The translations under genes were made by a program, and so were the position numbers. DNA of 54,719 bases, from contig JAFEBN010000002.1 in NCBI GenBank assembly GCA_018242645.1, forward strand, positions 1 through 54,719, in the 5' to 3' direction. This DNA is from Planctomycetota bacterium (GTDB lineage Bacteria; Planctomycetota; Phycisphaerae; Phycisphaerales; UBA1924). The first letter of the stretch is position 1. Each line of letters starts with the position of its first letter. Positions 1 through 54,719 of this stretch are shown one piece after another. The notes beneath the pieces were generated by a model that ran no database searches, had not been told where the DNA came from, and worked only from the letters and a program-made list of their open reading frames with translations.

Positions 1-355
<355 letters not shown>

Positions 356-429
356 CTAAATCTAGCACACATTATCGGCACCCGAGCCGCCGGCCCGCCA
401 CGAGTTCGGGCCTCGGCGGGCCAAACCGG

Positions 430-462
430 CAAAAACAACGCCCCCGCTCGAAAGCGGGGGCG
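430..462 (-). terminator. Rho-independent terminator of the coiled-coil protein gene
   Basis: A perfect 9-bp stem (439-447 with 454-462, CGCCCCCGC/GCGGGGGCG) has a 6-nt loop. On the minus strand it is followed by TTGTTTTTG. It lies about 30 nt past the stop codon of the minus-strand gene ending at 491. Confidence 0.85.
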
Positions 463-490
463 AAAGTGGTTGCGCTTTCTTTTTTCGAAA

Positions 491-1507
491 TCAGCGGCCG
501 TTGAGCGCGAAGCTGGCGGGAGCCTTGCCGGTGCCGGCCGAAGTCTCGACCTGCGTCGGGGAGAAAGGGGTGACGGCGGGCTGGTTCTTCACATCCTCGG
601 GCTTGACCTCGATGACAGGGATCTTGGCCTTGACCGGGGCCGGAGCCAGCTTGAAGCCCCGGGAATCGAGCTCGATGCGGGCGCGGTTTTCGTACCCGTT
701 GACCGAGGTGGTCTTTGCCAGCGACTCGAGCTGCGCCTCCTGGCGTGCGCGGATGTCGGAGACGCGGGCGTTGACCTGGTCGAGGCTCTCGGCGCGGTAG
801 CGGCTGTGCTTGTCGATGGTCGCCTGACGCTTGGACATCATTTCGATCATGCGGTCGTTGCGGGCGATGGCATCAACCTGGCGGTCGAGCTGCCAGAGTT
901 GGCTCTGGAACTGGCCCTGCTCGGTTTCGAGCTGGTCCAGCAGCGTGGCGAGGCGGCTTTCCTGCTGGGAGAGATAGCCCAGGTCACGCTCGATGTCGGT
1001 CACGCGCTGGCCGAAGGCCGAGGCGTGCTGTTCGACGGCGTTGACCTTGGAATAGGCCTGATCGATGCCGAGGGTCTCGCCGGCGAAGCGGACGGCGAAG
1101 ACTGGGGCGCTGCTGTCGCCGCCAGCGGTGTAAACGCCGCTGGTGGTGGAGCGGAGCGACTCGGCCTTGGCGATCATCGACTTGAGCGAGGACAGGTCGG
1201 CGGAAGCCAACTCCATCGCGCGCTGATTGACATCGTGGTCGCGGTTGAGCTGGGAGATCTGGGTGCGAAGCTCGGCAAGGTCGCCGCGGACGTCGGCGAT
1301 GCGCGCCGGGTACTGGGCTTCGAGCTTGCGGAGCTGCGTGCGAAGGGCCACGGGGTCCTTCACGTGCTTATCGATCTGGCAATTGATGGAATCGCGGGTC
1401 TGCGAAACGAGCGCGAACGCCCGGTCCGGACCGGCAATCACAAGGCCGGCCCCGGCAACCAGGCCGGCGATCAAACCGTAGCGAACGAGTCCCTTGACGA
1501 AGCACAT
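491..1507 (-). CDS. Secreted or membrane-anchored coiled-coil protein, unknown function
   Basis: The 338-residue protein has an N-terminal hydrophobic segment (about residues 8-32, LIAGLVAGAGLVIAG) followed by long heptad-rich helices (about 45-275, rich in Leu/Gln/Arg/Glu) and a Pro/Val/Lys-rich tail. It resembles coiled-coil proteins of planctomycetes, but I recognise no named family. The start is supported by GGAGG 8 nt before the ATG, and a strong terminator follows the gene. It diverges from the ECF sigma factor/kinase pair, with about 210 bp between start codons. The neighbourhood suggests an envelope role and possibly membership of that regulon; both are inference. Confidence 0.75.
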   Translation of the reverse strand: MCFVKGLVRYGLIAGLVAGAGLVIAGPDRAFALVSQTRDSINCQIDKHVKDPVALRTQLRKLEAQYPARIADVRGDLAELRTQISQLNRDHDVNQRAMELASADLSSLKSMIAKAESLRSTTSGVYTAGGDSSAPVFAVRFAGETLGIDQAYSKVNAVEQHASAFGQRVTDIERDLGYLSQQESRLATLLDQLETEQGQFQSQLWQLDRQVDAIARNDRMIEMMSKRQATIDKHSRYRAESLDQVNARVSDIRARQEAQLESLAKTTSVNGYENRARIELDSRGFKLAPAPVKAKIPVIEVKPEDVKNQPAVTPFSPTQVETSAGTGKAPASFALNGR

Positions 1508-1717
1508 GGCCGAGCCTCCAGTGGGTTGGTGCCCCCGGCCTGTGTTTTCCCGTTCAGGCCGGACGGAACGAGGTTCCGCAACTGGTCATTGGGAAAGTGC
1601 GGGCGCGGATTTCGCGCCCTGCAAGGATTTTGCAGAACCCTTGTTTCTCCGGCTTTTTCGGTGAAACCGCTGATAAAATACTCCGATTGCTGCCCGTGCC
1701 GGCCCGGGACAACGCTC

Positions 1718-2479
1718 ATGCTGAACTCGCTCACAACAGGGTTTGTTGATCGGCTGCGGGCCAACGACCAGGCCGCGTGGTTTGAATTGTGGGAGACGTT
1801 CGGACCGGTGATCCGGGCGCAGCTGACCAAGTGGGGCAAGGGGCGGATCGGGCCGGAAACGGTGAAGGATCTGTCGCAGGAAACGCTTGCGGCGCTCTCT
1901 GATTCCATCGATCGATACGACCCCCGCAAGGGTGCTCGGTTCTCGACGTGGCTGCTCGCCATTGCCAAGCACGTCCTGGGCGACGAGATGGATCGGCGGG
2001 GGGCGCTCAAGCGGGGCAGCGGGAAGAAGACCGGGGAGTTTGACGAGAGCTGGATGGCCGCGGCGCGGACGGCGCTTGGCGCGGATGAGATCTACGAGGC
2101 CGCGGTTTTCCGGGCCAAAGTCGAGGCCGCGATCCGGATGGTGCAGAAAGAGAGCGATTTCGCGGACTTTGCCATCTATTCCATGCGGGTGCTCGAGTGC
2201 AAACCGGGCAAGGAAGTGGCGGAGGCGTTGGGGATCAGCGAGCCGACGGTGAGCCGGCGTCTGGCCAAGGTGCGCGATGCGTTGCGTCGGCGGCTCGGCG
2301 AGGTCATCATGACCTACAGCTTTACGCAGGAGGAATTGACCGAGGCCCAGCGAAACGGTCTGGATCTGAATCCCAAACACTCTCCAGGACCGGAGGACGA
2401 CGCGCAATTCGACGACTCCATCGCCGAGATCTACCACCGGCAGATGGAACTCCGCCGAACCCAGAGCGTCGTCTTCTGA
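1718..2479 (+). CDS. ECF-type RNA polymerase sigma factor
   Basis: The 253-residue sigma-70 family protein directs RNA polymerase to a specific promoter set. Region 2 covers about residues 10-95 and includes DPRKGARFSTWLLAIAKHVL and a region-2.4-like basic stretch. Region 4 has the helix-turn-helix EVAEALGISEPTVSRRLAKV at about 166-185. About 55 further residues follow region 4, longer than minimal ECF factors. I start it at the ATG at 1718; an open frame extends far upstream but is only a shadow of the divergent gene. A -10-like TAAAAT lies at 1674-1679. The next gene, 89 bp downstream on the same strand, is a membrane protein kinase. Planctomycete ECF groups are known in which the factor is paired with a Ser/Thr kinase instead of an anti-sigma factor. 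Confidence 0.85.
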   Translation: MLNSLTTGFVDRLRANDQAAWFELWETFGPVIRAQLTKWGKGRIGPETVKDLSQETLAALSDSIDRYDPRKGARFSTWLLAIAKHVLGDEMDRRGALKRGSGKKTGEFDESWMAAARTALGADEIYEAAVFRAKVEAAIRMVQKESDFADFAIYSMRVLECKPGKEVAEALGISEPTVSRRLAKVRDALRRRLGEVIMTYSFTQEELTEAQRNGLDLNPKHSPGPEDDAQFDDSIAEIYHRQMELRRTQSVVF

Positions 2480-2568
2480 TCGTCCTGTTCCCACGCGTCC
2501 CGCGGAGCGGGACTGGACGGGGCCCGGGCACTTCGCCGGGTGCGCCTGTCCGGGATTCGAGGTGAACG

Positions 2569-5058
2569 ATGACTCCAAGCGGAATCGGATTCGGCATTCT
2601 CGGCATCGTCGGCGTGATCCTCGCGGTGGCCATCGCCGTGCTGCTGATCACGCATCTACTCGTGCCGCTGTTCCGCGGCATCGCGTGGGTCGTGGCGCGG
2701 ATCTTCCACTGGATCACCGGCACGCTGGCCGACCTGGTGCGGATGGTGGGCGCGATCCTGGCGATGATCCTCTTCGCCCCGCTGGTGCTGCTGAACATCA
2801 TCATCGGCCGCTGGTCGGCCTCGGCGCACTTTGCGAATTCGCTGAAGGCGGAACTGGGTATCGCGGGGGCGTGCCTTTATCGCGTGTGCCTGGGTCACCC
2901 GGCGCGGCTGGTGGGGATGGGGGGCCTGGTTGAGGGCATCGAGCAGCGGTTCCCGGCGGCGGTGGCGCAGGCGCCCACGGCCGATGCGCCCAAGGGGGGC
3001 AAGTCGGGGCGCGTCGGGCAGTTTGAGGGATACAAGATCGTCGGGTCTCTTCCGACGGGCGGCTCGGGTTCGAAGCTCTACATCGCCGAGCCCGACCCGA
3101 TCAAGCGTGCGGCGCTGGAGCGGTCGGGCTTCCGCGATGTCGACCAGGTGGTGATCAAGAACTTCCCCGTGGACGACGGTTCGAACCTGCCGAACATCGT
3201 CCGCGAGTCGCGGGCGCTGGAAGCGGCGAAGAAGCTTGGGCTGGTGCTGGATCACGAGCTCAGCCCGGCGAAGTTCTATTACGTGATGCGGTATGTGCCG
3301 GGTCAGACGCTCAATGTGGTGATCCAGCAGATGCACGCCCAGAGCGATCCGAGCCTGCAGGGCCTGGATGACCGCAATCTGCGGGGCACGCTGGGCTACG
3401 TGGCGGATCTGGTTTCGACGCTGGAGCAGTATCACCGGGGCGGGCTCTGGCATAAGGATGTGAAGCCGGAGAACATCATCGTCGAGCAGCTCCGGGGTGT
3501 GCCGCGGGCTCACCTGGTCGACTTTGGGCTGGTGACTCCTCTGCGGAGCGCGATGACGCTGACGACGCACGGCACCGAGTACTTCCGCGATCCGGAGCTG
3601 GTGCGGCTTGCGCTGCGGGGTGTGAAGGTTCAGGAGGTGGATGGGGCGAAGTTTGACGTATATGCCGCGGGCGCGGTGCTCTTTGCGGCGATGGAGAACA
3701 GCTTCCCGGCTCACGGCGTGCTGAGCCAGATGACGCGGCGTTGCCCGGACGCGGTTAAGTGGATCATCCGGCGGGCGATGACGGACTACGACAAGCGGTA
3801 CGCCTCGGCGGCGCAGATGCTGGCGGATCTTGAGGTCGTGCGTCAGGCGGCCGATCCGTTTGCGGTGAAGCCGATCGACCTGCCGAGCATGCGTGGCGGC
3901 GTGGCGGAAATGCCCCGGCAGGAGCAGGAAGCAGACGCACGCTTCGCGGCGTCTGCGACACCGGCTGCTGCGGCAAACGTTGCGGCCGAGTTTGCTTCGC
4001 CGGTCGGGCGTGCGGCCAGCGCCGGTGCAGCTCGGAAAGCGCGCCCGGATATCCGGCTGCTCAACTGGTGGACGGGCGAGCACGTTGTGGTGCCCGAAGC
4101 GCCGGCGGCGCCGGAGGCGGGTTCACCTGGAAGCAACTGGGACGCGATCGCGCGGGATCCGCTGGGTCGGGCCCAGGATGCGATGAACCGAGCTGTGGAT
4201 GCCGCGGAGCGTTCACCGAATGTGCATGTTCGTCGTGCGAGCGTGCACCTGCGCAGTGCGCGGGAGCAGGTCGAGACGGCGCGGGCACGCATCAAGGCGA
4301 AGCGGGAAGCGATTCGCACGCGCCGCGGGACGCTGAAAGGATCGGTGCCCGGCCACTATTCCAATAAGCCGGGGGCGGGGTCGGCGCTGACATCGCTCAT
4401 CGTCATCGGCGGCATCGTCTTTGTCCTGCTGATGGCGCGGAACGGATCCTCGAGTTCGACCCCGAGCGCCGCGGTTCGCATGTCGGCGCCCGAAGCGCCG
4501 GTTGCTCAGCGGGATGGCGCGATGGAGACCATCCGCTTTGCGTCGCAGGCCAGCGGCGAGAAGACAACGGCGAGCAAGTCGAGCCGCAAGTCGCGCAGCA
4601 GCACGAAGGCGGCGGAACCTGCCGCCCCCCCGGCGGCACCGATCAGCGCGAAGGCCTTGTTTGTCAGCGATTTCCCGGCGCCCTTGACGGCGGAGACGCG
4701 CACCCGGATCGAGTCGGTCGTGACGGGTCTGCGAGGCACGGGGATGGAACTCGCGGGCGATACGCCCGACGCCAAGGCTGAGGACACCGACACCGTGAAT
4801 CGGCTCGCGGAAGTGCGCGTCGCCGTTTCGGGCGTGGAAGTCGCTTCGCCGGAATTCCGCGATCGGCTGTCGCAGTGGCTGGCGGAGAAGGGGCTGGATC
4901 TGGTGATCTGGCTTCGTCCGCAGCTCGACAGCACGGGCAAGCCGGACACCGCCAAGCCCCCGGTTGCGTATGTGGTGGCCAACGCGGAGGCTTCGGACGA
5001 AATCCGGAACGCCGCCCGTGACGCGATCAAGTCGTCGGTTCGATCGAATAAGCCCTGA
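2569..5058 (+). CDS. Transmembrane serine/threonine protein kinase (Hanks type)
   Basis: The 829-residue protein is probably a membrane sensor kinase acting with the upstream sigma factor. Unusually, two or three hydrophobic segments come first (about residues 8-32, 34-52 and 58-80). The kinase domain then runs from about 150 to 425: a Gly-rich loop (GSLPTGGSGSKLY), VVIKNF with the ATP-binding lysine, the catalytic loop HKDVKPEN (H295-K296-D297, HKD in place of HRD) and DFG at 318-320. A long Ala/Arg-rich linker precedes a single membrane helix at about 605-624. A roughly 200-residue C-terminal region follows, with an alpha/beta-like fold predicted only by eye. GAGGTGA just upstream supports the ATG. 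Binding specificity of the external domain cannot be told from the sequence. Confidence 0.85.
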   Translation: MTPSGIGFGILGIVGVILAVAIAVLLITHLLVPLFRGIAWVVARIFHWITGTLADLVRMVGAILAMILFAPLVLLNIIIGRWSASAHFANSLKAELGIAGACLYRVCLGHPARLVGMGGLVEGIEQRFPAAVAQAPTADAPKGGKSGRVGQFEGYKIVGSLPTGGSGSKLYIAEPDPIKRAALERSGFRDVDQVVIKNFPVDDGSNLPNIVRESRALEAAKKLGLVLDHELSPAKFYYVMRYVPGQTLNVVIQQMHAQSDPSLQGLDDRNLRGTLGYVADLVSTLEQYHRGGLWHKDVKPENIIVEQLRGVPRAHLVDFGLVTPLRSAMTLTTHGTEYFRDPELVRLALRGVKVQEVDGAKFDVYAAGAVLFAAMENSFPAHGVLSQMTRRCPDAVKWIIRRAMTDYDKRYASAAQMLADLEVVRQAADPFAVKPIDLPSMRGGVAEMPRQEQEADARFAASATPAAAANVAAEFASPVGRAASAGAARKARPDIRLLNWWTGEHVVVPEAPAAPEAGSPGSNWDAIARDPLGRAQDAMNRAVDAAERSPNVHVRRASVHLRSAREQVETARARIKAKREAIRTRRGTLKGSVPGHYSNKPGAGSALTSLIVIGGIVFVLLMARNGSSSSTPSAAVRMSAPEAPVAQRDGAMETIRFASQASGEKTTASKSSRKSRSSTKAAEPAAPPAAPISAKALFVSDFPAPLTAETRTRIESVVTGLRGTGMELAGDTPDAKAEDTDTVNRLAEVRVAVSGVEVASPEFRDRLSQWLAEKGLDLVIWLRPQLDSTGKPDTAKPPVAYVVANAEASDEIRNAARDAIKSSVRSNKP

Positions 5059-5071
5059 AGAAGAAGCCGGG

Positions 5072-6100
5072 TTACTTGCCGTGTGAAGCGGTGCGCAGGG
5101 CTTCAAGCGTACGAATGGCCGCACCGCCGGCGACGGCTTGCCGGGCCCGCTCGACCCCGTCCCGCACGTTGTCGGCCATGCCAGCGACGTGCAGCGCGGC
5201 GCCGGCGTTGAACAACACGATGTCGAGCTTTGGGCCGGGCTCGCCCCGGAGGACGGCTTGGGCAACGGCGACGGCTTCTTCGAGGGAGTCGGCCTGCAGG
5301 CTCGCTCGATCGGCGCGGTCAAGGCCGAACTGCTGCGGGTCGATGGTGACGGTCCGCACGGAGTTGCCATCCACGTGCGCCGCGAGATTCGAGCCGGTGG
5401 TGGAGAGCTCGTCATAACCGTCCACGCTGTGGACGACCATGGCACGCACGCAACCGAGTCGAGAAAGCGCTTCAGCCACGAGGCGCACGTGCTCGGACCT
5501 GGAAACGCCGAGGAGCTGACGGGTGGCGCGGCCCGGGTTGGTCAATGGGCCGAGCAGGTTGAAAATCGTGGGAAAGCCGAGCGCGCGGCGGACGGGAGCA
5601 ACCGCCCGCGTCGCCGGGTGGTGATGAATCGCGAAACAGAAGCACAGGCCGGCTTGTTCGACGCATCGGGCTTGCACCTCTGGGGGCGCTTCGACCTGGA
5701 CGCCGAGGGCCTGCATGATCTCCGCGGAGCCGCGCCCGGTGCGGCTTCGGTTGCCGTGCTTGACGACCTTTGCGCCTGCCGCGGCGGCGACGATTGCCGC
5801 GAGGGTGGAAACGTTGAACAACTTCGGTGCGCCGCCGGTGCCGCAGGTATCGATCGCGGTGGCGCGCACGGTTTCTGAAAGAGGCACTTCGGTGACGTGC
5901 TTTCGCATCGAGAGCGCGCCGCCCACGAGCTCGTCCGCGTGTACACCGTTGCGTTCCAGAAGCGCCAGGAGAGCCCCGATCTGAGCGGGGTCGGCCTCGC
6001 CGGTGAGAAGCTCTTCGAAAACGCCCTGGGCGTGAGCCGCCGAGAGGTTTCGTCCCTGGGCGAGTTCGGCGAGAGCTGGCTGGATGAATGAACTGGGCAC
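5072..6100 (-). CDS. trpD: Anthranilate phosphoribosyltransferase TrpD
   Basis: TrpD joins anthranilate to PRPP in tryptophan synthesis. The 342-residue length is normal. The PRPP-binding CGTGG (86-90) followed by APKLFNVST, then KHGNRS at 114-119 and the GSAE segment, are all in place. The upstream open frame adds 37 implausible residues. I use the GTG at 6100 because TACCTT ends exactly 6 nt before it, matching the leaderless pattern seen at other genes here. No other trp gene lies in the window, so the pathway is dispersed. The gene is convergent with the kinase (13 bp between stops) and divergent from the 6172 gene (71 bp between starts). Confidence 0.92.
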   Translation of the reverse strand: MPSSFIQPALAELAQGRNLSAAHAQGVFEELLTGEADPAQIGALLALLERNGVHADELVGGALSMRKHVTEVPLSETVRATAIDTCGTGGAPKLFNVSTLAAIVAAAAGAKVVKHGNRSRTGRGSAEIMQALGVQVEAPPEVQARCVEQAGLCFCFAIHHHPATRAVAPVRRALGFPTIFNLLGPLTNPGRATRQLLGVSRSEHVRLVAEALSRLGCVRAMVVHSVDGYDELSTTGSNLAAHVDGNSVRTVTIDPQQFGLDRADRASLQADSLEEAVAVAQAVLRGEPGPKLDIVLFNAGAALHVAGMADNVRDGVERARQAVAGGAAIRTLEALRTASHGK

Positions 6101-6106
6101 GCCGGA

Positions 6107-6112
6107 AAGGTA
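6107..6112 (-). promoter_or_regulatory. Putative -10 box for leaderless trpD transcript
   Basis: TACCTT on the minus strand is separated by 6 nt from the trpD GTG. No Shine-Dalgarno is visible and no good -35 is seen. Confidence 0.45.
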
Positions 6113-6158
6113 TCGCGGATGGGGCAAGCCTGCGCGATCCCGGCCTGCCGGCGGCTCG

Positions 6159-6164
6159 TACCAT
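6159..6164 (+). promoter_or_regulatory. Putative -10 box for leaderless transcript of the 6172 gene
   Basis: TACCAT lies 7 nt before the ATG at 6172, back to back with the trpD promoter inside a 71-bp intergenic region. There is no convincing -35. Confidence 0.45.
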
Positions 6165-6171
6165 CCGGTGG

Positions 6172-8523
6172 ATGCAATCCCGCGAATCCGCCTTCGCGAT
6201 GGAGAGAACACGGTTCAGCGCTCGCGTCGTCGTGCGTCGGCGGTTTCTCGCCGATTGCGTGAACTGGTTCGGTCGGCTGGCGGTTGGTGCGTCGGTGACG
6301 GGCGTTGCGATCGTTCTGGCTGCAAAGGCGAACTGGGTTGCCCCGCCCAATGAGTGGATGCCCATCGTTCTGGGTGGGAGTGCGGCGATTGGTGCGTGCG
6401 CCCTGGCGTGGCGATCCCGGTGGAGCGAAGTTCGGGCGGCCCGCGAACTGGACCGCGTGCTGGGGCTTCAAGAAACCCTGTCTTCGGCGCTGGAACTGCG
6501 TGCGGGCGCCTCCGAACAGGAGCGGCCCTTTGTTGAAGAACTCGCGCGGCGTGCGGAATTGTTCGCGGCCGAGGCCAGGACCAACCGCGTGGCGCCGCTT
6601 CGGTGGGGCAGCTCCTGGCTGGTTTTCCCGCTGCTCGCGCTGCTCGGTGTTGCGATGTTTGTCTGGCTTCCGGAGCGATCTGAAGTGGCCCGGGTGCAGG
6701 CCCAGAAACGAGAACGGGAGCGCCAGGACGCGGTGGCGGAGATCCGATCGGTTGCCGAGGCGGTGAAACCCAAGGCGACCGAGGCAGAAGCGCCGAAGTC
6801 GAACAAGCAACTCGAAGAACAGCTTGCGGCGATTGAAGAGGAGCTTCGTGCCGGCGCGCTGACGCCTCACGATGCCCGATTGCGGAGCGCACAGGCGCTC
6901 GAAGAGCAAGCGCAACAGACCGAACGCCAGGCACGGGAAAAGCAGCAATCCATTGAACAGGCGAAGCGAGCGCTGGCCAAGGCTGCCGCCCGTTCGCACG
7001 ATCCGGCCCCTGGGGCTGACCGGGTTGCCTCCGCGATCAGGCGGGGCGACTTTGAGCGTGCCGCGGAAGAACTGGATCGCTTGGCGCGTGATCCCGCGGC
7101 GGCGCCTGAGGACAAGCAGCGTGCTGCTGAAGAACTTGACAAGATCGCGCAAGGCCTCCAGGAGCAGTCTGCAGGCGAGCAGCAGCCTTCTCAAGAGCCG
7201 GCGTCGCGTCAGCAGGAACTGAGCGACGCGGCGAAGCGTGCCGCGGATGAACTTCGGAAAGCGGCTGACCAGAACGCGCCGCAAGGCGGTGATGCCCGCC
7301 AGTCGAATCCGACGGAGGACAAACAGGGCAATCCGCCGTCTGAGCCGAGCGCAGATCAACCAAGGGGGGATTCAAAGGATCCTGCCGCGGGCGACTCGAA
7401 GCAGGAGCCGAAGAATCCCGGTTCTCAGCCCGGGAATCAGCCGTCCTCCAAGCCTGAATCATCCAAGCAGCTGGAGAGCGGCGGCAAGGATCAACCGTCG
7501 CCCGGTAAACAAACAGCCGAGGAGAAGAAAGGCACGGAGAAGCCTCAAAGCTCGCCGGGCGAAAAGAAACAGGAGGGGGCCGACAAGCAGCAGCCCGCTG
7601 AGTCGGGAAAACAGGATCCTCAGAATCAGCCCGCTCCGGGTTCCGGCGTCAACGAGAAACAACAACAGCCGGGAAACGCGCCGTCGCAGCAGCCGCCGGG
7701 CGCCGGTCAGCCTCAGCGGCCCGAATTGCAACCCCCCTCGAATGCCGGGAACCAGCGTTCCGACACAACGCAAGACACGAAAGACAAATCCAAGCAGACC
7801 GGGCCGCAGCAATCACCGAGTTCGTCGCCTCCCTCCGCACCGAGCCCGCAAGAGAAAAGCGGAGCGCAGCCGTCCTCACCGCCGGACGGCAAGCAGGGTG
7901 CTGGCAACGACAAACAGCCCCAGGACTCGGGCAAGAGCGAGGGGGGAAGCGACCAGCCGTCGCCTTCGCAGCAAGGGAGCGAGGGGAAGAACAGTTCGCC
8001 TCAGCAATCGGCGCCAAACCAGACAGAGCGGATGGCGGATCAGCTTCGATCGCTCTCTCGCGATCAATCCGCCGCGGAACGCGAGCGCGACACGGCCCGA
8101 GGCATGCGTGACAAGGCGCAGCAGATGCTGGAGAACGCGTCGCCCGAGGAGCGCGCGAAATTGCAGGATCTGGCGCGGCGGCTGGGCAATTCTGATCGGC
8201 CCTCGGGAGCGCCCGCGACACCGTGGCGAGGTCCCACCCAGACGTTTGATGCGAGGCCGGACGAGTCGTCAAAGCCGATCGATTCCGACAAACCCGCTGA
8301 ACGCACCATCGCGGAGTGGCTGAGCGAGCCCAAGCCCGGCGGCAAGGGGCCCGGAGGCGTCGTGCCCGCGGACTCGCTCAAGCGTGCGAGCGAGAGCGCT
8401 CAGGAAGCGATCGAGAATCAGGCGATCCCACCTCAGCACGCGGATCTGGTTCGGCGCGTGTTCAAGCGATACGCTGAAACGGCGCAGGCCCCCGCGAAAA
8501 CCGTCCCGGGGAGCCCGAAGTGA
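6172..8523 (+). CDS. Membrane protein with coiled coil and long Q/S/P/K-rich disordered region
   Basis: The 783-residue protein starts with three hydrophobic segments (about residues 20-42, 60-78 and 145-165). A charged helical region (about 175-365) follows, then roughly 280 residues very rich in Gln, Ser, Pro, Lys and Gly that must be disordered, and a helical C-terminal part ending in a conserved-looking ADLVRRVFKRYAE. This architecture is common next to VWA proteins in planctomycete MoxR/Bat-type clusters; the exact function is unknown. I chose the ATG at 6172 because of the -10-like box 7 nt upstream; an upstream frame to 6088 overlaps trpD. Its stop overlaps the next GTG (GTGA), so the two products are probably made together. 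Confidence 0.75.
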   Translation: MQSRESAFAMERTRFSARVVVRRRFLADCVNWFGRLAVGASVTGVAIVLAAKANWVAPPNEWMPIVLGGSAAIGACALAWRSRWSEVRAARELDRVLGLQETLSSALELRAGASEQERPFVEELARRAELFAAEARTNRVAPLRWGSSWLVFPLLALLGVAMFVWLPERSEVARVQAQKRERERQDAVAEIRSVAEAVKPKATEAEAPKSNKQLEEQLAAIEEELRAGALTPHDARLRSAQALEEQAQQTERQAREKQQSIEQAKRALAKAAARSHDPAPGADRVASAIRRGDFERAAEELDRLARDPAAAPEDKQRAAEELDKIAQGLQEQSAGEQQPSQEPASRQQELSDAAKRAADELRKAADQNAPQGGDARQSNPTEDKQGNPPSEPSADQPRGDSKDPAAGDSKQEPKNPGSQPGNQPSSKPESSKQLESGGKDQPSPGKQTAEEKKGTEKPQSSPGEKKQEGADKQQPAESGKQDPQNQPAPGSGVNEKQQQPGNAPSQQPPGAGQPQRPELQPPSNAGNQRSDTTQDTKDKSKQTGPQQSPSSSPPSAPSPQEKSGAQPSSPPDGKQGAGNDKQPQDSGKSEGGSDQPSPSQQGSEGKNSSPQQSAPNQTERMADQLRSLSRDQSAAERERDTARGMRDKAQQMLENASPEERAKLQDLARRLGNSDRPSGAPATPWRGPTQTFDARPDESSKPIDSDKPAERTIAEWLSEPKPGGKGPGGVVPADSLKRASESAQEAIENQAIPPQHADLVRRVFKRYAETAQAPAKTVPGSPK

Positions 8524-11500
8524 TCGAGCCATCCGCTTGGCTTGATCGCGGTCTGGCCCTGCTCGGCCTCTCGGTCGAGCGTCCGTGGCTGCTGGTGCTC
8601 TTCTTCGTTTTCGCCTGTGTGATGGCAGGGACAACGCGCTTCTTCGGCGTCATGAGCCGGCCCAGGCGCTGGATCGCGGCATCGGTGCGATTCGCGCTGT
8701 TTTTGCTGGTCGGCGCTTGTGCTGCGGGCGTGGGGCTGGTGCGCACCAGCGATAAGGTGGCCGTGGTTGCCGCGGTAGATGTGTCGGAATCGGTGCGTCG
8801 TTTCGGAGCTCTGTCGGGGCTGGATTTCCCCTCCCGCATCCGGGAGTATCTGCAGGGCGCGACGCAGCCCCGGGGCGCCGACGATCTTTTCGGCGTGGTG
8901 ACCTTTGACGGACACGCAGCAACGGAGTTGACCCCCAGTGCTGCCCGGCGCTCGGAGTGGGCGCTGGAGGCGCCCGGCGGAGAAGGTACGGATATCGAGT
9001 CGGCGCTACGCCTGGCTCGAGCGGTGCTGCCCCCGGACGCCGCGGGGCGGATCGTGCTGTTTACCGACGGCAACCAGACGCGAGGTGATGCGGAGCGGGC
9101 GATGCGAGAGTTCGTCCCTCGCAACATCGCGGTCGAGGTTGTTCCGCTCAAGTACCGGCTCGGGGGCGAGGTGTTCATTTCGAACGTCGATGCGCCGGCG
9201 CAGGCGCCCGCGGATTCGAATGTGCGACTGCGGGTGTCCCTGTACAGCACGGGGCCGGCGGTGGGGACGCTGCGGATTCTCTCGAGCGACGCGCGGGCCC
9301 AGCAGCTCTCATCGCAGCGGGTCGAGCTCGAAGCGGGCGAGAACGTTCGGACCGTCCAGGTTCCCCTGGGCGCGGGTCGCGTGCACCGGTTTCGTGCGGT
9401 TTTCGAGCCGGAGACCGGCGCGGACGGCAAGCCCAAGGGCGACACGCTTGCGGAGAACAACGCCGCGACGGCGTTCACGCTCTCACCCGGCACGGGATCG
9501 GTGCTGATCATCGAGGGCCCATCCGAAACGTCGGAGGCTTCCCCGCTCGCCCGCACCCTTGAAGAAGACGGGCTGAAGGTTGAGGTGCTTCCCGCCAGGC
9601 TCGTGCCCACCGACCCGCTCGCGCTGCAGAGTTACGACCTCATTATCCTCGAAAACGTCGGCGCCGAAGATCTCAATGATCGGGTGCAAACGCTCCTGGC
9701 CGGAGCGGTGCGTGACATGGGCATCGGCCTCATCGTCATCGGCGGCCCGAACTCGTTCGGCGCCGGCGGCTGGCGCAACACGCCGATCGAAGGCATCCTT
9801 CCCGTTCTTCTGGACCTTCCGGAACGGCTTGTGGAGCCGGAAGCGGCGGTTGTGTTCGTCCTTGATGACTCCGGCTCGATGCGGCGGTCGGTCATGGGCT
9901 CTTCCCGCAGCCAGCAGGAGATCGCGAATCAGGCGGCCGCGATGGCGCTCGGCGCCCTCGACCGGCGGGATCTTGTCGGTGTGATCGCGTTCAACTCGTC
10001 GTACGACGTCGTGCAGCCGCTGGGGCCGAACAAGGATCCGACATCGACGGCGAGCGCGATTCTCTCGATTGCGCCCGGGGGCGGAACCAACCTCGGCCCC
10101 GCTCTGGTGGAAGCCGGCAAGCAACTGGACGCCGCCAAGGCGAAAAACAAGCACATCATCGTTCTCTCCGATGGCGTGAGCCAGGACCGCGAGAATCTGC
10201 CCGATCTGGCGCAGAGCCTCTCGAACAAGAACATCCGGGTCTCGTGCATCGCGATCGGCGACGATGCCGACGCCTCCGGCATGGAGGAAATCGCGACGCG
10301 GGGCGACGGGAAGTTCTACCAGGTGAACAACCCGTCGGTGCTTCCGCGTATCTTCATGCGGGCGGTCAAAGTTATTCGCTCTCCGCTCATCCGCGAAGAG
10401 CCTTTCCGTCCCGTCGTTCTTCCGTCCGGCTCGGCTGCAACCGTTGGTCTCCCCCAGCCGCCGGAACTTCTGGGCCTTTGCCTGACGCAGCCTCGACCGG
10501 ATCCAACGGTCGTCAACGCGGTCGTGACGCCCGAAGGCGAACCGGTGCTGAGCCACTGGCGCGTCGAGCTGGGGCAGGTGGCGGCGTTTACGTCGGATGC
10601 CGGGCGCTGGGCGAGCAAGTGGATCGACTGGCCGGGATATCGGCGGATGTGGACGCAACTTGCGCGCTCGATCGGACGAGCCCAGGTGACGCCCGGCTAC
10701 TCGGCGCGGGCCGAAATCGTCGGCGACGAACTCGTTCTTCGGGCCGAACGCACCGCGCAGAGCCCGGAAGCGTCGGCCTCGCTCGCGGCGACCGTCTTCA
10801 ATCCCGGCGGCAACCCGCAGCAGTTGAAGCTGAGCGAAGTTGCCCCCGGCGTGTTCGAAGGCCGCACGACCGTCGGTGATGAGGGCGCGTACATCGCGGT
10901 CATCCGTCCGACCGTGGGGGGCGCGTCGATGCCGCCGATCATCGCGGGCGCCTCGCTCTTTGCCGGGCGCGAGTGGCGGGAACTCGCTTCGAATGACGTG
11001 TTTCTTGAAGAGCTTGCCAAGGCGGGCTCGGGCCGACTGATCCCGCTTGATGCGGAAAGGCCCCCCTCGGTGTTCGACCGCACGGGCTTGGTACCGGTGC
11101 GGGCGCGGAGCCCGCTCTGGCCATTGCTGCTCCCGTGGCTTCCGGCGCTTTTCTTACTGGACGTCGCCGTGAGGCGAATCGCATGGGATCGCTGGTTCCA
11201 GAAGCTGCCCACCGATTCAATGTCCCGAGCGGAGGCGGCCCTCCCCTCGCGAACGAAGGCGGTCAAAGACGAGGAGCCGGTGGGGTACCAGCCGGTGCAA
11301 CTGACGTCGGAAGATGCGGCCAAGCTCGCGGCCGCGGCACGCGATCGCCGCCGGGCGCAACGATTGGGACAGGCACCGAACTCTCCGGCCACCCCATCCG
11401 GTCCTTCGAGGGAGCCGGATCGTGGCGGTCAGGTGCCCCCCGCAGTTTCGCCCGCAACAGAAAGCGATAACTCGCTACTTGCCGCGAAGCGTCGAGCTCG

Positions 11501-11525
11501 GGAGCGGTTTGAAAACGAGCCGTGA
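8520..11525 (+). CDS. Large membrane protein with two VWA domains and a glutamine-amidotransferase-like domain
   Basis: The 1001-residue protein has two N-terminal membrane helices (about 20-40 and 50-72) and a first von Willebrand A-like domain with a DVSES metal site at about D87. Ig-like sequence follows, then a GATase-1-like fold (about 325-430, with IGLIVIGGPNSFGAGG). A second VWA domain has DDSGSM at 449-454. After a further beta-rich region, a C-terminal membrane helix lies near 865-885 and a charged tail closes the protein. Such proteins are typical of planctomycete Bat-like units, where VWA domains hold protein partners through a divalent metal. The usual MoxR ATPase and DUF58 gene are not adjacent. 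The GTG start overlaps the previous stop codon. Confidence 0.85.
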   Translation: MIEPSAWLDRGLALLGLSVERPWLLVLFFVFACVMAGTTRFFGVMSRPRRWIAASVRFALFLLVGACAAGVGLVRTSDKVAVVAAVDVSESVRRFGALSGLDFPSRIREYLQGATQPRGADDLFGVVTFDGHAATELTPSAARRSEWALEAPGGEGTDIESALRLARAVLPPDAAGRIVLFTDGNQTRGDAERAMREFVPRNIAVEVVPLKYRLGGEVFISNVDAPAQAPADSNVRLRVSLYSTGPAVGTLRILSSDARAQQLSSQRVELEAGENVRTVQVPLGAGRVHRFRAVFEPETGADGKPKGDTLAENNAATAFTLSPGTGSVLIIEGPSETSEASPLARTLEEDGLKVEVLPARLVPTDPLALQSYDLIILENVGAEDLNDRVQTLLAGAVRDMGIGLIVIGGPNSFGAGGWRNTPIEGILPVLLDLPERLVEPEAAVVFVLDDSGSMRRSVMGSSRSQQEIANQAAAMALGALDRRDLVGVIAFNSSYDVVQPLGPNKDPTSTASAILSIAPGGGTNLGPALVEAGKQLDAAKAKNKHIIVLSDGVSQDRENLPDLAQSLSNKNIRVSCIAIGDDADASGMEEIATRGDGKFYQVNNPSVLPRIFMRAVKVIRSPLIREEPFRPVVLPSGSAATVGLPQPPELLGLCLTQPRPDPTVVNAVVTPEGEPVLSHWRVELGQVAAFTSDAGRWASKWIDWPGYRRMWTQLARSIGRAQVTPGYSARAEIVGDELVLRAERTAQSPEASASLAATVFNPGGNPQQLKLSEVAPGVFEGRTTVGDEGAYIAVIRPTVGGASMPPIIAGASLFAGREWRELASNDVFLEELAKAGSGRLIPLDAERPPSVFDRTGLVPVRARSPLWPLLLPWLPALFLLDVAVRRIAWDRWFQKLPTDSMSRAEAALPSRTKAVKDEEPVGYQPVQLTSEDAAKLAAAARDRRRAQRLGQAPNSPATPSGPSREPDRGGQVPPAVSPATESDNSLLAAKRRARERFENEP

Positions 11526-11584
11526 AGTGCCCGAGCGCTTGGGCTTTCATTGACGGCTCACCGATCCATCAGCGATCGACGGAG

Positions 11585-11624
11585 CCAAAAAGAAAAACGA
11601 GCCGCCTTCGAAAAGACGGCTCGT
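11585..11624 (-). terminator. Rho-independent terminator after the PEP-CTERM-like gene
   Basis: An 8-bp stem (597-604 with 617-624 of the 11,000s, ACGAGCCG/CGGCTCGT) has three further pairs inside. On the minus strand it is followed by TTTTTCTTTTT. It may also act on the plus-strand VWA transcript ending at 11525. Confidence 0.85.
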
Positions 11625-11668
11625 CGGAAAGTTAGGGACGCTGCTTCTACACCACAGAAACGCGTCGA

Positions 11669-12352
11669 TTAGCGACGGCGACGGGCGACGAGGAGGCCGC
11701 CGAGGCCGACCAGGGCGAGCGAGCCCGGGGTGGGGACCGCTTCCGTGTTACCGGTGAACGAGCTGTTCGCCGAGAAGTCGTTGAAGATCTTCGTGATCGG
11801 GTCGAACAGGGGAGCGCCGCCGGCGGTCAGGATGTTCGTGAGGGTGAACACGGCTTCCTGCGGGTTCGCGGGCGTGCGGCCGGGGGCCAGCAGCGCGAGG
11901 AGCGAAGCGCCGAAGGTGTAGCTGAAGCCGGTCTGATCCGAGAAGAGGATCGAGTTCGTGCCGCCGACGCGGACGAACGAGCCGGCCTGCGAATCGCCAC
12001 GGACGATCATGCCGCCACCCGAGTCGGTGACGATGAACGAACCGGCGACGTTCGCGGTGGTCACACCGCCGACCGTCACGGCCGGGCTGATCAGCAGGTT
12101 GAGCTGAAGGTGCGCGTTCGCGAAGGTCTGCGAGAACGGCGCGGGCTCAGACGAGCCGTCGACGATGAACGAGATCGGCACAGCCATGTTGTATGAAATG
12201 AGGCCGATGCCAGCGCCGCCGCCGTTCGCGACGTTCGTCACGGGACGAATGCCGAGGCCGGGGTCAGCGAACGAGAAGGCCAAACCGGCCTGCGCCGCGC
12301 CCGCAAGCGCGAACACCGCCGTAGCCGCCGAAATCTGCAACAAGTTCTTCAC
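11669..12352 (-). CDS. Secreted protein with PEP-CTERM-like sorting tail
   Basis: The 227-residue protein has a clear signal peptide (MKNLLQISAATAVFALAGAA, cleavage probably after QAG or AQA). A beta-rich middle with many Gly, Ser, Thr and Phe follows. The C-terminus is VPTPGSLALVGLGGLLVARRRR, that is a P-[TE]-P motif, a hydrophobic helix and an Arg cluster. Such tails are known to direct proteins to exosortase-type processing at the cell surface. The body itself matches no family I know. The GTG start at 12352 has AGAGAGG 6 nt upstream. It is a single gene with its own terminator; no exosortase gene is in the window. Confidence 0.85.
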   Translation of the reverse strand: MKNLLQISAATAVFALAGAAQAGLAFSFADPGLGIRPVTNVANGGGAGIGLISYNMAVPISFIVDGSSEPAPFSQTFANAHLQLNLLISPAVTVGGVTTANVAGSFIVTDSGGGMIVRGDSQAGSFVRVGGTNSILFSDQTGFSYTFGASLLALLAPGRTPANPQEAVFTLTNILTAGGAPLFDPITKIFNDFSANSSFTGNTEAVPTPGSLALVGLGGLLVARRRR

Positions 12353-12573
12353 AGCGAACCTCTCTTCCCTTTTTCCACAATGACGCAGTACGTGCGCAAA
12401 CGTCGCGCTCTACGCACTCCGACACTCCGCGACCGCGCAATGCTGTCGCTCCAAGACGAACATGCCTCAGGAATCACGCGATGCCACCAAAGCGCGCGAA
12501 AAAATTCCGTTTTTGCCGAGTTGGGCGCGCGGAGTGCCTCTGCCGCCACAGGCGAAGCACCCGGCACGGTTAC

Positions 12574-12589
12574 TCAACCGGTTGGTTGA
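12574..12589. promoter_or_regulatory. Operator box 1 of the ArsR-family repressor
   Basis: TCAACC-GGTT-GGTTGA is an inverted repeat with 6-bp arms that covers the -35 hexamer. It is the twin of the box 39 bp downstream. Confidence 0.7.
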
Positions 12590-12613
12590 TTATGTGCTGC
12601 TCATGGTTATACT
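12586..12613 (+). promoter_or_regulatory. arsR promoter (-35 TTGATT, -10 TATACT)
   Basis: TTGATT (12586-12591) and TATACT (12608-12613) are spaced by 16 bp, the best sigma-70-like promoter in the window. The predicted transcript begins at or 1-2 nt before the ATG at 12621. Both hexamers touch an operator box. Confidence 0.65.
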
Positions 12614-12628
12614 CAACCAAATGGTTGA
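12613..12628. promoter_or_regulatory. Operator box 2 of the ArsR-family repressor, containing the start codon
   Basis: TCAACCA-AA-TGGTTGA is a perfect inverted repeat with 7-bp arms. The ATG of the repressor gene (12621-12623) lies inside it, so repressor binding would cover both the start site and the start codon. Confidence 0.7.
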
Positions 12629-12977
12629 TCAGGCCGAACGCCGTCTTTCCTTTGCGTTTCACGCACTTTCCGACCCGAGCAGGCGCCAGATCGTGCGCCG
12701 GCTCGCGGTTCAGCCCTGCACCCCGAGCGAACTCGCAAAGCCCCTGCACATGTCGCTGCAGGGCGTGATCAAGCATGTCGCCGTGCTGGAGCGTGCCGGA
12801 ATCATCCGGCGCGAGAAGCGCGGGCGCCAACGCATGCTCTCGCTCGAGGGCGCATCGCTCCAAGCCGCCGCGGCATGGATCACGCAGTACCGCGCGTTCT
12901 GGGAAACCAGGCTCGATGGGCTCGCGGCGCACGCAGGTGCGACCGCGCAACGCTCCGAGCACCACCGAGGTGCCTGA
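12621..12977 (+). CDS. ArsR-family winged-helix transcriptional repressor
   Basis: The 118-residue protein has the fold order of the ArsR/SmtB family: FHALSDPSRRQIVRRLA at residues 14-30, then PSELAKPLHMSLQGVIKHVAVLERAG as the DNA-binding helix-turn-helix, and the wing (RREKRGRQRMLSL). The cysteine pairs of metal sensors are absent, which fits the subgroup normally paired with an AHSA1/SRPBCC gene. I start it at the ATG at 12621; an open frame to 12462 runs through the promoter and operators. Two copies of a TCAACC/GGTTGA palindrome flank its promoter, so it very probably represses itself. The sequence just downstream appears to be the remains of its partner. Confidence 0.85.
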   Translation: MVDQAERRLSFAFHALSDPSRRQIVRRLAVQPCTPSELAKPLHMSLQGVIKHVAVLERAGIIRREKRGRQRMLSLEGASLQAAAAWITQYRAFWETRLDGLAAHAGATAQRSEHHRGA

Positions 12978-12978
12978 A

Positions 12979-13150
12979 GCGCGCTGTCCGAAGCCATCGC
13001 TCCTATGAACGCTTCGCCTCCGCGGCCGTTCCTCTGTACGGCGCGTTCACCGATGGCCCGGTTGCGTCCTACCTGAAGAGCGATCCGCGTGTGGGTGGCG
13101 GATATCGGATCGCAGTTCCGCTCGAACGGCAAGAAAGGGGAACCGCGTCC
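12979..13150 (+). pseudogene. Probable remnant of an AHSA1/SRPBCC-domain gene
   Basis: In one plus-strand frame the DNA right after the arsR stop reads SYERFASAAVPLYGAFTDG, then DPRVGGGYRIAVPLE. This resembles the start of AHSA1-type proteins (aromatic-Glu-Arg, AFTDP, then RVGGxYRF). The frame lacks a convincing start codon and the canonical downstream motifs, and similarity fades after about 13140, with a possible continuation in another frame (FRSNGKKGEPR). ArsR genes of this subgroup are usually followed directly by such a gene, so decay of the partner is the simplest reading. Motif evidence is short, so this is tentative. Confidence 0.4.
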
Positions 13151-13327
13151 GGCACGTCCACACCGGTTGGACCGCAACGAGGTTGAGCAGGCCGCGAGGA
13201 GCCACGAAGGCGGATGCCTTCCTATGGCAATCTGTGGAGTACTAGCGGGCGGCCTACAGGAGCTGGCCTTTGATCAGGCGCTGAGAAACCCAGCCGGAGT
13301 TGAACGGTCGGCGTGCTTTGCGAGAAA
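13151..13327. other. Intergenic sequence without recognisable gene
   Basis: Together with the remnant at 12979-13150 this forms the longest non-coding stretch of the window (12978-13327). I see no hairpin terminator or RNA gene in it. Short open frames are present but none has gene-like features. Confidence 0.5.
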
Positions 13328-14998
13328 TCAGGCAAGGCGGCCGTAAAGCGACAGCGCGCGCACGCTCTCGATCCGCACGCGGGCAAAGGTGCCCGACGGA
13401 TCGGGGCTGCCCTGGGGCAGATCGAAAAACACAATCAGATCCGTATCGGTGCGGCCGCAGTATTGCATCGAATCGACTTCGGCCGGTTCCTCGAGCGCGG
13501 GTGCGCAGTACGGTTCGGCCGCGTCTTGGCCGCCGATTGTCAGCGAAACAAGCCCGCCCGAACGCGACGTCTTCCGCTTCTTTGCTTCTTTGCGGCTGGG
13601 ACCCTCGATGAACACATCAAAGGTCGCGCCGATGTGCTCACGGGCCACCGCTTCGGCGACGACGTTCTGAAGAGCGAGCAATTCACCGTTCCGCCGGCGC
13701 TTGACGGCTTCGGGCACGTCGTCGACCAGGCGATCGAACGCGGTCGTCCCGGGCCGGGGCGAGTACTTGAAGATGAAACTGTTCTTGTATCGAACCCGCT
13801 GGAGAAGTTCGTAGGTCGCCCGGAAGTCCTCGTCGGTTTCCGTGGGGAACCCGACAATGAAATCGCCCGAAAGACCCAGCGGGCGGCCCTTTTCCGGCTG
13901 ATGAAGGAACGAGCGTGCCCGGTCCACAAAATCCAGGTACTCGCCCACGGTGTAGCCGCGGTTCATCATCTTGAGGATCCGGTCGGAGCCCGACTGCGCC
14001 GGCACGTGCAGGTAGCGGCAGATTCGCGGGTGATCGCGGATTACCTCGAGCACATCGTCACCGAAGTCGCGGGGATAGCTGGTTACGAACCGCAGACGCT
14101 GGATTCCCGGAACCTGTTCGTGAATCTCCGCGAGCAGATCGGCGAACGTGGTGGTCGATTCGCCGGCAAAGGGGTCGCGCCGATGCCCGCCCGCGAAACT
14201 GCGGCCTTTTTGGGGCTGTTTCACGCCGTTCACCGTGACCGCGGCGCCGTGCTCGAAGCGGTAGTGATTGACCGTCTGGCCCAGCAGCGTGATCTCGATC
14301 ACACCCGCATCGGCCAGCCTCCTGCACTCCTCGATGATGTGCTCGGGGGGCCGATGAATCTCCGCGCCGCGTGTGAACGGCACGACGCAGTAGGTACAGA
14401 ACTTGTTGCATCCCCGCGTGATCCGCACGTACGCGCTCCGCGACGTCGAAGCCTGGGCATCGATCGGCGAGACCGCCCGCGAGAGATCCAGCATCTCCAG
14501 GGAGTCTTCCGCTGCGGCGAGCGTGGCGCTGCGGCGCGAGGCGGTTCCCTGGAGGGCGACCTGCCGCGCCGACACAACCCGGTTCTCGCCCGGGTTGTTC
14601 GCGTCTTCCGGAGGATTCTCGGCGAGCGACACGTTGGTTCGGACCGCGTTATCAAGCAGCGCCGGCAGCTTGTCCAGCTCCGCGGGCCCGACCAGCACGT
14701 CCACTACCGGCATGCGGCGGATGAGCGATTCCCCATCGCGTTCGGCAAGACAACCCAGCACCCCGACGACCAGTGACGGATCTTCTTTCTTGCGGATGGC
14801 CATTTCACCCAGGCGGGACCAGACTTTCTGCTCCGCGTGCTCGCGCACCGAGCAGGTGTTGTACAGCACGACTTCCGCGGATTTCGGATCGGGTGTGAAC
14901 TGGTAGCCGAGCGCGCGAAGCTGCCCGCTCACCAGCTCCGAGTCGAGCTCGTTCATCTGGCAGCCGAAAGTCTCGATGTACACGCGCTTGGAGGCCAT
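13328..14998 (-). CDS. miaB: tRNA-2-methylthio-N6-dimethylallyladenosine synthase MiaB
   Basis: This radical-SAM methylthiotransferase adds a methylthio group to A37 of tRNAs that read UNN codons. The N-terminal UPF0004 domain holds the auxiliary-cluster cysteines C13 (FGCQMN), C49 (NTCSVRE) and C83 (VLGC). The radical-SAM cluster motif CNKFCTYC starts at C197, and a TRAM-like C-terminal domain follows. At 556 residues it is about 80-110 longer than common MiaB proteins because of two inserts: residues about 150-190, rich in Ala/Ser/Glu, before the radical-SAM domain, and about 250-285 inside it. I start at the ATG at 14998; no Shine-Dalgarno is visible, and TAAAGT lies 8 nt upstream. The gene is divergent from the histidine kinase. 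Confidence 0.93.
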   Translation of the reverse strand: MASKRVYIETFGCQMNELDSELVSGQLRALGYQFTPDPKSAEVVLYNTCSVREHAEQKVWSRLGEMAIRKKEDPSLVVGVLGCLAERDGESLIRRMPVVDVLVGPAELDKLPALLDNAVRTNVSLAENPPEDANNPGENRVVSARQVALQGTASRRSATLAAAEDSLEMLDLSRAVSPIDAQASTSRSAYVRITRGCNKFCTYCVVPFTRGAEIHRPPEHIIEECRRLADAGVIEITLLGQTVNHYRFEHGAAVTVNGVKQPQKGRSFAGGHRRDPFAGESTTTFADLLAEIHEQVPGIQRLRFVTSYPRDFGDDVLEVIRDHPRICRYLHVPAQSGSDRILKMMNRGYTVGEYLDFVDRARSFLHQPEKGRPLGLSGDFIVGFPTETDEDFRATYELLQRVRYKNSFIFKYSPRPGTTAFDRLVDDVPEAVKRRRNGELLALQNVVAEAVAREHIGATFDVFIEGPSRKEAKKRKTSRSGGLVSLTIGGQDAAEPYCAPALEEPAEVDSMQYCGRTDTDLIVFFDLPQGSPDPSGTFARVRIESVRALSLYGRLA

Positions 14999-15083
14999 GG
15001 GGGGCAACTTTAGCGCGAAAAGGCCTGCACTCTCCTCGCCAAATCGCATCGGCAACGACCAATCCGGACGATTCCCGGTCGTT

Positions 15084-15089
15084 TATGCT
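15084..15089 (+). promoter_or_regulatory. Putative -10 box for leaderless histidine kinase transcript
   Basis: TATGCT lies 6 nt before the GTG at 15096. No Shine-Dalgarno is present, and no clear -35. Confidence 0.45.
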
Positions 15090-15095
15090 TCCCCC

Positions 15096-16811
15096 GTGTT
15101 CCGCGGGATCTCACTCGCCAACAAGTGCCTGCTCCTGTTCGGGGGCGCGGTGGCCGTCATCGTGCTCGCGGCACTCATGTTTCCGTTCTTCCGCATGAAC
15201 TCCCTGGTGGACGAGGGCCAGCTCGAGCTCTCCCGTCAGATGGTCGACCACTGGGAACAGGCCGAACGCCAGATCAAGGCGTACTCGGCCGGCTTTTATG
15301 ACACCTCGGTTCTGTCCCAGCGTCCGCGTCAACCCCCGCGCTATATCGCCAACGACGATCATCCCAAGCCCGGGACCGAGGGATACGCCGGCGTTCCTGC
15401 GCGACGAATCGGGCTCACCGAGGCGAACTCCATTGCCGAAAAGGACCGGTTCGTGGCTCGCGCCATCGCCTCCCTGCAGGCCGACCCCGCCCGCGACGAT
15501 TACCAGCAGGCCCGGTGGTCGGGGACGCAGCGCGAATACCGATACGCGAAGGCCGTCCGCGCCGAAGTCGGGGGCACCCAGAAGCTCATCGGCCTTGTCC
15601 TGCTCGACCGAACCAGCCATGAACCCCTGAGACTGCTGCTGATCAATACGGCGTACCTGTTCTCCGCGGGTTTGTTCGTTTCCGCGTTCGCGGTGCTGAT
15701 GTTCTATCTCATTACGCACCATCTGATCCTGCAGCCCGTGCGGACACTGAAGACCACCGCCGAGCGCGTGAGAGAGGGCGACCTCACCATGCGATCCGAG
15801 ATCACCACGGGTGATGAGTTCGAGGAGCTTTCCGACACCTTCAACCTCATGCTGGGGGACCTGGAGAATCGCCAGGTCGAACTGCGAGCTCTGAACGCCG
15901 CGATGAACCTCAAGGTGGACGAGCTCACGCAGTCCAATTCTGCGCTCTACGAGGCGGCCAAGCTCAAAGGCGACTTCCTGGCCAACGTCAGCCACGAGCT
16001 CCGCACGCCCCTCAACGCCATCATCGGGTTCGCCGACCTGCTCATCGAAGTCGCCCAGAGCGAGGCCGCGGCCGGAGATGACTCGACCCGTCTCTCGAAG
16101 CGATTGCGCTTCCTCGAGAACATCCACAACGCCGCACGCGATCTGCTGGAAATGATCAACGGTCTGCTGGAGATGGCAAAGATCGAGGCGGGCCGCTATG
16201 AACTCCGCATCGAAAAGATGAATCTGCAGCCGACCTGCGAAGCGCTGGCGGGCCTCATCTTCCCGCTCGCGGCGCAGAAAGAAGTCAAAGTCACGCTCGA
16301 GATTGCGCCCGACCTTCCGCTGGTCGAGACCGACATCAAGAAATTCCGCCAGATCATCTTCAACTTCCTTTCCAACGCGGTGAAGTTCACGCCCCCGACG
16401 GTGCACGGTTCAAGCACGAAGGGGGAGATCAAGTTGCGGGCCGAGCGTTTGGTGAGCGGGGCGCCGAGCGATGACCCGGCTTCGCAGTCCACCGATCGTG
16501 TCCGGGTGAGCGTCATTGATAACGGCCCGGGTATTGCACCGGAAGATCAGGCGCGCATCTTCGACAAGTTCCAGCAGCTTTCGGGCGGCCATGCGCGTGA
16601 ATACAGCGGCACGGGACTGGGTCTGGCGATCTGCAAAGAACTCGCCTCGGTGCTCCAGGGCGAAATCCAGCTGGTCAGCGACGTGGGCCGGGGCTCGATG
16701 TTCAGCCTGATCATCCCGCTTCACCCCGATCCTTCCCGCATGAAGGAGACCGAGGCCGAAGCCCGGTTCCGCGGGGCGCTTCGGCGCGCCACGGCCGATG
16801 CATCCAGCTAG
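15096..16811 (+). CDS. Membrane sensor histidine kinase
   Basis: The 571-residue protein would sense an unknown signal and phosphorylate a response regulator not present here. It has a first membrane helix at about 10-32, a roughly 150-residue extracytoplasmic region, and a second helix at about 190-215. A HAMP domain follows (VRTLKTTAERVREGDL). The dimerisation H-box NVSHELRTPLNAIIGFADLL has the phospho-acceptor H300. The ATPase domain has the N box (FNFLSNAVKFTPP), G1 (DNGPGI) and G2 (GTGLGLAI). The GTG at 15096 is chosen because a TATGCT hexamer lies 6 nt upstream and the sequence before it is unlike a protein. It is an orphan kinase; its stop is 1 bp from that of yraN. Confidence 0.9.
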   Translation: MFRGISLANKCLLLFGGAVAVIVLAALMFPFFRMNSLVDEGQLELSRQMVDHWEQAERQIKAYSAGFYDTSVLSQRPRQPPRYIANDDHPKPGTEGYAGVPARRIGLTEANSIAEKDRFVARAIASLQADPARDDYQQARWSGTQREYRYAKAVRAEVGGTQKLIGLVLLDRTSHEPLRLLLINTAYLFSAGLFVSAFAVLMFYLITHHLILQPVRTLKTTAERVREGDLTMRSEITTGDEFEELSDTFNLMLGDLENRQVELRALNAAMNLKVDELTQSNSALYEAAKLKGDFLANVSHELRTPLNAIIGFADLLIEVAQSEAAAGDDSTRLSKRLRFLENIHNAARDLLEMINGLLEMAKIEAGRYELRIEKMNLQPTCEALAGLIFPLAAQKEVKVTLEIAPDLPLVETDIKKFRQIIFNFLSNAVKFTPPTVHGSSTKGEIKLRAERLVSGAPSDDPASQSTDRVRVSVIDNGPGIAPEDQARIFDKFQQLSGGHAREYSGTGLGLAICKELASVLQGEIQLVSDVGRGSMFSLIIPLHPDPSRMKETEAEARFRGALRRATADASS

Positions 16812-16812
16812 C

Positions 16813-17259
16813 TCAAGCCCGCAGTGAAACAGCGCCGGCGAAATAGCGGAGTCGCACCCGCTCGCGCCACGTGCCCGGCTCGAAGAGATCAACCCCGATC
16901 ACATCGATCCGCGTCGAACGCTGCAAGTGGGGGTGGCGGCGCTTGAGTTCGTGCGCGAGTTCAACTAGTTTCTCGCGCTTCTCCTGATCCACGGCTTCCT
17001 CGGGCGGGAGAAACGGCTGGTCGTATCCGCCCCTGACCGCGCGGGCCTTGACCTCCACGAGGATCACCATCGACTCGTCATCCGGTTCGCAGACCAGATC
17101 GATTTCACCGCCGGCGAGCCGAACATTTCGGTCGAGCACGCGCAGGCCGATCCGTTTGACATACCGCGCCGCTGCAGCCTCGCCCCGGCGGCCCACAAAG
17201 GCCGAGTCGAAATCGGGCTTGCCAAGGAACCGCCGGATGACCCGGAGAGGATCGGGCAA
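16813..17259 (-). CDS. yraN: YraN/UPF0102 family endonuclease-like protein
   Basis: The 148-residue protein belongs to the UPF0102 family, which has a restriction-endonuclease-like fold. The key residues are visible: GRRGEAAAARYVKRIG, then GGEIDLV with the acidic residue, then ILVEVKAR giving the E-x-K catalytic pair. Its cellular role is not established. The TTG start at 17259 is preceded by GAGG 8 nt upstream and overlaps the region just after the previous gene's stop (10 bp away), so it is likely translated from the same message as the upstream lipoprotein gene. It is convergent with the histidine kinase. Confidence 0.85.
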   Translation of the reverse strand: MPDPLRVIRRFLGKPDFDSAFVGRRGEAAAARYVKRIGLRVLDRNVRLAGGEIDLVCEPDDESMVILVEVKARAVRGGYDQPFLPPEEAVDQEKREKLVELAHELKRRHPHLQRSTRIDVIGVDLFEPGTWRERVRLRYFAGAVSLRA

Positions 17260-17269
17260 GCAGGATACC

Positions 17270-18634
17270 TCAGCGCGCCGCGCTCGTTGGGATGCCGAAG
17301 ACGCGGTCTTCCGCCAGCGCGAGCAGCCGGTTGGTCATCACGTCCACGTCCGTGAAACTCGCCCGCTGCTTGAGCCGCTCGACGAACTTGTATTTCTCGA
17401 AGTCGTTCTTCGTCTGGATGAGCTGACCTTCGAGGAAGAGCTGCGCCGCGTAAAGATCTTCGTTCACTTTCCAGACGTGCGCGAGCTTGATCCAGTACGC
17501 GCTCCCGCGGTACATGATCGGGCCCACCCATTCACCCGGCGAGAGCTTCTGCACCGCCTGGTTGAGTTCCTTTGGGCCCAGCAGCTGCGCTTTGCTGTAC
17601 TCGCCCTGGAACGCCCGGTTCAGGAACTTGTCCTTTTCATCCGTGCCTGTCGTCTTCGAATCGGCCAGGTCATCGAACGGAGTTCCCTTTGCCAGTTCGT
17701 CTGTGACACGCTGGATTTCCGCCTTGTCTCTTTCCGAGACCGTGAACACCCGGAACGATGCGATCGGGTCCGGATTGAACAGGTCGTAGTTCTTCTCGTA
17801 CGCCATCCGGATATCACGCCAGCTGACGTTCGCGCGGTTGTTGATCCGTGTCATCAGGATGTATCGGATCAGTTCCTGCTGCTCGCGGGTCTTCATCGTC
17901 TGATCGAGCGAAGTGCCGTTCTGTGCCGACAGGTTCTCGTTCGCCGCAGCTTCGATGCCGCGGTTCTCGGCGACCACCTCGCTCCGAACTGTCTGCAGCC
18001 AGTTGAAGAAGCCGGCCTTCTGTTCCGGCTGCAGCGTGTTGAGCGCTTCGGCACGAAGCACCTCGTCCTCGATGATGCCGTTGAGCTTGCGCTGGATCTC
18101 GTTCTTGGCAAAGACGCGCCACATCTGCTTGGCCATCTTGGGATTGGCCTTCTGCATCTCTTCGTACTTGGCTTTCAGACGGTCGATCATGTCCTCCAAA
18201 AAGGCGGAGGCATAGATCGCGCGGTTGTTGACGTCACCAACCTTCGCATCCACAAAGACGGGCGGCCCCACCGGCTTGGGATTCGTCGTGTCGAGCGCCG
18301 GCTCACCCACCTCGGCCGAGACGTCGAGCAGGCCCTGGCTTGCGGCGATCGGCCCGGTTCGCAGCGGATGCGCCGGGCCGACCTCTTCTGTCGCTTCCTC
18401 TTCATCTATTTGTCTGATCGGCGTCGCGGGCGCCGTCTGGGGCCCCGCCGCGGCCGCGGGTGCGCGGAACTCTGCCAGCGAGATCGGCTTTTCCGCGGGT
18501 TTCACGGCCGAGGCGACTTTGGATTCGCTCATGCAGCCCGAAAGCAAGCCCGCGGCAAGAATCGCCGCCCCGGTCGACTTAGCATTTGCTGAAAGTCGAT
18601 CGAACCAGCAACCGCGATAGCGAGAGGTGAGCAT
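17270..18634 (-). CDS. Lipoprotein with parvulin-like (PpiC/SurA/PrsA) architecture
   Basis: The 454-residue protein probably helps fold exported proteins outside the cytoplasmic membrane. It has an N-terminal signal with a lipobox (AAGLLSGC, Cys at about 34), a Pro/Ala-rich linker, a helical region (about 115-260) typical of SurA/PrsA N-domains, and a C-terminal segment resembling a parvulin PPIase domain. The latter includes ELAKGTPFDDLA, then LGPKELNQAVQKLSPGEWVGPI and an AYWIKLAHVW strand. Similarity to the catalytic core is only partial, so it may act as a chaperone. I use the ATG at 18634; GTG at 18643, with GAAGGA just before it, is an alternative. The start codon overlaps that of the divergent DUF1844 gene in a shared CATG. 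Confidence 0.75.
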   Translation of the reverse strand: MLTSRYRGCWFDRLSANAKSTGAAILAAGLLSGCMSESKVASAVKPAEKPISLAEFRAPAAAAGPQTAPATPIRQIDEEEATEEVGPAHPLRTGPIAASQGLLDVSAEVGEPALDTTNPKPVGPPVFVDAKVGDVNNRAIYASAFLEDMIDRLKAKYEEMQKANPKMAKQMWRVFAKNEIQRKLNGIIEDEVLRAEALNTLQPEQKAGFFNWLQTVRSEVVAENRGIEAAANENLSAQNGTSLDQTMKTREQQELIRYILMTRINNRANVSWRDIRMAYEKNYDLFNPDPIASFRVFTVSERDKAEIQRVTDELAKGTPFDDLADSKTTGTDEKDKFLNRAFQGEYSKAQLLGPKELNQAVQKLSPGEWVGPIMYRGSAYWIKLAHVWKVNEDLYAAQLFLEGQLIQTKNDFEKYKFVERLKQRASFTDVDVMTNRLLALAEDRVFGIPTSAAR

Positions 18635-19151
18635 GTCGAGCACGGGTCCTTCAGGTGGTGCAGCCGGCGAGGCTCCCAAGATTATCATCGACACCGATTG
18701 GAAGTCGCAGGCACAAGCCGAGAAGGAAAAACTCGCTGCCGCTGAGTCGGCCAAGAAGGCCGAACAGCAGGCCAAATCCGAGGCCGGTGAGGGCCGCGAA
18801 GCGGGTCCGGTCGGCATCCAGGACCTCATCTCGCTGCTCGTCAGCCAGGCGTTGATGTACCTGGGGGCCGTCCCCGATCCCCAGTCCGGGCGCGCGATCG
18901 TCGCCCCTGAATACGCCAAGCTCCACATCGACATGCTGGCGGCGCTCGAAGAGAAGACCAAGGGCAACCTCTCGGAGACCGAGACCAAGCTGCTGAGCCG
19001 CGCGCTGCACGAGCTGCGTCTTGAGTACGTCGAGATCACCAACTACGTGAACAAGGCCATCGCCGAAGGGAAGATCAAGCCGGGTGCCGCGGGCATGGGC
19101 GGAGCCCCCGGGATCGTGGGCGCGACGGGCGCGACGCCTCCTGTGCACTGA
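18633..19151 (+). CDS. DUF1844 domain protein
   Basis: The 172-residue protein opens with a Gly/Ser-rich leader and KIIIDTDWKSQAQAEKEKLA, the DUF1844 signature. A charged linker follows, then LISLLVSQALMYLGAVPDP and a helical block (HIDMLAALEEKTKGNLSETE, then ELRLEYVEI). DUF1844 is widespread in planctomycetes and some other phyla, with no known function. GAGAGGTGA 3 nt before the ATG at 18633 is a strong ribosome binding site. The next genes on the same strand are sdhCAB, which begin about 100 bp downstream behind their own putative promoter. Confidence 0.85.
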   Translation: MSSTGPSGGAAGEAPKIIIDTDWKSQAQAEKEKLAAAESAKKAEQQAKSEAGEGREAGPVGIQDLISLLVSQALMYLGAVPDPQSGRAIVAPEYAKLHIDMLAALEEKTKGNLSETETKLLSRALHELRLEYVEITNYVNKAIAEGKIKPGAAGMGGAPGIVGATGATPPVH

Positions 19152-19180
19152 CGCCCCTTGGACGACCCAGCCCGCGCCGC

Positions 19181-19186
19181 TACGAT
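19181..19186 (+). promoter_or_regulatory. Putative -10 box upstream of sdhC
   Basis: TACGAT would place transcription start near 19193, leaving a leader of about 55 nt before the sdhC ATG at 19248. A GTG occurs 6 nt after the hexamer but is out of frame with sdhC. Confidence 0.35.
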
Positions 19187-19247
19187 GGTTTCGTGCCGGT
19201 CCGCAGGGCTTCTCCGACCGGGCGGCACGACCGGGATTCATCACGTG

Positions 19248-20072
19248 ATGCAAAGCGCGACCGCATCAAAGGAAAGCTTTTTCCAGCGTCACTACTTCCT
19301 GTTCCGTCGCCTCCATTCGCTGACGGGCATACTCCCTATCGGCGTGTTCCTCATCAACCACCTGCTGACCAATTCGTCGGTGGCATGGGGTGCGCTGGCT
19401 CTCCGGGAAAAGACAGTCGATGCTCCGTGGTGGGTGCACGGCGCCGAGTACTTCTGGCGCGAGGTGCGCTGGCTGAACACCCAGATTCCCAACCTTCTGC
19501 TCATCGAGATCGCTCTCTGGGGTTCGATCCTGTTTCACTCCGTGTTCGGCGTCTATTACGCCATGACGGGATCGGTCAACACCGCGCGGTACGCCTATCA
19601 GGGCAACTGGCGCTACCGGCTCCAGCGCATCAGCGGTTACATCGGCATCCTCTTCATTTTCTATCACGTGGCCACCCTCCGCTGGGGCTGGACGTTCCTG
19701 GTTCCCGGGGGCACGGTCTGGTCTCAGGAATTCGCCGCGTCAACTCTCGCCCTCACGCTGCGTGGCGGCTCTTCGGGTGTCACCGCCGCGGGCCTGGCGG
19801 TTTCGCTCGCCTATTTCATCGGCGTGACGCTCCTGGTCTTCCATTTCGCCAACGGTCTCTGGACCGCGGCCATCACCTGGGGCCTCACGATCTCGGAAGC
19901 CTCCCAGCGCCGCTGGGGTTACGCGTGCACCGGGCTCGGCACCGTTCTCATGATCATGGGCTGGATGTCCCTCTTCACCTTTGCCGCCGCTGATCCGGCG
20001 AAACTGCGGGAGATGGAGGAACGAATGACCCAGAAGCAAGCCATGGTCTCGGCCTCTCCGATCGCCCGTTGA
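19248..20072 (+). CDS. sdhC: Succinate dehydrogenase cytochrome b558 subunit SdhC
   Basis: The 274-residue membrane anchor of complex II belongs to the single-subunit, five-helix family seen in Bacillus-type enzymes. It binds haem and passes electrons from SdhB to quinone. It starts MQSATASKESFFQRHYFLFRRLHSLTG, and hydrophobic helices follow near 28-48, 85-108, 132-152, 178-205 and 225-250. Histidines suited to haem binding lie in RRLHSLTG, INHLL, FHSVFG, FYHVAT and FHFANG. The ATG at 19248 is preferred over upstream in-frame codons because the family begins at this motif. No SdhD is expected in this type. Its stop lies 11 bp before sdhA. Confidence 0.92.
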   Translation: MQSATASKESFFQRHYFLFRRLHSLTGILPIGVFLINHLLTNSSVAWGALALREKTVDAPWWVHGAEYFWREVRWLNTQIPNLLLIEIALWGSILFHSVFGVYYAMTGSVNTARYAYQGNWRYRLQRISGYIGILFIFYHVATLRWGWTFLVPGGTVWSQEFAASTLALTLRGGSSGVTAAGLAVSLAYFIGVTLLVFHFANGLWTAAITWGLTISEASQRRWGYACTGLGTVLMIMGWMSLFTFAAADPAKLREMEERMTQKQAMVSASPIAR

Positions 20073-20083
20073 AGAAAGAACAC

Positions 20084-22042
20084 ATGTCTCAACATCGCGT
20101 CATCGTCGTCGGAGGAGGGCTTGCCGGTCTGGCCGCCGCGGTGCGGATCGCGGAAGGCGGCACGCCGGTGGACCTGTTCTCGGTCGTTCCCGTCAAGCGT
20201 TCGCACTCGGTCTGCGCTCAGGGCGGCATCAACGCCTGCAACGAAGTCGCGCGCCAGCAGGGTTACTCCGAATACGAACACTTCGACGAGACCATTTACG
20301 GCGGCGACTTCCTTGCCGATCAGCACCCCGTGCTCGAGATGGCAAACTGGGCCCCGCGCATCATCGATCTGCTCGATCGAATGGGCGTGCCGTTCAACCG
20401 CACGGGCGAGGGTTACCGCGACCTGCGCCTTTTCGGCGGCTCGCTTTTCAAACGCACCCATTTCGCGGGCGCCACGACCGGTCAGCAGCTCATCTATGCC
20501 TTGGATGAACAGGTGCGGCGCTACGCCTCCGAGGGCAAGGTGCACAAGTACGAGTTCTGGGAGTTCCTCTGGCCGGTCATCGAGGATGGGCGCTGCGTGG
20601 GCATCGCCGCCCAGGACATGCGCACGATGCAGATCCGCGCCTTCCGGGCTGATGCCGTCGTCATGGCGACGGGCGGCTGCGGACTTGTCTTCGGCAAGAG
20701 CACCAACAGCGTCATCTGCACCGGCGCCGCGGCGGCCCGCTGCTTCCGCGCCGGCGTCTGGTACGGCAACCCGGAGATGATCCAGGTCCACCCGACCGCG
20801 ATCCCCGGCGCCGATAAGCTCCGCTTGATGAGCGAGAGCGCCCGAGGCGAGGGCGGGCGCGTGTGGGTTCCGCGCAAGGCCAAAGACCCGCGGGCGCCCA
20901 AGGACATTCCGGAATCGGAGCGCTGGTACTTCCTCGAAGAGAAATACCCCGCGTACGGCAACATCGTGCCGCGCGATATCGCGACGCGTGAGATCTTCGA
21001 CGTCTGCGTCAACCAGGGCATGGGGGTGTACGGCGAGAACCAGGTCTACCTGGACCTCACGCACAAGGACCCGGACTACCTCACCCGTAAGCTGGGCGGC
21101 ATCCTCGAGATCTACGAGAAGTTTGTCGGTGAAGACCCCCGCTTCACGCCCATGAAGATCTTCCCGGCCGTCCATTACTCGATGGGAGGGCTCTGGACCA
21201 CCTACACCAAGGGAAGCTACAACCCGCACACCGCTCTGACCAAGCACAAAAGCGGCAGCCCCGCGCCGATCGACGCGAAAGTCGGACAAGGCATGCAGCT
21301 CGGCGCGCCCAACAACTCCATGACCAACGTCCCGGGCTTGTACGCCTTCGGGGAGGTGAACTTCGCCTATCACGGCGCCAACCGGCTGGGCGCCAACGCG
21401 CTGCTCTCGTGCATCTTCGATGGCTTGTTCTGTGGCGTGTCAGTTCTGAACTACATCAAAAACGAGGCTCCGGGCAAGAACCCCGCCGATGCACTCCCCG
21501 CCGGGGCGTACGACGCGGTTGTTGCACAGGAAACCGCGAAGATGAAGCGTTTGCTGGAGGGGGCCAAGCCCGGCAACGCCGCCGATCCGTCGACAAACCC
21601 GTATGTCATCGGCAAGGAACTGGGCGACGAGATGACCGCCGCCTGCACTGTTGTGCGCACAGAAAGCCGCCTCCGCCAGTGCCAGGCCAAGCTCGCCGAG
21701 CTTCGCGAGCGGTTCGCACGCGTCCGGCTCGCCGACAACGCGGGCTGGACGAACCAGGCATTCGGCTACGCCCGCTCGATCGGCGACATGCTCATACTGG
21801 CAGAGGCGATCGCGCTGGGCGCCCTCGAACGCAAGGAAAGCCGCGGCGCGCACTACCGAAGCGATTTCGAGCAGCGCGACGATGCCAACTACATGAAGAC
21901 CACGCTGGCCCGCCACCAGGGCGATGCCACGACCGTGGAGTTCGTTCCGATCGACGCCTCGCTCATTCTGCCCACCGCCCGCACGTACGGCAAAAAGGAC
22001 TCTTCGCCCACCAGGCCGGCGAAGGAACCCGCCGCCGTCTGA
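20084..22042 (+). CDS. sdhA: Succinate dehydrogenase flavoprotein subunit SdhA
   Basis: The 652-residue catalytic subunit oxidises succinate to fumarate. It begins with the FAD-binding GGGLAGLAAAVRIAEGG. RSHSVCAQGGIN carries the histidine expected to hold FAD covalently. HFAGATTGQQ, HPTAIPGADKL and a C-terminal NRLGANALLSC segment match the family, and the length fits the Bacillus-type flavoprotein. GAAGAAAGAA lies directly before the ATG. The gene is the middle of a sdhC-sdhA-sdhB operon. Confidence 0.96.
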   Translation: MSQHRVIVVGGGLAGLAAAVRIAEGGTPVDLFSVVPVKRSHSVCAQGGINACNEVARQQGYSEYEHFDETIYGGDFLADQHPVLEMANWAPRIIDLLDRMGVPFNRTGEGYRDLRLFGGSLFKRTHFAGATTGQQLIYALDEQVRRYASEGKVHKYEFWEFLWPVIEDGRCVGIAAQDMRTMQIRAFRADAVVMATGGCGLVFGKSTNSVICTGAAAARCFRAGVWYGNPEMIQVHPTAIPGADKLRLMSESARGEGGRVWVPRKAKDPRAPKDIPESERWYFLEEKYPAYGNIVPRDIATREIFDVCVNQGMGVYGENQVYLDLTHKDPDYLTRKLGGILEIYEKFVGEDPRFTPMKIFPAVHYSMGGLWTTYTKGSYNPHTALTKHKSGSPAPIDAKVGQGMQLGAPNNSMTNVPGLYAFGEVNFAYHGANRLGANALLSCIFDGLFCGVSVLNYIKNEAPGKNPADALPAGAYDAVVAQETAKMKRLLEGAKPGNAADPSTNPYVIGKELGDEMTAACTVVRTESRLRQCQAKLAELRERFARVRLADNAGWTNQAFGYARSIGDMLILAEAIALGALERKESRGAHYRSDFEQRDDANYMKTTLARHQGDATTVEFVPIDASLILPTARTYGKKDSSPTRPAKEPAAV

Positions 22043-22096
22043 TTCGCCACGATTCTCCCCGCGTCCGCCGACGCGACTGTTCCGGAAGAAGAAAGC

Positions 22097-22918
22097 ATGA
22101 GCACCGCGACCGCACCAGTCCGACGCAACGCCAAGGTTGGCCGGCACGTCTTTTTCCGAATCCTTCGATGCGAAGGCCCCGGCAAGCCCAGCCAGTGGCA
22201 GGAATTCAGGATCCCGATCCCGGAAAACGCCAACGTGATCTCGTGCCTCCAGCAGATCGCTGCCAACCCCGTGACGACCGACGGTCAAACGGTGACCCCC
22301 GTGGTCTGGGATGCCGGATGTCTCGAAGAGGTTTGCGGTGCGTGCACCATGGTCATCAACGGCAAGGTTCGTCAATCCTGTTCCTGCCTGATTGACGAGT
22401 ACGCGCCCAACGAAGGTGACGTGATCACGCTGGAGCCGATGTCGAAGTTCCCCGTCGTGCGCGATCTGTGGGTTGATCGTTCGCGCCTTTTCCACAACCT
22501 CGCACGGGTCAAGGCTTGGGTTCCGATCGATGGCACCTACGACCTGGGCGCCGGCCCCAAAGAGACGCCGGCGTCGCAGGCGACCCACTACGTGCTCTCC
22601 ACCTGCATGTCGTGCGGCTGCTGTCTTGAGGCGTGCCCGCAGTTCAATCTCGAGCCCGATTCCGCCAACTGGGATACCGCCTTCATCGGCGCCCACGCCA
22701 TCAGCCAGGCTCGACTGTTTAACGACCACCCCACGGGCCGCGAACTCAAGGATGAACGCCTCGATGCGCTCATGGGCGAGGGCGGGATCAATGACTGCGG
22801 CAATGCTCAGAACTGCGTGAAGGTCTGCCCCAAGCACATCCCGTTGACGGAATCCATCGCGGTCATCGGCCGCCAGACGACCATGCACGCGATCGCGCAG
22901 TTCTTCCGCGGCAGATAA
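22097..22918 (+). CDS. sdhB: Succinate dehydrogenase iron-sulfur subunit SdhB
   Basis: The 273-residue protein carries electrons from SdhA to the membrane subunit. The N-terminal ferredoxin domain has CLEEVCGACTMVINGKVRQS followed by a last cysteine, which holds the [2Fe-2S] cluster. The C-terminal domain has CMSCGCCLEACP for the [4Fe-4S] cluster and CGNAQNCVKVCPKHIP, with cysteines shared with the [3Fe-4S] cluster. GGAAGAAGAAAGC precedes the ATG. It closes the sdhCAB operon; the opposing gene ends 1 bp away. Confidence 0.96.
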   Translation: MSTATAPVRRNAKVGRHVFFRILRCEGPGKPSQWQEFRIPIPENANVISCLQQIAANPVTTDGQTVTPVVWDAGCLEEVCGACTMVINGKVRQSCSCLIDEYAPNEGDVITLEPMSKFPVVRDLWVDRSRLFHNLARVKAWVPIDGTYDLGAGPKETPASQATHYVLSTCMSCGCCLEACPQFNLEPDSANWDTAFIGAHAISQARLFNDHPTGRELKDERLDALMGEGGINDCGNAQNCVKVCPKHIPLTESIAVIGRQTTMHAIAQFFRGR

Positions 22919-22919
22919 A

Positions 22920-23186
22920 TCAGCCCTCGATATCCAATCGTGCCCGGGGCGGCGCAGCGTTTCCCTGCGCCTCGTGGTCTTCCCGCGCGTCCTCCCGGTC
23001 GTTCGCTGCAAGGCCCTTCACCGCATCCGCCGCCTCCGTCGTGTCGACCAATTCCACCCGGTCGATCACATCACGACGGATGTCCTTCCCCTTCTTCGGG
23101 GGTTCGGTCTGGGGCCGCGGCGCAACCTTGTCCGTCTGCTGGATGTTTGCGATCGCCGAGGCAATAGCGGAAGGCACGGCGCTCAT
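22920..23186 (-). CDS. Small hydrophilic protein, unknown, probably planctomycete-specific
   Basis: The 88-residue product begins MSAVPSAIASAIANIQQTDK, continues with a charged middle (DIRRDVIDRVELVDTTEAAD) and ends ARLDIEG. From memory it resembles short planctomycete proteins with an Ala/Ser-rich N-terminal helix and a terminal LDL/LDI motif, but I cannot name a family. It has no signal peptide or membrane segment. The gene exactly fills the space up to the sdhB stop codon (1 bp apart). No strong Shine-Dalgarno is seen before the ATG. Confidence 0.55.
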   Translation of the reverse strand: MSAVPSAIASAIANIQQTDKVAPRPQTEPPKKGKDIRRDVIDRVELVDTTEAADAVKGLAANDREDAREDHEAQGNAAPPRARLDIEG

Positions 23187-23346
23187 GCCCTAACCATCGG
23201 AAACACGGGCCCTTGAAGCCCCAAAAGTGCGGCGGATTCTCATCGTATTTCCGCTGAAAACGATACCAGAGAGCCCGCGATCGCCCAATTTCCGGACGCC
23301 GCAGGCTGGTTTCATGGTGACAAGCGCCCGGCCGGAGCGATTTGGG

Positions 23347-24132
23347 TCAAATTCCGATTGTGTTCACGCCGCAGTCGACGTAAATCGTCTCGCCGGTGAT
23401 TCCCGCGGACAGGTCGCTGACGAGGAACGCCGCGGTGTTGCCCACATCGCCGCCTTCAACATTGCGGCGCAGGGGCGAGCGTTCGGCGTTGTGCTCCGCG
23501 ATCGTGTCGGTCCCCTGCACGGCGCTGCTGGCGAGGGTGCGGAGGAATCCGCCGGAAATGCTGTTCACGCGGATCTTGTCCCGGCCCAACTCGGCCGCCA
23601 GGTAGCGGGCGGTCGATTCGAGCGCGGACTTGGCGACGCCCATGACGTTGTACCCGGGCACGACCTTTTCGGCCCCGTAGTAGCTCATGCACAGGATCGA
23701 ACCGCCACCGGAGCGCTGCATGATCGGGTGCGCCCGCCGGGCAAAGCCGAGCAGCGTGTACGCGGAGATATCGATCGCCGCCAGATACGCGGCGCGGGGG
23801 GTCGTGATGAACTTGCCGAATTGCAGATATTCGCGGTCGGCGAAAGCGATGGAGTGGATCAGGAAGTCCATGCGGTCGAACTTTTCGCTGTACGCGTTGA
23901 AGGCCGCGTCGATTTGCTCATCGCTGGAGGCTTCCATGGGATAGCACCAGGCATCCTGCAGGCTGATCGCCTCGAGCGCCCGCTTGGTGCGCCGCTCGTT
24001 CTTCTCGCCGGGAAGGTGCGTAAACGCGCACTTCGCGCCGTTCTCGGACAGGCTCTTGGCGATATGCCAGGCGTACGAACGCTCATTTGCGACACCAACG
24101 ATCAGACCGACCTTACCGCTGAGAAGACCCAT
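23347..24132 (-). CDS. fabI: Enoyl-[acyl-carrier-protein] reductase FabI
   Basis: The 261-residue short-chain dehydrogenase catalyses the last step of each fatty-acid elongation cycle using NAD(P)H. The nucleotide-binding start GKVGLIVGVANERSYAWHIA is diagnostic of FabI. SYYGAEKVVPGYNVMGVAKSA holds the FabI catalytic pair Y161 and K168 (Tyr-x6-Lys). GGFLRTLASSAVQG and the final YVDCGVN complete the match. AAGGAG lies 7 nt upstream of the ATG. The gene stands alone on the minus strand, divergent from nadC. Confidence 0.95.
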   Translation of the reverse strand: MGLLSGKVGLIVGVANERSYAWHIAKSLSENGAKCAFTHLPGEKNERRTKRALEAISLQDAWCYPMEASSDEQIDAAFNAYSEKFDRMDFLIHSIAFADREYLQFGKFITTPRAAYLAAIDISAYTLLGFARRAHPIMQRSGGGSILCMSYYGAEKVVPGYNVMGVAKSALESTARYLAAELGRDKIRVNSISGGFLRTLASSAVQGTDTIAEHNAERSPLRRNVEGGDVGNTAAFLVSDLSAGITGETIYVDCGVNTIGI

Positions 24133-24217
24133 GCCGGAACTCCTTGATCAGAGCGGCAGTTTAGTCGCCTCTTGCGCCGCGTCGGCGACAGCCGAGCCGG
24201 ATGCTTGAGATTCGGCG

Positions 24218-24223
24218 TACGCT
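24218..24223 (+). promoter_or_regulatory. Putative -10 box for leaderless nadC transcript
   Basis: TACGCT lies 7 nt before the GTG at 24231. No Shine-Dalgarno is present. Confidence 0.4.
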
Positions 24224-24230
24224 CGGGTGC

Positions 24231-25196
24231 GTGACCGTCGACTTCAACAAGCTCTCTCTTCCCTCGCTTTTCCGGGCGCTGGGTGCGCCGCAGGCGACGC
24301 GCACGCTCGCGGGTATCGCCCGCGATGAAGACCTCGGGCCCGGGGGTCGCCCCGGGGATTTGACGAGCGCCGTGGCGATTTCACCCAGAGGCCGGGCACG
24401 GGCGCTGCTGCGGGCTCGGGAGCCGGGCGTTGCCGCCGGTCTGATGTGCGTTCCCATTCTGGCCGCCGCGTTCTCGCGCTCGCTGCGGTTTACGCTCCAC
24501 CCTGCGGTGCGTGATGGTGTCGGATTTCGCGCCGGTCAGACGCTCGGGACGCTGCAGGGACCGGCTCGGGACGTTCTCACGTTCGAGCGCACGCTGCTGA
24601 ACCTGGTTTCACGTCTCAGCGGCATCGCCAGCCTGACACGCGCTTACAACCGTGCGATGTGTTCAAAGGGGTCCGTCCGGGCTCGCCTCTTTGATACACG
24701 AAAGACGACCCCGGGCCTTCGTGTGCTCGAGAAATACGCCGTCCGCTGCGGCGGCGGATTCTGTCATCGCGTCGGTTTGTTCGATGCCGTACTTATCAAG
24801 GACAATCACATCGCTTCCGTCCCGTTGTGGGATCTGAAGTCCTGGGTGGAAAGTACCGCCCGGAAAGCGAAGCTGCTCCGTCCGCGGTTCTTTGAGGTCG
24901 AAGTCGATTCGGTGGACCAGCTCGGCGAGGTGCTGATCGCCCGTGTCGGAGGTCGCCCCGCGGCCGACATCGTGCTTCTCGACAACATGGGACCCAAGCT
25001 TCTCTGTCGCGCGGTCGACATGCGCGATGCTCTCGCCCCGGGCGTCGAGCTCGAAGCTTCTGGCGGCATCAATCTCGAAACGATCGCCGCCGCGGCGGCG
25101 ACCGGCGTGGACCGCATCAGCGTCGGCGCGCTCACGCACAGCGCACGTATTGTTGATCTCGGGCTTGATTTCCAGACGCGCCAAACGCATGCTTGA
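24231..25196 (+). CDS. nadC: Nicotinate-nucleotide pyrophosphorylase (carboxylating) NadC
   Basis: NadC converts quinolinate and PRPP to nicotinate mononucleotide in de novo NAD synthesis. The 321-residue protein shows RDEDLGPGG near residue 31, ERTLLNLVSRLSGIA at 119-133, the active-site DTRKTTPGLR at 155-164, CGGGFCHR, LIKDNH at 188-193, and the C-terminal EASGGIN and TGVDRISVGALTHS. I use the GTG at 24231, giving VTVDFNKLSLPSLF, because TACGCT lies 7 nt upstream; an in-frame ATG at 24201 is possible. birA follows after 6 bp. nadA and nadB are not in the window. Confidence 0.93.
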   Translation: MTVDFNKLSLPSLFRALGAPQATRTLAGIARDEDLGPGGRPGDLTSAVAISPRGRARALLRAREPGVAAGLMCVPILAAAFSRSLRFTLHPAVRDGVGFRAGQTLGTLQGPARDVLTFERTLLNLVSRLSGIASLTRAYNRAMCSKGSVRARLFDTRKTTPGLRVLEKYAVRCGGGFCHRVGLFDAVLIKDNHIASVPLWDLKSWVESTARKAKLLRPRFFEVEVDSVDQLGEVLIARVGGRPAADIVLLDNMGPKLLCRAVDMRDALAPGVELEASGGINLETIAAAAATGVDRISVGALTHSARIVDLGLDFQTRQTHA

Positions 25197-25202
25197 TCGA
25201 GC

Positions 25203-26012
25203 ATGAACGAGCCCCCGGTCGAATCCTGGCAGGACACACTGGACGCGTTTCTCCGCGAACGGAAGATCACGTTCGTCCGGCGCGCGATGGTCTATCGCGA
25301 AACATCATCCACCCAGGAAGTCGCCAAGACCGTTCCATCGCACCCCACGCTGGTCGTGGCCGACCGCCAGACCGCCGGCCGGGGCCGCCTCGGACGTCCG
25401 TGGGTGCAGGGCAATGCGCCGGCCGGTTCGTCGAGTCCCGGGCCGGGCCTGGGCATTGCCGTGACCTTTGCTCTGCCGGACTGCTCGATTCCGCCCCCGA
25501 AGCTGTCACTCGCCGCCGGGCTTGCGGCCCACGCCGCGTGCGCGCAGGCGATTCCCGATGCCTCCATCCTCGGCCTGCGCTGGCCCAACGATGTCGTGGA
25601 GCGCCGGAGCGCGCAGCGAAAGCTGGCCGGCGTGCTCGTGGAAACCACCGCCCGCGGGGCGCTGGTCGGCATCGGCATCAACGTTTTCCACGAGCCCGAC
25701 GACTTTCCCGGTTCGCTTTCACAGCGAGCCGTCTCGCTGCGTCAGCTCGGATCAGGGGAACATCGGCTCCGGGTGTTGATGCGCCTGGTCGAACAGCTTG
25801 AACGGACGCTGGCGGCCCCGGCCGAAGAGATCACCCGCGCCTGGTCGCAACTCGACATACTGGTCGGGTCGCGCCGGACCATGATCCACGCCGGGCGGCG
25901 ATATGAAGGGACGGTGCGGGCGATCCAGCCGAGCAGCCACATCGAACTCGAAACCGGCGAGGGGCTCGTTCAGCTTCCCTCGCTCACCACGTCACTCGTG
26001 CACGAGGAATGA
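25203..26012 (+). CDS. birA: Biotin--[acetyl-CoA-carboxylase] ligase BirA (monofunctional)
   Basis: The 269-residue enzyme activates biotin with ATP and attaches it to the carboxyl carrier protein of acetyl-CoA carboxylase. The biotinyl-AMP loop GRGRLGRPW lies at 59-67, RWPNDV at 126-131, KLAGVLVE at 140-147, and a small C-terminal SH3-like domain ends the protein. It lacks the N-terminal DNA-binding domain of E. coli BirA, so it probably does not regulate biotin genes. Six bp separate it from nadC, making a cofactor mini-operon. Its stop codon directly abuts that of the opposing HIT gene. Confidence 0.93.
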   Translation: MNEPPVESWQDTLDAFLRERKITFVRRAMVYRETSSTQEVAKTVPSHPTLVVADRQTAGRGRLGRPWVQGNAPAGSSSPGPGLGIAVTFALPDCSIPPPKLSLAAGLAAHAACAQAIPDASILGLRWPNDVVERRSAQRKLAGVLVETTARGALVGIGINVFHEPDDFPGSLSQRAVSLRQLGSGEHRLRVLMRLVEQLERTLAAPAEEITRAWSQLDILVGSRRTMIHAGRRYEGTVRAIQPSSHIELETGEGLVQLPSLTTSLVHEE

Positions 26013-26423
26013 CTAGAGATTCGCGCTGATCGCTTTCGCCAGCGCGGCGCCGGCGCCGTGATCGAACGCGGTGGTGTTCCACTCGATCCCGAGTCCTTCT
26101 TCTCCAAACCGCGGGATGATGTGGAAGTGCACGTGCATCACTACCTGATGCGCCGACTTGCCGTTGTTTTGCAGCACATTGAAATCCGAGGCGCCGGTCG
26201 CCTTCATCACGGCACGGCAGATTCGGGGAAGCACGCGGCCGATCGCCGCGGCCGATTCGTCACTCAAGCGATCCAGTGTCGGTACCGCTTCTTTCGGAAT
26301 CACCAGCGTGTGGCCTTTGCTCAGCGGACCGATGTCGAGAAACGCGAACACCTTGTCATCCTCGTACACCTTGTGGGACGGGATTTCGCCGCGGATGATC
26401 TTTGAGAAAATCGTGTCGCTCAT
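26013..26423 (-). CDS. HIT (histidine triad) family nucleotide hydrolase
   Basis: The 136-residue protein belongs to the HINT branch, which typically cleaves purine nucleoside phosphoramidates. It starts with the family signature TIFSKIIRGEIPSHKVYEDD and has the GHTLVIPK strand. The catalytic histidine triad is HVHFHIIP (H97, H99, H101), and the upstream NNGKSAHQVVMH is conserved. TACGCT sits 6 nt before the ATG and no Shine-Dalgarno is seen. It is convergent with birA with no gap and divergent from mutL. The physiological substrate cannot be inferred. Confidence 0.93.
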   Translation of the reverse strand: MSDTIFSKIIRGEIPSHKVYEDDKVFAFLDIGPLSKGHTLVIPKEAVPTLDRLSDESAAAIGRVLPRICRAVMKATGASDFNVLQNNGKSAHQVVMHVHFHIIPRFGEEGLGIEWNTTAFDHGAGAALAKAISANL

Positions 26424-26429
26424 GGGTCA

Positions 26430-26435
26430 AGCGTA
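26430..26435 (-). promoter_or_regulatory. Putative -10 box for leaderless HIT-gene transcript
   Basis: TACGCT on the minus strand is followed by TGACCC and then the ATG at 26423. Confidence 0.45.
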
Positions 26436-26532
26436 ATCGCGACCCGGCAAGCCTGCTCGGCGCATCGACCTCCCGCGTTCCCTTGCTTTTCTCGGGCCTT
26501 TCGAGCGCAAGCAGTCCACCTCCCGAGACTGA

Positions 26533-26538
26533 TACCAT
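26533..26538 (+). promoter_or_regulatory. Putative -10 box for leaderless mutL transcript
   Basis: TACCAT is followed by 6 nt and then the GTG at 26545. There is no Shine-Dalgarno. Confidence 0.45.
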
Positions 26539-26544
26539 CGACCC

Positions 26545-28497
26545 GTGACCGTGGCCGCCCCATCCCGGATCCGCACACTCGCTCCGCTGGTTGCCAGCCA
26601 GATCGCCGCGGGCGAAGTGGTCGAACGCCCAGCGTCGGTCGTCAAGGAACTGGTCGAAAACGCAATCGACGCCGGGGCTACTCGCATCGAGGTTGAGCTT
26701 GAGCAAGGCGGCGTTGAACTCGTCCGCGTCGGTGACAACGGCTCGGGCATTTCGCGCGAGGACCTGCCGCTGGCACTGGCGCCCCACGCAACAAGCAAAG
26801 TCGCCTCGCTCGAAGACCTGGACCGCATCGCCACGCTCGGCTTCCGGGGCGAGGCACTTGCCTCCATTGCGTCCGTCAGCCGTATGACGATCCGCTCTCG
26901 CACGGCGGAAACCAACGAAGCCTTCGAACTGCACAGCGAGGGCGAACTCCGCCAGCCCGTCCAGCCCGCGGCATCGCCGGTCGGCACCACCGTGAGCGTC
27001 CGGAATCTCTTTTTCAACACGCCGGCCCGGCGCAAGTTCCTGAAAACGATCGCAACCGAACAGGGCCGGTGCGCCGACACGCTCACGGCGATCGCGCTCG
27101 CGCACCCCCTTCTGGGATTCTCGCTGCGCACCGACGGAAAAACCGTGTTCGATGTTCCGTTCAACCAGACACCCAAACAGCGCGTCCTCGCTCTGCTGGG
27201 CAGCGAGCTCGAGCCCGAGATGCTCTCGGTCGAATCCGACCAGCACGATTCCCGCGGCGTCTCGCTCTGGGGCCTGGTCGGCACACCCGCCATCGCGCGC
27301 GCGACCAACAAGGGCCAGCACGTTTTCGTCAACGGACGCCCCGTGCGTGACCGCACCGTGCAGCACGCGATCATGCAGGCGTATCGCGGATTGATCGAGC
27401 CCTCCCGGTTTCCGACCGCCGTTCTAATGCTTGAGATGTCGCCCGAAGCGGTGGACGTCAACGTCCATCCAACCAAGGCCGAAGTCCGCTTCCGCGATTC
27501 GAGCCTCGTTCACTCCGTGGTGTACCACGCGATCAGCCGGGCGCTGCGTGCCGCGGACCTGACGCCCACGTTCTTTGCTTCCGGGCAGAACTCGCCTGAG
27601 GTCAAGCATCCGACCGCGATCCTGCCCTCACCGTTTCAGCATCCCGTCGCTCCGCCCACACCGACTCAAACTCAGGCCTTTGTCGAATACCTGCAGCGAT
27701 TCACGCCCGGCACCGATCAACTCACCTTTCCGCTTCGTGCCGCGGGTGCAAGCAATCAAGCAACTCGGGAGATCCTCCACGAGATCGTCCAACCTCCACC
27801 GTTTCCCGCGCCGTCGGAGCCGGTGGGGGAGGTCGGGGAGGTGTTTGCGCCGCGGCGCATCGATCGCGTTCTGCAGGTGCACAACTCGTTCGTCGTCACA
27901 CAGGATGAGCACGGCGTGGTGATCGTCGATCAGCACGCGCTGCACGAACGGGTGATGTTCGAGGCGCTGCTGGCGCGAGTGGGGCAGGGCAACCTCGAGT
28001 CCCAGTCGCTGCTGACACCCGCGCTCATCGACGCCAGCGCCGATCAACTCGCCCGGCTCGAGGAAATGAAGGCGCTGCTGGAGCGCATCGGTGTGGAGGC
28101 CGAACCCGCCGGGCCGCGTTCGATCGCCGTGCGCGCCTTCCCGTCCTTTCTGTTCTCGCGCAACGTCGATCCCATCGATTTCATGCGCGATCTCTTCGCC
28201 CTGACCGACGAGAACGAGGAAGGCGCCGAGACGCCCTCGCTTCAGGCGTCCCGCGGTCCCGACTCGAACTCCAGCGTTCCGCGTCGCTCTTCCGACGAGC
28301 GACTGCTGCGCGATGTGCTCGACATGATGGCCTGCAAAGCCGCCATCAAGGCCGGTGACCACCTCTCCGACCTTGAACTCGACGAATTGCTCCGCCTCCG
28401 GGAAGCTGTTGAGCGCTCCAGCAACTGCCCCCACGGGCGTCCGACCACCGTCCGCCTCACCATCAAAGAACTCGAAAAACTGTTCGGCCGTTCCTGA
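26545..28497 (+). CDS. mutL: DNA mismatch repair protein MutL
   Basis: The 650-residue GHKL ATPase links mismatch recognition to strand removal. ATPase motifs are NAIDAGA (39-45), DNGSGI (64-69), HATSK (81-85) and GFRGEAL (99-105). The C-terminal half carries the endonuclease metal motif DQHALHERVMFE (from D462), then ACKAAIKAG near 596 and CPHGRP at 628-633. It is therefore the nicking type of MutL used by organisms without MutH. A Pro-rich linker (about 350-430) separates the halves. The GTG start is supported by the -10-like box 6 nt upstream and by the LAPLVASQIAAGEV motif close to the N-terminus. mutS is not in the window. Confidence 0.95.
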   Translation: MTVAAPSRIRTLAPLVASQIAAGEVVERPASVVKELVENAIDAGATRIEVELEQGGVELVRVGDNGSGISREDLPLALAPHATSKVASLEDLDRIATLGFRGEALASIASVSRMTIRSRTAETNEAFELHSEGELRQPVQPAASPVGTTVSVRNLFFNTPARRKFLKTIATEQGRCADTLTAIALAHPLLGFSLRTDGKTVFDVPFNQTPKQRVLALLGSELEPEMLSVESDQHDSRGVSLWGLVGTPAIARATNKGQHVFVNGRPVRDRTVQHAIMQAYRGLIEPSRFPTAVLMLEMSPEAVDVNVHPTKAEVRFRDSSLVHSVVYHAISRALRAADLTPTFFASGQNSPEVKHPTAILPSPFQHPVAPPTPTQTQAFVEYLQRFTPGTDQLTFPLRAAGASNQATREILHEIVQPPPFPAPSEPVGEVGEVFAPRRIDRVLQVHNSFVVTQDEHGVVIVDQHALHERVMFEALLARVGQGNLESQSLLTPALIDASADQLARLEEMKALLERIGVEAEPAGPRSIAVRAFPSFLFSRNVDPIDFMRDLFALTDENEEGAETPSLQASRGPDSNSSVPRRSSDERLLRDVLDMMACKAAIKAGDHLSDLELDELLRLREAVERSSNCPHGRPTTVRLTIKELEKLFGRS

Positions 28498-28569
28498 AAA
28501 CCGAGGGAATCTGAAGCCGAACTCGATCTCCCCCGAACAAGTACAGTGTGGGTACCTTCAGGAGGTTTC

Positions 28570-29850
28570 ATGCGCCGGACGACCATCTCGTTTGTGACCG
28601 CGACGCTTCTTCTCGCCGGTTCCGCCTTCGGCGCGCCGCAGGTATCCGACGATGAACTCTCCAAAGCGATGGAGACCTATGTCTCCGCGATGAACGAGGC
28701 GTTCCGCAGCGGCAAGCCGCCCACCGACGAGCAGAAGATCGCGATCGTGCAGCGCGCCTTCGGAAAGATCGACCCGGCCGCGCTTTCGCTCGAGCAGATC
28801 GGCGAGTTGTCCCAGCAGCGTGTTCTCGCCAGCATCGGCGACGCCGCTCCGTGGCTCGCGCGCCTCAACGAGTTTGCCGCCAAGCCCGGCGCCGAAGGCC
28901 TGCGCGCCCAGTTCTATAAGCTCAGCGTGCTTGCCCATGCGCCGGTCGATGCGCAAGTGAAAGCGTTGAGCGAGGCTCTCCGCAACCCCGCGCTGATCGT
29001 GGCGCTCGCAAAGGGCGATGATGTCGTGACCCAGCTCATGTCGTTGAGCGATCTGGACCCCAAAGTGCTCGCCGGCGCCAAGGCCGACATCCTGGCACTT
29101 GCCAAGACGCTCCCGACCGACGCTCAGCCCGAAGTCATCGGCATGGTGTATTCCGGCCTGCTCGACGCCGCGATCATCGCCGAGCCCGACGCCGCGGCAC
29201 GCGAGCCCCTCCGCCTGCGAATGGTCGAGGCCGCCAACGCCGGAGCCGCCAAGGCCCCGGCGGAACAGGCGTCCGCGTGGAAATCAATCGCCGCCAGCTT
29301 CGACTCCGCCTACGCCAAGACCGGTTTGCTCAACAACCCCGCGCCGGAACTGAACTTCCTCTGGTCGCAGGGGCTGCCCGACGGCGTGACCAAGCTGTCG
29401 GATCTCAAGGGCAAGGTGGTCGTGCTCGACTTCTGGGCGACCTGGTGCGGCCCCTGCATCGCCAGTTTCCCCAAGGTTGCGGAGATGCAGAAGAAGTACG
29501 ACGGCTACGACGTCGTCATCCTCGGGGTCACCAGCCCGCAGGGCTTCCACATCGATCCCAAGGCGACCGACCGCTCCAAGCGTCGCGTCGACACCAGCGG
29601 CAACCCGAGCAAAGAGTTCGAGCTGATGGTCCCCTTCGCCAAGTCGATGAATATGACCTGGCCCGTCGCGTTTACTTCGCAGCAGGTCTTTAACCCCGAC
29701 TACGGCATCCGCGGCATTCCGCACGTGGTCATCATCGATCCCAATGGCGTCGTCCGCTACCGCGGCCTTCACCCCATGCTCGACGCCGAGAAGAAAGATC
29801 AATACGTCAACGAACTGCTGAAAGAGGCCGGCAAAAAGACGCCGCAGTAA
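28570..29850 (+). CDS. Exported thioredoxin-like (TlpA family) protein with helical N-terminal domain
   Basis: The 426-residue protein has a signal peptide (MRRTTISFVTATLLLAGSAFG). About 230 residues of Ala/Leu-rich helical sequence follow, then a thioredoxin fold from about 265. The redox site is WCGPC (C293 and C296), preceded by KGKVVVLDFWAT. GIRGIPHVVIIDPNGVVRYRG supplies the cis-proline and last strands. An insert of about 30 residues (HIDPKATDRSKRRVDTSG) sits after the third strand. TlpA-like proteins reduce or oxidise cysteines outside the cytoplasm; the partner is unknown. AGGAGG lies 5 nt before the ATG, and a TACAGT hexamer at 28540 may be its -10 box. Confidence 0.85.
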   Translation: MRRTTISFVTATLLLAGSAFGAPQVSDDELSKAMETYVSAMNEAFRSGKPPTDEQKIAIVQRAFGKIDPAALSLEQIGELSQQRVLASIGDAAPWLARLNEFAAKPGAEGLRAQFYKLSVLAHAPVDAQVKALSEALRNPALIVALAKGDDVVTQLMSLSDLDPKVLAGAKADILALAKTLPTDAQPEVIGMVYSGLLDAAIIAEPDAAAREPLRLRMVEAANAGAAKAPAEQASAWKSIAASFDSAYAKTGLLNNPAPELNFLWSQGLPDGVTKLSDLKGKVVVLDFWATWCGPCIASFPKVAEMQKKYDGYDVVILGVTSPQGFHIDPKATDRSKRRVDTSGNPSKEFELMVPFAKSMNMTWPVAFTSQQVFNPDYGIRGIPHVVIIDPNGVVRYRGLHPMLDAEKKDQYVNELLKEAGKKTPQ

Positions 29851-29927
29851 CGCTCGTCTGCTCTTCCGATCCGACCCACGCGTCGGAGGCGGGCAGGCCG
29901 CGCGAAATAAAAGGCAGGTCGCCGGAC

Positions 29928-30494
29928 ATGCGGACAATCAGAGTATTCGAGCACGTCTCCCTCGATGGGTTGATCGCTCCCGACGGCGTGGACAGCGAAT
30001 ACGTGAATGGCGGCTGGACCGCTCCTTATCGCACCCCCGCTGGCGCCGCAATGCTGTCCGAAATGTACGGCGAGCGATTCGATCTGCTTCTTGGGCGGCG
30101 CACATACGACGTGTGGGCGGGTTTCTGGCCGCGCGTGGAAGGGGGCCCCTTTGCCGCCAAACTCAACGGAGCGCGAAAGTACGTGGTGACGCACCGCCCC
30201 GGAGATTTGCCATGGGGCCCGGCCGAGCGCCTTGAGGGAAACCTCGCAGAGGAATTGAGAAAGATCCAAGCCGACAGCGGGCCGGACTTGATCGTCTGCG
30301 GCAGCGGCACGGTGACCGCCGCGTTGCTCGACCAAGGTCTCGTGGACGAGTTGGTTCTGTGCGTGTATCCCGTTGTGCTCGGCGGGGGTACGCGGTTTGC
30401 AGGTCGCACTCCGTTGTCACTGAGACTCACAAGCTCGCAAGCGACGCCGACCGGCGTGCTGGTCAATGTTTACAGCAGGACGAACGGCCGGTAG
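29928..30494 (+). CDS. Dihydrofolate reductase-like (RibD C-terminal domain) protein
   Basis: The 188-residue protein is of the RibD_C/DHFR-like superfamily. It begins with IRVFEHVSLDGLIAPDG, has LLLGRRTYDVWAGFWP near residue 50, a KYVVT strand, and the NADPH-binding LIVCGSGTVTAALLDQGLVDELVL with PVVLGGGTRFA. Members such as YyaP/YwjB are generally uncharacterised reductases. It is not the riboflavin enzyme itself, because the deaminase half is absent. There is only a weak ribosome binding site (GGCAGG 10 nt upstream). The preceding gap contains a 6-bp hairpin (TCCGAC/GTCGGA) without a T run. Confidence 0.85.
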   Translation: MRTIRVFEHVSLDGLIAPDGVDSEYVNGGWTAPYRTPAGAAMLSEMYGERFDLLLGRRTYDVWAGFWPRVEGGPFAAKLNGARKYVVTHRPGDLPWGPAERLEGNLAEELRKIQADSGPDLIVCGSGTVTAALLDQGLVDELVLCVYPVVLGGGTRFAGRTPLSLRLTSSQATPTGVLVNVYSRTNGR

Positions 30495-30622
30495 CCCGCG
30501 GCCCGGAACCTGGCCGCAACCCTCCCGGCATCGGATCGGGTGGACTCTCATGTGCTTCATGCTGAACAGGTAGGCTTTCTCTATGACCCTGCGCGGCAAA
30601 CGTGCAAAAGGAGGTGTCCGAC

Positions 30623-31195
30623 ATGGAGTTCCTGTCGCAGCTTTGGCTACCGATTCTGATTTCCGGTGTTTCGGTCTGGATCGCGAGCTTCATCGCCTGG
30701 ATGATGATCGGTCACCACAGGAAAGACCGCGATGCGATCCCCGGCGGGGGCGAACAGGCGTTCATGGACACGGTCACGCGGATGAACATCAAGCCCGGCA
30801 ATTACGGGTTTCCCGATTTCTGCCAGCATGACAACCTGCCGCGGCAGGAGCGGATGGCCGCCAGGAAGGCGCTCTACGACCGACGCCCGATGGGCACGCT
30901 GCGAGTCTGGGGTGAGATGAACATGGGCGTCAACATGCTTGTGACGTTCCTGTTCTACCTCGTGACCAGCGCGATGATCGGGTATCTGACGTGGGCGGCG
31001 TTCGGACGTGGAGCGAGCGCGGGGAAGATTGTTCAGGTCGCCGGAACGGCCGGCATCCTCGCGTATTGCTTTGCCTCGTTTCCTCACGACATCTGGTTTC
31101 AGAAGAAGCGGCGTGCGATGATGATGGACTGGCTGGACGGGATCGTGTTCGGGTTGATCACGGGAGCGATCTTCGCGTGGCTCTGGCCGAGGTGA
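30623..31195 (+). CDS. Small integral membrane protein, four helices, unknown
   Basis: The 190-residue protein has hydrophobic segments at about 5-27, 105-130, 140-160 and 168-188. The cytoplasm-facing stretch between the first two contains PGNYGFPDFCQHDNLPRQER. FPHDIWFQKKRR precedes the last helix, which ends AWLWPR. I do not recognise a family. A strong AAAGGAGG sits 7 nt before the ATG at 30623; a start 21 nt further upstream would overlap it and is rejected. The neighbours give no clear functional link. Confidence 0.7.
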   Translation: MEFLSQLWLPILISGVSVWIASFIAWMMIGHHRKDRDAIPGGGEQAFMDTVTRMNIKPGNYGFPDFCQHDNLPRQERMAARKALYDRRPMGTLRVWGEMNMGVNMLVTFLFYLVTSAMIGYLTWAAFGRGASAGKIVQVAGTAGILAYCFASFPHDIWFQKKRRAMMMDWLDGIVFGLITGAIFAWLWPR

Positions 31196-31474
31196 CTTCC
31201 GGCGCCTTCGAGACCTCTTGAACAGCCTTCCCGCCGATCGACATCATTCTCGGGGGTGCTCCGTGAGCCGCTCCTTCTCACGAAAGCATCCAAATGCGGG
31301 GTATGCGCGCGAACCGGCACTTGTCGGGCCGCGCGGGGGAAAGGTTCGCGCAGAGAGGCTGCCGGGAGACGTCGATACGGCAGCTTTCATCAATTGCATT
31401 CAAAGCCTGAAACGCCGAAGCTTCGCGCTGGTACGAAGACGGTCGATCCCCACCGGGCATCAGGAGAAACGGCA
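31196..31474. other. Intergenic region before the aldo/keto reductase-like gene
   Basis: This 279-bp stretch contains an open frame (31218-31478) without a ribosome binding site or family features, which I do not accept as a gene. I see no hairpin terminator. The ribosome binding site of the next gene (CAGGAG) is at its right end. Confidence 0.4.
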
Positions 31475-32467
31475 ATGAAGCAGTTTGAAGAAGTGCGGAT
31501 TTCACGGCGCGCGTGGCTCGGTCTGTCGCTCGGCGCGGGGGCGGCGCTGGCCCTGACGCCGAAGCTGCTCGGCGCCCTCGACCAGGCGGGCGGCAGGCTG
31601 ATCGAGCGGGCGATTCCTTCTTCGGGTGAGATGCTGCCGGTGATCGGCCTGCAATTCGGGAATCCGCCGCCGCCGGATCAGGCCGCGCTCAAGGAAATGC
31701 TCAAGACGCTGATCGAGAACGGCGGGCGGTTCTTCGACACGGCGCACCAGTCGATGCCGGGGGCGGAGGACGCCAGCGCGAGGGTCGTGACGGAGCTCGG
31801 AGTTCAGGGAAAAGTTTTTGTGGCGACGCGAGGGTCGCCGCCCGGGCCGCCGCAACCAGGGGCCGGGCCGGTGAAGTCGCAGATCGAGCAGTCGCTGGCG
31901 CGCTTCAAAGTCTCGAAGCTGGACTTGGTCTTCGTGGGTTCGGCGGCAGCGAACGCGGCGCAGCACGCCGCGGCGCAGGAGCTGAAGAAACAGGGCGTGA
32001 TCCGTTACATCGGGATATCGGCGATCTCGGACCAGAAGTACGCGGCGCTCGAGACTGCGATGAAAAACGAAGCGATCGACTTCATCGGCGTGGATTACTC
32101 GATCGACAATCGGGCGGTGGTGGAGGTCACGCTGCTGCCCCTGGCACAGGAGCGGAAGATCGGCGTGGTGTCATACTTCCCTTTCGGCGAGTTCGGGACA
32201 GGCAGCCTGTTCCGGCGTGCAGGCGCGACACCGCTGCCCGAGTGGGCCGCGGAGTTTGATGCGAAAACCTGGGCGCAGTTCTTCCTCAAGTACATCATCG
32301 GCCACCCAGCGATCACGGTCGTGCGTACGGGGACCACTAAACCCGGGCACATGCTTGACAACGTGGGCGGCGGCATTGGACGGCTGCCGGATCAGGCGAT
32401 GCGGAAGCGCATGGCGGCACTGGTCGATTCGTGGCCGCGCGAGAAGCCGGCGGGCAGGAAGCCTTAA
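31475..32467 (+). CDS. Tat-exported aldo/keto reductase-like protein with degenerate active site
   Basis: The 330-residue protein starts with a twin-arginine signal (ISRRAWLGLSLGAGAALALTP), so it should cross the membrane folded. The rest follows the aldo/keto reductase barrel: GGRFFDTAHQS, then KVFVATRG, then SLARFKVSKLDLVFVG, then GVIRYIGISAISD and a C-terminal PAITVVRTGTTKPGHMLDN matching the cofactor-binding end. Of the usual Asp-Tyr-Lys-His tetrad only D88 is kept. The tyrosine position is S93, the lysine position R119 and the histidine position G155. It may therefore have lost reductase activity or changed chemistry. CAGGAGAAACGGCA before the ATG is a good ribosome binding site. Confidence 0.8.
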   Translation: MKQFEEVRISRRAWLGLSLGAGAALALTPKLLGALDQAGGRLIERAIPSSGEMLPVIGLQFGNPPPPDQAALKEMLKTLIENGGRFFDTAHQSMPGAEDASARVVTELGVQGKVFVATRGSPPGPPQPGAGPVKSQIEQSLARFKVSKLDLVFVGSAAANAAQHAAAQELKKQGVIRYIGISAISDQKYAALETAMKNEAIDFIGVDYSIDNRAVVEVTLLPLAQERKIGVVSYFPFGEFGTGSLFRRAGATPLPEWAAEFDAKTWAQFFLKYIIGHPAITVVRTGTTKPGHMLDNVGGGIGRLPDQAMRKRMAALVDSWPREKPAGRKP

Positions 32468-32520
32468 GAGAAGGTCGGCGCGAGATGAATCGCCGCGGAC
32501 GGTGCGCCCGCGCTCTTACG

Positions 32521-33735
<1,215 letters not shown>

Positions 33736-33929
33736 GGTTTGGTCTCCGAAACGCAACAGAAGAGGATAGCGCAGGGGAGGGCTTTTACTCAAAGTTCTCC
33801 ACCGGCCTCGCGCGCAAAAACAGCAGAAATCGCAAGGAAAATCCACGCGTTCGCAAGCCGTTCATCCGCGGCGCGCCGGGCGCACTTCTCGCGCCGTCGA
33901 GCGTTCAATAATCTCAGGCAGGAGAAACC

Positions 33930-34808
33930 ATGGCCACACGCCTCGACGTGCTCAAGACCTACAAGCTCTACATCGATGGGAAATTCCCGCGAACCGAATC
34001 CGGGCGCACGATGATCGTGGAGGGCGCCAAGGGCAAAGTTTTCGCGCACCTCTGCAAGGCCAGCCGCAAAGACCTCCGCGAAGCAGTCGAAGCGGCCCGC
34101 AAGGCTCAACCCGGCTGGGCGGGCGCGACCGCCTACCTGCGCGGCCAAATCCTCTACCGCATCGCGGAGATGCTCGAAGGCAAGAAGCAGGAACTCGTCG
34201 ATTCAATTGACGCGGCCGGCAGGCGAGCCAAGGCGAAGACCCTCGACGCCCACACCGAAGTGCTCGCATCCATCGACCGCCTCGTTTGCTTCGCCGGTTG
34301 GGCCGACAAGTACGCGCAGGTGCTCGGCTGCAACAATCCGGTCGCGGGCCCGTACTACAACTTCACCGCACCGGAGCCTTCCGGGGTGGTGGCCGTGATC
34401 GCGCCCGACGAGGCGCCCCTTCTCGCCTTTGTCTCGCTGCTGGCCCCGGCGGTGTGCGCCGGCAACGCCGTCGTGGCGCTCGCGAGCGAAACCAATCCGG
34501 TGCCCGCCGCCGTGCTCGCCGAGGCCTGCGCGACCGGCGATGTGCCCGGCGGCGTGATCAACATCCTCACCGGCGTGCGCTCCGAGCTGCTGCCGGTAAT
34601 TGCGGCCCACCGCGATATCGACGCGATTCATGCCGCCAACCTGACGCTGGAAGAGACGACGCTGCTCAAGCAGGGGGCCGCGGAGAACATCAAACGCGTC
34701 ATTGTCCGCACCGTGCCGGATTGGCTGGACACCGCCGATGCCCACAGTCCCTGGCGCATCGAGCCGCTGATCGATTTCAAGACGATGTGGCACCCTGCGT
34801 CGGCATGA
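33930..34808 (+). CDS. Short aldehyde dehydrogenase-like protein lacking the catalytic domain
   Basis: The 292-residue protein matches the N-terminal, NAD-binding part of the aldehyde dehydrogenase fold: KTYKLYIDGKFPRTESGR, then SRKDLREAVEAARKAQPGW, YLRGQILYRIAEMLEGK, PEPSGVVAVIAPDEAPLL and VPGGVINILTG. It ends where the catalytic cysteine domain should begin, with a 40-residue unrelated tail. It closely recalls the second, non-catalytic member of two-gene aldehyde dehydrogenases (ALDH16-like) found in several bacterial phyla. There it normally lies next to a full-length gene; here the nearest candidate is at 54307-54719. CAGGAGAAACC precedes the ATG. Its last 32 nt overlap the end of the opposing membrane-protein gene. 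Confidence 0.75.
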   Translation: MATRLDVLKTYKLYIDGKFPRTESGRTMIVEGAKGKVFAHLCKASRKDLREAVEAARKAQPGWAGATAYLRGQILYRIAEMLEGKKQELVDSIDAAGRRAKAKTLDAHTEVLASIDRLVCFAGWADKYAQVLGCNNPVAGPYYNFTAPEPSGVVAVIAPDEAPLLAFVSLLAPAVCAGNAVVALASETNPVPAAVLAEACATGDVPGGVINILTGVRSELLPVIAAHRDIDAIHAANLTLEETTLLKQGAAENIKRVIVRTVPDWLDTADAHSPWRIEPLIDFKTMWHPASA

Positions 34809-35628
34809 CGGGGTTCTCGTCGCGCGTCGTGCAGGAATCGAATGCCTGAACGATGATGTGTACCCCCGCACAGAGCAGGCCGGTCAGCACCATCGCCAGC
34901 ACGCTCAGCAGAGCAATCCGCAAGGCGTCCGCGATGCCCGCCAGCGATGTCGTCAGGTGTCCTTTGGTGACGAGCAGGAGCAACCCCGCCGTGATGGGCA
35001 ACGACCACTGTCCCAGAAGCCTCATCCATTTCGGGACCGTGTCGTCCGCTTTGGCCGGCGTCAGCAAGGTCTTCATGCCGTAGAGCACGCAACCAAGCGT
35101 GGTGATCAGCGCGCCCAGCGTGACGATGCCGCCAAGCCCGGCACGCCCCGGCTTGATGCTCATGGACAACTCGCCATCGAACGCCGTGAGCAGCACGCCG
35201 AACGTCACCGCGGCGCCGGTGTAAACGGCGCCCCGCAGCGCGAGCGGACCGGCGCCCGGCGTGCGACGAAGAACCGTCCACGCCGCAACCAGGCCGAGAG
35301 CGAATGCAAGCAGTCCTCGAGCTAGCAGCCACGTGTGCAGCTTCCAGTCGCCTATCTGTCCCGTTGCGCCGAGATACCCCAGGATCGACGCCGCAAGCAC
35401 GGTTCCTGCGACACAGGCGATCGCCAGCCCTTGGCCGTCCGAAAATCTCCCGCGTGAGACGGCAAGGCCGAAGCCGGCCGCGAGAAGCGTGAGCACCTCG
35501 AACCCGACCAGCGTCCAAGGCGGGTGGGGCGCCGCAAGGAACGCCGCCCCCAACGTGCCAACGGCGCTCAGCCCGGTGAGCAGACTGAGGGCGGCAATCA
35601 GAAATCGCAGTGCGGGTGAAAGGGTCAT
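34777..35628 (-). CDS. Multi-pass membrane protein, unknown
   Basis: The 283-residue protein is almost wholly hydrophobic, with about seven or eight likely membrane helices: near 8-28, 37-55, 65-88, 98-118, 130-150, 160-182, 208-228 and 240-262. The C-terminal 20 residues are polar. No motif points to a transporter family. I use the ATG at 35628 (MTLSPALRFLIAALS) because the 40 upstream codons are unlike protein; TACGAT lies 10 nt upstream. Its 3' end overlaps the end of the convergent aldehyde dehydrogenase-like gene by 32 bp. Confidence 0.65.
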   Translation of the reverse strand: MTLSPALRFLIAALSLLTGLSAVGTLGAAFLAAPHPPWTLVGFEVLTLLAAGFGLAVSRGRFSDGQGLAIACVAGTVLAASILGYLGATGQIGDWKLHTWLLARGLLAFALGLVAAWTVLRRTPGAGPLALRGAVYTGAAVTFGVLLTAFDGELSMSIKPGRAGLGGIVTLGALITTLGCVLYGMKTLLTPAKADDTVPKWMRLLGQWSLPITAGLLLLVTKGHLTTSLAGIADALRIALLSVLAMVLTGLLCAGVHIIVQAFDSCTTRDENPVMPTQGATSS

Positions 35629-35888
35629 GCGGTCGCCAATCGTAACTTCCGGAGAAGTATCGGTCGCCGCGTGTCCGGTGTTCGGTCGCTGTGGGAGGCT
35701 CCCTCGCCAAAGGAACGCCATTTGCGAAGCGTGGTAGGGGGGTGCCAAGCGGGCCTTTGCGGTCTGGGCGAGGCAGTTTTTGCGCCAGTGGTGGTTTGGC
35801 GGGGGCGGGCCCCGGCGGGGACCGGATTTGGTCGATATTGACGTCAGACAAGGCGGGCGGCGCTCGCGAGAAGAGACGGAGGCGGACG

Positions 35889-38756
35889 ATGGGCACAGTC
35901 ACCAGCGGAACGGGCATCTTCAGCGGCATCGACAGCGCCTCGATCATCAATCAGCTCCTTGCGATCGACGCGCAGCCCAAGACCATTATCCAGCAGCGCA
36001 TCGCGCAGCTCCAGACGCAGACGGCGGCGATCCTCGGAATCAATTCGAAGCTCTCCGCGCTGCGCACCGCGGTCGAAAAATTCCGAACCGCCAACCCATT
36101 CGATAACAACGCCGCCAGCTCGAGCGATGACAAGGTGATTAGCGCGACCGCGAACACCTCGGCCGCGGCAGGCACTTACTCCTTCCTCGTTGACCGGCTG
36201 GTGAGCTCGCAGCAGATGCTCAGCCGGGGTTTCGCCGACAAGGGCGCGACCGCCCTCGGCGCGGGCACGATCTCCCTCATCTCGGCCAAGTCGAGGCTCG
36301 ACGCGGATACCGCGCTGGCGGACCTCAACGACGGCGCCGGGATCGCCCGCGGCAAGATCGTTATCACCGATTCCGCCGGGACCAGCGCGACGATCGATCT
36401 CACCAAGGCCGCCTACGTGTCCGACGTTCTCGACGCGATCAACAGCAACGGCAACGCCAAGGTCACCGCCAAGGTGGTCGACGACAAGCTGGTGCTGACC
36501 GACACCGCCGGAGGCGGCTCGCAGCTCAAGGTCGCCGAGTCGGGCGGAACGACCGCGGCAAGCCTGGGCATCCTCGGGCAGGCGAGCGGGAAGATCACGG
36601 GAACTTCACTCAGAAATCTCAGCGCGAACACGCTGCTGGCATCGCTCAACGACGGGCGCGGTGTGAACCTCTCGAACAGCGCGGGCACCGGCCGGTCCGA
36701 CCTCACCATCGCGGTCGACCGGAGCGGCGTGATCACCAATGTCGCCGTAAACCTCGGCGAGGTGATCAAGGTCAACGAGACGACGCCCAGCGAGGGCGCG
36801 GTCTCGACGCTCGGTCAGGCAATGAAGCGGATCAACGATGCGCTGGTCGCTAAGGGGCTGACCGGCGTGTCCGTGGCGCTCGGGGCGGACGGCAAGCGAC
36901 TGAAGATCACCGATGCTCAGGGCGGGGCCATCTCCGTGGCCGAGGCTGTCGGCTCGGGCACCGCCGCCAGGGATCTGGGCCTGCTGGGCTTGGGCACCGG
37001 CACCCTCAATGGTTCGCGGATCGCCAGCGGCCTGAACACGGCGCTGGCATCCAGCCTCAATGGCGGCACCGGCATCGCCGGCGACGGTCATCTCGACTTC
37101 ATCCTCGGAGATCTGTCGAGCTTCTCGGTCACGATCGACAAGGGCGCCACTCTCAGCGAGATCGCAGACCAGATCGAAGCGGCTTCCGTCCAGTCGGGCA
37201 ACAAGCGCGTGAGCGTGACTGTCGCCGACAACGGCCTGGGACTCGTGGTCAAGGACCTGGTCGGTGGCGGCGGCGGGCTCACGATCGGGGGCACCTCGGG
37301 CGCGGATTCGGCGGTTTCGCTCGGCATTTCTGTTGGGCCAACAACCAGCGGCATCGTGAACGGCAAGGACCTCGGTCGCGCGATCATCGGCACCGGCACG
37401 CTGCTGACCAATCTTGTGCCCGGAAAGAGCATCTCCGCGGGGAAACTCCGCCTCACCGATGCAACCGGCGCCGTGCAGACGATCAGCTACGACCCGGCCG
37501 TCGTGAAGACCGTGGGCGACCTGATGGCCCAGATCAACGGCGCGGGGATCGCCGTGAAGGCCTCCATCAATTCGACCGGTGACGGGCTCCTGATCAAGGA
37601 CACCGCGGCCAACGGCACGGGGCTCTCGGCGATCAAGATCGAGGATGTCACCGGCACGCTCGCCAAGGACCTTTCGATTGCCGGAACCGCCTCGGGCACG
37701 GGCACCGCCAACCAGCTCGATGGCACGGCGCGCAAGAAGGTCACGCTGACCGCGACCGACACGCTGCAGAACCTCGTGGACAAAATCAACGCGACCGGCG
37801 GGAACGTGAAGGCCGCCATCGTGCAGACAGGTTCGGGCGTCACGCCCTATCAGCTGAGCCTCTTCAGCAGCGCTACCGGCCGCGAAGGCCGGTTCGTGCT
37901 CGATTCCTCATCGCTCGACCTGGGCTTGAAGACCCTTGATGCGGGCGAAAACGCGCGGGTGTTCTACGGGGGCGGTGACCTCGCAAAATCGGTGCTGCTC
38001 ACCAGTTCGAGCAACACGCTCGACAACGTGGTCAGCGGCGTCAAGATCGATCTGAAGGGCACGAGCACGACTTTCACCAACGTCAGCGTCTCCCGCGACA
38101 GCGAAGGGCTCGAAAGTTCACTCAAGGGAATGGCCGATGCGTTCAACGCCGTGATCGACGGCATCAACGCGCAGAGCGGTTACGACAGCACGACCAAGAA
38201 GGCCGGTCCGCTGCTCGGTGACGCCACGGCGCTCAATCTCCGCAGTCAGATGTTCAACCTGATCCAGAGCTCGCCGATCGGCGTCAGCGGCAAGTACCGC
38301 TCACTCGCACAGATCGGTTTCAAGATCGGCACCGGGGGCGACGTCACCTTTGATACCGACATGTTCCGCAACGCGATGGCCGAGGATCCCGCCTCGGTCA
38401 AGGCCCTGGTCTCCGCCCGCGTGGTCGACCCGAACTCCGGCTCCTCCAACGTCAACAACGACCCCAACATCAAGGTGAAGGACACCACCGGCAAGATCAC
38501 CTACACGCAGCTCGGCCTCGCGGGCAAGATCGAAGAGTTCGCCAAAGGGATGCTCGACACGGTCAACGGCACGCTGACGCTGAGAAAGAAGACGCTCGAC
38601 GACCAGGTCACGGCTCAGAACACCCGCATCGCCGCGATCGACAAGCAGCTCGCCGCGAAGCGGACGGTGCTCCAGGCCCAGTTCCTTCGCATGGAGCAGG
38701 CGATCGGACAGTTGCAGCAGCAGCAATCGGCACTGTCCGGTCTCGGCAAGGGGTGA
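35889..38756 (+). CDS. fliD: Flagellar filament cap protein FliD (HAP2), very long
   Basis: FliD caps the growing flagellar filament and places flagellin subunits. The N-terminal D0/D1 part is clear (GIFSGIDSASIINQLLAIDAQ, then a coiled-coil helix to about 60). The C-terminal FliD_C domain has SRDSEGLESSLKGMADAFNAVIDGIN, LRSQMFNLI and VTFDTDMFRNAMAEDPASVKAL, then a final coiled coil ending LQQQQSALSGLGKG. The 955-residue length is about double that of common FliD. The extra sequence is three or four diverged copies of a module of roughly 120-150 residues, each starting L-x-(x)-LN-G-G and containing an ITDxxG/KDxxGG strand and DxAINxxG-like motif (flagellin hook IN type). GGAGG lies 7 nt upstream of the ATG. 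Confidence 0.9.
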   Translation: MGTVTSGTGIFSGIDSASIINQLLAIDAQPKTIIQQRIAQLQTQTAAILGINSKLSALRTAVEKFRTANPFDNNAASSSDDKVISATANTSAAAGTYSFLVDRLVSSQQMLSRGFADKGATALGAGTISLISAKSRLDADTALADLNDGAGIARGKIVITDSAGTSATIDLTKAAYVSDVLDAINSNGNAKVTAKVVDDKLVLTDTAGGGSQLKVAESGGTTAASLGILGQASGKITGTSLRNLSANTLLASLNDGRGVNLSNSAGTGRSDLTIAVDRSGVITNVAVNLGEVIKVNETTPSEGAVSTLGQAMKRINDALVAKGLTGVSVALGADGKRLKITDAQGGAISVAEAVGSGTAARDLGLLGLGTGTLNGSRIASGLNTALASSLNGGTGIAGDGHLDFILGDLSSFSVTIDKGATLSEIADQIEAASVQSGNKRVSVTVADNGLGLVVKDLVGGGGGLTIGGTSGADSAVSLGISVGPTTSGIVNGKDLGRAIIGTGTLLTNLVPGKSISAGKLRLTDATGAVQTISYDPAVVKTVGDLMAQINGAGIAVKASINSTGDGLLIKDTAANGTGLSAIKIEDVTGTLAKDLSIAGTASGTGTANQLDGTARKKVTLTATDTLQNLVDKINATGGNVKAAIVQTGSGVTPYQLSLFSSATGREGRFVLDSSSLDLGLKTLDAGENARVFYGGGDLAKSVLLTSSSNTLDNVVSGVKIDLKGTSTTFTNVSVSRDSEGLESSLKGMADAFNAVIDGINAQSGYDSTTKKAGPLLGDATALNLRSQMFNLIQSSPIGVSGKYRSLAQIGFKIGTGGDVTFDTDMFRNAMAEDPASVKALVSARVVDPNSGSSNVNNDPNIKVKDTTGKITYTQLGLAGKIEEFAKGMLDTVNGTLTLRKKTLDDQVTAQNTRIAAIDKQLAAKRTVLQAQFLRMEQAIGQLQQQQSALSGLGKG

Positions 38757-38915
38757 TACGGAGTCCGCCCCTCCCCGGTCGCCCTGGGGGCCGGAAGTCG
38801 TCTACCGAAAGGCTCAAACGCGGTGAGCAACCGTCGATGGAAGACCGAGAAACAACGTGTGCGTGCGGCCGCCGGGCTGAAGTGACCCCCTTGGCTTGAC
38901 GATGTAGAACGACCG

Positions 38916-39368
38916 ATGAGCGTCGCAACTTCCAGCCAGAGCGCCAATACGTATCTCCGCACGCGGGTCATGACCGCGTCGCGCGAGGAGCTCCGTCTTC
39001 TCCTTCTCGAAGGGGCGATCAAGTTCGTTTCGCAGGCCAAGGAGGGTCTGCTCGCCAGGAACTTCGAGCAGGTGTTCACCGGCACCGACAACGCACGGAA
39101 CATCATCGTTGAGCTGATCACGAGCGTGCAGAGTGCGCCGAATCCCGAACTCGCCGAGAAAGTTCGATCGCTCTACACGTTCTTCTACGTTCGTCTCACC
39201 GAGGCGAGCTTCGAGAAGAGCGTGGAGAAGTTCGACGAGGTGATCGGCCTGCTCGAGTACGAGCGGGAGACCTGGGTCCTGCTCATGGAGAAGGTCGCCT
39301 CGGACAAGCCCGTCTCTCCCGCCGAGACCGAAGAGGCTCCGCGCGGCCCGCTCAGCATCGAGGGCTAA
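38916..39368 (+). CDS. fliS: Flagellar export chaperone FliS
   Basis: The 150-residue helical protein binds the C-terminal helix of flagellin and keeps it unfolded before export. It has the family opening (NTYLRTRVMTASREELRLLLLEGAIKF), FEQVFTGTDNARNIIVELITSV and a long third helix, with a polar Pro/Glu tail. It sits about 160 bp after fliD, as in most flagellar clusters, and a strong terminator follows. No Shine-Dalgarno is visible before the ATG. No other flagellar genes occur in the window. Confidence 0.9.
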   Translation: MSVATSSQSANTYLRTRVMTASREELRLLLLEGAIKFVSQAKEGLLARNFEQVFTGTDNARNIIVELITSVQSAPNPELAEKVRSLYTFFYVRLTEASFEKSVEKFDEVIGLLEYERETWVLLMEKVASDKPVSPAETEEAPRGPLSIEG

Positions 39369-39399
39369 CGCGGCTCTCCGAAAAACCGAGGAAACGCCG

Positions 39400-39427
39400 G
39401 GCTCCGTTGCGGAGCCTGCTTTGTTTT
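39400..39427 (+). terminator. Rho-independent terminator after fliS
   Basis: A 7-bp GC-rich stem (39400-39406 with 39410-39416, GGCTCCG/CGGAGCC) with a 3-nt loop is followed by TGCTTTGTTTTT. It ends the fliD-fliS unit. Confidence 0.85.
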
Positions 39428-39584
39428 TGCGGGGCACTCCCGAAGAGCATCGCGCTGCTCGTGAAGGGGCGCCCAGACGCGCCGCTTGGGGGTTCGCCGG
39501 TGGACCGATCGCTTCGAGGATCGCTCGCCGTACACTGTCTGCGCACGCCGCAGGTTCGAGACGCCGTTCATCCGGGAGGCGACC

Positions 39585-41129
39585 GTGAATTATCTATCGT
39601 TTCTGGCTCTTCCGCGCACGCGATCGATCGCGGTCGGCGCGGCGGCGTTCTTCGCTCTGGCGGGCTCGAGTGCGGCGCGGCAAGTTCCGCTTGAACTTTT
39701 CGGTGTGCTCGCGCTCTCCGCGCCGCAGACGCCGGCATCTGCCGAGGATCACTTCACCGAGGAAGAGCTCGACGATCTGCTCGGGCCGGTCGCACTGTAC
39801 CCCGACGTGCTCCTGTCCGCCGTGCTCGCGGCGTCGGTGTATCCGGACCAGGTGTTCTCCGCCGCGGCGTTCGTCGCCGGTGGCGCGACACCCGAATCGA
39901 TCGAAGCTCAAAGCTGGGAAGACCCCGTCAAGGCTGTCGCCAATGTTCCGGAAGTCATCGCGATGATGAACGCCTATCCGGAATGGACCAAGGCAATGGG
40001 GACCGCGTTCCTTACCCAGGCATGGGACGTGATGGCTTCGATCCAGCGCCTTCGCAAGATCGCACGCGAGAACGGCGTGCTGGAAACCACCGCCGAGCAG
40101 GTTGTCACGGTCAATCAGGAAACACAGAAGATCGTGATCATGCCGGCCAACCCGACGGTGATCTTCGTTCCTCAGTACAACCCCAGCGTCGTCTTCGTGC
40201 GGGACAATCGCGCTGTCGCCCGCGCCGGATGGATCGGTTTCGGCACCGGCATTGTGGTGGGTGCGGTCATCTGGGGCGGCTCGTGCAACTGGAACGGCGG
40301 GTTCATCGGCTGGGGCCGAGGGTGGGGTTGGGGGGGATGGAGCAACACCCGCGTCAACAACAACATCAACATCAACGTCAATAACAACAACAATTCGAAC
40401 ATCAACATCAACCGGCCGGATCGGCCGCAGTTCAACCGGCCCGGAGGCCGGCCCGACATCAATCAGCCGGGCTCCAGTCGCCCGGGTATCTCTCGTCCGG
40501 ACATCTCACGCCCCGGCGCGGATCGTCCCGGCATCAGCCGCCCCGATGTCAATCGCCCGGGCGTGAACCGGCCGGGAACGGATCGCCCGTCGATCGACCG
40601 TCCGGGCATGAACCGGCCGGTCGGCAATCCGTCCGGCATCAACCGGCCGGGGGGTAACCCGGGAGCAATCAGCCGCCCTGGCGATCGAATCGGCCAGGAA
40701 GGTGCGCGCTGGCAGCCCGAGCGCATCAACCGGCCCGGCACGCCGAACACGCCTGGCGGCAATACCGGCAATCGCGTCGCCGACTGGCGAAAAAACGCTT
40801 CGCGCCCCGAGTCTCGCCCCGCACTCAGCGCCGGAACCAACCGTCCGAACACGATTACGCGTCCGAACGCGCCGAGCAATCCGGTGGTGAACCGGCCCGC
40901 GGCGCCTCCAACGCAGCGGCCGGCCGCACTGCCCGCCACTCGCGCGCCAAATGTTCAACCCGCGCGGCCCACAAACCCCGCCACGCTTCCGAGCGCCGGC
41001 GCCGGGACAGGAAATCGCCCGAGCGGTTTCAGCGGCGGTCCGAGCAATGCCGCGGCAGCACGCGGTGCGGCAAGTCGGGCCGGGAGTGGAGGAGGTGGAG
41101 GCGGGGGAGGAGGGCGTGGCCGTGGTTGA
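39585..41129 (+). CDS. Secreted DUF3300 protein with RPG-type repeats
   Basis: The 514-residue protein starts with a signal-like hydrophobic segment (about 10-32). The DUF3300 domain (about 55-215) includes LLGPVALYPDVLLSAVLAAS, AQSWEDPVKAVANVPEVIAMM and IFVPQYNPSVVFV. A short Gly/Trp-rich hydrophobic segment (WIGFGTGIVVGAVIWGG) and an Asn-rich patch follow. About 150 residues are then dominated by a five-residue repeat of the form [NSD]-R-P-[GD]-x, and a Gly-rich tail ends the protein. Function is unknown. GGAGG lies 6 nt before the GTG at 39585. The next gene encodes a DUF2950 lipoprotein 43 bp downstream, the usual partner of DUF3300. Confidence 0.85.
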   Translation: MNYLSFLALPRTRSIAVGAAAFFALAGSSAARQVPLELFGVLALSAPQTPASAEDHFTEEELDDLLGPVALYPDVLLSAVLAASVYPDQVFSAAAFVAGGATPESIEAQSWEDPVKAVANVPEVIAMMNAYPEWTKAMGTAFLTQAWDVMASIQRLRKIARENGVLETTAEQVVTVNQETQKIVIMPANPTVIFVPQYNPSVVFVRDNRAVARAGWIGFGTGIVVGAVIWGGSCNWNGGFIGWGRGWGWGGWSNTRVNNNININVNNNNNSNININRPDRPQFNRPGGRPDINQPGSSRPGISRPDISRPGADRPGISRPDVNRPGVNRPGTDRPSIDRPGMNRPVGNPSGINRPGGNPGAISRPGDRIGQEGARWQPERINRPGTPNTPGGNTGNRVADWRKNASRPESRPALSAGTNRPNTITRPNAPSNPVVNRPAAPPTQRPAALPATRAPNVQPARPTNPATLPSAGAGTGNRPSGFSGGPSNAAAARGAASRAGSGGGGGGGGGRGRG

Positions 41130-41172
41130 ACACTCGCGTATTCGGAATGGACACAACTTCTTGAGAACGGAA

Positions 41173-42090
41173 ATGAATCTTCGAAGCGTTTGCGTGATCC
41201 TGGGGCTGGTGTCGGCGTTGGTGCTGGGCGGCTGCGGTACAAGCCAAAAGTCATTCGACACGCCGGAAGCAGCGGTCGCGGCCCTCGATGAAGCGGTTCG
41301 CGCGCAGGACGACGCGAGGCTTCGCGCGGTGCTCGGCCCGCGTGTATCAGAACTCAAGAGCGGCGATCCGGTGCAGGACCGCGCCGATTTTGTCGCGTTC
41401 GCGTCCAGAATGGCTCAAAGCACACGCGTGGAATCCGTGGACGGGAAGTCGGTCCTTCTGGTGGGAGACGAACAGTGGGAGTTCCCGGCCCCGATCATCC
41501 GCACGCAGTCGGGCTGGCAGTTTGACACGGATGCTGGCATCGAAGAATTGACCACGCGCCGCATCGGTGCGAACGAACTGGCGATCATCGACGCGTGCTT
41601 CGCGTTCATCGATGCGGAGATTGCGTACGGAACCGTTTCGCGCGATGGCAGCGGCACGAACCAGTACACGGCCAAGATGTGGAGCACGCCCGGTTCCAAA
41701 GATGGCCTGTACTGGGAGTCGCAGTCGGATGAGCCGGATTCTCCGATCGGCCCGGCGATGGCGGCGGCCGAATGGAATAGCGGGCGTGATTGCTATCCGT
41801 TCTACGGTTATTTCTTCCGTCCACTGCTCAAGCAGGGACCGAGTGCCGTGGGCGGCGCCATGGACTACGTCGAGGACGGGAAGCTCGTGAAGGGCGTTGC
41901 CGGTGTCGCATTTCCCGCGGAATACGGCACCAGCGGCATCATGACTTTTATTTTCAGCATGGACGGTCGCGTGTATCAGAAAGACCTTGGGCCCCAGACC
42001 TCGAGCATCGCGCGATCGATGGATACGTTCGACCCCGGCGAAGGTTGGACTTCGGTTGCGGAAGTGATGGCGGTCGAAGGCGGCGAGTGA
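41173..42090 (+). CDS. DUF2950 lipoprotein
   Basis: The 305-residue protein has a lipoprotein signal (VCVILGLVSALVLGGC; the cysteine at about 21 would be lipidated). The DUF2950 body opens SFDTPEAAVAALDEAVRAQD, then SGDPVQDRADFVAFA and later FIDAEIAYGTVSRDGSGTNQYTA, GLYW, GYFFRPLLKQG and VAFPAEYGTSGIMTF. No catalytic motif is evident. DUF2950 and DUF3300 genes are commonly neighbours in proteobacteria, so the pair probably acts together at the envelope; the role is not known. The ribosome binding site is weak (GAACGGAA). It is convergent with the holB-like gene (9 bp between stops). Confidence 0.85.
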   Translation: MNLRSVCVILGLVSALVLGGCGTSQKSFDTPEAAVAALDEAVRAQDDARLRAVLGPRVSELKSGDPVQDRADFVAFASRMAQSTRVESVDGKSVLLVGDEQWEFPAPIIRTQSGWQFDTDAGIEELTTRRIGANELAIIDACFAFIDAEIAYGTVSRDGSGTNQYTAKMWSTPGSKDGLYWESQSDEPDSPIGPAMAAAEWNSGRDCYPFYGYFFRPLLKQGPSAVGGAMDYVEDGKLVKGVAGVAFPAEYGTSGIMTFIFSMDGRVYQKDLGPQTSSIARSMDTFDPGEGWTSVAEVMAVEGGE

Positions 42091-42099
42091 GCGGAGGCA

Positions 42100-43269
42100 T
42101 CAGACGAGCAGGGCGTCCGGGGCTCGGCTGAGCTGCGCGGAAAGCCATTCCATCACGAACTGGGCCTGAACGCCGGCATCGAGCTGGCGTTCGGCTTCGC
42201 GGATGTGCGCGATCGCTGTCAGTTGCTTGTCGGGCGATGCGGTCTGACGGCGCAGCTGCTGGCGGGCACGCTGCGAGAGCAGTCGAAACATGAGCTCCGC
42301 CCCCGCGCGGTTTGCGGCGTCTTTGCTGGCCTGTTTGTCCTTGTCCACGACGGCTACGGCCCATTCATCGATGAGCTTGGCCATGGTGGGGCCGAGTCCG
42401 GGCGCATACTTGCCGGAATCTGCTTGAGCGAGCAGCGGCTCGAGGGTGCGCGACCAGGCGGCGAGCCCGCCCTGGTGTGCCGCGAGCAGTTCGCCGGGTG
42501 AGCCGGCGGCGAAGGACTGCAGCCACGGCAAGTCGTCGGCGCCGATGGGCGGCTGGATCTGCTCGCGATGCCCGTGCATCCACTCTTTCATCGCGGCGTC
42601 GGGGAGCGGCGCGAAGGCGACCTGCTGCGAACGGCTGCGGATAGTGGTGAGCAGGCGATCGGGGCTGGTGGTGACGAGAATGATGACGGTGCCCGGGGGC
42701 GGCTCTTCGAGTGTTTTCAGGATCGCATTCTGCGTGGGGGCGTTGTTGGGCGAACGGTCCAGCAACTCGGCTTCGTCAACGATGAAGACTTTCGAGGCCA
42801 GGCCGCCGGGCAGAGCCGAGGCGAGCGCGGCCGGGGCGATCAGGTGGGTGTCGATAACATCGCGGGGGATCGTGATGAGCTTGCGCTCGCGTACCTGGGC
42901 ATCCTCGCTGTAGCGTGCAAGTTCCTTGGTGATGATGTGCAGATCGGGGTGCGTGCCCGCGGTGAGCAGTTGCTGCACGCACGAGTCGGAGGCTGGGAGC
43001 GGTTGATCGCCCTTGGCTTTGGTGGTGTCGTCGAGGATGAGCGCGGCGAAGGCGAGTGCCGCGGTGAACTTTCCGACGCCGGCGGGGCCGTGGAAGATCC
43101 ATGCATGGTGCACGCGTCCGGAGCGGATGGCGTCGGCGAGGATTTTGAGTGCGCGATCCTGGCCGAGGATCTGCGAAAACTTCACGGGCGCGGGGTGCTG
43201 GCGCTGCGCCTCGACCGGCTTTGAATCGAGCGTGGGACGGGCTTTGGGCTTTGAAGCTTTTTTGGCCAC
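42100..43269 (-). CDS. holB: DNA polymerase III delta'-type clamp-loader ATPase
   Basis: The 389-residue AAA+ protein resembles the delta' or gamma/tau clamp-loader subunit. After a basic N-terminal tail it shows FSQILGQDRALKILADAI and Walker A GPAGVGK at 61-67, then a Walker B-like KVFIVDEAELL and NAILKTLEEPPPGTVIILVT. The sensor region reads RSRSQQVAF, with Ser where most relatives have the Cys of the SRC motif. No zinc-binding cysteine set is apparent. An intact Walker A is more typical of DnaX, but the length and domain order suit HolB. The GTG at 43269 has TATATT 6 nt upstream and no Shine-Dalgarno; 47 upstream codons are rejected. Confidence 0.8.
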   Translation of the reverse strand: MAKKASKPKARPTLDSKPVEAQRQHPAPVKFSQILGQDRALKILADAIRSGRVHHAWIFHGPAGVGKFTAALAFAALILDDTTKAKGDQPLPASDSCVQQLLTAGTHPDLHIITKELARYSEDAQVRERKLITIPRDVIDTHLIAPAALASALPGGLASKVFIVDEAELLDRSPNNAPTQNAILKTLEEPPPGTVIILVTTSPDRLLTTIRSRSQQVAFAPLPDAAMKEWMHGHREQIQPPIGADDLPWLQSFAAGSPGELLAAHQGGLAAWSRTLEPLLAQADSGKYAPGLGPTMAKLIDEWAVAVVDKDKQASKDAANRAGAELMFRLLSQRARQQLRRQTASPDKQLTAIAHIREAERQLDAGVQAQFVMEWLSAQLSRAPDALLV

Positions 43270-43275
43270 GAGGTC

Positions 43276-43281
43276 AATATA
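43276..43281 (-). promoter_or_regulatory. Putative -10 box for leaderless holB-like transcript
   Basis: TATATT on the minus strand is followed by GACCTC and then the GTG at 43269. Confidence 0.5.
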
Positions 43282-43320
43282 GGGGAAAGCCGCGGCGGGC
43301 AGGGAGCGGGGCAAAGCCGG

Positions 43321-43326
43321 TATGAT
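43321..43326 (+). promoter_or_regulatory. Putative -10 box of the glycosyltransferase gene
   Basis: TATGAT lies 7 nt before an in-frame TTG (43334) and about 22 nt before the ATG at 43349. The transcript is either leaderless from TTG or has a very short leader. Confidence 0.45.
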
Positions 43327-43348
43327 CGGCCCCTTGGAAAAAGGCACC

Positions 43349-44722
43349 ATGCACAGCGAGGACGGCGTAAGAGCGGGGGATGGCGCGTGCCGCGTGTCGA
43401 TCGAGTGCACGCACCTGTATCAACACGGGCTGAATACGGGCATCCAGCGGGTTGTGCGGAACCTGGTGCGTCAGGGCGAGGCGTGCGCCGCCGAGTTGGG
43501 TTTGGAAGTGCAGCCGGTTATTTTGACTCGCGGGGGCTTTGCGCGGGTGGACTCGCAGAAGCTGTTGCCGCGGAAGAAGGGCTTTTTCGGTCGCGTGTGG
43601 ATGGCGGGGCGGCGGGTGTTTTTCCGCATGAGCTCGGCGGGGAGCGGCGGAAAGAAGGCCGGCGGCGGTGAGGTGGAGGGGAGCAAGCGGTCGCTCTCTC
43701 TGAAGGGGGCGATCATCCGGTTGGCGTATGGTCTGGTCGGGCTCTGGGAGAACCTGCTGCAGCGATGGCGGAGCGTGCGGCTCGCCGGAGGACGCGTGCA
43801 TGCGGGGCCGTCCGACCTGCTCATCCTGGCGGACGTGAGCTGGAAATCGGAACTGCTTTGGGAGCACGTGCAAGCCTGGCGGAAACAGGGCGGGCGGGTC
43901 GCGATCATCTGTTACGACCTGATCCCGATACAGACGCCGGAATTTGTTTCGGAGCTTGCGTCGCGATCGTTTCGCAGGTACATGACCAACGCGGCACAGA
44001 TGGTTGATTTCACCATCGGGATTTCGAAGCACTCTGCGCAGGAGTTTTTCGAGTTCGCCCGGTCGATCGACCAGCCGGGATGGACCGCGGAGCGGTGCGG
44101 CTCGTTCCGATTGGGTGCGGACGAATGGGCGAAGGGAAAAGTGGGGCCGTCCGAGGACGCCAAGGCAACACTCGCATCGCTGAAAGGCAAACCCTATTTC
44201 GTTGCGGTGGGAACGGTCGAGATCCGCAAGAACCACCGAGCGATGCTGGACGCGTTCGATCGGTTGTGGGCGGAGGGTGTGGATGCGGCGCTGGTGATCA
44301 TCGGGAACTACGGCTGGCGGTCGCCGGAGATCGCGGAACGGATTCACACGAGCCCCGAGTTCGGCAAGCGGTTGTTCTGGTTCACGGGTGCGCCGGATGC
44401 CGATCTGGAAATGTGGTACGAGCAGTGCCGCGCCGTGCTGATGTCGTCAAAGGCGGAGGGATTCGGACTCCCGGTGGTCGAGGCGCTGGTTCGCGGAAAG
44501 CAGGTGATCGCGAGCAGCATCCCGACGCACGTCGAGATCGCGGACGGCTACGTCACGTTTTTCGAGCCGGATGATGTGGCGGCGCTCGTGGCCGCGATCA
44601 GGCGGAACCTTGCGGGCGAGAAGAAGGAAATCGCGGGTTACGGCTGGCCGGGCTGGCGGGAGAGCGCGAAGGAGTTTCTGACGGAGTGCCGCCGGATGCT
44701 GGCGCTCGGACCTCGCGCGTGA
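43349..44722 (+). CDS. GT4-family glycosyltransferase
   Basis: The 457-residue protein transfers a sugar from a nucleotide donor, probably to a surface glycan. The N-terminal half includes LYQHGLNTGIQRVVRNLVRQ (acceptor-side loop). The C-terminal half has the glycosyltransferase-1 core: KPYFVAVGTVEIRKNHRAMLDAF, ALVIIGNYGW, and then MSSKAEGFGLPVVEAL with the E-x7-E donor-binding motif, and VIASSIPTHVEIAD. A basic insert at about 75-125 is unusual. GGAAAAAGG lies just before the ATG at 43349; the in-frame TTG at 43334 is an alternative. It stands alone; acceptor and donor are unknown. Its stop abuts that of sthA within the palindrome TGATCA. Confidence 0.8.
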   Translation: MHSEDGVRAGDGACRVSIECTHLYQHGLNTGIQRVVRNLVRQGEACAAELGLEVQPVILTRGGFARVDSQKLLPRKKGFFGRVWMAGRRVFFRMSSAGSGGKKAGGGEVEGSKRSLSLKGAIIRLAYGLVGLWENLLQRWRSVRLAGGRVHAGPSDLLILADVSWKSELLWEHVQAWRKQGGRVAIICYDLIPIQTPEFVSELASRSFRRYMTNAAQMVDFTIGISKHSAQEFFEFARSIDQPGWTAERCGSFRLGADEWAKGKVGPSEDAKATLASLKGKPYFVAVGTVEIRKNHRAMLDAFDRLWAEGVDAALVIIGNYGWRSPEIAERIHTSPEFGKRLFWFTGAPDADLEMWYEQCRAVLMSSKAEGFGLPVVEALVRGKQVIASSIPTHVEIADGYVTFFEPDDVAALVAAIRRNLAGEKKEIAGYGWPGWRESAKEFLTECRRMLALGPRA

Positions 44723-46156
44723 TCAGACGTTGCCGAGCTTATTGACGCCGTTGAGCGCGGCGATTTTGTAGCACTCGGCGAGCGTCGGGTAGTTGAAGAC
44801 GGTGTTGATGAAGTACTCGGCGGTGGCCTTGAAGGCGATGGCGCACTGGCCGATGTGGACGAGCTCGGTCGCGTTGGTGCCGATGATGTGCACACCGAGG
44901 ACGGCGCGGGTGTCCTGGTGGAAGAGGATCTTGAGCGTACCGATCTCGTCGCCCAGGAGCTGGCCACGCGCGGTCTCGCGGTAGGAGGCGATACCCGCTT
45001 CGTAGGGGATGGATTCGGCCGTGAGCTTCTCCTCGGTCCAGCCCACCATGGAAATCTCGGGAATCGAGTAGATGCCGTAGGGAAGCAGCGTGTCGATGTT
45101 GTCGCACTTGACGCCGAACATGTGGCAGGCGGCGACGCGGCCCTGTTCCATCGACGTGCTGGCGAGCGCGGGGAAGCCGATGACATCGCCCGCGGCGTAG
45201 ATATGCGGGACAGATGTCTGGTAGTCCTTGTTCACGCTGATCCTGCCCCGGTTGTCGGCGCTGAGTCCTGCGGCGGCCAGATTGAGCCCGTCGGTGCAGC
45301 CCTGGCGGCCGATGGCGTAGAGCAGCGTGTCGGCGGAAAGCTGCTTGCCGGATTCGAGCGTGACCTCGATCATGGTCTGGATGCCCTCGCGCCGCGCGGC
45401 GTCGGGCGCGTCGCGCCGGTCGATCTTGACGACCTTTTCGCCCAGTCGCAGTGTCACGCCGGACTGGCGGAGGTGGTACTGCAGCGCCTCGGTGATTTCG
45501 GCATCGACGAAATCGAGCAGGCGGGCGCGGCCTTCGATCAGCGTGACGCGAACCCCGAGCGCGGCCAGCATGGACGCGTATTCGGTACCGATGACGCCGC
45601 CACCCACGACGATGATCGAGCGCGGGATGGACGCGAGCTTGAGCAGATCGTCGGAAGAGAAGACCTGTTTGCCGTCGAAGGGAATGGTTTCCGGGGTGGT
45701 GGGAGTGGTGCCCACGGCGATCAGGATGTGGTCGGCCTCGATGGTTTCGGTCGCGTGGGGGCCTACGACATCGACTTCGCGGGCGCTCTTGAACTGGCCC
45801 CGGCCGTTGAGGACGGTGATGCCGTTGTTGGCGAAGTGGTCGCGGACGAGATCGATTTCTTTCTTGATGACGCGATGGCAGGCCTCCATCAGGCCGGCGA
45901 AGCCGCCGGCGCGGTTGAGCGCCGGCTTGGCGGCCTGGAAATCGGCGAGGGAGGGGGCCACGGTGGTGCGGCCGCCGAAGTCGAGGATGGCTTCCCGCAG
46001 CGCCTTGCTTGGGATGGTGCCGGTGTTGATGGCGACGCCGCCCAGCACTTCCCGCTGCTCGATGACGGCGACAGAGCGGCCGAGCTTGGCGGCCTGGATC
46101 GCGGCTTTCTGCCCCGCGGGTCCGGACCCGATGACGCAGAGATCGAACTTTCGCAT
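44723..46156 (-). CDS. sthA: Soluble pyridine nucleotide transhydrogenase SthA (Si-specific)
   Basis: The 477-residue flavoprotein moves hydride between NADPH and NAD+, balancing the two pools. It has the FAD-binding start FDLCVIGSGPAGQKAAIQAA, the segment GGVAINTGTIPSKALRE and the NAD-binding SIIVVGGGVIGTEYASMLAAL. The C-terminal dimer domain (IPEISMVGWTEEKL, then HIIGTNATELVHIGQCA) follows. The two redox cysteines of lipoamide dehydrogenase are replaced (GVAINTG), which separates transhydrogenases from dihydrolipoyl dehydrogenases. The ATG at 46156 has GGGAG 10 nt upstream and a TACCAT hexamer about 24 nt upstream. Confidence 0.92.
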   Translation of the reverse strand: MRKFDLCVIGSGPAGQKAAIQAAKLGRSVAVIEQREVLGGVAINTGTIPSKALREAILDFGGRTTVAPSLADFQAAKPALNRAGGFAGLMEACHRVIKKEIDLVRDHFANNGITVLNGRGQFKSAREVDVVGPHATETIEADHILIAVGTTPTTPETIPFDGKQVFSSDDLLKLASIPRSIIVVGGGVIGTEYASMLAALGVRVTLIEGRARLLDFVDAEITEALQYHLRQSGVTLRLGEKVVKIDRRDAPDAARREGIQTMIEVTLESGKQLSADTLLYAIGRQGCTDGLNLAAAGLSADNRGRISVNKDYQTSVPHIYAAGDVIGFPALASTSMEQGRVAACHMFGVKCDNIDTLLPYGIYSIPEISMVGWTEEKLTAESIPYEAGIASYRETARGQLLGDEIGTLKILFHQDTRAVLGVHIIGTNATELVHIGQCAIAFKATAEYFINTVFNYPTLAECYKIAALNGVNKLGNV

Positions 46157-46342
46157 TCTGAGAGAACTCCCGAAGCGGCGATGGTAACAAGAACCGGCTC
46201 GCCCGGTACTTATCGGTTCAATTGGTGGTGGCGCATGCGGGGGAGGGCCCAAGCGGTGGTCGTCCAGCGGGGGCCGGGGCGAGGGGGAGGTATCCGGGAA
46301 ACACGGTTCGGCTACGCTTGGGGACTACGGAGATTTGATCGC

Positions 46343-49300
46343 TTGACCCTGACCAGCCGCGCCATCCGAAAGACGTTTCTCGACTTCTTCAAAGCCAAGG
46401 GCACCGGGAACGGCGCGCCCGACGGGCACGTGATCGTCCCCAGCTCGCCGGTGGTGCCGGTCGACGACCCGACGTTGATGTTCACCAACGCGGGGATGAA
46501 CCAGTTCAAGCCGATCTTTTTGGGGCAGGTCGAACCGAGCAGCCCGCTGGCGAAGCTGCGCCGCGCGGCGGACACGCAGAAATGCATCCGCGCCGGCGGC
46601 AAGCACAACGATCTGGAAGACGTGGGCAAGGACACGTACCACCACACCTTCTTCGAGATGCTGGGGAACTGGTCGTTCGGCGATTACTTCAAGAAGGAAG
46701 CGATCGACTGGTCTTGGGAACTGCTGACGAAGGTCTACGGCATCCCGGCCCACGCGCTGTACGCAACGTACTTCGGGGGCGATCCGCGCTTCGGCATGGA
46801 GCCGGACGAAGAAACACGCCAGTTGTGGCTTCAGTACCTGCCGGCGGATCGGGTGATCCCCGGGAACATGAAGGACAACTTCTGGATGATGGGCGACACG
46901 GGCCCGTGCGGACCGTGCACCGAAATCCACGTCGATCGGCTCGCGGCGCTGGGCCAGTCCGACCGCAACGCCGCGTCGATCGTCAATATGGGCGACCCGG
47001 ACGTTCTGGAAATCTGGAACAACGTTTTCATCCAGTTCAACTCGGAGTATTCGGCGGAAGGCGCGGCAGCGCTCGACCAGTGGGATCGGACGCCGGAAGC
47101 GCAGAAATCGGAGACCGGCTACAAGTCTCGCGCCGAGATCGAAGCCAAGTATCGCAAGCTGATCACCCTGCCAGCCAAGCACGTGGACACGGGCATGGGC
47201 CTGGAGCGACTGGTCAGCGTGCTCCAGAACGTGCGGAGCAACTACGACACCGACCTGTTCGCGCCGATCTTCATGGCGATCGAGCGGGCGACGGGGGCGC
47301 GGGAGTATCGGGGGACGCTGGGCGCCAAGGACGTCGGGAACATCGATACGGCCTACCGCGTGATCGCGGACCACATCCGGTGTCTGACCTTTGCGATTAC
47401 GGACGGCGCCGTGCCGAGCAACGTTGGACGTGGCTACGTGCTCCGTCGCATTCTGCGGCGTGCGGTTCGGTACGGCCGGCAGATGCTGGGCGCCAAGGGC
47501 GGCTTCTTCGCGGGGCTCGTGCCGGTTGTCGTCGAGCACATGGGCGACGCGTTCCCGGAACTCAAGCGAGACCCGGCGAAAGTCGAGGCGATCATCCGCG
47601 ACGAAGAAGAGAGTTTCGGGCGAACGCTGGATCGCGGGATCAAGCTTTTTGAATCGCTGGCAACCTCCATCCCCAAGGGCGGGAAGATCCCCGGTGCGGA
47701 CGCGTTCAAGCTGTACGACACTTTTGGATTCCCGGTCGATCTGACCGAACTGATGGCGCAGGAGCGCGGCATCAGCGTCGACATGGTCGGGTACGAAGCG
47801 GAAAAGAAGAAAGCCGAAGAGCTTTCACGCGCCAGCGAGAAGAAGGAAGCCGAGAAATCGATCACGCTCGATGGCGATGCCGTCGCGCGGTTGATGCGTC
47901 TGGGTGTCGAAACGACCGACGACCACGCGAAGTTCGACTTGAAGCAGACCAAGGCGCACGTGCGGGCGATCTGGAACGGCACAAACCTCGATGAGTCCGC
48001 CAAGCCCGTGTTCAACCATCGCACGCAGGTGGGCATCGTGCTCGACAAGACCTCGTTTTACGCGACGATGGGCGGGCAGGACTGCGACAGCGGCGAGATC
48101 GAGGTGATCGGCGAGACCAAGTCGAGCGTGCGCGACTCGCACGAGGGCGGGCGGTTCAAGGTTGATTCCGTCGCGGCCTTTGGCGGTTACGTGCTGCACA
48201 TCGGCACCGTGACGCACGGCGAGATCCGCGTGGGTGACACGGTCGTGCTGCACGTGGACAAGCATCGGCGCCAGGCGACGGCGGCGAATCACACGGCGAC
48301 GCACCTCGCCAACTTCGCGCTGCGCGCGGTGCTCGGCGAAGGTGTGGACCAGAAGGGTTCGCTGGTGGCGGCGGATCGCATGCGGTTCGACTTCTCGCAC
48401 GGCCAGCCGGTCTCGCCCGAGGAGTTGGGCAAGGTCGAGTCGATCGTGCGCGACCAGATCCGGCGCGATCTCACGGTGTACGCCCAGCCCGCGCCCCTGA
48501 GTTCGGCGCGCGGGATCAACGGGCTGCGGGCGGTGTTCGGCGAGACGTATCCCGACCCGGTGCGCGTGGTCTCCATCGGCCAACCGGTGGCGGACCTCAT
48601 GGAGCAGGCGCACAGTCCGGCGTGGCGCGAACTCTCGATCGAGTTCTGCGGCGGCACCCACGTGGCATCGACTGCACAGATCGGTTCGTTCGCCCTGGTG
48701 AGCGAGGAAGCGGTGGCCAAGGGCGTGCGCCGCGTCGTGGCGTTGACAGGCAAGCCGGCCGAACAGGCGATCCACGCCGCGGACGCGGCCGAAGCGCGGA
48801 TTCGCAGCGTGGGGCTCATGAGCGACAGCGTGCTCACGGCCGAGATCCCGGCGCTTCTCAAGAATCTGGACGACGCGGTGATGCCCACGGCCAGGAAGAC
48901 CGCGCTGCGGCAGGCGATCACGGCGCTGCAGGAACGCGCCAAGAACGCGGCGAAAGCGGCGAGCGCGGGGCGCCAGGCCGAAGCGGTTCGCGAAGCCAAG
49001 GTGCTGGCGGAGTCCGCGCAGCTCGCCAACCAGATGATCGTGGTCGGGTCGATCGAAGCGGGCGAAGATCGTGCGGCGCTGAATGCTGCGATCGCGGTTG
49101 TCAAGGACGCGAATCCGCGGGCCGCGATCATGCTGTTCAGCGTGGATCATCCGAGCGGACGCGTGGCGATCAACGCGATCGTACCGGACGCCCTCATTCA
49201 GAAGGGGCTGAAGGCGGGCGACTGGCTGCGCGAAGCCGCGGCGGTGGTGGGCGGCAAGGGCGGCGGCAAACCCGACGCGGCGCAGGGCGGCGGGACCGAT

Positions 49301-49363
49301 GCCGGCAAGATTAAGGAAGCGATACTCGCGGCTCGGAACGCGGCTCATCGCGTCGTGCACTGA
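46343..49363 (+). CDS. alaS: Alanyl-tRNA synthetase
   Basis: The class II synthetase charges tRNA-Ala and edits mischarged Ser/Gly. Motif 1 and 2 surroundings are clear (FTNAGMNQFKPIFLG, then CIRAGGKHNDLEDVGKD, HHTFFEMLGNWSFGDYFK and DTGMGLERL). The editing domain has HTATHLANFALR and CGGTHVAST, the zinc ligands, and the C-Ala domain follows (GGKGGGKPDAAQGG). At 1006 residues it is about 130 longer than E. coli AlaS, mainly through inserts before and around the editing domain. The start is a TTG at 46343, chosen for GGAG 8 nt upstream and for the normal N-terminus TLTSRAIRKTFLDFF. A TACGCT hexamer at 46313 may be its -10. The open frame upstream to 44855 is antisense to sthA. Confidence 0.93.
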   Translation: MTLTSRAIRKTFLDFFKAKGTGNGAPDGHVIVPSSPVVPVDDPTLMFTNAGMNQFKPIFLGQVEPSSPLAKLRRAADTQKCIRAGGKHNDLEDVGKDTYHHTFFEMLGNWSFGDYFKKEAIDWSWELLTKVYGIPAHALYATYFGGDPRFGMEPDEETRQLWLQYLPADRVIPGNMKDNFWMMGDTGPCGPCTEIHVDRLAALGQSDRNAASIVNMGDPDVLEIWNNVFIQFNSEYSAEGAAALDQWDRTPEAQKSETGYKSRAEIEAKYRKLITLPAKHVDTGMGLERLVSVLQNVRSNYDTDLFAPIFMAIERATGAREYRGTLGAKDVGNIDTAYRVIADHIRCLTFAITDGAVPSNVGRGYVLRRILRRAVRYGRQMLGAKGGFFAGLVPVVVEHMGDAFPELKRDPAKVEAIIRDEEESFGRTLDRGIKLFESLATSIPKGGKIPGADAFKLYDTFGFPVDLTELMAQERGISVDMVGYEAEKKKAEELSRASEKKEAEKSITLDGDAVARLMRLGVETTDDHAKFDLKQTKAHVRAIWNGTNLDESAKPVFNHRTQVGIVLDKTSFYATMGGQDCDSGEIEVIGETKSSVRDSHEGGRFKVDSVAAFGGYVLHIGTVTHGEIRVGDTVVLHVDKHRRQATAANHTATHLANFALRAVLGEGVDQKGSLVAADRMRFDFSHGQPVSPEELGKVESIVRDQIRRDLTVYAQPAPLSSARGINGLRAVFGETYPDPVRVVSIGQPVADLMEQAHSPAWRELSIEFCGGTHVASTAQIGSFALVSEEAVAKGVRRVVALTGKPAEQAIHAADAAEARIRSVGLMSDSVLTAEIPALLKNLDDAVMPTARKTALRQAITALQERAKNAAKAASAGRQAEAVREAKVLAESAQLANQMIVVGSIEAGEDRAALNAAIAVVKDANPRAAIMLFSVDHPSGRVAINAIVPDALIQKGLKAGDWLREAAAVVGGKGGGKPDAAQGGGTDAGKIKEAILAARNAAHRVVH

Positions 49364-49386
49364 TACCTTGTCGGAGTGCGAACCGG

Positions 49387-49806
49387 ATGACGCACAAAAA
49401 GCAGCACGGCGAACACGAGGAACAACCGCCGGAGAAGCCCCACGATCCGTATCAGGCGATGATCGACGCGGCTCCGCGGATTCCCGAGGTGCTGCGGCAT
49501 CCGCCCGAGCTGCCCGCGGATGTGCAGGAGATCGTTGAACCCTCTCCGGCCTCTACAAGTTCGCTCATGGAGGCGGGCAAGGCGTGGGGGGTCGCGCTCG
49601 ACTTTGTGTTCACCATCATCGGCGGGCTGGTCATCGGCTGGCTCCTCGACCGCTGGATGGGATTCCGGCCCTGGGGCACGCTGGGAGGGCTGGCGGGGGG
49701 GTTTGTTTTCGCGTTCATCCGGATCGTGCGGCACACGCAGCGGGTGGAGGCACGTGAAAAAGCGGCGAAAGAAGCGGCCCAGCGGGGCCGTTCCGGAGAG
49801 CGCTAA
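49387..49806 (+). CDS. atpZ: AtpZ/AtpI-like F0F1 ATPase accessory protein
   Basis: The 139-residue protein has a long polar, His/Glu/Pro-rich N-terminus (about 75 residues). Two membrane helices follow (about 76-92 and 98-116) around GGLVIGWLLDRWMGFRPWGTLGG, the signature of the ATPase_gene1/AtpZ family, which precedes atp operons and is implicated in assembly or in Mg2+/Ca2+ movement. A basic tail follows. It begins the ATP synthase cluster, 23 bp after alaS; TACCTT at about 49363 could be a -10 box within that gap. Confidence 0.75.
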   Translation: MTHKKQHGEHEEQPPEKPHDPYQAMIDAAPRIPEVLRHPPELPADVQEIVEPSPASTSSLMEAGKAWGVALDFVFTIIGGLVIGWLLDRWMGFRPWGTLGGLAGGFVFAFIRIVRHTQRVEAREKAAKEAAQRGRSGER

Positions 49807-49996
49807 CCGCGACGTGCCCGATGCGCTCTCGGGTCGAAAAAAGCGGACCCAACGCCTATCCTTCCACCCTTTCCGGCGGACCGTTCAGACACCAAATCGC
49901 ACCTCTGGAAGATACGCTGAGGGTTGATCCCGGAGCGTGGTGCGAGCGGAGTCGACGGGCGATGGGAAAGGGCCTGGAGAGCGAATCTTCGCCGCG

Positions 49997-50469
49997 ATGG
50001 AATCTGCTCCGCACATGACGACGGCCGGCTCGGTGCAATCGCCGCCGCGCGCGTTGTACGGCTTGCTGATGGCGGGGTTTGTCGCGCTTGGTGCTCTGGC
50101 GGCGTACGCGGTCGGTCTGCGGGGATCTGCGGACTCGGCCAACCTGGCGGCGATGGCGGTGCTGCTGGCGGGTTTCCTCGGGCTGATTCCGGCGGTGCTT
50201 CGGCTTCGCGGCGGGATGCAGACGTGGGGCCTGCTGGTGTTCGGCGCCGGCATGGCGCGGATGCTCGCGCTGCTGGCGATTGCCGTGTACTTCTCGATGA
50301 TGCGTGAGGTCGTCAAGCAGCCTTTCTGGCTTGGCGTGGTGAGTGGGGGCGTGATCGTGCTCGTCCTTGAGACGGTCGCGGCCTTCGTCATTCTGAATCG
50401 ATTTGAATCCGCCCGCGTGAGGCAGCCCGGTGCCGGCGCGGCGCAAGCTTCGGGGAGTTCGACCGAGTC

Positions 50470-50473
<4 letters not shown>
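49997..50473 (+). CDS. atpI: ATP synthase subunit I-like membrane protein
   Basis: The roughly 158-residue protein has four likely membrane helices (about 18-38, 48-66, 75-100 and 112-135) and a short polar tail. Sequence similarity to named families is weak. Size, helix number and position just before atpB match subunit I, which helps assemble the c-ring. The start is uncertain. I give the ATG at 49997; a GTG at 49937 with GGAG 4 nt upstream and an ATG at 50015 are both possible. Its stop overlaps the atpB start (ATGA), so translation is coupled. Confidence 0.6.
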
Positions 50474-51803
<1,330 letters not shown>

Positions 51804-51886
51804 TTTTCTCGGAGGCGTCCCTGACGGGGCGCTTCCGACTTCTTTTCCGCTGGATCCGGGGCAAGTGTGCCCGCTGGAGGTTTTCG

Positions 51887-52477
51887 ATGAAGCGTTCTTC
51901 GCTCGTGTTCGGTGCGGCCTCGACATTCCTGCTCGTCCCCGCGACGCTCGCGCTCGCGAACGATGAGACCGTGGGCGCCCTGCCCACCGTCAAGCAGGGC
52001 GTGGTCACCGGCGTGACCGCGATTGTGGTCTTCCTGATCGTGCTGGCGGTGCTCGCGACGAAGGTCTGGCCGGCGATCAGCCAGGGCCTCGACGATCGCA
52101 CCAATAAGATCCGCTCCGAGATCGAGGCGGCGGAGAAGGCCCGCAAGGCCGCGGCGGACGCGCTGGCCCAGTACGAACAGAGCCTGGCCCAGGCCCGCGC
52201 CGAGGCGGCCAAGATGATCGAAGCGACCAAGGCGCAGCAGACCGAGCTGGCCAACGAGCTCAAGGCCAAGGCCGAGGCGGATCTCGCACTCATGCGTGAG
52301 CGTGCGGTGAAGGAGATCCAGCAGGCCAAGCAGTCGGCCGCGGCGGAGCTGTACTCCGAGGCGACGAACCTGGCGACGATGGTCGCGGGGAAGATCCTCA
52401 AGCGTGAGATCAACGCGCAGGACCAGCAGCGTCTGGTGGAAGAGTCGCTGGGCCAGCTCCAGAGCATGCGGAACTGA
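51887..52477 (+). CDS. atpF: ATP synthase F0 subunit b with signal-like N-terminus
   Basis: The 196-residue stator subunit has a membrane helix at about 38-60 (GVVTGVTAIVVFLIVLAVLATKVWP), then the long charged helix (DDRTNKIRSEIEAAEKARKA and onward) that dimerises and reaches the delta subunit. As in the c subunit, a separate hydrophobic signal-like stretch comes first (MKRSSLVFGAASTFLLVPAT, then LALAND), so the protein is predicted either to be cleaved or to have two membrane passes. GGAGG precedes the ATG. It lies between atpE and atpH in the same operon. Confidence 0.93.
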   Translation: MKRSSLVFGAASTFLLVPATLALANDETVGALPTVKQGVVTGVTAIVVFLIVLAVLATKVWPAISQGLDDRTNKIRSEIEAAEKARKAAADALAQYEQSLAQARAEAAKMIEATKAQQTELANELKAKAEADLALMRERAVKEIQQAKQSAAAELYSEATNLATMVAGKILKREINAQDQQRLVEESLGQLQSMRN

Positions 52478-52521
52478 ACAGGGCGGCGGGATTCTTTTAC
52501 GAACCGATCGGAGATTCGAAC

Positions 52522-53130
52522 GTGCCTCTGACTCAAGCCAAGCCCGACGCCCTTGCCAATATCTACGCCAAGAGCCTCTTTGCCGAGGCGTTCGGCGCCG
52601 GCGGACGTGAACGCGTCGAGACCATCCAGGGCCAGCTCGAGGACCTGCTGGAGCTCACCCGCTCGGACAAGACGTTCAACGAATTTCTCGCCTCCCGCGT
52701 GATCAGCACGGCGGAGCGCGAAGGGACGCTGAAGAAGATCCTGGGCAACCGGATCGATGAGCTGCTGCTGCGTTTCCTGCTGGTGATGAACCGCAAGGAG
52801 CGTCTGGGGCACCTCGTGCCGGTTGCCGCGGCGTACGACCAGGTCGTGCAGCAGCAGTTCGGCCGGGTGGAGGTGGACGTAATCTCGGCGGCGCCGCTGG
52901 AAGCGGGGCAGTTGAGCGGCGTGCGTGACCGTCTGGGCAAGGCGCTGGGCAAGGAAGTGATCGTCCACACGTACACCGAGCCCGCGATGATCGGCGGTGT
53001 GAAGTTCCGCATCGGCGATCAGCTCATCGACGCGAGCGTGCAGACCAGCCTGCGGAAGATCAAGGACCAGCTGGGGACGCAGGGGGACTCGGTCGTGCGT
53101 GGCAAGATCGACCGGATCGTCGAGGGTTGA
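52522..53130 (+). CDS. atpH: ATP synthase F1 subunit delta
   Basis: The 202-residue subunit joins the peripheral stalk to the top of F1. It opens with ANIYAKSLFAEAF, has the helical N-domain, and ends with the OSCP/delta signature IGGVKFRIGDQLIDASVQTSLRKIKDQL. The GTG start fits the beginning of the conserved domain. It is the last atp gene here: a strong terminator follows, and atpA, atpG, atpD and atpC are absent. Confidence 0.93.
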   Translation: MPLTQAKPDALANIYAKSLFAEAFGAGGRERVETIQGQLEDLLELTRSDKTFNEFLASRVISTAEREGTLKKILGNRIDELLLRFLLVMNRKERLGHLVPVAAAYDQVVQQQFGRVEVDVISAAPLEAGQLSGVRDRLGKALGKEVIVHTYTEPAMIGGVKFRIGDQLIDASVQTSLRKIKDQLGTQGDSVVRGKIDRIVEG

Positions 53131-53173
53131 GCCGCGGACCGCGAAGCTCAACGCCCGAAAATCTCGAGCAGCC

Positions 53174-53201
53174 AACGGTCGCGAATTCGCGGCCGTTTTT
53201 T
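53174..53201 (+). terminator. Rho-independent terminator of the atp cluster
   Basis: A 10-bp stem with one T-G pair (53174-53183 with 53188-53197, AACGGTCGCG/CGCGGCCGTT) has an AATT loop and a run of T. It ends the atp cluster right after atpH and overlaps the stop of the opposing peroxiredoxin gene. Confidence 0.9.
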
Positions 53202-53811
53202 ATTGCGTTTGCCGGGCCGTCGAGATCGGCAGCGACTTGAGCCAGGTCAGGACCACGGAAGCGTTCTGGTCCGGCGGAAAAACCGGGTACCAGACTTTGC
53301 GGATTACGCCGCCCTCGCAGTACCAGCTCATGCGTTTGATGAGCGTGGACGGGCCTCCGGCGGGGAGGCCATCGGAGATCGGGGGCATTTCCATCGTGGG
53401 CAGGCGCATCGCGCGGGTGAGAGCGAGATCGGAATCGCTGAGGAGTTCGAAGGTCAGGTGCGTGCGCTCGGCGAACTCGCGCTGGTAGTCGGTGGTTTGT
53501 GTGCTGATGCCGTAGATGGAAACGCCCAGCGCGGCGAATTCGGAAGCGAGATCGCGGTATGCGCAGGAGTGGGGCGTGCAGCCTCGGGCGCCGGGGACGA
53601 GATCCCAGCCGTCGGGCGGCGGGCGGCCGGGAACGCCCGAACGGGGGTAGAAGAAGAGGACTGATTTACCGTTAATTTCGGAGAGGATCTGAGGCGTGCC
53701 GCGGGTGCTGATGAGCGAGAGCGGCGGCAAGCGCATTCCGGTCAGGTGTGCGGTGGCGCCGTCGTCTTGCGGAGCGGGTAAGTCAGAGGGCAGTGTGGTC
53801 GGATCGTGCAT
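53200..53811 (-). CDS. Peroxiredoxin, BCP/PrxQ-like
   Basis: The 203-residue thiol peroxidase removes hydroperoxides. The thioredoxin-like core starts LPPLSLISTRG, then NGKSVLFFYPR. The active region is PGARGCTPHSCAYRDL, where the first Cys would be peroxidatic and the second, five residues on, resolving, as in PrxQ. A 13-residue insert (VPGRPPPDGWDLV) lies between YPR and that motif. SIYGISTQTTDYQREFAERT and FELLSDSDLALTRAM follow the family. No Shine-Dalgarno is visible before the ATG. It lies downstream of the GxxExxY unit and the aldehyde dehydrogenase on the same strand, so it was probably co-transcribed with the latter. Confidence 0.88.
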   Translation of the reverse strand: MHDPTTLPSDLPAPQDDGATAHLTGMRLPPLSLISTRGTPQILSEINGKSVLFFYPRSGVPGRPPPDGWDLVPGARGCTPHSCAYRDLASEFAALGVSIYGISTQTTDYQREFAERTHLTFELLSDSDLALTRAMRLPTMEMPPISDGLPAGGPSTLIKRMSWYCEGGVIRKVWYPVFPPDQNASVVLTWLKSLPISTARQTQ

Positions 53812-53822
53812 GGAAAGGCATT

Positions 53823-53856
53823 TTCACCACAGAGAACACAGAGATCACGGAGGGGA
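53823..53856 (+). repeat. Left arm of a perfect 34-bp inverted repeat
   Basis: The arm begins TTCACCACAGAGAACACAGA and ends CACGGAGGGGA. It matches 54265-54298 in reverse complement at every position, and the match stops exactly at both ends. Inside it are three 9-nt units (53826-53852) of the form A-N-CAC-R-GAG. On the minus strand it holds the last four codons of the GxxExxY gene, including the stop. Confidence 0.95.
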
Positions 53857-54258
53857 AATGTTGCTGATTCGGCGGGTGATCCCTTTGATCAATTGCGTGA
53901 CGTTGAAATTGATAAGCAGCCCGACCGGCAGATTTGCAAGACGGAGGTAGGTCATCAGTTGTGCTTCATGGATTGGGAGTACCCTGTCGACAGCCTTCAG
54001 CTCGATAATGACCAGGTCTTCAACAACGAGATCGATGCGGTAGCCGCTGTCGATAAGCTGCTCCTTGTAGCGAACTGGCAAATCGACTTGGCGTCGGACG
54101 GAGACTCCACGGGGCAACAGTTCATGCACGAGGCACGCTTCGTATGCGTTTTCCAGCAAGCCGGGGCCGAGGGTGCGATGCACTTCGATCGCCGCGCCGA
54201 TCACCTTGTCGGTGATCTTGTCGCAGCGTGACATCAGAGCCGGATCCGGTCTTTCCAT
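53845..54258 (-). CDS. GxxExxY family protein (PD-(D/E)XK nuclease-like)
   Basis: The 137-residue protein carries the family-naming motif in GPGLLENAYE (G33, E36, Y39). A core follows that looks like a PD-(D/E)XK nuclease: YRIDLVVEDLVIIELKAV, with D76, E86 and K88, and EAQLMTYLRL as the following helix. Function is unknown. The start is taken at the ATG at 54258 because GGAGG, located in the right inverted repeat, is 9 nt upstream; a TTG at 54264 is the alternative. The final residues SPP and the stop codon are encoded by the left inverted repeat, whose boundary falls exactly between codons. Confidence 0.88.
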   Translation of the reverse strand: MERPDPALMSRCDKITDKVIGAAIEVHRTLGPGLLENAYEACLVHELLPRGVSVRRQVDLPVRYKEQLIDSGYRIDLVVEDLVIIELKAVDRVLPIHEAQLMTYLRLANLPVGLLINFNVTQLIKGITRRISNISPP

Positions 54259-54264
54259 CCCCAA

Positions 54265-54298
54265 TCCCCTCCGTGATCTCTGTGTTCTCTGTGGTGAA
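54265..54298 (-). repeat. Right arm of the perfect 34-bp inverted repeat
   Basis: This is the reverse complement of 53823-53856 without mismatch. In the direction of the GxxExxY gene it is the whole visible 5' leader and supplies the Shine-Dalgarno GGAGG. Confidence 0.95.
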
Positions 54299-54306
54299 TT
54301 GTCTTT

Positions 54307-54719
54307 TCAGATGTCCACGTATGCCTTCAACCCCTGCACGCCGCCCTCGCGGCCGAAGCCGGATTCCTTGAATCCGCCGAAGGGGCTCGCCGGGTCGAAC
54401 TTGTTGTACGTGTTGCACCAGACGACGCCGCTTTTGATCTGCTTGGCGATCGAGAGCATCTTGGAGCCCTTCTCGGTCCAGATTCCCGCCGCGAGTCCGT
54501 ACGGCGTGTTGTTCGCGCGGCTCACGGCCTCTTCCGGCGTACGGAACGAAAGCACGCTCAGGACCGGTCCGAAGATTTCCTCGCGGGCGATCGTGTGGCT
54601 TGGCTGCACGCCGGTGAAGAAGCACGGGCGGCACCAGAAGCCCTTGCTCGGCAACCCGGCGCGTGTTGCCGCGACGGCGGCCTCTCCACTTGGCGCTTTG
54701 CCATTTGCCATTTGGCCAT
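54307..54719 (-). CDS. Aldehyde dehydrogenase, C-terminal part (runs off right edge)
   Basis: The visible roughly 137 residues are the C-terminal end of an NAD(P)-dependent aldehyde dehydrogenase. They include GFWCRPCFF, TIAREEIFGPVLSVLSFRT, ANNTPYGLAAGIW, SGVVWCNTYNKFDPASPFGG and FKESGFGREGG. This version (GFW with a Cys-rich strand, VVWCNTYNKFDPASP) resembles the full-length member of two-gene ALDH16-like enzymes, whose short partner would be the gene at 33930. The catalytic cysteine lies outside the window. An in-frame ATG at 54711 is internal, not the start. At the edge the coding DNA contains TTTGCCA in tandem. Confidence 0.85.
   Translation of the reverse strand, partial: GQMANGKAPSGEAAVAATRAGLPSKGFWCRPCFFTGVQPSHTIAREEIFGPVLSVLSFRTPEEAVSRANNTPYGLAAGIWTEKGSKMLSIAKQIKSGVVWCNTYNKFDPASPFGGFKESGFGREGGVQGLKAYVDI

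Follow-up and report, generated by a model that had tools for sequence, protein, structure and literature searches.

The closest described systems to the unit presented here are the REP/RAYT (TnpA-REP) 'REPtrons' and the REPINs (PMC2817692, PMC8266576, PMC3116915). As in those systems, a single enzyme gene is bordered on either side by a short repeat, the two copies being inverted. The genome holds many further copies of the repeat without a gene, often as inverted pairs and in intergenic DNA, and enzyme and repeat are linked in evolution, a link that is here statistical. The differences concern both partners. RAYT is an HUH/Y1 tyrosine enzyme, whereas the GxxExxY enzyme is of the PD-(D/E)XK type, RecB/Cas4-like by its motif and predicted fold. 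The REP is a palindrome with a GTAG-type head, whereas each arm of the GxxExxY unit is made of three tandem words of 7-8 nt, which vary widely among the paralogs of one genome. Membership in the REP/RAYT family was considered and rejected: only the PDDEXK_3/GxxExxY families match, and neither an HUH enzyme nor a palindromic repeat was found, which places the unit outside that family.

Other small elements share some of these features. MITEs and their parent insertion sequences also have terminal inverted repeats and give rise to internally deleted and arms-only derivatives, but the GxxExxY unit has no DDE transposase and no detectable target-site duplication, and the full unit measures about 470 bp. 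Among homing endonucleases, some have a PD-(D/E)XK fold, and these resemble the unit in being encoded by a small free-standing nuclease gene with occupied and empty sites; GxxExxY units, in contrast, are found at many unrelated intergenic sites and bring their own repeats as borders. The Rpn/YhgA-like PDDEXK proteins are a multi-copy PD-(D/E)XK family that others have linked to DNA transfer (PMC5350276). They have the multi-copy PD-(D/E)XK character in common with GxxExxY but form a separate family. In the open-access papers that were searched, the GxxExxY cassette appears to be undescribed.

The Unit in the Window

The window, i.e., the whole stretch of 54,719 nucleotides that was analysed, contains a 476-bp unit whose features are listed in Table 1. 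The initial annotation had described it as a perfect 34-nt inverted repeat tightly enclosing a GxxExxY gene, and this description holds. The arms are complementary at 34/34 positions with 408 nt in between, and the 30-nt core of the arm found 0 matches in shuffled windows. The coordinates agree with a gene that takes a putative ribosome-binding-like stretch from the right arm and its stop from the left arm, the TGA falling inside the latter. The gap of 19 bp between the aldehyde dehydrogenase (ALDH) and peroxiredoxin genes, obtained once the unit is taken out, was likewise confirmed. The annotation had missed the internal structure of the arm, in which three words follow one another (CACAGAG-aa-CACAGAG-at-CACGGAG).

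Table 1. Features of the GxxExxY unit and its surroundings in the window
Feature	Position	Strand	Remarks
Left arm (inverted terminal repeat)	53823..53856	+	outer TTCAC, three words, inner GGGA
Left-arm words	CACAGAG 53828-53834, CACAGAG 53837-53843, CACGGAG 53846-53852	+	
Right arm	54265..54298	-	exact reverse complement of left arm
Right-arm words	54293-54287, 54284-54278, 54275-54269	-	
GxxExxY / PDDEXK_3 gene, 137 aa	53845..54258	-	ATG 54258, TGA 53847-53845
Putative ribosome-binding-like GGAGGGG	54265..54271	-	in right arm, ahead of ATG 54258; predicted from the sequence
Downstream neighbour, peroxiredoxin-like (AhpC-TSA/Redoxin)	53200..53811	-	profile match; start at 53811
Upstream neighbour, aldehyde dehydrogenase (ALDH), C-terminal part	54307..54717	-	runs off the window; stop at 54307
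atpH-peroxiredoxin junction	53131..53199		unoccupied in the window; second GxxExxY unit here in G342

The expectation that the arm would recur in the genome was borne out in part. As an exact 34-mer it is confined to this one locus of the window genome, but further arrays of the same word class are present there. The comparison of the ALDH-peroxiredoxin junction among relatives, proposed as a way to find an empty site, had a similarly mixed outcome. In G342, a sister species of the same genus, the window unit occupies the same junction with 82% nucleotide identity (97% and 90% in the arms), the gene having diverged to an ordinary degree. The window copy is therefore an old resident, for which no recent movement is shown, and among the compared genomes no clean empty site was seen at this junction, which in G308 holds another ORF. 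G342 does possess, however, a second unit (L153, G342:C1, 880-1420) with the words CACAAAG/CACTGAG/CACAGAG; it separates atpH from the peroxiredoxin gene, a junction that in the window consists of intergenic sequence only. G348 and locus L019 likewise have a unit at this ALDH 3' end, with the words CGCGGAG and CGCCGAG, respectively, throughout, a shift that may reflect either concerted change or repeated insertion. Thus, an arm unique to this locus and a sister copy of ordinary divergence, both of which the annotation had held to speak against mobility, were found; they do not refute the idea when the comparison of arms is based on their words and is extended to further loci and genomes.

The GxxExxY Protein

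The assignment of the gene to GxxExxY proteins with a PD-(D/E)XK-like core agrees with matches of the window protein to TIGR04256 (E 9.5e-45, 151.7 bits, curated cut-off 35) and PF13366 PDDEXK_3 (E 1.4e-43, 148.4 bits, cut-off 22). In 40 sequences, G31, G33, E36, Y39, D76, E86-x-K88, and Q100xxxY104 (window numbering) are invariant. The residue set GxGxxExxY, D, ExK, and QxxxY is that of RecB/Cas4-like PD-(D/E)XK enzymes. The AlphaFold2 model of the protein has a pLDDT of 93, and its nearest solved fold by VIA-align is Cas4 SSO0001 (4ic1; Z 9.1, rmsd 3.6, 103 residues aligned), other PD-(D/E)XK enzymes scoring Z 5-8. Foldseek with this model found nothing that reached E 0.001, a search of solved structures by sequence gave no significant match, and PADLOC gave only weak Cas4 matches (E 0.006). 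The D..ExK..QxxxY motif, together with the predicted fold, suggests that the GxxExxY protein is a RecB/Cas4-like PD-(D/E)XK nuclease.

The gene is present in 139 of the 294 genomes of the window's phylum, and relatives on plasmids were found in 8 records only. In the open-access literature searched, no activity is described for any GxxExxY protein, and TIGR04256 and PF13366 are linked neither to flanking repeats nor to mobility. Outside bacteria, a GxxExxY protein is listed for the algal virus Chrysochromulina parva virus BQ1 (PMC12085832).

Arms and Words across the Family

Most of the 80 relatives located in genome contigs have inverted arms near the gene. When the flanking arms were counted, as the initial annotation had advised, they were indeed common, at about 61% of 112 GxxExxY genes: an inverted repeat with a score of at least 16 flanks 60.7% of them, compared with 0.21% of 1443 control placements elsewhere within the same loci, and about 40% are without recognisable arms at this threshold. 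A single word pattern detected two-sided arrays in 66/113 genes, and a word-agnostic pass over 144 unique elements found words in 100 of the 102 that bear arms. The general arm consists of an outer TTNAC followed by three copies of a word of 7-8 nt spaced by 1-3 nt; the GTAG head is absent from its outer consensus. The words recorded include CACAGAG, CACGGAG, CGCAGAG, CGCAAAG, CACCAAG, CGCCAAG, CATGAAG, CGCTTAA, CGCGAATG, CACAGATT, and ACAGGATT. The word varies from element to element and is alike inside one element. When each arm was scanned independently, without aligning the arms to each other, the spacer pair was identical in both arms of 53/55 elements, where 14 were expected by permutation. 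Seven loci had no match in Rfam at the gathering threshold.

Homology among related units breaks off at the arms. In 54 elements, whose ends are not exactly known, target-site duplications were no more frequent than random pairing would give, and scars can therefore not separate insertion from deletion. Most neighbouring genes could not be called for orientation; among the callable ones, units are co-oriented rather than opposed in 24 vs 6 cases upstream and 22 vs 9 downstream.

The words of the arms track the protein tree, not the host phylum. In pairs from different phyla, word distance correlates with protein identity at r -0.46, compared with -0.09 (sd 0.09) in within-phylum permutations, none of 2000 of which reached the observed value. 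On the protein tree, 51 full-word changes are needed vs 67 in within-phylum shuffles (0/300), and word position 5 requires 9 changes vs 17 when shuffled; these tree and permutation tests remove relatedness only partly. One protein clade, with words ending in AAG, covers several phyla. As far as sequence comparison goes, the results show that gene and arms travel together. The correlation between word and protein is a statistical one, in which joint inheritance is not separable from possible recognition of the word by the protein.

Gene-less and Deleted Copies

Arrays of the CACRGAG class were found in 68/294 genomes of the phylum, with up to 416 in a single genome and 0 for a reversed-pattern control; those of the CGCARAG class were found in 86/294 genomes, the corresponding control giving 0-3 per genome. 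For both word classes together the maximum is 541 arrays in one genome. Many of these dispersed arrays are short inverted pairs without a gene, and as single-stranded DNA such arms-only pairs are predicted to fold into strong hairpins (z about -7.4 and -8.0). Intermediate forms also occur: the GxxExxY gene between the arms is internally deleted at L134 and L143 and decayed at L149. A paper on Geobacter bemidjiensis reports direct repeats, 6-42 nt in length, that occur in multiple copies between genes; the repeat strings found here are not described in the open-access literature searched.

Genomes with excess arrays, i.e., those remaining after two arms per gene are subtracted, are enriched for the GxxExxY gene (odds ratio 4.8; counts 40, 12, 99, and 143), with a p of 2.6e-6 that is optimistic because related genomes are not independent; unsubtracted counts give odds ratios of 12 and 23. 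In 16 genomes with a known word class of the sampled unit, the ratio of the array classes tracks the class of the unit (p 0.003). Arrays occur in 12/294 genomes in which no GxxExxY gene was found. G051, G290, G291, G210, and G039 have 27-45 arrays and no GxxExxY gene found, which may be due to gene loss or to incomplete assembly.

Occupied and Empty Sites in Geothrix

Geothrix genomes contain several GxxExxY paralogs that differ from one another in their word. A word-blind search for arms-only pairs in 400 kb from each of two Geothrix genomes (800 kb) recovered pairs carrying CACGGAG, CACCAAG, CGCGAATG, AGCGGAG, CGCAGAG/CACAGAG, CACGAAG, and CGGAGAT. These are the words of GxxExxY units of the same genus, CGGAGAT having been assigned to the set from the flank of L210. 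For the CGCGAATG pair of G352, a gene with this word was found in G353 only, and the word match therefore holds at the level of the genus. Block shuffles of the same stretches gave 0 and 1 hits, and the leftover word-blind hits are mostly GC-rich coding repeats by appearance. Sequence comparison thus supports that dispersed arms-only pairs share their words with GxxExxY genes present in that genome or genus.

Several Geothrix junctions, whose genes were named by reading the translated flanks by eye, differ in occupancy. Between rpoB and rpoC, a unit is present in G352 (Geothrix fermentans) and only a short intergenic stretch in G353 (G. limicola), and a junction on G352:C12 is occupied in G352 and empty in both other Geothrix genomes. 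Neither empty site holds any array whatsoever, and the exact junctions are blurred since the species pairs are ~80-90% identical. The rpoB-rpoC unit of G352 is 82% identical in nucleotides to the ftsA-ftsZ units of G353 and G354, with the match stopping at the arms, and ftsA-ftsZ in G352 itself contains a remnant bearing arms. A further junction is filled by a full CGCGAATG unit in G353 but by an arms-only CACCAAG pair in the two remaining genomes. These comparisons support the view that gene and arms come and go together, as one unit, between related genomes.

Possible Mechanism and Alternatives

The proposal of the initial annotation that gene and ends form one mobile piece has gained weight from the arms that flank most genes across phyla, the presence and absence of units at junctions, the end of homology at the arms, and the arm words that track the protein tree and not the host phylum. 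By sequence and by analogy with REPtrons, the unit is probably a minimal mobile cassette in which a nuclease gene lies between inverted cognate repeats, with dependent gene-less pairs elsewhere. A cleavage and transposition chemistry can be inferred in outline. The GxxExxY nuclease would read its triplet of words, perhaps once the arms have paired into a hairpin, and would cut at the ends of the unit. Copies would enter intergenic sites and leave no detectable target-site duplication there, words would be held alike by conversion or selection, and the gene-less pairs would depend on the nuclease. A bolder reading, about which we are almost evenly divided and slightly on the doubting side, is that these units form a separate class of mobile DNA that extends across bacteria and into at least one archaeal MAG. 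Its sole enzyme would be a RecB/Cas4-like PD-(D/E)XK nuclease reading word triplets through an evolvable protein-word code. Several paralogs with different words would act side by side in one genome, each maintaining its own gene-less pairs.

The main rival to the mobile cassette is a homing-like spread between arrays, in which the nuclease cuts the chromosome at cognate arms-only arrays and the gene is copied into the break when a full unit serves for repair, by gene conversion between existing arrays and not by transposition into new sites. It would fit an ftsA-ftsZ junction that holds either the full unit or an arms-only version depending on the species, words that are alike within an element and shift together between elements at one junction, and the lack of detectable target-site duplications in the 54 elements. 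We regard it as unlikely because the empty rpoB-rpoC and G352:C12 sites are free of arrays, and arrays must therefore reach new sites too; the empty sites read are few, at about 80-90% identity, and have no evident common target sequence. Another possibility is that the words serve the host in a regulatory or housekeeping role, as sites for binding or as hairpins in transcripts, and that the nuclease gene is autoregulated through them and moves little. The overlap of the arms with the stop codon and the ribosome-binding-like stretch, the prevailing co-orientation with callable neighbours, and the persistence of a unit at the ALDH site across genera are what such arrays might show, but this account is made improbable by units that are present or absent at junctions, by the deleted copies, and by a copy number that ranges from 0 to hundreds.

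The arms might also be recognised by the enzyme of another element, GxxExxY being cargo or a gene of benefit to the host. Transposition activity is not known for GxxExxY proteins, and gene-less arrays in 12/294 genomes are compatible with an outside enzyme. Against this stand the word, which tracks the GxxExxY protein tree beyond the host phylum, the fit of arms-only words to the resident GxxExxY set, and the unit itself, which contains no second gene; we find the idea very improbable. It is hardly credible that the units are what decay has left of a MITE family or of an ordinary element with a DDE transposase. Their terminal inverted repeats and deleted derivatives do resemble MITEs, but the sole gene encodes an intact PD-(D/E)XK protein with invariant active-site residues, and the 54 elements gave no detectable target-site duplication.

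Units that, in many bacterial phyla, come and go between related genomes and leave gene-less ends behind point to a type of very small mobile DNA that the open-access papers searched do not describe. The cassette would provide a hypothetical role for the large and unstudied GxxExxY family and a possible origin for a class of intergenic repeats found in many bacteria. Should the nuclease indeed read its word, dozens of natural protein-word pairs would be available in an enzyme of 130 residues, which would be useful for studying the evolution of DNA recognition. If autonomous, a unit of about 470 bp would, compared with the sizes of insertion sequences, be among the smallest mobile elements known.

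Unusual Arms and Direct Repeats

Some elements have arms of another construction. In the Verrucomicrobia loci L183 (about 649) and L184 (about 1477), the arms are ACAACCGCTGCGCTAGAG-like and have no three tandem words. The arms of L064 and L070 are also ACAACCGCTGCGCTAGAG-like, and these two elements are 84% identical across two genomes. At L120 (about 1450-1900), the arms are apparently doubled, with inverted CATGAAG-type arrays on either side of the gene. The Saprospiraceae GxxExxY loci L078, L081, and L082 (about 3368-3890) represent one site followed by direct repeats, the copy number of which differs by genome.
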